Positions 1 to 36,414 of a stretch of DNA of 36,414 nucleotides are shown here, piece by piece; the first letter of the stretch is position 1, and each line of letters opens with the position of its first letter. The position numbers were made by a program, and so were the translations under genes. The notes under the pieces were generated by a model, which was not told the origin of the DNA, did no database searches, and saw only the letters and a list, made by a program, of their open reading frames with translations. Source of the DNA: Terriglobia bacterium (GTDB taxonomy: Bacteria; Acidobacteriota; Terriglobia; UBA7540); the NCBI GenBank assembly GCA_030040315.1, contig JASHTY010000339.1, positions 1 to 36,414 of the forward strand. The letters are read 5' to 3'.

Positions 1-70
1 TGGCAGGGATGCCGCCGAAGAGGCAGGATTCGACCGCCAGCGCGGAGCGGCCAATAAGCGCTTGGGATGG

Positions 71-3000
71 CTACCGCGGTGTGGTAGCACGAACTGCCAC
101 CAAGGTGTTGCCTGTAGCGTGAAGCTGCGATTGCAAATTCTGTAATTCGCTGCGTAAAGCCCGAACCTGGTCAAGCCACTGCTTTTGCTGGTCCTCCTGG
201 ACCTTTCTCTCTTCACTTTGTGCCTTGTCAAGCTGTGCCAGGCGCGTGGCCAGATCGCGAATCTCCGCTAGCTGGCGCGTGATGGCGTCCTGCTGATTCG
301 CAATGGTGCTCTGCTGGGCGTCGAGCGCGCGGCGCTGCTTCTGGACTTCGTTCAGTAGCATGGCGTTGACGAAGTGATAGCGCACGGTTTGGGGCAGCCC
401 GTCCTTGTCAAACAGTACGAGTTGCGGCGCGATTTTGGCGACTTCTTCGGCCACCAACCCATATTGGCGCGTCTGGTCTTTGTCCAGCTCCGGCTTGTAG
501 TAAAAGGATACCGGGCGCAGCTTCATCAGCAGTTCGCTTTCCGCGCCCATGTCCGTGATTGCGTGCTTATAGCGGCGCGAAGAGGTGGATGTGCCCAATT
601 TTTGGGAGCTGTCTACGAAGACCTCGACGCCGCTGCTGCTGGTTTCATTATATATGCCGGCAATGTAGGTCGCCGTTTGCGAAGTCCCGAGGCGAATCAC
701 ATCACTTTCGCTGCTCTCGCCGGAATTTCCGATGTAAATGTTGTAGCTGCCGGAGGACAATACATCGCCTGCGTTGGCACCAATCGCGATGTTGTTGCTT
801 CCACTCGTCAGGGCGCAGAGCGCGCAGCCGCCGAAGGCATCGTTCTGCACGCCCGTGGTGTTTTGATAAAGGGCGTCGCCGCCGAAGGCATCGTTACTGA
901 AGCCCGAAGTGTTGGCCTTTAGCGCCTGAAAGCCAAAGGCATCGTTGCCCCCGGAACTTCCATTATCGTTGTTCTGGAGAGCGTTATAGCCGAAGGCGGA
1001 GTTGTTGGCTCCCGTGGTATTGTCCTGGAGGGCAGAGGCACCGAAGGCGGAATTGTAGCTGCCGGTGACGCCGGTAGAACTATTGCCTTGCAACGCTTCA
1101 AAGCCGAACGCAGAGTTATCCGTCCCCGAGTTCTGATACCCCAGGGCGTACGCGCCAAACGCCGAATTGTCGTCGCCCCCCTGCGTCCCGGCGGGATTGC
1201 CAGACATCGCGTTGTTACCGAAGGCGGAATTGTTGTTGCCGGCAGGGATAAGAAACATCGCTGCGAACCCAAAAGCCGAGTTGTTGCTCGAAGTGGTCGA
1301 AGTGTAAAGGGCATCATAGCCAAATGCGGAGTTGCTAGAGCCCGTCGTATTCGCACCGAGGGCGGACACACCGAACGCGGAGTTGTCGCTCGCGTTGCTG
1401 AAGACGTTAGGGTCATTGTTGAATTGCAGGGCGTTGACGCCGAAGGCAGAATTGCCCCAGTTTTGGCTGTTATTCTGGAGAGCGTCCACGCCGAAGGCGG
1501 AATTCAGACTGCCAGTGTTATTGGCATTGAGTGCGCTATACCCGACTGCGGAGTCCGAACCGCCGGTAGTGTTATTATAGAGTGCGTTGATTCCGAATGC
1601 GGAGTTGCTCCCGCCTGTAGTGTTGGACAGAAGGGCGCTCGCACCGAAGGCTGCATTGTTACTGCCGGTAGTGTTGAACCACAGGGCATAGATACCGAAG
1701 GCGTCATTCGCTGAGCCGGTCGTGTTTGCGGCCAGCGCCCCTTGGCCGAATGCGGAGTTGCCACCACCGGTGGTGTTCTGGCCAAGCGTGTTGGCGCCAA
1801 AGGCATCGTTACCTGAGCCGGTCGTGTCTGCGAACAACGCCCCTGCGCCGAATGCGGAGATGCCATTGGCTGTGGTGGCGGAGTAGAGCGCTTGATAGCC
1901 GAAAGCGGAGTTGAGTGCGCCTGTCGTGTTGGAGTAGAGCGCCGTGGAGCCGAAGGCGGAATTGAAGCTTGCGGAGGTATTGGCATAAAGCGCGTTCCAC
2001 CCAAACCCTGAGTTTTGGTAACCCGTCGTGTTGCTTTGCAGCGTGCGGTCTCCAAATGCGTTGTTGTATGAGCCGGTCGTGTTGGCGACAAGCGCCGACC
2101 CGCCGAACGCCTCATTGAGCGTACCCGTGGTGTTGCCCTGCAAGGCTCCCGTACCGAAAGCGTTATTGCAGCAGCCGGTGGTGTTATCCAGCAGTGCGTT
2201 GACGCCGAACGCCGAACTGAAATTGGCCGTGGTGTTGTTATAAAGCGCATTACTGCCGACCGCGGTGTTCTGGGTTCCCGTGGTGTTCGTAAAAAGTGAG
2301 AAGGCGCCGACGGCCGTGTTGGACCCTCCGGTGCTGAACTGAAGGGCGCCACCACCAAAGGCGGAGTTTGCGAAAGACGTCGTGTTGGCTTGGAGCGCAT
2401 TAGCCCCAAAGGCCGCGTTAGATTGTCCGATAGTATTGGATTGGAGCGCGTGATATCCGAAGGCGCTATTAAAGTTGACCGTGTCCGCCTGCAAGGCGCC
2501 GACGCCAAAGGCCGTGAGGCTGCTGCCCGTGGTGTTCGATTGGAGAGCGGCCGTGCCGAAAGCCGCGTTGGACGAACCAGTCATGCTCAAATTCCCCGCC
2601 CCAGCGCCGACGAAGGTGTTCTGAGTGCCATAATTGTGCATGAAGGGTGTACCACCCAGGGAGATCACGCCCACAGTGGACGAGGTCGTATTGGGGAGAC
2701 TCAGCGTGCCGGCCAGAGTCAGGGTACCGTTGGTATCCACCATCATTTTGGGCGTCCCGCCCACGGCCGCACCGATCAATGTTTGCCCCGCGCCCGCTGA
2801 GGCCGGGTCCACGTAAAGCGGCCCCTGGCTGGCGCCGCTCCCAGTGGGCGCAGCGGTGAAAACGTTCTGTCCCGTGAAAGTGTTGGCGGCGCTCAAAACA
2901 CTGATTCCCGTAAGGTTCGTTCCACTGCCCATAAACGTCGTGGCCTGCACATTTCCGACCACGTCGAGCGTCTGCCCGGGGCTGTTCGTGCCGATTCCCA

Positions 3001-5740
3001 CCATCATGGGCTGTGTGCTGTCACCGAGCACAATGCAGTTGGAACAATTGACGAGGGCATTGGCGCCAATCGCCGCCGAGTTGTCCACCTCCGTGGAACC
3101 CGCCGGGCCGGAATTAGCACCGATGAACGTGTCATTCGATCCCGTGACGTTCGCATTCGCCGCAGTCTGAGTGACTCCTGCCTGATATCCGAATGCCGCG
3201 TTGTTCCCGCCCGTGGTGTTTGAGGAAAGTGCACTGGAGCCGACTGCAGTGTTGGTCCCTCCAGAGGTGTCAGCAGAAAGGGCGCTCCAGCCGAGAGCAG
3301 AGTTGTTCTGTCCCGTCAGGGTCAGGTTTCCGGCCGCATTTCCCAGGAAGGCATTATTAATTCCGAAGTTATGGAGGAATGGCGAGCCTCCCATTGTCAG
3401 TGCACCCACTGAGCCCGCCGACGTGTTGGGGAGGGCGAGAATTCCGCTCAGCGTCACGCTTCCGGCGGAGAAATTTCCGAAGGCGTCACGCGAAACCAGC
3501 GTGCTTGCCGTGTTGCCGGCCGTGGCGTTGGTCGAAACCGTTATCGTGCCATTCGCCCCAGACACACTTAGCCCGTTTGCCCCTGCCAGCGTCAGCGCAT
3601 CCGTCTGTCCATTGATTCCTCTCACCACGGCTCCCGCGGCGATATTTGCCGCGGTGATCCCGGCACTGGAGACTGTCACCGTGGGCGCTGAGGCAGTTCC
3701 TCCAATGGTGATGGAACTGTCTCCTGCGCTCACGCTGGTTACTGCTCCGGGAAAAGCCTGCCCGGAAGCGAATGTTAACTGGCCATTGTTGCCAATGGCG
3801 AGGCCCGTCTCCGCGGGAGTGTTGGCTCCCGAGGAAAAGAGCAGGTTAAAGGTGGCTCCTGCCCCTGGGGTGTTGTTTCCCACCGGCTCCGCTTGCCACA
3901 AGAAGTTCTGTGGCACGGGCGTTCCGGTTTCAGGGTTGAATACCGAGGCAGTCCACTGGAGGCCGTTTGAATTGAAGCCGCCGTTGGTCGTGGCCGCCCC
4001 CGTTGCGGGCAATACACTTCCGCCGGACTGAGTGAGCACGCCGCCAAAGCTGCCTGCGCCTGAGAAGATTCCGCTCGTGCCATTCAGGCTTCCGGTAAGC
4101 GTGCCGCCCGCGAGTTGCAGATACCGCGCGTCGGCCTGCGCGGTAGTGCTGTAACTTGCCGCCGCATTGCCGCCCAGCGCCAACGCGTTGGTGGCGGTTG
4201 CCGCCGTTGTTGCGCTGCCCGCGCTGCCGCTGATGTTTCCGTTGATCATGTTGCTGAACGTCGCGTTGCCCGTGAAAGTCTTGTTCCCACCAATGGACTG
4301 GCTGGTGGTCAGGTCCACGAAGTTCTGCGTGTTCGAGCCGGTGCCGCCGTTTGCCACTCCTACGATCCCGCTCAGGGTGATAACCGGACTCTGCCCGCTG
4401 CTGGCGGAAAGCGGTCCCGTGGCCGTGACCCCAAGAACTCCTGAGTTGCTCAGCGTCACGGCGCTCCCTAGAGCCACACTGCCGCCCCCGGCCAGACCCG
4501 TGCCCGCATGGATCGTCAACGAGGGATTGGTGAGTAGCGAATTCCCGATGCCTCCAGCGGTAATGCTGATGTTCGGCGTTGTCGACCCCTCGGAAACCGT
4601 TACGGGCGCGGTGCCGGTCACCTCCGAAACCGAGCCGCCTCCCCCACCGGGAAAGGTCTGCCCGGAGGCAAACGTGATCAGGCCGCTGCTCGCAATCGAA
4701 AGTCCCGTCTCTGACGGCGCGTCGGACCCGGAGAGGAATTGCAGGTTCAGAGTCGCGGAGGGGCTGGCCGTATTGTTATCCCCAGGCTCGGCTATCCAAC
4801 GAAATTGTTGCGGCACCGCCACTCCCGTCCCGCTGTTGAACGATGAAGCAACCAAGTCGATGGGGTTTGAATTGAAGCCCTGCGTGGCGGTGGCCGTGCT
4901 CAGCGCCGGCAACACGATGCCTCCGGCCGTCACTGCCCCGCTGAAAGTCCCAGCGGTCCCGCTCAGCGCAGCCCTGAAGTTTCCGGTGCCGTTCACGTCG
5001 AGAATGGACAGCGGGCTTGTTGTGGCGATCCCCACGTTACCCAGAGGGCTGATGAAGATCGGCGAATTCCCAATCGTCGAGTTGCCGGTGAACATGGCGG
5101 CGAAGTTCAGTGTGCCTGAGCCGGTGATGGCGCCTGCGTTGGACGTGCTCGCCGGCGGCTGAACCGGGTTAGGAGGCGGAAAGGATATTGGTGAGGGAAC
5201 GAGGGGGCTGCTCTCCAGCATCGCCGTGGCGCCGGGCGCGAGCATAAAGGCTGAGGGGGGGAGCCCTCCGAGGGTGTCGGCGTCGGCGGATTTTAACGCA
5301 TAGGGCACTGCCACGAGCAGCACGCGCGGCTGCTCCGCCGCACCCGGCAACTGTGGCTGTACCCCTAGCCACAGCGCTTTGCTACTGGAAAACAAATCCA
5401 GCGGCAAACCGTTCGGGGAATTCGATCCCAGTAGGGCCGTGTAGTGGCCTTGCTCGTCGAGCGCGAGGTTCTGGTTTTCCGTCCACAGCGGGTTGCCGCC
5501 TTCGGGCAGTTCGTAGAGCGAAAACGTGATCCCGATCAGGTTGGTGGGAACCTTACCTGCAAGATCCTTCACCGCCCCTGAGAACTTGATAAAGCGGGGA
5601 ATCGTTCCTGCTGAGGGTTGCGAAGCAGCAGGCGGATTCGAGCCGTTCGAGACACTGGAATCGGACTGCTGTGCCTGTAATCCGCAAGCAAAAAACAGCC
5701 ACCCTGTCACCGCCCAAAGTAATACGGACCCTCGGCGCAT
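71..5740 (-). CDS. Giant secreted repeat protein with C-terminal S74-type chaperone (TMF/tail-fiber family)
   Basis: 1889 residues. An N-terminal signal peptide (about 1-23, ending near LQAQ) predicts export. An Ala/Gly/Ser/Thr-rich beta-type region follows and contains an internal duplication of about 90 residues (roughly 270-370 and 570-670, both with FNSN, AEP.NNT and FASGQ.FPG). Next come about 34 tandem 17-residue units of the pattern xAFGxxALxxNTTGxxN. The C-terminus resembles the S74 intramolecular chaperone: Ser1720 and Lys1725 are five apart, as in the self-cleaving Ser-Lys dyad, followed by YGLVAEEV and a coiled coil of about 80 residues. I infer a trimeric fibrous surface or secreted protein matured by chaperone cleavage. 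No anchor or autotransporter barrel is visible. The ATG at 5738-5740 has an AAAGGG ribosome site 9 bases upstream. The 70 bases beyond the stop are too short to interpret. Ligand unknown. Confidence 0.85.
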   Translation of the reverse strand: MRRGSVLLWAVTGWLFFACGLQAQQSDSSVSNGSNPPAASQPSAGTIPRFIKFSGAVKDLAGKVPTNLIGITFSLYELPEGGNPLWTENQNLALDEQGHYTALLGSNSPNGLPLDLFSSSKALWLGVQPQLPGAAEQPRVLLVAVPYALKSADADTLGGLPPSAFMLAPGATAMLESSPLVPSPISFPPPNPVQPPASTSNAGAITGSGTLNFAAMFTGNSTIGNSPIFISPLGNVGIATTSPLSILDVNGTGNFRAALSGTAGTFSGAVTAGGIVLPALSTATATQGFNSNPIDLVASSFNSGTGVAVPQQFRWIAEPGDNNTASPSATLNLQFLSGSDAPSETGLSIASSGLITFASGQTFPGGGGGSVSEVTGTAPVTVSEGSTTPNISITAGGIGNSLLTNPSLTIHAGTGLAGGGSVALGSAVTLSNSGVLGVTATGPLSASSGQSPVITLSGIVGVANGGTGSNTQNFVDLTTSQSIGGNKTFTGNATFSNMINGNISGSAGSATTAATATNALALGGNAAASYSTTAQADARYLQLAGGTLTGSLNGTSGIFSGAGSFGGVLTQSGGSVLPATGAATTNGGFNSNGLQWTASVFNPETGTPVPQNFLWQAEPVGNNTPGAGATFNLLFSSGANTPAETGLAIGNNGQLTFASGQAFPGAVTSVSAGDSSITIGGTASAPTVTVSSAGITAANIAAGAVVRGINGQTDALTLAGANGLSVSGANGTITVSTNATAGNTASTLVSRDAFGNFSAGSVTLSGILALPNTSAGSVGALTMGGSPFLHNFGINNAFLGNAAGNLTLTGQNNSALGWSALSADTSGGTNTAVGSSALSSNTTGGNNAAFGYQAGVTQTAANANVTGSNDTFIGANSGPAGSTEVDNSAAIGANALVNCSNCIVLGDSTQPMMVGIGTNSPGQTLDVVGNVQATTFMGSGTNLTGISVLSAANTFTGQNVFTAAPTGSGASQGPLYVDPASAGAGQTLIGAAVGGTPKMMVDTNGTLTLAGTLSLPNTTSSTVGVISLGGTPFMHNYGTQNTFVGAGAGNLSMTGSSNAAFGTAALQSNTTGSSLTAFGVGALQADTVNFNSAFGYHALQSNTIGQSNAAFGANALQANTTSFANSAFGGGALQFSTGGSNTAVGAFSLFTNTTGTQNTAVGSNALYNNTTANFSSAFGVNALLDNTTGCCNNAFGTGALQGNTTGTLNEAFGGSALVANTTGSYNNAFGDRTLQSNTTGYQNSGFGWNALYANTSASFNSAFGSTALYSNTTGALNSAFGYQALYSATTANGISAFGAGALFADTTGSGNDAFGANTLGQNTTGGGNSAFGQGALAANTTGSANDAFGIYALWFNTTGSNNAAFGASALLSNTTGGSNSAFGINALYNNTTGGSDSAVGYSALNANNTGSLNSAFGVDALQNNSQNWGNSAFGVNALQFNNDPNVFSNASDNSAFGVSALGANTTGSSNSAFGYDALYTSTTSSNNSAFGFAAMFLIPAGNNNSAFGNNAMSGNPAGTQGGDDNSAFGAYALGYQNSGTDNSAFGFEALQGNSSTGVTGSYNSAFGASALQDNTTGANNSAFGYNALQNNDNGSSGGNDAFGFQALKANTSGFSNDAFGGDALYQNTTGVQNDAFGGCALCALTSGSNNIAIGANAGDVLSSGSYNIYIGNSGESSESDVIRLGTSQTATYIAGIYNETSSSGVEVFVDSSQKLGTSTSSRRYKHAITDMGAESELLMKLRPVSFYYKPELDKDQTRQYGLVAEEVAKIAPQLVLFDKDGLPQTVRYHFVNAMLLNEVQKQRRALDAQQSTIANQQDAITRQLAEIRDLATRLAQLDKAQSEERKVQEDQQKQWLDQVRALRSELQNLQSQLHATGNTLVAVRATTPR
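740..2566 (-). repeat. Tandem 51-bp coding repeats (17-residue AFG/NTTG units)
   Basis: Within the giant secreted protein the reading frame repeats every 51 bases. I count 34 units with a [AT]-[FV]-G-x-x-[AST]-[LM] core, followed by one IAIG unit. Most are exactly 17 residues; a few are 16, 19, 21 or 23. Units differ by many synonymous and non-synonymous changes, so the array is old or under diversifying selection rather than freshly expanded. The repeat resembles the head repeats of trimeric adhesins. Its regular composition also opens long artefactual frames on the other strand. Confidence 0.9.
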
Positions 5741-5838
5741 GGTACACCACCCTTTGGCATTCCGGTTGTTGGCTGCTAGGGATAGATTGGGGATCCAGTC
5801 GCAAGACTTGCTTCAACCCCCAAGTATCCAAGCGATGC

Positions 5839-6012
5839 TCAATGCTTCGCGCTCGGTGCACTAACTAACGCCCGGCTTCTTAATTGGTGGATGAGATTTC
5901 GATATGCCTCGAATTGCAGTTCTAGAGCGGCGTCAGAAAGTTCATCCCCAGCCTTCGGCCCACGGCTTTGCGGGATCTGCACCGTTAACGTCTGGTCCTT
6001 TTCTTCTCCCAT
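5839..6012 (-). CDS. Diverged second copy of the double-glycine-leader peptide
   Basis: A 57-residue frame from ATG at 6010-6012 to TGA at 5839-5841, preceded by an AAGGAAG ribosome site. It starts MGEEKD and contains ELSDAALE, matching MAEEKD and ELSDAAVE in the peptide at 6422-6601. The upstream noncoding DNA is also homologous to that of the other peptide, so the two arose by duplication. The Gly-Gly at the expected leader end is replaced by Glu-Ala, and the tail is unrelated and basic. It may no longer be a processed precursor, or it may be a decaying gene. The next gene downstream is the giant repeat protein. Expression is unproven. Confidence 0.5.
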   Translation of the reverse strand: MGEEKDQTLTVQIPQSRGPKAGDELSDAALELQFEAYRNLIHQLRSRALVSAPSAKH

Positions 6013-6182
6013 GGTTTTCTCTTCCTTAATGAGTTTCGAGCAAGGACTTTTCTTGTGCCCCGAAGAAATTGTCTATGACTACCCTCGGCATATAAATCGA
6101 ATAGTCCTTGCCCTTTATCACCAATATCGAAATTGAGAGGAAAAAGACGACAGGCTGGGCAAATTCTTGTTCAGACGGAACC

Positions 6183-6276
6183 TTACTGGTAAAACACGCA
6201 GGGGAAATTCCTGCTCGGGGCGACTTGGTTTAACGATTGCCGAAGTAGAAATTAAGCTTTGGGAAGGTTAGGATTC
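6183..6276 (-). pseudogene. Relic of the 3' end of the Ser/Thr kinase gene
   Basis: Read on the minus strand, this stretch aligns without gaps to the last ~31 codons of the kinase at 6738-9551. It keeps the counterparts of LPNAQF, LLRQSL and the final stop codon (TAA at 6183-6185), with many point changes. One Gln codon has become a premature TAA at 6252-6254. Weak similarity may continue to about 6300. It is the leftover of a tandem duplication and should not be translated as part of a kinase. Confidence 0.8.
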
Positions 6277-6357
6277 CTTCCGTTGTTCACTGCTGGGGGC
6301 TACGTTGGAAGTCTTGCTCCCCGATCACCGAGTAATGAGGCGATGTCCGATGCTTTA

Positions 6358-6393
6358 CCCTCAAGAGCGGAGGTTGTACGCCGCTCTTGAGGG
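6358..6393 (-). terminator. Perfect 13-bp hairpin downstream of the peptide gene
   Basis: Positions 6358-6370 and 6381-6393 are perfect reverse complements (arm CCCTCAAGAGCGG) around a 10-base loop. The hairpin lies 29 bases past the stop of the peptide gene at 6422, where a transcript from the sigma/kinase/peptide group would end. No U-tract follows, so it is not a classical intrinsic terminator. It could instead stabilise the 3' end or work with Rho. Confidence 0.55.
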
Positions 6394-6421
6394 AAGCGCG
6401 TGCTGTAGCTGAGGCTCAGTC

Positions 6422-6601
6422 TTATCCTTCGTATAGTTTCGGAGATGCGCAGTCTTGACGCATCGTAATGCTAAAGGAGTCGTGGATCGTGCCGCCTTGT
6501 ACCTGTTCCACCGCCGCGTCCGAAAGCTCACCCTCGGCCTGCGGCGTTACCCCTTTCTGGCCCTGAGTTCCGCTAACAATCTTGTCCTTTTCTTCTGCCA
6601 T
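6422..6601 (-). CDS. Small precursor-like peptide with double-glycine leader
   Basis: 59 residues starting MAEEKDK. The ATG at 6599-6601 follows a strong AGGGAGG ribosome site 7 bases upstream; a longer in-frame start at 6637 lacks this support. The segment ELSDAAVEQVQGG fits the double-glycine leader consensus: counting back from Gly37, Leu is -12, Ser -11, Val -7, Val -4 and Gly -2/-1. Cleavage there would release a 22-residue C-terminal product with one Cys and several Ser/Thr. Such leaders are normally cut by C39-peptidase ABC exporters and precede bacteriocins, pheromones or RiPP cores. No exporter or modification enzyme lies in this window. It sits 136 bases downstream of the Ser/Thr kinase in the same orientation, so co-transcription is likely. 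The function of the product is unknown. Confidence 0.65.
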   Translation of the reverse strand: MAEEKDKIVSGTQGQKGVTPQAEGELSDAAVEQVQGGTIHDSFSITMRQDCASPKLYEG

Positions 6602-6737
6602 GGTTTTTCCTCCCTGATTTGATTCGAACAAGGGCATTTCTCTTGTCCCGAGGTTAATTAGTCTTTGCCCCTTATCATCAATATCGAAATCAGGGGGAAA
6701 AAAACGACAGGCTGGGAGAATTTTCTTAGACGAGGCA

Positions 6738-9551
6738 TTACCGGCGGAGCACGCCGGGGAGATTTGCGCTCGGGGTGACCTGGATTAACGATTGGCGGAG
6801 CAGAAATTGAGCATTGGGAAGCTTGGCATTCCAATGGTTCCAAAGCTCTGCCCGCTGGGCCTCCAGGCGCTCGGCATCATCGGCTTGCCCATTTCGGCGC
6901 TGCAGGAGGGCTAAGGCGGTCCAGGTGCGAGACATACAGGTGGCATCGCGAAGGTCGTTTTGCGGATCGGGCTTCCAGGCCATCAGCTTGGCCAGCAGTT
7001 CCTGATAAGCGGCAATCGCCTTGGGGGTTTGGCCGGTTTCAGCGTCCTCATCTGCCTGGGCTCTTAAAGCATAATCGGGCGCGCTCATGGGCTCGACGGC
7101 GTCGGCCGGGTATTGGTGAGCGTCCCGCAGCAACTGAAACGCCTGCTCGATGCGCTGATGACCGTCTTTGACTTGCCCAGTCCACCTTGCAGAGTAAGAA
7201 GACCCCGCCAGCAATTCGGCCGCGTAGATCTGAGCGCTGACATTAGGTTTCACTTCCCGAATCCGAGCAAGGGCCTGATCGTAGACGGCCAGGGCTTTCC
7301 AGGGGTCGCTGAGACGTAGAATATTGCCGATTTCCACTGCTTGCACGGCCACCGTGCGGCGGCTGAGATAATCGAGGGGGTCGATTCTTGCGAGCTCCTC
7401 ACCGATATTGATTCCCCTTTGGAGAGCGGCAAGCGCTTCACGGCTTCGACCGAGGCTAGGTTCCCCGTCCTGCTTCCCAAGTATCATGCCTTCTGTGTAC
7501 AAGGCGTTGGCCAGATTGACTCGCATGGAGGCGTGGCCGCCGGCAGCTTGCGCCTCTTCGAGTTCGACCGATTTTTGAGCCGTCTGTAGCGCTCTATCAA
7601 GATCTCCCGTCTGCCATTGCGCAATCTCTAATGCCCCGAGAATGCTGCCTTCCGTTCGATGAGCGGAGGCATTGGGTTGCATGATTTCCAGAGCGCGCTG
7701 GCCAGCGCGGACAGCCTTCCCAAATTGTCTCGAATCGTCGTAACAATTGGCCACGTTAAGTTCAAAGTACGTCATCGCGTAGATATCGTGAGGGTCAATC
7801 CTGTCGAGATGCATATAGCGCTCAATCCGCTCCGAGGCTTTATCGGCCCAAACCGCCTCATCCTCCCGGCGATTTCGCTCATTGGCGATGGTCATGTGAT
7901 CATGCGCAATCGTCGTTGCGAGCAGCCATCCCCTCACGTTTGTGGGATCAACTTTCAAGACCGACTGGACGAAGCCCTCCGCCTTGCCGAGACTTACTTC
8001 CGCCTCCGCGAACTGGCCAAGGTTGGGCGATGTAGGATTACCTTGCGCGTGTGCCACCCGCACATAGGCCAAGGCAACATCGAGCGCCAGATCCTTATCG
8101 CCATGAACGTCACTGCCCAGCGAAGTGAGATATTGCAGTGAATCGGTCACCATTTGCATCCGGACGTTCGTGGAACCCGGCAGGCCGCGGATCCTTTCAT
8201 CGAGCGCTATAAATTTATTGGCCAGTTGCCGCACCTGCTCAAATCGCCGTTCGGCAACTTTGCGCTCACGGTTGGCAATCAGCAATCCGGCGGATAGGCT
8301 TCCGATCACCACGGCCAGGGCGGCGGCAGTCAAGGCCACGCCGGTGCGATTGCGGCGCAAGAACTTGGCGGTGCGATAGGCAAGGGTATCCGGCCGGGCG
8401 CTGATGGTCTCATGGGCCAAATGGCGGCGAATATCATCCGCGAACGCCGCCGCCGAGTTGTAGCGCTCCAACGGATTCTTCTTCAGCGCCTTGGTGGTAA
8501 TCGTGTCCAGGTCGCCGCGCAACAACCGGCGCAGTTTGTCGGGAGAGGTCGAGCGGTTGGCGGCAGCCTTGCCGAGAGGTTCCGCTTGCTCCCCCTCCTC
8601 AGCCATGACGCGCGAAGGGCTCTGAGTTTCGGTCTCCACAATCGCCTTGATCAAGTCCGCGGGCGAGAGTGTTTGGGTGCCGGCCGGGTGCTGCCCGGTC
8701 AGAAGCAGGTACAGTAGGACACCGGCCGCATAGACATCGGTGGCGACGGTGACCGGCCCGCCGGTAACTTGCTCCGGTGCGGCATACTGCGGCGTCAAGG
8801 CGGCTCCGCCTTCGCGGGTAAGCTGCGTCGCAGCTCCCGTTGCGTGCTCATCCTCAAGCAATTTGGCGATACCAAAGTCCAGCAGCTTCACCTGCCCATC
8901 GGCCCGCACAAAGACGTTCGATGGCTTGATGTCGCGGTGTACGATCAGGTTGGCATGCGCATGCGCGACCGCCGAGAGCGCGTCCAGGAAGAGTCGAAGT
9001 CGCCCTTCCACGTCCAGCCGCCGTTCGTCGCAGTAAGCAACAATGTCCTGGCCATCGACGTATTCGAGAATCAGGAAAGGTTGGCCGCTCGGGGAGACTC
9101 CGGCGTCGAGCAGTTGGGCGATATGGGGGTGGGCAAGGCGGGCGAGGATGGTGCCCTCGCGTTTGAAACGCTCGCCGCCGGTGCGGCCAAGAAGCGGCAC
9201 GTGAAGGACTTTGACGGCGGCGCGGCCTTTGAACCGCCCGTCGCTTCGCTCCGCCAACCAAACGCTTCCCATCCCTCCTTCACCAATCAGCGATACCAAC
9301 GTGTAAGCGCCAATCGATTTCCCAGCCATCGTCACTTCTTCGGGCAAAACAGGTGCAGGCCCCCTTTCCAGGAATTGTTCTTGCGACAGCACCTGGTGCT
9401 CAGACAGCAGGCTTTCAAGGTGAGAAGCCATGGCGGGATCTTGCGCGCGGAGGTTCGCCAGCCAATTGGCGCGCTCCTCCTCTTCCATTCCCAGGGCCTC
9501 GTCCAAGTATGGGCTGACCTTTTGCCACCATTCCTGGCTATGAGTTGACAC
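6738..9551 (-). CDS. Membrane-anchored PknB-like serine/threonine protein kinase with TPR-like C-terminus
   Basis: 937 residues. The kinase domain covers about 84-380, with a glycine loop GEGGMG at 90-95, ATP-binding Lys114, catalytic HRD with Asp207, DFG with Asp225, and APE at 258-260, so all catalytic residues are present. A single membrane helix lies at about 403-426. The remaining ~500 residues are helical, TPR-like repeats typical of acidobacterial and planctomycete kinases, probably a protein-binding sensor region. The first ~75 residues form a helical extension. Translation starts at GTG 9549-9551 behind a GAGG site, six bases after the sigma factor stop, so the two genes form one operon. 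It probably phosphorylates proteins in response to an envelope signal and may act on the sigma factor; the target is not visible in the sequence. Confidence 0.92.
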   Translation of the reverse strand: MSTHSQEWWQKVSPYLDEALGMEEEERANWLANLRAQDPAMASHLESLLSEHQVLSQEQFLERGPAPVLPEEVTMAGKSIGAYTLVSLIGEGGMGSVWLAERSDGRFKGRAAVKVLHVPLLGRTGGERFKREGTILARLAHPHIAQLLDAGVSPSGQPFLILEYVDGQDIVAYCDERRLDVEGRLRLFLDALSAVAHAHANLIVHRDIKPSNVFVRADGQVKLLDFGIAKLLEDEHATGAATQLTREGGAALTPQYAAPEQVTGGPVTVATDVYAAGVLLYLLLTGQHPAGTQTLSPADLIKAIVETETQSPSRVMAEEGEQAEPLGKAAANRSTSPDKLRRLLRGDLDTITTKALKKNPLERYNSAAAFADDIRRHLAHETISARPDTLAYRTAKFLRRNRTGVALTAAALAVVIGSLSAGLLIANRERKVAERRFEQVRQLANKFIALDERIRGLPGSTNVRMQMVTDSLQYLTSLGSDVHGDKDLALDVALAYVRVAHAQGNPTSPNLGQFAEAEVSLGKAEGFVQSVLKVDPTNVRGWLLATTIAHDHMTIANERNRREDEAVWADKASERIERYMHLDRIDPHDIYAMTYFELNVANCYDDSRQFGKAVRAGQRALEIMQPNASAHRTEGSILGALEIAQWQTGDLDRALQTAQKSVELEEAQAAGGHASMRVNLANALYTEGMILGKQDGEPSLGRSREALAALQRGINIGEELARIDPLDYLSRRTVAVQAVEIGNILRLSDPWKALAVYDQALARIREVKPNVSAQIYAAELLAGSSYSARWTGQVKDGHQRIEQAFQLLRDAHQYPADAVEPMSAPDYALRAQADEDAETGQTPKAIAAYQELLAKLMAWKPDPQNDLRDATCMSRTWTALALLQRRNGQADDAERLEAQRAELWNHWNAKLPNAQFLLRQSLIQVTPSANLPGVLRR

Positions 9552-9557
9552 TTGGCC

Positions 9558-10136
9558 TCACAGTAATGCCGGCACGCGAAGCTTCCGGTGAAGATAAATG
9601 CGCGCTTTGTCCCACTTTCGCTGCACTGTGCGCTCCGATACGCCCCGCATCGCCGCAATTTCCGCAAAGGAGAAACCGCAGAAGAACTTCAGATCTACAA
9701 CCTCCGCGAGGGAAGGATCGACCTGGGCCATTTCGTCCAGCGCCTCGCTGATGGGGGCTAGTTCCCGATCGTCGGCAAGTCCCTTCCCTGGGTCGGTTCC
9801 GATTCGCGTGATCTCAAATTGCCCGCCCCGCTTCACGGCGCAATGTCGCCGCGCATGATCAATGATAAGGCCGCGCATCACCCGCGCCGCATACCCCATG
9901 AACCGAGCGCGGTCGGGAAACGTTGGGCCAGTGCGCGCTGCCATATTCAGATACGCCTCGTGGAGGAGGGTTGTAACACCCAAGCTTGCGGGCGCACCAT
10001 GCCGCGCTAGTTCTTGCTTGGCAAGCCGGTGCAGCTCAGCATAGAGTGCCGCGAACAGGGCTTCTCCGGCGCCTGCGTCACCGCGCTCAACGGCAGCGAT
10101 GAGCACCGATAGCGTCGCCTCTGCGTTTTCTGCCAT
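9558..10136 (-). CDS. ECF-type RNA polymerase sigma factor, kinase-associated (TIGR02999-like)
   Basis: 192 residues. Region sigma-2 spans about 25-98 (including LLHEAYLNMA and RARFMGYAARVMR). Region sigma-4 spans about 130-185, with a helix-turn-helix at 155-176 (FAEIAAMRGVSERTVQRKW). The sequence fits the ECF branch that lacks a classical anti-sigma factor and is found next to Ser/Thr kinases. No anti-sigma gene is visible, and the kinase follows after six bases. I infer that kinase signalling controls this sigma factor. Its regulon could include the peptide and the giant exported protein downstream, but no promoter evidence shows this. The ATG is at 10134-10136. Confidence 0.9.
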   Translation of the reverse strand: MAENAEATLSVLIAAVERGDAGAGEALFAALYAELHRLAKQELARHGAPASLGVTTLLHEAYLNMAARTGPTFPDRARFMGYAARVMRGLIIDHARRHCAVKRGGQFEITRIGTDPGKGLADDRELAPISEALDEMAQVDPSLAEVVDLKFFCGFSFAEIAAMRGVSERTVQRKWDKARIYLHRKLRVPALL

Positions 10137-10276
10137 ACAACTACCGTCAGTAAATAGAAATGAGGCCGAGGCACCCCAATTTCAACTTAATCTACAAGAC
10201 CAGGGAAGTGTGGTCAAGCGTTCGACGTATGACTCAAAACCCACCCCGGATACTCCCCTCCGGCATCATTGTATCC

Positions 10277-10306
10277 TTGCCTTCCCACCCCTGGCTGTGC
10301 TACTTT
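10277..10306 (+). promoter_or_regulatory. Candidate promoter for the mrdA-rodA genes
   Basis: TTGCCT (10277-10282) and TACTTT (10301-10306), with an 18-base spacer, lie in the 283-base gap between the divergent sigma factor and mrdA genes. The rest of that gap (10137-10419) shows no frame or structure I can support. The match to the housekeeping consensus is moderate. Confidence 0.3.
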
Positions 10307-10419
10307 CGAGGGGTAAGGAGGATGCGATTCCCAGCAAAGGAACCGCTCCTTTAAGCATGTTATCTCATTAGTTAAGCTGAGGTCACGCGCAAGTTTCCGC
10401 CCCGGCAGCATGGGCCAGC

Positions 10420-12330
10420 ATGGAAGTCCGATTTCCGAGTGACGAACGGCCGCCCGCCTGGAAGATTGCATTCCTTCAGTACCTTATTGCCGCAAGCTTT
10501 CTAGGCTTGCTGATCGGGTACTGGCGTCTACAGATAGGACAGCACGCCGTTTATCAGGATCTGGCTGACAAAAACCGCACGCGCAACCTTCCGGTCATCG
10601 CGCCGCGTGGAAAAATCCTGGACCGCGAAGGCCGCGTGTTGGTTGATAATACTCCAGCCTTCACGGTTCTACTCTCGCGCGAAACACCCGCCGCGCTCAC
10701 GCCGGAGCACATCGCGGCAATCGCGCGCGCGATGCAATTGGACCCTGAGGAAGTCAAGCACACGCTCCAACGCGCGGCCAACCTGCCGCGTTTTCAACCC
10801 ATCCTCCTGAAGCAAGCCGCTACCCTCGAAGATATTTCCTTCGTCGAATCGCACGTTCTGGAATACCCCGAACTGGAGTTGATCCAGACGCAGCAGCGGC
10901 TCTACTCGCTTCACGAGATGGGCGCCGCGCTGCTGGGCTACGTGGGTGAAGTGCCGGAGGACATGATTGCCAAGCTCGGCTCGTCTTACCGGCCCGGCGA
11001 CGTAATGGGCAAGTTCGGCGTGGAGGGTGAATACAACCAAATCCTCACGGGCCGCGACGGCTCGCGGCGCGTGGTGGTGAATAGCCGCGGTCAGGAAGTT
11101 GGCGATTTGGATGTCGTAAGCCCCACCAATGGCAATGACCTGCGCCTGACCATTGATCTGGATCTGGAAAAGGCTGCGGAAACGTCCATGGGCGAACGGC
11201 CCGGTGCCGTCGTGGCTCTTGACCCGCGCAGCGGCGAAGTTCTGGCCATGGTCAGCCACCCTTCCTTTGATCCCAACGATTTTGCCAAGCGCATCGATCC
11301 CAAGGAATGGGACGCGCTCATGGACGACCCCATGAAACCCCTCATGAACAAGGCGATCCAGGCGCAACTCGCGCCCGGCTCAGTGTTCAAGATCGTGATG
11401 GCCACGGCGGCGCTCGAAACTAAAACCATCAGCCCGGATTTCATCGTTCACTGCGCGGGCGTCGCCACATTTTACGGCCGTCCCTACCACGACTGGGTCG
11501 TCTGGCAAAACAAGCCGTCCCACGGCACAGTGAACGTTCACTCCGCGATTCGAGAGTCCTGCGATATTTTCTTCTATACAGTCGGCAAGATGATGGGAAT
11601 CGACAAGATCGACTACTACGCAAAGGCCCTGGGGCTGGGAGCGAAAACGGGCATCGACCTGCCAGGTGAGGCGCCGGGACTGATTCCTTCTCCCGATTGG
11701 GTGGAGCGCGTTTTCAAGCACAAATGGTACGCGGGCGCCACAATCTCCGTCGCCATCGGCCAGGGCGCGGTGGTGGTTACTCCCCTGCAGTTGGCCCACA
11801 CCATCGGCGGGATCGCAACCGGCGGGGTCTTCGCGCGCCCCCACGTGGCTTTCCAAGATCAGTTGCGAGCCCTCGGCGACGAGCCTCCCGAAACAGCTCC
11901 CCAGGATGTCCCATTGAATGAGGATACCGTTTCAACCGTCAAGTCAGGGATGTGGGCTGTGGTGAATGAAGGCGGCGGAACGGGCGCCGCGGCGCGCTGC
12001 CCGGAGGTGCAAATATCCGGAAAGACCGGCACGGCACAAGTTGTGAGCCAGGAATTGCAGCAGTCGGCCAAGACCGGAGAGTACAAGAACACGGCCTGGT
12101 TTGTGGGCTACGCGCCTGCTGACAAGCCGGAAATCGTGGTGGCGGCCCTGGTGCAACGCGGTGAGCACTCCGCCGTGGCCGTACCCATCGTTCGCGATGT
12201 GATCAAAGCTTATTTCGACAAAAAGCTCGGAAACAAACCCGCAGGGAATCAGCTTGAAACCCAGGCCAAGGTGCTGAGCCAGGTGCAGCCGGCCAGTGCC
12301 GCTGAGTCGCACCATTCCTCCGGGCGTTAG
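10420..12330 (+). CDS. mrdA: Penicillin-binding protein 2 (peptidoglycan D,D-transpeptidase)
   Basis: 636 residues. This transpeptidase cross-links peptidoglycan during side-wall elongation, working with RodA. One N-terminal membrane anchor lies at about 17-37, followed by the PBP dimerisation region (APRGKILDREGRVL at 61-74). The transpeptidase domain carries the catalytic SVFK (Ser321, Lys324), SCD (380-382) and KTG (535-537) motifs in the right order. Length is normal for the family. Start ATG at 10420-10422; an ATG ten bases earlier is out of frame. rodA follows after 17 bases, the usual elongasome pairing. Confidence 0.96.
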   Translation: MEVRFPSDERPPAWKIAFLQYLIAASFLGLLIGYWRLQIGQHAVYQDLADKNRTRNLPVIAPRGKILDREGRVLVDNTPAFTVLLSRETPAALTPEHIAAIARAMQLDPEEVKHTLQRAANLPRFQPILLKQAATLEDISFVESHVLEYPELELIQTQQRLYSLHEMGAALLGYVGEVPEDMIAKLGSSYRPGDVMGKFGVEGEYNQILTGRDGSRRVVVNSRGQEVGDLDVVSPTNGNDLRLTIDLDLEKAAETSMGERPGAVVALDPRSGEVLAMVSHPSFDPNDFAKRIDPKEWDALMDDPMKPLMNKAIQAQLAPGSVFKIVMATAALETKTISPDFIVHCAGVATFYGRPYHDWVVWQNKPSHGTVNVHSAIRESCDIFFYTVGKMMGIDKIDYYAKALGLGAKTGIDLPGEAPGLIPSPDWVERVFKHKWYAGATISVAIGQGAVVVTPLQLAHTIGGIATGGVFARPHVAFQDQLRALGDEPPETAPQDVPLNEDTVSTVKSGMWAVVNEGGGTGAAARCPEVQISGKTGTAQVVSQELQQSAKTGEYKNTAWFVGYAPADKPEIVVAALVQRGEHSAVAVPIVRDVIKAYFDKKLGNKPAGNQLETQAKVLSQVQPASAAESHHSSGR

Positions 12331-12347
12331 CAATCGAGGTTGAAACT

Positions 12348-13436
12348 TTGGGCAGACCCTTCCGAACAAGCGATATCGACTGGTTCCTGCTGGGGCTGGC
12401 GCTTGCCATCGCCATCATCGGCGTGGTTGAAATTTACAGTGCCACACTTCATTCACCGCTCGCAGGCCTGTATAGGAAGCAGATTTACTGGATCATCCTG
12501 AGCAGCATATTGGCGCTCGTGGCGAGCCGCCTGGACTACCATATGATTTTGGAGCAGACCCCCTGGCTTTATGGGGTTTCCATTTTGCTGCTCGTGGGGT
12601 TGCTGGTGGCGGGCCATCGGATCGCAGGTACTCGCCGCTGGCTGCAAATCGGCTCCATGAGTTTCCAAGTGTCAGAAATCGTCAAGTTGATTATAATACT
12701 GGTTGTGGCCGCCTACTTCGCCGACCGGCGCAACAAGGCGGTTACCTGGGGAGACTTGGTAAAACTGGGGATCTTCGCCGGAGTTCCGGCGGCCTTGGTG
12801 GCCTTGGAGCCCGACTTGGGCACAGCATTAACCTTCATCCCGATTGTGGCTGCCGGCATTCTGTTTGCCGGAATTCGTTGGCAGGACGTCGCAATTCTGT
12901 GCCTGGCGGGTATCCTTGCCGCGCCCATAGGTTATCACTTTCTTAGACCCTACCAGCGCGAACGCTTGATGACCTTTATCCATCCAACACAAAAAACTCA
13001 AACCTCCAGTTACCAGGTTACCCAAACCAAGATTGCCATCGGCTCAGGCGGCTTTTGGGGAAAGGGATTGGGAAAGGGTACGCAGGGCCGGCTGGGATTC
13101 ATCCCTGTAGCCCGCGCCGACTCGATTTTTGCCGCCCTCGCCGAGGAACAGGGGTTTGTGGGAACGTTGCTCGTGCTGTTGCTCTATTTTGCTCTGCTCC
13201 TCCGCTTGCTGGAAGGAGCGCAGACCGCGCCGGACCGTGCGGGAGCCTTTCTTCTGATCGGTCTCGCTGCAGTTTTGTTTTTTCAAGTGGTGATCAACAC
13301 CGGGATGATGATCGGGATATTCCCGATCACCGGAATCCCCTTGCCGCTCATGAGTCAGGGCGGCTCCTCCTTGCTCTTTACGTTCTTCGGCCTGGGGCTG
13401 GCCATGAGCGTGAAGGCCAGGCGCTATGTCAATTGA
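12348..13436 (+). CDS. rodA: Rod-shape-determining peptidoglycan polymerase RodA (SEDS family)
   Basis: 362 residues with about ten membrane helices. This glycosyltransferase polymerises lipid II into glycan strands and pairs with PBP2. It begins near GLALAIAIIGVVEIYSA and carries typical SEDS stretches such as EPDLGTA, GFIPVARADSIFA and PLMSQGGSSL. Translation starts at TTG 12348-12350, supported by GAGG eight bases upstream and by the short gap after mrdA. The gene ends 280 bases before the RNase gene; that gap (13437-13716) shows no convincing feature. Confidence 0.96.
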   Translation: MGRPFRTSDIDWFLLGLALAIAIIGVVEIYSATLHSPLAGLYRKQIYWIILSSILALVASRLDYHMILEQTPWLYGVSILLLVGLLVAGHRIAGTRRWLQIGSMSFQVSEIVKLIIILVVAAYFADRRNKAVTWGDLVKLGIFAGVPAALVALEPDLGTALTFIPIVAAGILFAGIRWQDVAILCLAGILAAPIGYHFLRPYQRERLMTFIHPTQKTQTSSYQVTQTKIAIGSGGFWGKGLGKGTQGRLGFIPVARADSIFAALAEEQGFVGTLLVLLLYFALLLRLLEGAQTAPDRAGAFLLIGLAAVLFFQVVINTGMMIGIFPITGIPLPLMSQGGSSLLFTFFGLGLAMSVKARRYVN

Positions 13437-13716
13437 AGACGGCCCTCTGGCTGCACGATTGGGGTTGCTCATCCCCTTCAGGCGGCTCAGAAAGTTCGGA
13501 GATCCGCAAGCGTTTCTCGCGGGCGGATTGCGAACCGGATGGGTCCAGTGGATATCGCGTTTGAGAACGCGCCTTGGAACCCATTCGGTGCTGATTTCTT
13601 TCGGCCGAGGTCAGGCAATTCGTTCCCCTGGGACGCTCGGCCGCTCAGGAACGCTGTTGGCAGATCCCCATCAACGGATGGATTGATTCCCCGGCGTTCC
13701 GGAAAAGGGAGTTTTC

Positions 13717-16443
13717 ATGTCCAAGGAGATGTATATTTCCTCGTCTCCGCACGAGACGAAGGTCGCAGTGTTGGAAGACGACCAACTGGTTGAAGTTTAT
13801 TTCGAACGCGACACGGACGTTGGCCTGGTGGGCGGAATTTACAAGGGCCGCGTCAGCCGCGTGCTCCCCGGCATGCAGTCGGCATTTGTGGAGATTGGCC
13901 TGGAACGCGACGCCTTCCTGTACGTTTCCGACTTCTTCTACGAAGACCAGGAAGAGTACGACAAGGTCTTTGAGGAAGCGGAAGCCAGGGCCACGAAGTT
14001 CACCACCCAGCAGCCCGAAGCGCCTGCGCCGGTGCCCGTTGCGACCGCTCCGGCGGAGGCTGTGCCTCCTGCTGTGGCGGATGCTGGTGCAGCCGCTGCG
14101 ACTCCCGCTGCCGCGCCTGCTCCGGTTGAGGCTCCCACCGCTGGTCCCGCCCCCACCGGCCAAACATTCGCGCCACCGGCGCCGCGGGACGGACGAGGAG
14201 ACCGCAGGCCGTTTGATCGCGGACGCGGACGCCGGCGCCGCCACCGCGGCCGGCACGACTTCGGCGACAGCCGCCCGGGTGACCGCCGGGCTCGGCCCCC
14301 GCAGCGTTCGGATGAGCCAGTTTCGGAATCTCATGCCTTCGAAGTTCTCCCCGGTGAGTCCCTGGCGAAGTACAGCCATGCTGCTCCTCCGCATGGGGAG
14401 ACGACCACTGAAATCCATCATAGTTCTGTGCACGAAGCGAGTGCTGAGGCAACAGAAATTCACGACGTTGAAGCCCGGCCCATTGAAACGGCCGGCCCCG
14501 CGGAAAGCAACGCCTTGATTTCAGAATCGGGCACGCTTGCCGAAATCGTTCCGCCGGCAGACGAAACAATTTCCGATCAGGTCCAGCCTGAATCGCCTGC
14601 CGCCGCAGAGGCGCACGCGGAGCACGCCGAGGCGAGTCACGAGGTTTCCCACTCCGACGCCGGCCACTCCGATGCCGTGTTGCCCTTTACTCCGCGCGCC
14701 ATTCGTTCCGAGACTCCATCCGCCGCGCCGGCCCCAGTGCATAATGATTCCATCGTCGGACACCACGAAGCTCAGGCCGCCGGGCATCCAATTCTTGAAT
14801 CCGGTCCTGCGCCGGAACTCCCTGAGCCCGAAACGGAAGAATCCGTCACGATGGAATTTGCAGAAGCGGAATTTGTGTCGGACATTGGCGACCCCGCCGC
14901 CGGTGAGCAGGTCTTCGCCGGCGAAGAGGAGGAAGAGGCCGAAGATTCCGTGGAAGGCGGCGAGGAACCACTGGTCGCTGACGGTCCAATGCCCGGCGAG
15001 GTCATTAGCGGAGCCGGCAGTGAAGGTCAGCCCGCAGCCACGGAAGCCGCTGCAGGCGGCGAACTTGCCGCCGCAACGCCAGGTCAAGGTGGCGACCGCA
15101 CCTACACCCTGCGCGAGCCCCATCAGCGCCCGCGTTTTGCCCCGCGCCACCGTCGTGGCCGCCGGGGACAGGGTGGCGGTGTCGGACCGCGCCACTCCTT
15201 CAAGCCGCGCGAATCCTCCCGCCCGGGCGGCAACGCGCATCCCGTGCAAATTTCCGAGGTGCTGAAAGAAGGCCAGGAAATTCTGGTGCAGATCGCCAAG
15301 GAGCCGCTGGGAACCAAGGGCGCGCGCATCACTTCGCACGTGGCGCTGCCCGGCCGCTACCTGGTCTTCATGCCCACCATCGACCACATCGGCGTGTCGC
15401 GCAAGATCGCCTCTGAGGAGGAGCGACTGCGACTGCGCAACATCATTCTGGAAAATCGCGGCGCGCTGACCGGCGGATTCATTGTCCGCACCGCGGGCCA
15501 GGGCCGCAGCGAGGAGGAGTTCAAGGCCGACCTGAAGTTCCTTTCCACGCTATGGGCGGAAATTCGCGCCAAGTCGGAGCGCCTGAAGGCCCCGGCGCTT
15601 ATTCATCGCGATCTGGATCTCGTTCAGCGCCTGCTGCGCGACCTGCTGACGCCCGACTTCAAGTGCGTCCGCGTGGATAGTGAGGTTGACTACGAGCGCG
15701 TGCTCGATTTCGTGAATCGCTGCCAGCCCGCGCTGGTGGGCAAGGTAAAGCTCTACACCAGCGACACGCCGCTCTACGAGGAGTTCGGCATTCAGGCCGA
15801 GCTGGACAAGGCCCTGAAGCCCAAAGTGTGGCTGAAGTCGGGCGGCTACATCGTCATCAATCAAACCGAGGCGCTGGTGGCCGTGGACGTCAACACCGGA
15901 AAGTACGTGGGCAAAACCAACCGTCTTGAAGACACCATCGTTAAAACCAACGTGGACGCGGTCAACGAAATTGTGCGCCAGGTGCGCCTGCGGGACCTGG
16001 GCGGCATCATCGTCATCGACTTCATCGATATGGATGAGCGCCGCAACCGCGCGCGCGTCGTGCAGGCGCTGGAAGATGCCCTGCGCGGCGACCGCGCCCC
16101 GACCAAGGTTATTTCCTTCCACGATTTCGGACTGGTGGCCGTCACCCGCAAACGCGTCAAGCAGTCGCTTGAGCGCACCCTCTGCGAACCGTGCGAGTAT
16201 TGCACCGGCGCCGGCTGGGTGAAATCCGTCAACACCGTCTGCAATGAAATTCTGGCCGAAGCGCGCAAAATGGCGAAAGGGATCGACGGCAAAGTCCTCA
16301 CTCTGCGCGTCAGCCCGGGCGTCGCGAAAGCGCTCAAATCCCGCGACGGCAGCCTGATCGCCGAGCTCGAATTGCTGACTAAGAAAGAGATCATGATCAA
16401 GACCGATCCGATGATCCATCAGGAACGGTTTGAGATTTTCTAG
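13717..16443 (+). CDS. rng: Ribonuclease E/G with a large disordered insertion in the S1 region
   Basis: 908 residues, nearly twice the usual RNase G length. It processes and degrades RNA in the cytoplasm. The core is canonical: first half of the S1 domain at about 1-75, second half at 510-562, catalytic Asp724 (VAVDVNTGK) and Asp768 (IVIDFIDMD), and a Zn-link CEYCTGAG with Cys826/Cys829. About 430 residues (80-508) are inserted into the S1 fold, rich in Ala, Pro, Glu and His. Two Arg-rich blocks (about 157-197 and 466-503) flank an acidic centre containing a Glu run near 403-408. The Arg blocks probably bind RNA, and the insertion may act as a scaffold, like the RNase E tail. Start ATG follows GGGAG. 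An RNase G gene next to elongation genes is common synteny. Confidence 0.94.
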   Translation: MSKEMYISSSPHETKVAVLEDDQLVEVYFERDTDVGLVGGIYKGRVSRVLPGMQSAFVEIGLERDAFLYVSDFFYEDQEEYDKVFEEAEARATKFTTQQPEAPAPVPVATAPAEAVPPAVADAGAAAATPAAAPAPVEAPTAGPAPTGQTFAPPAPRDGRGDRRPFDRGRGRRRRHRGRHDFGDSRPGDRRARPPQRSDEPVSESHAFEVLPGESLAKYSHAAPPHGETTTEIHHSSVHEASAEATEIHDVEARPIETAGPAESNALISESGTLAEIVPPADETISDQVQPESPAAAEAHAEHAEASHEVSHSDAGHSDAVLPFTPRAIRSETPSAAPAPVHNDSIVGHHEAQAAGHPILESGPAPELPEPETEESVTMEFAEAEFVSDIGDPAAGEQVFAGEEEEEAEDSVEGGEEPLVADGPMPGEVISGAGSEGQPAATEAAAGGELAAATPGQGGDRTYTLREPHQRPRFAPRHRRGRRGQGGGVGPRHSFKPRESSRPGGNAHPVQISEVLKEGQEILVQIAKEPLGTKGARITSHVALPGRYLVFMPTIDHIGVSRKIASEEERLRLRNIILENRGALTGGFIVRTAGQGRSEEEFKADLKFLSTLWAEIRAKSERLKAPALIHRDLDLVQRLLRDLLTPDFKCVRVDSEVDYERVLDFVNRCQPALVGKVKLYTSDTPLYEEFGIQAELDKALKPKVWLKSGGYIVINQTEALVAVDVNTGKYVGKTNRLEDTIVKTNVDAVNEIVRQVRLRDLGGIIVIDFIDMDERRNRARVVQALEDALRGDRAPTKVISFHDFGLVAVTRKRVKQSLERTLCEPCEYCTGAGWVKSVNTVCNEILAEARKMAKGIDGKVLTLRVSPGVAKALKSRDGSLIAELELLTKKEIMIKTDPMIHQERFEIF

Positions 16444-17053
16444 GATTTTCTCCTGAGTCGAAGCTCATTCAGTAGGCTAGTGTTCGGCTGGCACGGGATA
16501 GAGACGGCTCGCAGCGGGCAGCCCCGAAACTCAGGGGGGAAACCTGCAATTCCCGGCTGCTACAAAATTCAGTACTTCCTGCGCTTTCAATCACTTCTGG
16601 GCTTCGTTTTTGAAGAACTGCCTTTCCTGGCCCTTTGTTTTCAATTTGTTCTGGGCTTCGTTTTTCTTCGGGCTTTGTGTCGCATTCCTTAAAATCATAG
16701 CGAACCGCACCTACTCGGGGTGCGTGAGTTCGCGCACCAGTACGCCGCGAGCTGAGCATAAGGGCAATTTGGGTTCCATAGGTTGAAACATTAGCCACCG
16801 TCTGCTAACTACCTGACGCTGAGCGATTTAAGCGCAGGGCTATAAAGGCCGTGCTTCGCCCTCTACCGGGTCGGTGGGGGAATTCACCCAGACAAGTGGG
16901 TGATTTCACCCAGTGTCCCTCGGCGGGCGCGGTAATAATCCGCGACTTGGCTGGCCAGCGCGGCGTGAAACCCTGCAATTCAGAGGTCAAGGCGCATCGG
17001 ACAAGAATTGCACTCGCAGGGCTTCGCTCTGCGCCATCCGGCCTGCGGCCCCC
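16444..17053. other. 610-bp gap without a supported gene; short repeats
   Basis: No frame here looks like a real protein. It holds a direct repeat TTCTGGGCTTCGTTTTT at 16595-16611 and 16649-16665 (54 bases apart, with similar upstream flanks). It also holds a hairpin CACCCA/TGGGTG at 16885-16890 and 16897-16902, followed by another TTCACCCA. The latter could be an operator-like site or a repeat remnant. I see no clear terminator after rng. Confidence 0.5.
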
Positions 17054-18019
17054 CTAGTTCTCCGATGGTTTCTCGACGTGGTCGATCACCAGAACCTGCA
17101 CAGGGGCCTGGCGCTTCACCAGTTTGAGGCCAAGCTGATCTTTCAGAGCTTTTTGAAACGTAGGGCCGCCGGAATCCGTCTGGCTCTCTTCTGTGGATGG
17201 TGATAAGCCGGAAGGCGCAGGGGTCCATTCGATCTTAAAGTCATACTTGCCGCTTAGCCCAGTTTGATCTACCAGCTTGCGCCCCAACCACTCGGTGCTC
17301 GCGAGGCCGCTGGTGATTAGAGCCATCGAAACATCTCGCGCGCCAAAGCGGCGCTGATGGTTCGGCAGGTCAATCTCATCAATGAATCCGCATTTGAAGG
17401 GGAATGGCCTCGTTCCATTTTGCCCGGCGCCGCCGCCCGGGACCGGGGAATCGCAGGGTGGACCCTCGCCGTGCGGACGCAGTGCAGGACCGGTCTTTCC
17501 CGGTTGGATGAGCGTCAAGGCCAGCACCGTTTCCTCCAGTGTTTCGAAGTGCAATGCCAGTTTAAAGCGGTCAGCGAGCAGCGATTGCATCATCAGCCGC
17601 ATCTGGTCGCGCGTGGGATTGCCCGAAGCGCGCGCTTGAATGACGAAATTATCTTCACGAACCCATCTGGGCAGATGCTCAAGCAGCGCCCGCTCCTCGT
17701 CGTCCGTTAGGGGGAGCTTGTACGCGAACTCGATGTAATTCACCAGGGAGTTTCGCGCTCTGAAATATCCGCCATTGGGGGTAAAAGGCGATTCGGGGTC
17801 CCACCGGAAGTTCATGGTGCGAAAAGAATCCTGCGACTCCCGGATGGAGGCCACATCAAAAGACATTTTGCCACCTGCGGCGGTTTGCCAGTCAGAGGCA
17901 CGTGCCGGTTGGGACGCCGCGGTACTGGCCGTTTGAGCCCTCAGTGACGACTGGGGCGCAATAAGCGCCAAACCCAGCGCTAGAGCCACCATTTCAGCTA
18001 GATTTTTCGAAAGTCGCAC
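17054..18019 (-). CDS. TIGR03435-family exported protein
   Basis: 321 residues from GTG at 18017-18019, chosen because an AAAGGAA site precedes it and it gives a clean signal peptide (MRLSKNLAEMVALALGLALI). A TTG at 18061 would add 14 residues. The mature protein begins its conserved part at FDVASIRES and continues through a region with LLADRFKLALHFE and a late GLSGKYDFKIEWTP, hallmarks of a family greatly expanded in Acidobacteriota. The C-terminus has QLGLKLVKRQAPVQVLVIDHVEKPSEN, also typical. The family has no established function that I know of; an exported, perhaps periplasmic, location is inferred. It stands alone, facing away from the hydrolase gene across a repeat-rich gap. Confidence 0.88.
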   Translation of the reverse strand: MRLSKNLAEMVALALGLALIAPQSSLRAQTASTAASQPARASDWQTAAGGKMSFDVASIRESQDSFRTMNFRWDPESPFTPNGGYFRARNSLVNYIEFAYKLPLTDDEERALLEHLPRWVREDNFVIQARASGNPTRDQMRLMMQSLLADRFKLALHFETLEETVLALTLIQPGKTGPALRPHGEGPPCDSPVPGGGAGQNGTRPFPFKCGFIDEIDLPNHQRRFGARDVSMALITSGLASTEWLGRKLVDQTGLSGKYDFKIEWTPAPSGLSPSTEESQTDSGGPTFQKALKDQLGLKLVKRQAPVQVLVIDHVEKPSEN

Positions 18020-18107
18020 CGCGAATTCCTTTCCGATTCCAAGGCCGTTTATTGAAGTCAATATTCCCGTACTCTACATTGAATGTAAACGGGGTTCCTT
18101 TCTTGCA

Positions 18108-18282
18108 CTCAAATTGGCATCGAGGAAAGAAGCAATCGTAGCGCGGACCACCGAATTTGTGGTCCGCGTCCTTTCGGTACCCTCGCCCTGAAAAGCTCAA
18201 ATTGGCATCGGGAAAGAAGCAATCGTAGCGCGGACCACCGAATTTGTGGCCCGCGTCTTTTCGGTACCCTCGCCCTGAAAAG
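18108..18282. repeat. Tandem 88-bp repeat, two copies, each with a strong hairpin
   Basis: Copy 1 (18108-18195) and copy 2 (18196-18282) are nearly identical; copy 2 lacks one base and has a few substitutions. Copy 1 contains a perfect 10-bp hairpin, CGCGGACCAC (18142-18151) with GTGGTCCGCG (18159-18168), around a 7-base loop. In copy 2 one arm base has changed. The element lies between divergent genes and looks like a REP or MITE-like intergenic repeat rather than coding DNA. Confidence 0.85.
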
Positions 18283-18314
18283 CCGCAGACTGCAACCCCG
18301 GCAGTCTGCGCTAC
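18225..18314. repeat. Multi-hairpin element closed by an outer GTAGCGC/GCGCTAC stem
   Basis: GTAGCGC at 18225-18231 is complementary to GCGCTAC at 18308-18314. Between them are the copy-2 hairpin, CTTTTC/GAAAAG flanking a short loop near 18257-18282, and a perfect 9-bp hairpin GCAGACTGC (18285-18293) with GCAGTCTGC (18301-18309). Together they could fold into a branched structure in DNA or RNA. The outer stem competes with the last hairpin by two bases. Confidence 0.6.
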
Positions 18315-18406
18315 ATGCTACATGCTGAAAAATACTTCCACAATCCATTGGCAAGCTTTGAGAGAATCAGCGGCTGACTTGCTGGCGATCCAAATTCGAG
18401 GTGTCT

Positions 18407-19888
18407 ATGAACCGGACAATGTGGCGGCGCAGAGCGGCAGCTTTCTTGTATACACTCGTGATGGCGGTTCACCCGCTGGCGGCGCAGGTAGCGAGCGATC
18501 CGGCCGCGGCCATCGCCGGAATCGATGCGGATGTTGACCGTGCTATGCAGGCGCTGCACGTTCCCGGCGTGGCGGTGGGGGTGATCGTTGACGGCAAGGT
18601 AATTCTGGCAAAGGGCTACGGGGTTCGTGAGGCCGGCCAGCCGGCGCTCGTGGATGCGGACACGCTCTTCGACATCGGTTCCATGACCAAGTCCTTCACG
18701 GCAACCGCCGTGGCGGCTATGGTGGACGATGGGAAGCTGGAATGGGACAAGCCGGTCGTTGATTACCTGCCCTGGTTTCGGCTTTACGATCCCATCGCCA
18801 CGCAATTGATCACCCCGCGCGACTTGTTGACGCACCGCTCCGGCCTGCCCCGGCACGACTTCATTCGCATCAGCACCTACCTGTCGCGCGAGGAACTCGT
18901 GCACAGAGTTCGCTACCTCGAACCGAGCGCCACGTTTCGCCAGAAGTTTCAATACAACAACCTGATGTATGTGACCGCGGGGTACCTGGCGGGGTTTGAA
19001 GCGGGGACGACGTGGGAAGATCTGGTGAAGCAGCGAATCTTTGTGCCCGTGGGAATGACCCACTCGAATACCTCGGCGGTGGAGCTTCAACAATCAGACG
19101 ATTACGCGCATCCGCATGACCTAAAGGACGGCAAGGTCGTCACCATTCCCGTTTACGACTACCAGAAATTCGGAGTGGGCCCGAACGGCGCCGTCAATTC
19201 CTGCGTCGAAGACATGCTGAAGTATTTGGAGTTTCACCTATCCGACGGAAACGTAGACGGCAAGCAGGTGATTTCCGTCGCGCAGATGAAGCAGCTCCAC
19301 AATCCCTCAACCGCCGCGACGGGCGGCGAGCAGTATGCCCTTGGATGGTTTGTGCTCTATCACCGCGGCCACAAAATTCTAGAGCACGGCGGAGCCATTG
19401 ACGGGTTTACATCGGATATGGCGCTGCTGCCGGAGGAAAAAACCGGCGTCGTGGTTCTGAACAATCGCGCCACGGCTCTTCCCCAGGATATTACCAACGA
19501 CCTGATGGACCGGCTGCTCGGCCTGAAGCCTCAAGACTATCTTGAGCAAACGCTTGCGGCCCAAGCGCGTGGGCAGGCGAATGAAGCGGCGGCAAAGCAA
19601 AAGTTCGACGCCGCGCGAATTCCCACCACGCATCCCTCCCTGGAACTCACGGCGTACACAGGTGCCTACTTTCATCCCGCCTACGGAGTTATTCACGTGG
19701 AGCGCGACGGCGACGGCCTGGTTGTGAGATTCGATGCGCTCGACCTGCACCTCCGCCACTATCATTACGATACGTTTGCGTATGAAACGAACCTGGCGCA
19801 ATTCCACCTCGGCGAGGGCGGAAAGGTGAAGGAGATGCTGTTGCCATTGGAACCTGCCGTGAAGCCGCTGGTATTTGTGAAACAATGA
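18407..19888 (+). CDS. Exported serine hydrolase of the beta-lactamase/class C family
   Basis: 493 residues. A signal peptide covers about 1-27. The serine hydrolase fold has the nucleophile motif SMTK (Ser92, Lys95), YNN (Tyr183, Asn185) and HGG (327-329) in place of KTG. A C-terminal segment of about 100 residues resembles the DUF3471 domain of this group. Such proteins are usually D-amino-acid or peptide hydrolases or esterases rather than antibiotic resistance enzymes; the substrate here cannot be told. ATG at 18407 is preferred over GTG at 18401 because GAGG lies just ahead of it. It has no close operon partner. Confidence 0.9.
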   Translation: MNRTMWRRRAAAFLYTLVMAVHPLAAQVASDPAAAIAGIDADVDRAMQALHVPGVAVGVIVDGKVILAKGYGVREAGQPALVDADTLFDIGSMTKSFTATAVAAMVDDGKLEWDKPVVDYLPWFRLYDPIATQLITPRDLLTHRSGLPRHDFIRISTYLSREELVHRVRYLEPSATFRQKFQYNNLMYVTAGYLAGFEAGTTWEDLVKQRIFVPVGMTHSNTSAVELQQSDDYAHPHDLKDGKVVTIPVYDYQKFGVGPNGAVNSCVEDMLKYLEFHLSDGNVDGKQVISVAQMKQLHNPSTAATGGEQYALGWFVLYHRGHKILEHGGAIDGFTSDMALLPEEKTGVVVLNNRATALPQDITNDLMDRLLGLKPQDYLEQTLAAQARGQANEAAAKQKFDAARIPTTHPSLELTAYTGAYFHPAYGVIHVERDGDGLVVRFDALDLHLRHYHYDTFAYETNLAQFHLGEGGKVKEMLLPLEPAVKPLVFVKQ

Positions 19889-19933
19889 CTGCTGGTGTTG
19901 CCGGCGCCGTCTAGACTCGTAACGGCGGCCTTC

Positions 19934-19962
19934 TTGACAGGCCCGGCACCACGGTGTTACAG
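19934..19962 (+). promoter_or_regulatory. Candidate promoter for the flavin dehydrogenase genes
   Basis: A perfect TTGACA (19934-19939) is followed after 17 bases by TTACAG (19957-19962), 28 bases before the small-subunit ATG. The -35 box is ideal and the -10 box weak. Confidence 0.35.
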
Positions 19963-19990
19963 ACAGGAGTTTGACATCGGACATTGAGCC

Positions 19991-20590
19991 ATGAGGAAGC
20001 GATGGACACGCCGCGGCTTTCTACAAACCAGCCTGAAAGGCTCGGTGGGGGTGAGCGGCGCCCTGGCCGGAATCGCGCTGCCGCGACGAAACGCGGCCGC
20101 TCAATCAACCGCCGGGAACGACAGTCCCGCTGTTTTCGGCTTCACGCAGCCGCAACGCACCCTGCTCCGCGCCGCAATGGACGAAATCATTCCCGCTGCG
20201 GACGGCATGCCGGCGGCCTCGGAAGTCGGCTGCGGAGAGTATCTCGAAAGACTCGCCTCGCAATCCCCCGACATTTGCAAGAATCTCGCCAAGTGCCTGG
20301 CCACGCTGGAAGCTCTCAGCCACAAGCTATTTGGCCGGAGCTACGCAGATCTCACTTCGTCAAAGCGCGTTGAAGCCCTGACGTTAATGGAAAACGGAAG
20401 CGACGCGCTGCATTTCGGCGTCCTGCGCGATTTCGTTTACGAAGCCTATTACCAGCAGCCGCAGGTTTGGAAACTCATCGGTTACGAATTCCACGCCACC
20501 AACCAAAGCGGCCCGCACATGAAGCCATTTGACGATTCGGCGCTCGCCAAAGTTCGCAAAATGCCCAAGCTCTATCGCGAGGTCAGTTAA
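19991..20590 (+). CDS. Tat-exported small subunit of a flavin dehydrogenase (gluconate 2-dehydrogenase subunit 3 family)
   Basis: 199 residues. The start MRKRWTRRGFLQT is a twin-arginine signal, followed by a hydrophobic stretch and an AAAQ cleavage region, so it crosses the membrane folded. The mature part matches the subunit-3 family that accompanies GMC dehydrogenases (begins FGFTQPQRTLLRAAMDEIIPAADGMPAAS). In such enzymes the small subunit carries the large one out through the Tat pathway. Its TAA overlaps the ATG of the GMC gene by one base (TAATG), so the two are translationally coupled. Catalytic residues are not expected here. Confidence 0.92.
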   Translation: MRKRWTRRGFLQTSLKGSVGVSGALAGIALPRRNAAAQSTAGNDSPAVFGFTQPQRTLLRAAMDEIIPAADGMPAASEVGCGEYLERLASQSPDICKNLAKCLATLEALSHKLFGRSYADLTSSKRVEALTLMENGSDALHFGVLRDFVYEAYYQQPQVWKLIGYEFHATNQSGPHMKPFDDSALAKVRKMPKLYREVS

Positions 20591-22197
20591 TGGGCAACGA
20601 GCGGGCGGACGTTCTGGTGATCGGCTCGGGCGCGGCTGGCGCGGCGCTCAGCAAGCGGCTTACCGATCTGGGCGCGAAAGTCGTCTGCTTGGAGCAGGGC
20701 GACTGGATCAATCCCGCCGATTATCCTTCCACGCGACCCGACTGGGAAATTTCCATTCGCCGCGGGCCCTTTCACGTCTCGCCCAACATTCGCCGCCGTC
20801 CGGAGGATTATCCGGTTGTAGAATTGGGCAAGGACCCGCCCTACGTGCAAATGTTCAACGCCGTGGGTGGAAGCACGATCCACTACACCGCGCATTTCCC
20901 GAGATTCCATCCTTCGGATTTCCGCGTAAGGACGCTGGACGGCGTGGCGGACGATTGGCCCATCAGCTACAGCGAGCTTGAGCCTTACTACGACATGAAC
21001 GACCGTGAAATGGGCGTGGCGGGCCTCGCGGGCGATCCTGCCAATCCGCCGCGTCCGGAGCGCCCCACTCCGCCGCTGCCCATCGGACCGCTGGGTGAGG
21101 AACTGGGGCGCGGCTTCGATAAGCTCGGCTGGCACTGGTGGGTGGCGGAGAACGGCATCATTTCGCGCCCCTACGACGGCCGCCCCGGATGCGACCTTCA
21201 CGGCAAGTGCACTTACGGCTGTCCCATCGGCGCCAAGGCTTCCGCCGACGTCACCTATTGGCCCAAGGCATTGAAGAAGGGCGCGGTGCTCAAAACCTGG
21301 GCGCGCGTCCGCGAGATCAGCGTGGATGAGAAGGGTATGGCCCGGGGCGCGATTTACCATGACCGCCAGGGCGCTCTGCAAGAACAGCTCGCGAAGGTCG
21401 TGGCGATCTGCTGCAACGGAGTGGGCACTCCGCGCCTGCTGCTGAACTCAAAATCCAAACTGTTTCCCGCGGGCTTGGCGAATTCCTCCGGATTGGTGGG
21501 GAGGAATTTCATGATGCACGCCTGGCAACAGGTGGCCGGAGTTTCAAGCGAAGCGATTGACACGACCGTGGGTCCTCGTGGCGTGGCGGTGGCCAGCCAG
21601 CAGTTTTATGAGACCGATTTCAAGCGCGGGTTCGTGCGCGGCTATTCCTTTCAAGCTTCGCCGACCTTTGGGCCACTGTCTTATGCGTGGGCAGGATATG
21701 CAGCCCCTGCCTTGCCCTGGGGCGCGGACCACCATCGGACTTTCCGCCAGCGATTTCCACGGCTGCTCTCCATCTGGGTTCAGGGTGAGGACCTGCCCAT
21801 GGAATCAAATCGCGTCGAGCTGGACCCGGAAGTGAAGGACTCAAGCGGCATTCCCGCCCCGCGGGTGACCTACGCCCACAGCGAAAATACTCGCCGCCTG
21901 ATGGAGCATGGCGCCGCGCGTGCGCGCGAGGTGCTGCAAGCGGCAGGGTGTACGGAAATTCTCGACGGCGGCCTGCACCAGCCGGCCTGGCATCTGATGG
22001 GCACGGCTCGCATGGGTAACGACTCCCGAAAATCCGTGGTGAACGCCTGGCACCAGGCGCATGATGTGAAGAACCTGTTTATTGTTGACGGCAGCTCCTT
22101 CACCACCGCGGCCGCAGTCAATCCCACTTCTACGATCGGCGCTCTGGCGCTGCGCTGCGCGGACGGCATGTGGGAGCGCCGCCGGGATTGGACATAA
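20590..22197 (+). CDS. GMC-family FAD dehydrogenase, catalytic subunit, with probable 3Fe-4S motif
   Basis: 535 residues. An FAD-binding Rossmann motif (VLVIGSGAAG, 8-17) opens the protein. The C-terminus has the GMC active-site pattern, with His in WHLMGTARMG and Asn in VNPTSTI. Cys201, Cys207 and Cys211 have C-x5-C-x3-C spacing, the pattern reported for the 3Fe-4S cluster of FAD glucose dehydrogenase. It lacks a signal peptide and is probably exported together with the Tat-signal subunit just upstream. It likely oxidises a sugar or polyol in the periplasm and passes electrons to the respiratory chain. The cytochrome c subunit found in many homologous operons is absent here. Substrate not determined. 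Confidence 0.92.
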   Translation: MGNERADVLVIGSGAAGAALSKRLTDLGAKVVCLEQGDWINPADYPSTRPDWEISIRRGPFHVSPNIRRRPEDYPVVELGKDPPYVQMFNAVGGSTIHYTAHFPRFHPSDFRVRTLDGVADDWPISYSELEPYYDMNDREMGVAGLAGDPANPPRPERPTPPLPIGPLGEELGRGFDKLGWHWWVAENGIISRPYDGRPGCDLHGKCTYGCPIGAKASADVTYWPKALKKGAVLKTWARVREISVDEKGMARGAIYHDRQGALQEQLAKVVAICCNGVGTPRLLLNSKSKLFPAGLANSSGLVGRNFMMHAWQQVAGVSSEAIDTTVGPRGVAVASQQFYETDFKRGFVRGYSFQASPTFGPLSYAWAGYAAPALPWGADHHRTFRQRFPRLLSIWVQGEDLPMESNRVELDPEVKDSSGIPAPRVTYAHSENTRRLMEHGAARAREVLQAAGCTEILDGGLHQPAWHLMGTARMGNDSRKSVVNAWHQAHDVKNLFIVDGSSFTTAAAVNPTSTIGALALRCADGMWERRRDWT

Positions 22198-22300
22198 GCT
22201 GCGTCAACGAAGCCTGCCTGCGTTAAAGTGTCGCGAGCGGAATGTTGATTCGTGGGCCGGAGATTAAGCCAAATGCATCCTATGTGGGGAGGAGTCTCGA

Positions 22301-23266
22301 ATGAAACTGCGAAAACTTGGAAATTCCGGGTTGGAAGTATCGCCCCTGGTTTTTGGGGGCAATGTATTTGGATGGACCGTGGATGAGCCCACATCATTCC
22401 GGCTGCTTGATGCTTTTGTCGGGGCGGGTTGCAATTTCATTGACACGGCTGACGTGTACTCCAAGTGGGCGCCGGGAAATAAGGGCGGCGAGTCGGAAAC
22501 CATCTTGGGAAATTGGTTCAAGAGGAGCGGCAAACGCAAGCAAGTGGTGCTGGCCACCAAGGTGGGAATGGAAATGAGTCCCACGCAGAAGGGGCTTTCC
22601 AAGGCCTACATTCTGAGAGAAGTTGAGGATTCCCTTAAGCGCCTTCAAACCGATTACATCGATCTCTATCAGTCACACACGGACGACGCTGAAACGCCGC
22701 TGGCTGAAACACTGGAAGCCTACTCACAGTTGGTAAACCAGGGCAAAGTGCGGGCCATCGGGGCGTCCAACTACAAGGCCGACCGGCTGAAGGAAGCCCT
22801 TCAGACCAGTCAACAACATGGCTTTCCCCAATACCAGAGCCTTCAGCCCAATTACAACCTCTACGACCGAGCGGATTATGAATCAGGGCCGGAGGCGGTG
22901 TGCGTCGAAAATGGCCTGGGCGTGATTCCCTACTTTTCGCTTGCCAGCGGCTTCCTGACGGGCAAGTACCGGTCGGAAGCGGATCTGGCGACAAGCAAGC
23001 GCGGCCAGTTCGTGAAGAAGTATCTCAACGACCGGGGACTCAAAATTCTGGGTGTACTTGATGAGCTCGCAAAGGAACTGCACTCCACTCCTGCCAGGAT
23101 TTCTCTGGCCTGGCTGATGGCAAGGCCATCCATCACCGCGCCGATTGCCAGTGCGACGAGCCTGGAACAATTAACTGACTTGCTCTGCGCCGTCGAGCTG
23201 AAACTGGATGCGGCTGCGGTCGCACGGCTGAATCAGGCCAGCGCTTACGCAAGCGCTGCGGCATAA
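22301..23266 (+). CDS. Aldo/keto reductase
   Basis: 321 residues, a normal length for an NAD(P)H-dependent TIM-barrel reductase. The catalytic tetrad is visible as Asp48, Tyr53, Lys87 (LATKVG) and His126 (YQSH). The order FGGN...FIDTADVY...SDYIDLYQSH-type blocks and GASNYKADRL also fit. A strong GGGGAGGAG ribosome site precedes the ATG. It lies 103 bases after the GMC gene on the same strand and could share its transcript. It may act on a related carbonyl or sugar substrate, but the substrate cannot be read from the sequence. Confidence 0.93.
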   Translation: MKLRKLGNSGLEVSPLVFGGNVFGWTVDEPTSFRLLDAFVGAGCNFIDTADVYSKWAPGNKGGESETILGNWFKRSGKRKQVVLATKVGMEMSPTQKGLSKAYILREVEDSLKRLQTDYIDLYQSHTDDAETPLAETLEAYSQLVNQGKVRAIGASNYKADRLKEALQTSQQHGFPQYQSLQPNYNLYDRADYESGPEAVCVENGLGVIPYFSLASGFLTGKYRSEADLATSKRGQFVKKYLNDRGLKILGVLDELAKELHSTPARISLAWLMARPSITAPIASATSLEQLTDLLCAVELKLDAAAVARLNQASAYASAAA

Positions 23267-23347
23267 GTTTCCACTTTCCGCCTTCCGCGCGCCTGCGCCA
23301 TAATGCTTCGGACTTAGAATCGGCATTGCGAATCAGGGAGGATTGGT

Positions 23348-23719
23348 ATGAAACATGCCCCGGAATTCCTTCGGCTGGTTGGTGACGCCAAGGCGCGCAT
23401 CCGCGAGACCAACGTGCAGGAGGTCAAGAAGCGATTGGATGCCAGAGAACAGTTTACGCTTGTCGACGTGCGTGAGGACGGGGAGTGGGCCAAAGGCCGT
23501 CTGCCCACGGCGATTCACCTCGGCAGGGGCATTATTGAGCGAGACATCGAGAATGCCGTGCCGGAAAAAGCCACGCCAATCGTGCTGTACTGCGGCGGTG
23601 GGTTCCGCTCCGCACTGGCTGCCGACAATCTTCAGAAGATGGGTTATACCAACGTCGTCTCCATGGACGGCGGATGGCGCGGATGGACGGAAGCCGGTTT
23701 CCCCACCGTTAAGGATTGA
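23348..23719 (+). CDS. Rhodanese-like sulfurtransferase
   Basis: 123 residues, one rhodanese domain. The active-site loop C82-GGGF-R87 has the canonical six-residue length, and FTLVDVREDGEW and TAIHLGRG match the fold. It transfers a sulfane sulfur through a cysteine persulfide and is probably cytoplasmic, as there is no signal peptide. An AGGGAGGA ribosome site precedes the ATG. A TauE-type exporter starts 54 bases downstream, so the group probably handles sulfur oxyanions or thiosulfate. Confidence 0.93.
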   Translation: MKHAPEFLRLVGDAKARIRETNVQEVKKRLDAREQFTLVDVREDGEWAKGRLPTAIHLGRGIIERDIENAVPEKATPIVLYCGGGFRSALAADNLQKMGYTNVVSMDGGWRGWTEAGFPTVKD

Positions 23720-23773
23720 TGTTGCCCGGCTGCGAAAGCAGAATCTCAAGTTGCGGTCGGATGGGGATCGCTA

Positions 23774-24607
23774 TTGAATTACCTCGAACTAACACCATTG
23801 CTCTGGCTGGGATCTCTGGTTGCCGGCCTGCTGGGAGCGATGACCGGCTTGGGTGGCGGCATCGTCATCACACCACTTCTGGCTCTGGCATTCAAAGTTG
23901 ACATTCATTACGCCATGGGCGCCAGCCTGGTTTCAGTTATCGCCACTTCCTCCGGAGCGGCCGCTGCGTATGTGAAAGAAGGATTCACCAACATGCGCAT
24001 CGGCATGTTCCTGGAAATCGCCACAACGGTGGGCGCCGTGGCGGGAGCAACCCTCGCCACTCACCTGCCCGCTTCCCAGATTGCCATCATTTTCGGAGTT
24101 GTGCTGCTCTACTCGGCGTATGCATCCACCCGGAAAATCTCCGCGCACGCCAAGGCGCCGGCGGACCGCATCGCCACACGTCTGCGCCTTGACTCGCAGT
24201 ATCCTACGACCGCTGGTCCCCAGAGCTACCACGTGCGCGGTGTTCCCCTGGGTTTCGGCTTGATGTTTGGGGCAGGAACGCTCTCCGGCCTGCTGGGCAT
24301 TGGGAGCGGTGCGATGAAGGTAATCGCCATGGACCAGGCGATGCACGTCCCCTTCAAGGTTTCAACCACCACCAGCAATTTCATGATCGGGGTCACAGCC
24401 GCCGCGAGCGCGGGCGTATACCTTCAGCGCGGATACATCGATCCAGGACTTGCCATGCCGGTCATGCTGGGCGTTTTGCAGGGCTCATTGATCGGCGCGC
24501 GAGTGCTGCCCAAAACCCGCACGGCAAAATTGCGCCTGCTCTTCGGCGCCGTCGTGGCCGTATTGGCGGTAGAAATGATCTATCACGGGATTACGGGAAG
24601 AATCTGA
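23774..24607 (+). CDS. TauE/SafE-family membrane transporter (probable sulfite or organosulfonate exporter)
   Basis: 277 residues with about eight membrane helices. It carries the two family repeats: MTGLGGGIVITPLL near the N-terminus and LLGIGSGAMKVIAM in the second half. The start is TTG at 23774, with GGGG a few bases upstream; no better start is seen. Between a rhodanese gene and a DUF1634 gene, it most likely moves sulfite or a related anion across the inner membrane. The precise substrate is not fixed by sequence. Confidence 0.9.
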   Translation: MNYLELTPLLWLGSLVAGLLGAMTGLGGGIVITPLLALAFKVDIHYAMGASLVSVIATSSGAAAAYVKEGFTNMRIGMFLEIATTVGAVAGATLATHLPASQIAIIFGVVLLYSAYASTRKISAHAKAPADRIATRLRLDSQYPTTAGPQSYHVRGVPLGFGLMFGAGTLSGLLGIGSGAMKVIAMDQAMHVPFKVSTTTSNFMIGVTAAASAGVYLQRGYIDPGLAMPVMLGVLQGSLIGARVLPKTRTAKLRLLFGAVVAVLAVEMIYHGITGRI

Positions 24608-24608
24608 A

Positions 24609-24998
24609 ATGGATGATTCCGCAAATCGCTGGTCTGAGCAGCGCATCGAAACCATCGTGGCGAACCTGCTGCGTGCCGGAGTTGTGCTGGCCGCGAGCGT
24701 CGTTGCCTTCGGAGGCATCCTGTTTCTTATCCGGCACGGCCGCGAGATTCCGCATTACGGCACCTTTACCGGCGAACCTGAGCAGTTTCGTTCAATCCGG
24801 GGGATCTTCGGCGGGGCTGCTTCTCTTCAAGGACGAAACATTATTCAGCTCGGTCTGCTGGTTCTGATCGCCACCCCTGTGGCACGCGTGGCCTTCTCGG
24901 TTGTCGCCTTCGCCCTGGGGCGTGACCGCATGTACGTTTGCTTCACGCTGGTGGTCCTTGCGGTTTTGATCTTCAGCCTGGCGGGCGGACGCGTTTAA
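24609..24998 (+). CDS. DUF1634 membrane protein
   Basis: 129 residues with three predicted membrane helices (about 22-42, 78-102 and 107-126). Its ATG comes one base after the stop of the TauE gene, so the two are surely co-transcribed. The family is often found beside TauE/SafE transporters, and I infer an accessory subunit of that exporter. No catalytic motif is visible. Confidence 0.87.
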   Translation: MDDSANRWSEQRIETIVANLLRAGVVLAASVVAFGGILFLIRHGREIPHYGTFTGEPEQFRSIRGIFGGAASLQGRNIIQLGLLVLIATPVARVAFSVVAFALGRDRMYVCFTLVVLAVLIFSLAGGRV

Positions 24999-25040
24999 CC
25001 CGGCTTGCCTAATCCTCGAAATCTGCGTAATCTGCGGGCC

Positions 25041-26564
25041 ATGCAGTCCGAACCGCTCCGCCAACTTCACAGCGAAATCGAAGCTCTGCTTGCACAACTC
25101 CGGCATCCGGTGCTGGTGGAGAATCAGGCGGAGGTGATGGACCTCAAAGCGGCCAGTTGGCGGCTGAAAGTGGAATTCGGGAAATTGATTTTCTCCGCAT
25201 GGATTCCCGGAAAATCCATTTCCAGGCGGGTGGAAGAAATTGCTTATCGCGATCGTGACCGCTTTGGTGTATTTGTGCGCCGGCCTGGAGGGCGCGAAAT
25301 TGCAACCTTGGAATTCCGCGAGTTGACCGCACCGGTGAGCACCACGCGCGCAGCCGGCCGCACGGGGTTCCGGGAACGATTGCTGGCACTGCTGAAGCAT
25401 GATTATCGCGGATGGAAATTTGAGCGGGTCAGCAATCGCTCAGATCGGGAGCACTCATTTTCAGCCTGGTACACTCGCGGCGCGGCGAGGCAAGGCCGCG
25501 CCGCCTGGGCTTTCCTCGGGCTGAGCGAAGAAGAAGGAGCAGGGGCGGCCGACGGCGTGCTCGCGTTCGGCCTGATCTGGTTGGATTGGCTGCGAAGCCG
25601 GGCCGGCGATACAACGGTCAGTCATCTAAAGCTTTTCCTCCCGCCGGCGGCCGTCCGCATCATTGCCCATCGCGCCGCATTTCTGAATCCGCGCGCCGTG
25701 GGTCTGGAGATTTATGAATTGAGCGCGGGAATTCAGGCTGCAACTGAGGTCGACCTGAGAGATTACGGAAACGTTGAAACCCGTCTCGTCCCCCGCCGCC
25801 AGACCGAGTTGTTGAGGGAGAGCCATGCGCGCTTCGTCCGCGACTTGCTCGGCGAATTGAGCGATGGTGTCAAGGTTTATCCTGAGCCTGCCGGAACCAG
25901 CTCCTCATTGCGCATCGCGGGCTTGGAAGTAGCGCGCATTGAAGGCGAATTGGCACCGCGGGTCTATTTTGGCCTTGAGGGAAATGTTCGCCGCCTCAAT
26001 GAATCTTCCCACGATACTTTTCGAGAATTTCTTCGCGAGGTGCGAAGGATTCGTCGCGCGGGAAGTCCCGAGCCGCAACACGAATTCTACCGGCTTCAGT
26101 CCGAACGCTGGCTGGAGAGCCTGCTCTTTCGCGACATTACCCGCATCGATCCGGCGCTGTCCCCCGAGTACGTGTATCCGCAGGTCCCGGCTTTTTCTGG
26201 AACGGATCGCGGGGTCATCGACTTGCTCACCATGACTCGCCGTGGCCGGCTGGCGGTGGTCGAGTTAAAGGTTCAGGAGGAAATCAACCTGCCACTCCAG
26301 GGTCTTGATTACTGGCTGAGGGTAAACTGGCTTCAACAGCGGAATCAATTCAAGGAATACGGTTACTTTGGGAATTGTGAACTTTCCGCGGAACCTCCCC
26401 TGCTCTACCTGGTTTGCCCTGCCTTTCGTTTCCACTCCACGACAGAAAAAATCCTGGCATACCTGGATCGCAGGATTGAAGCAATTCTTTTTGGCCTGAG
26501 CGATTCCTGGCGCAAAGAGATCAAGGTGCTCTTTCGCCACGCGACCACACGTGCCACGATCTGA
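25041..26564 (+). CDS. Uncharacterised protein with C-terminal PD-(D/E)XK nuclease signature
   Basis: 507 residues from ATG 25041; an upstream TTG at 25005 would add 12 residues but starts inside low-information sequence. I do not recognise the N-terminal ~340 residues. The C-terminal part looks like a PD-(D/E)XK fold: a helix with Glu355/Glu359 (ERWLESLL), Asp394 (GVIDLL), Glu408-x-Lys410 (VVELKV) and then Gln420-x3-Tyr424 (QGLDY), the RecB-type motif. All metal-binding positions are present, so nuclease activity is plausible. It follows the sulfur genes on the same strand after 42 bases but shows no functional link to them. It could act in DNA repair or defence; this is inference. Confidence 0.75.
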   Translation: MQSEPLRQLHSEIEALLAQLRHPVLVENQAEVMDLKAASWRLKVEFGKLIFSAWIPGKSISRRVEEIAYRDRDRFGVFVRRPGGREIATLEFRELTAPVSTTRAAGRTGFRERLLALLKHDYRGWKFERVSNRSDREHSFSAWYTRGAARQGRAAWAFLGLSEEEGAGAADGVLAFGLIWLDWLRSRAGDTTVSHLKLFLPPAAVRIIAHRAAFLNPRAVGLEIYELSAGIQAATEVDLRDYGNVETRLVPRRQTELLRESHARFVRDLLGELSDGVKVYPEPAGTSSSLRIAGLEVARIEGELAPRVYFGLEGNVRRLNESSHDTFREFLREVRRIRRAGSPEPQHEFYRLQSERWLESLLFRDITRIDPALSPEYVYPQVPAFSGTDRGVIDLLTMTRRGRLAVVELKVQEEINLPLQGLDYWLRVNWLQQRNQFKEYGYFGNCELSAEPPLLYLVCPAFRFHSTTEKILAYLDRRIEAILFGLSDSWRKEIKVLFRHATTRATI

Positions 26565-26677
26565 TAACTCGTCGAAAGGCTAAACAGAAAGCATCCCCGA
26601 GACGAAAAGGACTGCCAATTCAGCGGTTTGATAGTACTTTTGTACCGGATTTTCGGCATTTTATCGAAATTTCCACT

Positions 26678-26705
26678 TTGCCTAATCCGTAGAATCTGGT
26701 ATAGG
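26678..26705 (+). promoter_or_regulatory. Candidate promoter of the MBL-fold gene
   Basis: TTGCCT (26678-26683) and TATAGG (26700-26705), separated by 16 bases, lie 43 bases before the ATG, in an AT-richer stretch than the surroundings. Confidence 0.35.
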
Positions 26706-26748
26706 ATTTAGCTGTTCTCGCCTTTTCTGGTCATTGTGGGATCTATCT

Positions 26749-27570
26749 ATGCGGCTAAGGTTTTGGGGAGTGCGCGGCTCCACGCCCACTCCGCAACCTG
26801 AGAATCTTCGATACGGGGGAAACACCCCATGCCTGGAATTTCGTTCTGACGCCGGCTCCCTGCTCATCGCCGATTGCGGTAGCGGCCTGAGGATGCTCGG
26901 GAAGTCGCTGATGAAGGAATTCGCCGGCAAGCCCATCCACGCCAACATTCTCATCACCCATTTTCACTGGGACCATATTCAGGGCTTGCCCTTTTTTGTT
27001 CCTCTATATAACGAAAGTAATCAATTCCACTTTTACTCATACCGGCCTCGTGAAGCCACCCTCGAGGAAACTCTGGGCGGGCAGATGACCCACCCCTACT
27101 TTCCCGTCGATATGTCAGCCATGCATGCCAAGCGGAAGTACACGGAAGTGTCGGCCAAACCTTTTAAGCTTGACGACTTTCGCATTCGACCTGCGCGTCT
27201 GAATCATCCCCAGGGTTGCCTCTGTTATCGCATCGAGAACAACGGCAAATCGATCGTGTTGGCCACGGACAACGAGCCGGGTGACAAGAGGGGCGATCGG
27301 ACATTGCGTGAGATTGCGAAAGGAGCGGACGTCCTGATTTACGATTCCCAGTACCAACGACCACAGCTCGAGCAGGAGAAGAAAGGCTGGGGTCACGGAA
27401 GCTGGGACGAAGGCGTAAAAGTCTGCCAGGAATGCGGCGTCAAACAGTTGATCCTCTTTCATCATGACCCCGACAGCGACGATCGCGCGATCGATACGCT
27501 TCAAGAGCAAGCCCGCGAGCGCTTCCCCAACACTCGCGCGGCATTTGAAGTTATGGAAATTGCCCTCTAG
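26749..27570 (+). CDS. MBL-fold metallo-hydrolase (phosphodiesterase-like)
   Basis: 273 residues. The start MRLRFWGVRGSTPTP is typical of the MBL-fold group related to phosphoribosyl cyclic phosphodiesterases and RNase Z. The metal motif is HFHWDH (His71, His73, Asp75, His76). Later ligands are likely in ATDNEPGD and FHHDPDSDD. The enzyme should bind two metals and hydrolyse a phosphodiester, possibly a cyclic nucleotide; the substrate is unknown. ATG at 26749 is preferred over TTG at 26734 because it is the start giving the family N-terminus. It converges on dtd with 25 bases between them. Confidence 0.88.
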   Translation: MRLRFWGVRGSTPTPQPENLRYGGNTPCLEFRSDAGSLLIADCGSGLRMLGKSLMKEFAGKPIHANILITHFHWDHIQGLPFFVPLYNESNQFHFYSYRPREATLEETLGGQMTHPYFPVDMSAMHAKRKYTEVSAKPFKLDDFRIRPARLNHPQGCLCYRIENNGKSIVLATDNEPGDKRGDRTLREIAKGADVLIYDSQYQRPQLEQEKKGWGHGSWDEGVKVCQECGVKQLILFHHDPDSDDRAIDTLQEQARERFPNTRAAFEVMEIAL

Positions 27571-27595
27571 GCGGCACGAAACATGGCGATCGTCT

Positions 27596-28045
27596 TCAAA
27601 AATTTCGATCCGAATCCAGCAGCAATGTGACCGGTCCATCGTTGACCAGTTCCACTTCCATCATGGCGCGGAAGCGCCCGGTCTCTGTGCGGATTCCCAG
27701 CTTGCGCATTGAGGCCACGAAACTCTCATAGAGAATCTCAGCGCGTTCGGGCTGCGCAGCCTGGTCGTAGCTCGGTCGCCTGCCTTTTCGGCAATCGCCA
27801 TAGAGCGTGAATTGCGAGACGCACAATACCTGCCCGCGGGTTTCAAGCAGCGATTGATTCATTTTTCCCTGGGCGTCGTCGAAAATCCTCAGGTTTGCGA
27901 TTTTCTCAGCGAGGGCCGCTCCCGCGCCTTCCGTATCATCTTTTCCAATTCCCAGCAGTATGAGCATGCCGGCGTCGATTTTGCCCACCACCTGTCCGTC
28001 AACCCGCACTTCGGCGCGCCTCACGCGCTGCACGACCGCTCGCAT
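27596..28045 (-). CDS. dtd: D-aminoacyl-tRNA deacylase
   Basis: 149 residues from ATG 28043-28045, which gives the family start MRAVVQRV; a start at 28072 would add nine residues. The enzyme removes D-amino acids wrongly loaded on tRNA, in the cytoplasm. The two signature motifs are present: SQFTLYGD and, near the C-terminus, [11 protein letters not shown], which carries the Gly-Pro element that excludes L-amino acids. Full length for the family. It is divergent from the LytTR regulator gene. Confidence 0.97.
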
Positions 28046-28103
28046 TTCCGCTCTCCATTCATCCGATTCCATCCTTGCCCCGTCAAGTCTATCGTGAATC
28101 CGC

Positions 28104-28109
28104 TATAAT
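28104..28109 (+). promoter_or_regulatory. Candidate -10 box for the LytTR regulator gene
   Basis: A perfect TATAAT lies 61 bases before the ATG in GC-rich surroundings. No good -35 box is visible at the proper spacing. The leader between it and the ATG contains GGCCCC/GGGGTC, which could fold over the ribosome site. Confidence 0.4.
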
Positions 28110-28170
28110 GGCTTTTGAGGGATGCGGCGGCGCGAGGCGTGGCCCCGCCCGCGGAAGGGGTCGGTCCGTT

Positions 28171-28947
28171 ATGAAAATTACGGCATTAATCGTGGATGAT
28201 GAGCAGCCGGCGCGCGATGAACTTGCATTCCTGCTGAAGGGCTTTACCGACATCGAAGTCGTGGGACAGGGAAAGAACGGCGTGGAAGCGGTTGGCATGA
28301 TTCGCGAACTGAACCCGCAACTGGTCTTTCTGGATGTACAGATGCCCGGTCTGGACGGCTTCGGCGTCATCAAGCGGCTGCTCGAGAAAAAAGCGCGACT
28401 GCCGTTTTTCATTTTTGGCACGGCCTACGATCAATACGCGGTACAGGCCTTCGATGTGAACGCCATCGATTACCTTTTGAAGCCCATCGCCAAAGCGCGC
28501 TTGGAAAAAGCCCTTCAGCGCGTCCGCCGCTTGCTGGAAAGCTCCGACGCCACCAACCAGAAGCTTGACCGCCTGGTGCAGATGGTGGAGCAGCGCCCCT
28601 CCGCCGCACAGAGGGGCAAGTTGGTCATCAAGAGCGCCAACCGCCATTTTCTTGTCGATAAGGACGAAGTCATCTTCGCGAGCATTGAGGACGGCGTCAT
28701 CAGCATCGTGACGCGAGAAATGGAGGGCCAGTCAAACTTCCGCACGGTGGAAGAACTGCAGTCCAACCTGGATCCCGAAGTCTTCTGGCGCGTGCATCGT
28801 TCCTACCTTGTGAACGTGAACCACATCAAGGAAGTTGTGCCGTGGTTCAAGAGCTCCTACCAGCTCAAAATGGAAGACCGCAAGCAGACGGAAATTCCCG
28901 TCAGCCGCGCTCAAACCCGCAAATTGCGCGAGTTGCTGAATCTGTAG
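28171..28947 (+). CDS. LytTR-family DNA-binding response regulator
   Basis: 258 residues from ATG 28171, which gives the receiver-domain start MKITALIVDDE. The receiver domain (about 1-120) has acidic Asp9/Asp10, phosphoacceptor Asp55 (LVFLDVQMPG), Thr84 and Lys104. The LytTR DNA-binding domain spans about 150-255 (for example VFWRVHRSYLVNVNHI). Such regulators bind direct repeats upstream of targets and are normally driven by a membrane histidine kinase. No kinase gene is adjacent, so it is an orphan in this window. An earlier in-frame start at 28075 exists but lies outside the domain. It converges on the cobA-hemD gene with 8 bases between. Confidence 0.94.
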   Translation: MKITALIVDDEQPARDELAFLLKGFTDIEVVGQGKNGVEAVGMIRELNPQLVFLDVQMPGLDGFGVIKRLLEKKARLPFFIFGTAYDQYAVQAFDVNAIDYLLKPIAKARLEKALQRVRRLLESSDATNQKLDRLVQMVEQRPSAAQRGKLVIKSANRHFLVDKDEVIFASIEDGVISIVTREMEGQSNFRTVEELQSNLDPEVFWRVHRSYLVNVNHIKEVVPWFKSSYQLKMEDRKQTEIPVSRAQTRKLRELLNL

Positions 28948-28955
28948 CTCGGCAC

Positions 28956-30476
28956 TTACTTCTTGTTCCTCAAGAATTCATTCGCGATCGCGCGCGCCAA
29001 CCCCGCCATGGTCGCTTCCTGCGCCTCAACCGTAACGCTCAGGCCAAGTTTCCGAAGGGTGGCAGTAGTAATGGGGCCGATCGAAGCGGTGAGGACGCCG
29101 CGCAATGTTTCCACCACCCGGTCTTCTCCCACTAATTTGGCGAAGTTTGTGGCCGTGGATGAGCTGGTGAACGTGATGGCGTCCGGTGCCGGCTCAAGCA
29201 TGCGAGCCACCTGCTGTCGGGAAAGGTCGGGCAGTATGGTCTGGTAGGCTTCCACCACTTCCACCCGCGCGCCGCGCTCCTTCAGGGCTCGCGGCACCAA
29301 ATCTCGCGCCACGCGCGCACGGGGAATCAGAATGGCTTTCCCGCGCAGGTCATGGCCGCCCAGCGCGGCCAGCAATCCCTCCGCCACGTATTCCTTCGGC
29401 AGAAGATCCACTTTCACACCCGCACGCACGAACTCAGCCGCTGTGGCGGGGCCAATGGCTCCAATCGTCAAACCCTTGAGCGCGCGTGAGTCGCGTCCAC
29501 ATGCCATCAACCGGGCCAGGAAGTTGCTGACTCCGTTTGCCGACGTCACCAGCAGGTACTGAAATTCCGCCAGGCGCCGAATCGCAGAATCAAGCGGCTC
29601 CCAGGAATCAGGCGCGCGAATGGCGATGGTCGGAATCTCGATGACCTCGGCGCCCAATGCTTCCAATTCCTGCCGAAGAACGCTGGCCTGCTCACGCGTG
29701 CGGGTGATGGCAATGCGCTTGCCGAACAAGGGAAGGCTTTCGAACCACTTCAGATTCTTCCGCAGACCAACAACATCGCCAATCACCGTGATGGCCGGAG
29801 TGCTGATGCTGCAAGCCTTTGCGGCGATATTGGCGAGTGTTCCCTCAATCACTTTCTGGCTGGGCAAGCTGCCCCATTGAATCACTGCAGCGGGAGTCGC
29901 CGGCGCGCGTCCGTGATCGACTAACGCTTGAGTGAGACGCGGCAAATTCCTGACCGCCATGAACAGCACCAACGTCCCCGGGCAATTAGCAAGCTGTGCC
30001 CAATCGATTCGCGACGATTCCTTTTCGGGGTCCTCATGCCCGGCGATGAAGGTTACGGTGGAAGTGATGTCACGATGCGTGATGGGAATTCCGGCGTAGG
30101 CCGGTACGGCGTGCCCCGCAGACACGCCGGGAACGATTTCGAACTCAATCCCTGCATCCGCAAGCGCCATGGCCTCTTCTCCGCCCCGGCCGAACACAAA
30201 TGGGTCACCGCCTTTCAACCGGCAAACGATCTTGCCCGCGCGGGCGCGCTCAACCAGAAGTTGATTGATTGCGCTCTGCCGCATTCGCTCCGCTGAGCCT
30301 CGCCGGCCCACGCTGATTCGTTCAGCATCTGGCCTCGTCAGGCGCAGCAGAGCCGGATTCACCAAGAAGTCGTGGACCACGCAGTCGGCGCGCTCCAGAA
30401 CCAGCTTTCCTTTAACCGTTAGAAGGCCTGGGTCGCCGGGGCCTGCACCGACAAGATAGACTTTGCCCTGAGTCAT
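28956..30476 (-). CDS. cobA: Fused uroporphyrinogen-III C-methyltransferase / uroporphyrinogen-III synthase
   Basis: 506 residues. Residues 1-246 are the SAM-dependent methyltransferase, with VGAGPGDPGLLT at 9-20 and CRLKGGDPFVFGRG at 85-98. This half makes precorrin-2, the siroheme and cobalamin precursor. Residues about 252-500 are a HemD-type synthase that cyclises hydroxymethylbilane (IAITRTREQ near 256, VTSANGV in the middle). It begins six bases after hemC, so the operon makes uroporphyrinogen III and diverts part of it to siroheme. The precorrin-2 oxidase/chelatase step is not encoded here. The siroheme reductase at 34504-36414 is a likely user of the product. Confidence 0.95.
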   Translation of the reverse strand: MTQGKVYLVGAGPGDPGLLTVKGKLVLERADCVVHDFLVNPALLRLTRPDAERISVGRRGSAERMRQSAINQLLVERARAGKIVCRLKGGDPFVFGRGGEEAMALADAGIEFEIVPGVSAGHAVPAYAGIPITHRDITSTVTFIAGHEDPEKESSRIDWAQLANCPGTLVLFMAVRNLPRLTQALVDHGRAPATPAAVIQWGSLPSQKVIEGTLANIAAKACSISTPAITVIGDVVGLRKNLKWFESLPLFGKRIAITRTREQASVLRQELEALGAEVIEIPTIAIRAPDSWEPLDSAIRRLAEFQYLLVTSANGVSNFLARLMACGRDSRALKGLTIGAIGPATAAEFVRAGVKVDLLPKEYVAEGLLAALGGHDLRGKAILIPRARVARDLVPRALKERGARVEVVEAYQTILPDLSRQQVARMLEPAPDAITFTSSSTATNFAKLVGEDRVVETLRGVLTASIGPITTATLRKLGLSVTVEAQEATMAGLARAIANEFLRNKK

Positions 30477-30482
30477 GATCGA

Positions 30483-31427
30483 TTATCCCAGCGAGTCGAG
30501 GATCTCTCTTGCACCCTGCCGCAGCAAATCATCGGCCACCGCGCCGCCCTCAGCTTCCGGATCAGTCGCAGGCCCCTTTGCCTGAGCACAAATGATCTTC
30601 GCCCCGTCGAGATTCGCCACCAGGCCGCGCAGGTGCAGATCATCATTCTGAACTACCGCGTACGCGGCAATGGGAACCTGGCATCCGCCCCCCAGGCGGC
30701 GCAGCACGGCGCGCTCAGCGCGTACGGCCTGATGCGTGGCCGCATGATCAAGCGGGGCGACGGCCTCACGCGCACGCGCATCGTCAGTGCGGGTTTCTAT
30801 TCCCAGCGCACCCTGGCCCACGGCGGGGCACATCTGGTCCGGCGTGAAATATGAGGTGATACGTTCGGACAGGCCCAGGCGGCGAACGCCCGCCGCAGCC
30901 AGCACCAGCGCGTCGCAGTCTCCCCGGTCGAGTTTGCGAAGGCGCGTATCGAGATTGCCCCGTATCGCGACGCAGACTAAGTCCGGCCCCAGGGCTCGCA
31001 ACTGCGATTGCCGGCGGAGACTGCTGGTGGCCACGCGCGCGCCTGGTTGGAGATCGGCGAGATGTTTTCCATTCGCGGCGATGAGAACGTCGCGCGCGTC
31101 TTCTCGTTTCGGGACGGCAGCAAGAGTCAGGCCCGCGGGTTGATCGACCGGCAGGTCCTTCAAGCTGTGAACCGCCACATCGATCTCGCGTGCCAGCAGG
31201 GCCTCTTCCATTTCCTTGATGAACAGCCCTTTGCTTCCCGTCTCCGCAACAGCTTGCGCCATCGACGCCGGCACTGGCGCTTCCGGCGGTACGTTTTGCA
31301 GCTTGTCGCCGGTGGTCTTAATGATTCGAACCTCGATTTCATGCCCTGCAACAGCGAGTTGGTCACGCACCCAGTGGGCCTGCCACAGAGCGAGTTTTGA
31401 ACCGCGTGAGCCAATGATCAGTCGCAT
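30483..31427 (-). CDS. hemC: Hydroxymethylbilane synthase (porphobilinogen deaminase)
   Basis: 314 residues, full length. It joins four porphobilinogens into hydroxymethylbilane in the cytoplasm. Features visible are GSRGSKLALWQ at 6-16, VHSLKDLP with catalytic Asp91, the arginine pair in TSSLRRQ, and GGGCQVP with Cys249, which carries the dipyrromethane cofactor. The start at 31425-31427 lies 116 bases after hemA, with an inverted repeat between. It is followed at once by the cobA-hemD fusion. Confidence 0.97.
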   Translation of the reverse strand: MRLIIGSRGSKLALWQAHWVRDQLAVAGHEIEVRIIKTTGDKLQNVPPEAPVPASMAQAVAETGSKGLFIKEMEEALLAREIDVAVHSLKDLPVDQPAGLTLAAVPKREDARDVLIAANGKHLADLQPGARVATSSLRRQSQLRALGPDLVCVAIRGNLDTRLRKLDRGDCDALVLAAAGVRRLGLSERITSYFTPDQMCPAVGQGALGIETRTDDARAREAVAPLDHAATHQAVRAERAVLRRLGGGCQVPIAAYAVVQNDDLHLRGLVANLDGAKIICAQAKGPATDPEAEGGAVADDLLRQGAREILDSLG

Positions 31428-31444
31428 GGCTTAAGAGAAAAATC

Positions 31445-31510
31445 TAAGAGGTAAGGTGTAACAAGGGGTCTTCACCACTGCCCGCTGTGGCCCGATCTTC
31501 TTACCTCTTA
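31445..31510. repeat. Inverted repeat between hemA and hemC
   Basis: TAAGAGGTAAG (31445-31455) and CTTACCTCTTA (31500-31510) are perfect 11-bp reverse complements separated by 44 bases. Inside lies a smaller CCAC/GTGG hairpin. On the minus strand the flank also shows GTAAGAG-TTAAGAG-GTAAGA heptads. It could form a long-range hairpin in the hem mRNA or be a small mobile-like repeat. Confidence 0.6.
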
Positions 31511-31543
31511 ACTCTTACCGTTTACATCTTGTCTTGGTTGCCT

Positions 31544-32809
31544 TTAGTCACCCAAGCCGAATATCTTACTGATCAATTTCACCAGTGTGGCGCTTTCCGG
31601 CTCGCCCGCGCCGCTCTTAAGCTCCGTAATGGGTCCGTGGAGAATTTTGTTCATCATGCCGCGTGTCAGCGCGTCGATGGCCTCGCGCTGCTCCGGTGTC
31701 ATTCCTGCCAGGCGGCCCTGGTAGCGCTCCAGTTCCGACGCGCGGATCTGGTTCAGCCGCTCCTCCAGCGCCACGATGGTGGGAACAACCTCGCGCGAAG
31801 CCAGCCGTTTGAGCGTCCGCTGAACTTCCGTCTGAATGATTTCCTCAGCCCATACGGCCTCGCGTTCGCGTTGCTTCCGGTTCGCGTCGACAACATGGCC
31901 GAGGTCGTCGATGTCGTAGACAAAAACATTGTCCAGGGCGTTGATCGCAGGGTCTACGTCGCGCGGCACGGCGATGTCCACGAAGAAGATGGGGCGATTC
32001 TTCCGCGCACTGAGCAGGCTCTCCACATGGGGCCGGGTGATAATGGCCTGCGGCGATCCTGTCGAGCTGATGACGATGTCCGCCTGGGCCATGTGCTCGA
32101 AGAGATTCTCGAAGGGCACCGCAATGCCGTGGAACACGTCTGCCAATTCCTGCGCCCGGCTGTAGGTGCGATTGGCAACAAGAATGCTCGTTGCGCCGCT
32201 GCGGAGCAGGTGTTTGGCGGCGAGCTCGCTCATCTTGCCCGCGCCGACAATGAAGATGGTCTTGCCCTGCAGGCCGCCGAAAATCTTCTTTGCCAGCTCC
32301 ACCGCGGCGTAGGAAACGGAAACCGCCGCCGAGCCGAGCGCCGTTTCGCGCCGCACCCGCTTGGCCACCGCCAGCGCCTGGTTCACCACATCATTCAAGA
32401 TCCCAGTCATCGCGCCTGCTGTACGCGCCGTGGTGTACGCCTGCCGCAATTGTCCCAGAATCTGCGGCTCGCCCACGATCATGGAATCCAGGCTCGATGC
32501 CACCCGGAACAGGTGCTTCACCACTTCCTCCTGCCGCAGGCGATAGAAGAATTGCGTGAAGCCGCTCAGGTCACAATGGTGATGGTCCGCCAGAAAGCAC
32601 CGAATCACCGGCTCGGCGTCGATTTCATCTTCGGCAGAAGCGGTTACCTCAACACGGTTGCAGGTGGAGAGAATCATTCCCTCGCGAATTCCCTCGCGGC
32701 GCACGAGATCGGCCACGGCTTCGGCCAGCCGCTCTTCCGGGATGTTCATCTTTTCCCGGACGTCCACGGGCGCCGTGCGATGATTGATGCCCAAGAGGAT
32801 AAGATTCAT
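31544..32809 (-). CDS. hemA: Glutamyl-tRNA reductase
   Basis: 421 residues. It catalyses the first committed step of C5 tetrapyrrole synthesis, reducing glutamyl-tRNA to glutamate-1-semialdehyde. The N-terminal catalytic domain begins MNLILLGINHRTAP and holds the nucleophile Cys50 in STCNRVE. An NADPH-binding Rossmann motif (IFIVGAGKMSELA) lies mid-protein, and a C-terminal dimerisation domain follows. Length is normal. The ATG at 32807-32809 lacks a strong ribosome site; it lies 75 bases after the CcsA/HemX-like gene. Many hem operons place these two genes together. Confidence 0.97.
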   Translation of the reverse strand: MNLILLGINHRTAPVDVREKMNIPEERLAEAVADLVRREGIREGMILSTCNRVEVTASAEDEIDAEPVIRCFLADHHHCDLSGFTQFFYRLRQEEVVKHLFRVASSLDSMIVGEPQILGQLRQAYTTARTAGAMTGILNDVVNQALAVAKRVRRETALGSAAVSVSYAAVELAKKIFGGLQGKTIFIVGAGKMSELAAKHLLRSGATSILVANRTYSRAQELADVFHGIAVPFENLFEHMAQADIVISSTGSPQAIITRPHVESLLSARKNRPIFFVDIAVPRDVDPAINALDNVFVYDIDDLGHVVDANRKQREREAVWAEEIIQTEVQRTLKRLASREVVPTIVALEERLNQIRASELERYQGRLAGMTPEQREAIDALTRGMMNKILHGPITELKSGAGEPESATLVKLISKIFGLGD

Positions 32810-32884
32810 TCTAGAAGTTGCAATGCCGAGCGCGAACTTGCGGTTCAGCAGCGCGCCGGCCTGCTGAATTCGCGATTCCGTGCC

Positions 32885-33709
32885 TCATGGCATTTCCTTT
32901 GGAATATATCCATGCTCGCCGCTGAGCATGCTGGCCCCGACGAAGGTCACAAGAATGGCCGCGAAGCCCAGAATGGCGAAGTATGCAGCACGCCGGCCGC
33001 GCCATCCACCGCTGACGCGATTGGAAAAAAGCACCATGTAGATGATCCAGGTAATCATGGAAGCCAGAATTTTGGGGTCAAACTCCCAGGGCCCCTTCCA
33101 GGTCCTGCTCGCCCAAACAAACCCCGTCAGGATGCCGATGCTCAGAAACGGCAGGCCCAGCAATAGCGAACGGTAGTAGAGTTCCTCGCAAACCTTGAGT
33201 GAGGGCAGCCGGTAGTAAAATCCGCGCGGTTGTTTCGACTTCAACTCGCGCTCCTGAATCAGATACATTACGGCGGCAACAAAGGTCAGGAAGAGCGCCG
33301 TGTAGCCGAGAAAAATCGAACCGATGTGAACCAGCAGCCAGCCGCCGCGGAATGCGGATGAATTAAATGAAGCTTCGGGATGCAGCGCGGAAATCAGCGT
33401 GAGCAAGAACACCAGCGGCAGCATGAAAAGGCCCAGCGACACAATGCGGTAGCGAAGGTAGACAAGGAAGAAAGCCAAAGTTACCAGGAATGCGTAAAAC
33501 GACAGTGCGCTGCGAACGTCGGACACCGGCAGGCGGCCGAAGCGCGCAGCTTCGAACGCCAGCGCCGCAGCGTGCGCCGCAAGGCCCGCTCCCAGCGCCC
33601 CCAGCGACGCGGGCGAAAGCGACGGACGCCGCCTGACCACGGACGGGACGATGAGTACAATTCCCAGCGCGTAAAATGAAAGCGCCATCCACACGAAGGC
33701 GTCGTGCAT
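32885..33709 (-). CDS. ccsA: CcsA/HemX-like cytochrome c assembly membrane protein
   Basis: 274 residues with about eight membrane helices. It belongs to the cytochrome c assembly family (PF01578), of which HemX of Bacillus is a member beside hemA. A conserved His lies in WLLVHIGSIFLGYTALFL, and the C-terminal half has WEFDPKILASMITWIIYM and HGYIPKEMP. In this position it may handle heme or regulate glutamyl-tRNA reductase; dedicated cytochrome maturation is also possible. A TGGAG ribosome site and an extended -10 box lie upstream, so it starts the hem operon. Confidence 0.88.
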   Translation of the reverse strand: MHDAFVWMALSFYALGIVLIVPSVVRRRPSLSPASLGALGAGLAAHAAALAFEAARFGRLPVSDVRSALSFYAFLVTLAFFLVYLRYRIVSLGLFMLPLVFLLTLISALHPEASFNSSAFRGGWLLVHIGSIFLGYTALFLTFVAAVMYLIQERELKSKQPRGFYYRLPSLKVCEELYYRSLLLGLPFLSIGILTGFVWASRTWKGPWEFDPKILASMITWIIYMVLFSNRVSGGWRGRRAAYFAILGFAAILVTFVGASMLSGEHGYIPKEMP

Positions 33710-33742
33710 AAGTGCTCCAGGACAAAATCTGTGGGCCTGGAA

Positions 33743-33751
33743 ATTATAGCA
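33743..33751 (-). promoter_or_regulatory. Extended -10 promoter element of the tetrapyrrole operon
   Basis: Minus-strand TGCTATAAT (TATAAT at 33743-33748) sits 34 bases before the ATG of the CcsA/HemX-like gene. The TGN extension can replace a good -35 box, which is poor here. Confidence 0.55.
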
Positions 33752-33800
33752 CCTTGAGTGGCAGGGGCTGGGGGGCGTGTACTCTACCGGCTTTGAATCG

Positions 33801-33858
33801 TAGCGGCGGGTTTACCCCGCCATCGTGGTCCGTCACCTGACGGATAAAGTCGCCGCTA
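33801..33858. repeat. Branched-hairpin repeat element
   Basis: An outer stem TAGCGGCG (33801-33808) pairs with CGCCGCTA (33851-33858). Inside are GGCGGG/CCCGCC (33805-33810 and 33816-33821) and TCCGTCA/TGACGGA (33829-33835 and 33838-33844). It begins with AATCGTAGCG like the element at 18133, so the two may belong to one family. It ends 2 bases before the stop of the 200-residue protein gene, so it could also serve as that operon's 3' structure. Confidence 0.7.
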
Positions 33859-33860
33859 TG

Positions 33861-34463
33861 TTAAAGGCTTTGGGCGACCGGGGCGCCGGCTTTCAGATTA
33901 TCCAGCAATTCCGCGGTGTCAAAATCTCGAACCGTCCTTACCCGAACGGAAAACAAACTTCGGGGATCCTGCGCGTAGGTGGTAGTAAAGTCTGCTTCGC
34001 CAAACAACGCTTCAAAAAGCATGCGCAGCTCCGGCTCGGCGGCGCTGCGGGTTTCCTCTCGATTGGGAGCGAGCAGGCGATCGTTGATAGTCACCTCAAT
34101 CTCGTGCCCATTGAATTGAATCTTTCCATCCAGGCTCGGCTCTGCCTCAAGCCGCCGGCAGGCTTCCAGTGCCGTCTGCATCGCCTGCACCAAGCGGTCC
34201 TGATTGCTTCCCTCGAGCGCGGTCTTGCGATTGTAGCGCACGCCCAGCCGGCCGCCCGCATTGTCCAGACTGTAGTTGCCCTCGTGCCCGATCAGCACCA
34301 TTCCGGGCCCCGAGCGGACGTGCCGATAGTCCGCGACGTCAAGCAACAGGTCGTTGCCCGACTGGCTCTGAATCCATTCGTGAAAGACCGGAATCAGCGA
34401 CTCAAGGTCGACCGTTTCGGGGTCCTTCAGAAATAATTTCACGTTGACGTGTTGAAGTTCCAT
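33861..34463 (-). CDS. Conserved protein of unknown function coupled to the siroheme reductase
   Basis: 200 residues from ATG 34461-34463, preceded by AAAGG at proper spacing; longer starts run back into the reductase gene. I do not recognise a named domain. The sequence is soluble and has no signal peptide or membrane segment. It reads as a compact alpha/beta protein with ETVDLESLIPVFHEWIQ, a DVADYRHVRSGPGMVLIGHEGNYSLD block and RSLFSVRVRT near the C-terminus. It starts 40 bases after the reductase stop on the same strand, so the pair are probably one operon. An assembly or electron-transfer helper role is possible but unproven. Confidence 0.75.
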   Translation of the reverse strand: MELQHVNVKLFLKDPETVDLESLIPVFHEWIQSQSGNDLLLDVADYRHVRSGPGMVLIGHEGNYSLDNAGGRLGVRYNRKTALEGSNQDRLVQAMQTALEACRRLEAEPSLDGKIQFNGHEIEVTINDRLLAPNREETRSAAEPELRMLFEALFGEADFTTTYAQDPRSLFSVRVRTVRDFDTAELLDNLKAGAPVAQSL

Positions 34464-34503
34464 ATTCTGCACCTTTTCCCCTATACCTTTCCCTGGTTTT
34501 CCG

Positions 34504-36414
34504 CTAAACCATGGCCACCGTTCCCATGCGGTTGTAGCAGGCGTGGGAGGCGTCGATAAAAAGTTGTGCTTCATCGATCAGGAATCGCGCCGAATCTGCG
34601 TCGTCTGGCTGGTTCGCTCGCTCGTGTGCGGCGAAGAGATACTGGGCGAATTTTCCGCCCGCAAATGCGTCAAAGAATTTCTGCGTATCGTAGAAGCGCG
34701 CCGTGAATTCACGCACAATCACGTTGGGGTCATCGGAAACATCCGGCAATTCCAGCTTCACCAGAGCCCGGGCTGCCTGAATCATGGCCCCGTAAGCCGT
34801 TCGCGCTGCCGGCTGGACGCTCCCTTTATCCAATTGCACCTGGGCCTCAAAGACTTTCCGCTCCGCCGCGGCGAGATCGAATTCGATGGCCGCGACCACT
34901 TGGCCCGCGCACTCGCCCACACCGAGGTCACCCAAACTGTATTCCCGCGGGTCGCCCCAGTCGCTGAAGAACGAATTTCGCCCATTATCGGAGGGCAGGC
35001 GGGTCAGGTCGTCGAGCAATTTCTTGATTTCCACTTTGCCGATGCGCTTGTTGAAGTCCTTGAAACTTTCCCCGCTTTTGCGTTGGGCGACGTAACGCTC
35101 GGTCAGCCGAGTGACGACTTGCGGAATGTTCTTTGACGGCACGGCCACGATGGGCAGGCCGTACGAGCCCGCGTTGCTCTCCCACTCGCCACCCAAAACC
35201 ACCTGGAAGTGCGGCACAGCGTATCCGGCCATCTTCCGGCTAACGCCGTAAAACCCCAGGTCGGCCAGGTGGTGCTGGCCGCAACTGTTAAAGCAGCCGC
35301 TGATCTTGATGTGCAGGTTCTGCACGGCGCGGTCCATGGCGAAACTATCCTGCGCCAGCCGGTTGCGCAGTTCAGCCGCCAGGCCGCGCGACGACGATAT
35401 TCCCAGTTTGCAGGTGTCCGTTCCCGGGCAGGCGACGACGTCCACAATCGTTCCCGCACCCGGGTCGCCCAGGCCCACGGCATTCAGCTCTTCATAAAGC
35501 TCAACCAAGTCGCGATTACTCACCCAGCGAATCAGGAAATTCTGCTCGAGGGTGGTGCGAACCGTCTCTCGAGTGTAGCGGCGTACGATATCGGCGAGCG
35601 AGCGAAGCTGGTCCGCAGTGATGTCACCAAGGGGAAGCGTGACGGTGACGGTGGAATAGCCTTCCTGCCGCTGCGGCCGCACATTGGTTTCGCTCCAGCG
35701 CTTAAAATCCTGCGACGTCGACTCGGGAATCCCGCCCGGCGCGTGCAGCGCTTCTTCCCGCAGTTTTTCCGCCCGCTCGATGAATTCCGTCCAGCGCGGG
35801 TCGAAGGGCAGCGTGCGGCGCTCCTCCCAAACCAGCTCCCGGAATTTTTCGATGCCTAAATCCTGAACCAGGAATTTCATGCGCGCGCGGCTGCGGTTTT
35901 TCTTCTCACCCAGGCGAGCGAACACGCGGGCAATCGATTGCACCAGCGGCAGCACCTCCTGCGGGGGGATAAAGGGATGAAACAGTTTTGCCTGGTACGG
36001 CACCGCGCCGAGGCCGCCGCCCACATACATCGCGAACCCGCGCGCCTCTTTTCCACCCTCCCTGCGCGTCACGCCCACCAGGCCGACGTCGTGCATGCTG
36101 GCCAACCCGCAGGCGTGCTGTGCGCAACCGCTGAACGAGGGCTTGAACTTGCGGCCAAAACTTTGGCAGTCCGGGTGGCCCAGCAGGAATCGCGAGAGCG
36201 CCAGGGCGTACGGCGTAACGTCAAAAACCTCGTCCCGGCAAACGCCCGCGAACGGGCAAGCGGTGACGTTCCGCACCGAATTGCCGCAGGCCTCGCGCGT
36301 GGTGATTCGGGCGGAGCCCAGGCGCCGCATGATGGTCGGTGTATCGTCAATATGCACGTAGTGGAGTTGGACGTCCTGGCGGGTGGTGATGTGGGCGATG
36401 CCGTCGGAGTATTC
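34504..36414 (-). CDS. Siroheme nitrite/sulfite reductase, 5'-truncated by the window end
   Basis: At least 636 codons; the frame stays open to the edge, where HITTRQDVQLHYV, an N-terminal family block, is readable, so little is missing. It reduces nitrite to ammonia or sulfite to sulfide with siroheme and a 4Fe-4S cluster. The cluster motif is C-x5-C in CPGTDTC (near 35411-35440) and C-x3-C in CFNSC (near 35270-35300). Unusually, the first half also has C-x5-C (CPFAGVC, near 36238-36258) and C-x4-C (CAQHAC, near 36107-36126). Substrate choice between nitrite and sulfite cannot be decided by eye. The nearby sulfur genes lean slightly to sulfite. Confidence 0.9.
   Translation of the reverse strand, partial: EYSDGIAHITTRQDVQLHYVHIDDTPTIMRRLGSARITTREACGNSVRNVTACPFAGVCRDEVFDVTPYALALSRFLLGHPDCQSFGRKFKPSFSGCAQHACGLASMHDVGLVGVTRREGGKEARGFAMYVGGGLGAVPYQAKLFHPFIPPQEVLPLVQSIARVFARLGEKKNRSRARMKFLVQDLGIEKFRELVWEERRTLPFDPRWTEFIERAEKLREEALHAPGGIPESTSQDFKRWSETNVRPQRQEGYSTVTVTLPLGDITADQLRSLADIVRRYTRETVRTTLEQNFLIRWVSNRDLVELYEELNAVGLGDPGAGTIVDVVACPGTDTCKLGISSSRGLAAELRNRLAQDSFAMDRAVQNLHIKISGCFNSCGQHHLADLGFYGVSRKMAGYAVPHFQVVLGGEWESNAGSYGLPIVAVPSKNIPQVVTRLTERYVAQRKSGESFKDFNKRIGKVEIKKLLDDLTRLPSDNGRNSFFSDWGDPREYSLGDLGVGECAGQVVAAIEFDLAAAERKVFEAQVQLDKGSVQPAARTAYGAMIQAARALVKLELPDVSDDPNVIVREFTARFYDTQKFFDAFAGGKFAQYLFAAHERANQPDDADSARFLIDEAQLFIDASHACYNRMGTVAMV

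What the first reader, a model, noticed from the sequence alone, without database searches (positions are those of the whole stretch)
6422..10136. Double-glycine peptide downstream of an ECF sigma factor and Ser/Thr kinase
Directly seen: a 59-residue frame with a near-perfect double-glycine leader (Leu-12, Ser-11, Val-7, Val-4, Gly-2, Gly-1), its own strong ribosome site, and co-orientation with a coupled sigma/kinase operon. Known: such leaders mark substrates of C39-peptidase ABC exporters. Inference: the sigma/kinase pair may govern a secreted signalling or antimicrobial peptide. No maturation enzyme is encoded nearby, so a distant exporter would be required.
Basis: partly seen in the sequence, partly recalled or inferred. 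Interest (0 to 1): 0.7.

Follow-up and report, generated by a model that had tools for sequence, protein, structure and literature searches.

The report
Exported-type peptide carrying an Hcp fragment
The small gene is a real, conserved precursor with a bacteriocin-type export leader, but its predicted released part is a near-exact 22-residue piece of Hcp, the tube protein of the type VI secretion weapon, and sister genes carry other pieces of Hcp, which suggests an undescribed peptide family aimed at, or belonging to, that weapon.

Summary
In detail: window 6425-6601(-) encodes 59 residues with a canonical double-glycine leader and a strong ribosome site. Homologues occur in four other genomes of one uncultured Terriglobia genus, always with the GG. 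The sigma/kinase link is only partly supported: it recurs at a second sigma/kinase locus in this genome and in one sister, but related kinases in other sisters lack the peptide. The unexpected result is the core. TIHDSFSITMRQDCASPKLYEG matches 18 of 20 residues of a full-length type VI secretion Hcp from another family of the class, with synonymous sites at chance level. At least eleven other precursors in these genomes carry Hcp pieces, from the N-terminus, loop/strand, strand/helix or C-terminal strand, and from different Hcp subtypes; all but one score higher against Hcps from outside the genus than within it. In three sisters the gene lies beside a VgrG-PAAR-C39-peptidase cluster. Best reading: an exported family of Hcp-segment peptides acting on type VI tubes. 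Function untested; MAG data; one genus.

The parts
6422..6601 (-). precursor gene, 59 aa plus stop (MAEEKDKIVSGTQGQKGVTPQAEGELSDAAVEQVQGG / TIHDSFSITMRQDCASPKLYEG)
   Evidence: homologues in G003 (two copies), G005, G006, G008; named Terriglobia MAGs
6491..6601 (-). double-glycine leader, residues 1-37
   Evidence: L-12, S-11, V-7, V-4, G-2, G-1; pooled pN/pS 0.38; synonymous divergence lower than in flanking genes
6425..6490 (-). core, residues 38-59, a segment of Hcp (strand plus start of the helix)
   Evidence: 18/20 identical to residues 54-73 of a 166-aa Hcp (L075, genome G298), shuffle z 21; hhalign probability 97.5%, E 7.7e-12; weak PDB match 4hkh for a sister core
6609..6615 (-). Shine-Dalgarno AGGGAGG, 7 nt before the ATG
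   Evidence: comparable purine-rich sites upstream of the homologues
5839..6012 (-). second tandem copy, 57 aa, leader kept to ELSDAALE, no GG; core QFEAYRNLIHQLRSRALVSAPSAKH; tentatively the Hcp segment that follows the first copy's
   Evidence: also in G005 (12399); joint shuffle p 0.0035 against Hcp
6173..6277 (.). diverged direct repeat of 6728-6832 (kinase 3' end); with repeats 6102-6165/6659-6722 and 5991-6026/6580-6615 it marks the tandem duplication
6738..9551 (-). Ser/Thr protein kinase with C-terminal TPR-like region, 937 aa
   Evidence: PF00069
9558..10136 (-). ECF sigma factor, 192 aa, TIGR02999/PF07638, 6 nt before the kinase

Best explanation
The gene encodes a precursor of an undescribed peptide family: a short double-glycine leader followed by a segment of Hcp, the ring/tube protein of type VI secretion. 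Shown by sequence: leader, conservation, Hcp identity of the core, sister genes with other Hcp segments and subtypes, and an NHLM-type C39 exporter in the genome. Inferred: the leader is recognised and cut after GG by the C39 domain of the NHLM exporter, which releases and exports the 22-residue Hcp segment. Proposed function, least certain: the released segments bind Hcp subunits or tubes, mostly of other bacteria's subtypes, and so interfere with type VI tubes (decoy or assembly poison).
For: Core vs full-length Hcp: 18/20 identical, shuffle z 21, hhalign E 7.7e-12; only 5 of 18 shared residues agree at the third codon position, so similarity is kept at the protein level. The G008 homologue exceeds Pfam's T6SS_HCP cut-off. 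Hcp pieces on related leaders: N-terminus (G006:C20, z 14.6), loop/strand (G000:C430, G003:C729, G008:C682), strand/helix (window group), C-terminal strand (G000:C244, G008:C682). Tandem copies in G003 carry two subtypes, TITMRQD and TIMKRTD. Of 12 cores, 11 score higher against 11 Hcps from outside the genus than against 14 same-genus Hcps; one ties. Exporter: TIGR03796 and TIGR03797 over cut-off in the own genome; TIGR03794 in G008; exporter over cut-off in 5 of 39 family genomes, all among the 6 with leaders. A leader close to that of G006:C20 lies beside the exporter in G005 and G008.
Against: No cleavage, export or binding has been measured. Exporter/leader co-occurrence is confounded by descent, and G003 has leaders but no exporter found (80% complete). 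Tubes assemble in the rival's cytoplasm; how an exported peptide would reach them is unknown. Some GG peptides in the same genomes have no Hcp-like core. The resemblance to foreign Hcp subtypes rests on 25 Hcps and incomplete MAGs, and six of the 11 outside Hcps were themselves fetched by searching with these peptides. Recurrent recombination with hcp genes without function is not fully excluded.
Confidence: 0.35

Rival explanations
1. The peptides belong to the producers' own type VI system: they are cargo or accessory pieces matured by the stand-alone C39-like peptidase of the VgrG-PAAR cluster and carried by its tube or spike.
For: In G003, G006 and G008 the gene follows VgrG - small protein - DUF6931 - PAAR - C39-like peptidase (in G003 PF03412 and PF13529 over cut-off; the order is complete only in G003, the other two contigs begin inside the peptidase); in G006 an N-terminal Hcp piece lies just upstream of a vgrG. 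All genus members bearing the window-type peptide encode TssC/VipB.
Against: In G000 and G005 the peptides lie elsewhere and no such peptidase was found (assemblies 73% and 58% complete); in G004, G016 and G022 no GG peptide was seen within about 1.5 kb of the peptidase. The cores do not specially match the producers' own Hcps.
Confidence: 0.25
2. Ordinary NHLM-exported double-glycine peptides (antimicrobial or signalling) whose cores diversify by recombination; Hcp pieces are handy beta-strand material and do not act on type VI systems.
For: Leaders fit the NHLP/bacteriocin logo; core hypervariability and distance from the exporter are known for NHLP/Nif11 precursors (PMC2887384); several sister cores are not Hcp-like.
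Against: A dozen cores from one protein family with only a few genes per genome; near-identity at amino-acid level with synonymous sites at chance level.
Confidence: 0.25
3. Non-functional debris: leader genes repeatedly fused to fragments of hcp genes.
For: G003:C397 fuses a leader without GG directly to an Hcp piece and has no good start; copy 2 in the window lacks GG; G006's core is cut short.
Against: Intact frames with ribosome sites and canonical leaders in five genomes; whole-gene pN/pS about 0.5; synonymous saturation with kept residues.
Confidence: 0.12
4. The sigma/kinase operon controls and partners the peptide as a signalling unit.
For: Peptides about 137-156 nt downstream of two paralogous kinases in G000 and of the G005 orthologue.
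Against: Orthologous kinases in G003 and G008, and second-type kinases in G006 and G008, lack the peptide, which lies elsewhere there.
Confidence: 0.1

Closest known systems
NHLP / Nif11-type precursors with the NHLM exporter (TIGR03793/TIGR03798 with TIGR03794, TIGR03796, TIGR03797)
   Same: GG leader ending in ELSDxxVExVxGG, variable core, exporter of exactly this type in the genome, precursors scattered away from the exporter
   Different: leader only 37 residues and without the nitrile-hydratase or Nif11 domain; the core is a segment of Hcp
Class II bacteriocin / lantibiotic-type double-glycine precursors (TIGR01847-like)
   Same: short leader and GG processing motif
   Different: core from a known structural protein; no immunity gene or maturase recognised beside the window gene
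Hcp/TssD (PF05638, TIGR03344)
   Same: the 22-residue core matches one segment almost exactly
   Different: only a segment, behind an export leader, not a 160-residue tube subunit
Type VI effectors fused to Hcp, VgrG or PAAR (polymorphic toxins, PMC3482391)
   Same: re-use of type VI structural modules; stand-alone C39-like peptidase beside VgrG/PAAR in sisters
   Different: no toxin domain and no full Hcp domain

Membership tests
double-glycine leader precursor (C39-exported) | conserved leader with L/S/V/V and GG at the end | tested here: met
   all six Hcp-core homologues of the window gene keep GG
double-glycine leader precursor (C39-exported) | C39 peptidase ABC exporter in the genome | tested here: met
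   G000:C128, TIGR03796 1087 bits (cut-off 853) and TIGR03797 942 bits (cut-off 709)
double-glycine leader precursor (C39-exported) | cleavage after GG and export | not testable with these tools
   needs an enzyme assay or peptidomics
NHLP/Nif11 precursor | long nitrile-hydratase-like or Nif11-like leader domain | tested here: not met
   no NCBIfam hit for the window peptide; TIGR03793 only 12.6 bits for a relative (cut-off 50.9)
Hcp/TssD | sequence match of the segment | tested here: met
   the window peptide itself stays below Pfam's cut-off, its G008 homologue exceeds it
Hcp/TssD | full-length tube subunit of about 160 residues | tested here: not met
   22-residue core followed by a stop; no Hcp continuation in that frame downstream
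modified RiPP | maturation enzyme beside the precursor | tested here: not met
   none recognised in the window among frames of 150 aa or more, by inspection; a radical SAM methyltransferase (TIGR03975) sits by other GG peptides at G000:C392
sigma/kinase-controlled peptide | conserved linkage to the sigma/kinase operon | tested here: not met
   absent at orthologous kinases of G003 and G008 and at second-type kinases of G006 and G008

The most novel reading that the evidence does not exclude
A repertoire of exported peptides, each copying a different segment and subtype of other bacteria's Hcp, that blocks or decoys type VI tubes: a soluble, evolvable anti-T6SS defence built from pieces of the enemy's own weapon.
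Probability: 0.25. Interest if true: 0.92.

Novelty: new variant of a known kind. Interest (0 to 1): 0.74.

Why it matters
Export-leader precursors whose cores are pieces of the type VI tube protein were found in none of the literature searches made here. If they act on Hcp, they would link two weapon systems thought of as separate (exported peptides and contact-dependent injection) and give ready-made sequences for testing peptide interference with Hcp tubes. If they do not, they still show that bacteriocin-type cores can be assembled from fragments of one particular structural protein.

Tried and rejected
No Rfam match in the window. No plasmid match of the window core and no phage match of the whole peptide; no PHROG family for the peptide. 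No solved-structure match for the loop/strand core or the C-terminal core, although the loop/strand core matches Rhizobium and Sinorhizobium Hcps at borderline E-values. Phage tube protein origin was dropped for lack of hits. A full-length leader-Hcp fusion was looked for with the family profile and not found in 299 genomes of the class. The non-Hcp cores were compared with VgrG, PAAR, DUF6931 and the C39-like protein; nothing convincing (an earlier larger attempt timed out). Literature searches combining Hcp or type VI secretion with GG leaders, C39 or NHLP found no paper describing this.

Full report
Observation. The 59-residue frame is real: ATG at 6601 on the minus strand, AGGGAGG seven bases before it, leader MAEEKDKIVSGTQGQKGVTPQAEGELSDAAVEQVQGG, core TIHDSFSITMRQDCASPKLYEG. 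The GG-leader pattern by itself arises in some shuffled windows (8 of 60), so conservation matters: four other genomes of the same genus (G003 with two copies, G005, G006, G008) hold homologues with 28 invariant columns, nearly all in the leader. Outside the genus no leader-bearing homologue was found in 299 genomes of the class.

Protein-level selection. Over the six Hcp-core homologues pooled pN/pS is 0.38 in the leader, 0.58 in the core, 0.49 overall. The leader is less diverged at synonymous sites than flanking genes (for G000-G008, dS 0.21 against 0.73 for the kinase), while the core is more diverged (saturated in G000-G008 and G000-G003a). Within so few sites this is only indicative, but it suggests that cores have been exchanged on a common leader.

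Exporter. In G008 the cluster also has the HlyD-like TIGR03794 and a TolC-like protein. In 39 family genomes the exporter is over cut-off in G000, G005, G006, G008 and G062; the leader profile hits the same five plus G003. By my arithmetic the chance of that overlap is about 1e-5 if genomes were independent, which they are not. A second leader type (KKDELSDKDLEKASGG) lies beside the exporter in G005 and G008 and also heads the Hcp-bearing G006:C20 precursor. Precursors distant from their exporter, and variable cores, are known for NHLP/Nif11 peptides (PMC2887384).

The core is a piece of Hcp. A profile of the homologues found Hcps in other families of the class through its core alone. The closest is a 166-residue Hcp in G298: VHDPFSITMRQDCASPKLYE against IHDSFSITMRQDCASPKLYE, 18 of 20; shuffle z 21; hhalign 97.5%, E 7.7e-12. 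The DNA is only 41/60 identical and just 5 of 18 shared residues agree at the third codon position, so this is not a recent copy of that gene but a protein sequence kept or re-acquired. A sister copy (G008) exceeds Pfam's own cut-off for T6SS_HCP, and another sister core weakly matches a solved type VI protein, 4hkh.

A family covering several parts of Hcp. Other GG-type precursors, or homologues, in these genomes carry the Hcp N-terminus (G006:C20: GLPLDGIQGESLDVSHKDWIEIP, z 14.6), the loop and strand (G000:C430, G003:C729, G008:C682, where the last residues of the leader read AG), the strand and helix (the window group) and the C-terminal strand (G000:C244, G008:C682). The GG-less second copy in the window may carry the following segment (joint p 0.0035, tentative). 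The loop/strand core independently finds Rhizobium and Sinorhizobium Hcps at E about 0.8-1, all 44 records matched being of those two genera and nine of the ten listed being annotated as Hcp. Subtypes differ: G003's two copies read TITMRQD and TIMKRTD, G008's TITKYVD, each like a different Hcp subtype. Of twelve cores, eleven score higher against Hcps from outside the genus than against fourteen from within it, and one ties; some margins are small, and part of the outside set was fetched with the peptides themselves. Other GG precursors in the same genomes have no Hcp-like core.

Context. In G000 two paralogous sigma/kinase loci (window; C430) each have such peptides directly downstream, as does the G005 orthologue of the window locus. 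Orthologous kinases in G003 and G008, and the second type in G006 and G008, have none. In G003, G006 and G008 the window peptide's homologue instead follows a VgrG - PAAR - C39-like peptidase cluster (seen whole only in G003), and in G006 an Hcp N-terminal precursor lies just before a vgrG. All genus members bearing the window-type peptide encode TssC/VipB, so they have type VI secretion genes of their own.

Interpretation. What is shown is the anatomy: an export-type leader on a segment of Hcp, repeated in a family. Processing and export by the NHLM system is the likeliest route but inferred. The function is open; interference with Hcp tubes, mostly of other bacteria, fits the recurrence of Hcp and the subtype spread best, while a role in the producers' own type VI system, ordinary exported peptides with borrowed strands, and recombination debris remain possible. 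The sigma/kinase link is a local arrangement, not a conserved one.

Limits. All peptide-bearing genomes are fragmented MAGs; one genus; the own genome is 73% complete; 25 Hcps were used as the comparison set; nothing has been tested at the bench.

Noticed in passing
window 71-5740 (-): 1889-aa protein with an N-terminal signal-like stretch, many NTxGxxNxAFGxxAL repeats and a C-terminal S74 (chaperone of endosialidase) domain; similar to phage tail spike and virion structural families; also downstream of the peptide genes in G005.
   Followed up: partly
L173 (G000:C392) 1-3710: Array of GG peptides with another leader type (MAGNxLTIxLTDEQQ...), followed by a RiPP radical SAM C-methyltransferase (TIGR03975).
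   Followed up: partly
L034 (G003:C562) 3532-4620: Stand-alone C39-like peptidase with zinc-ribbon-like cysteines and a charged, coiled-coil-like C-terminal stretch, beside VgrG, DUF6931 and PAAR; also in G004, G016 and G022. Conserved Q, C, H and D by eye.
   Followed up: partly
L123 (G077:C21) 1183-1917: 245-residue Hcp-like protein with a signal-like N-terminus and apparently concatenated loop variants of several Hcp subtypes.
   Followed up: no
L133 (G356:C48) 6514-6648 (+): 45-residue protein in another family ending in an Hcp loop/strand piece (GAGAGKVTFNSFSIQHK) without a GG leader; shuffle z 7.2.
   Followed up: partly
L160 (G062:C142) 1723-2620 (-): Two precursors that look like canonical long-leader NHLP peptides, in a genome that also has the NHLM exporter.
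   Followed up: no
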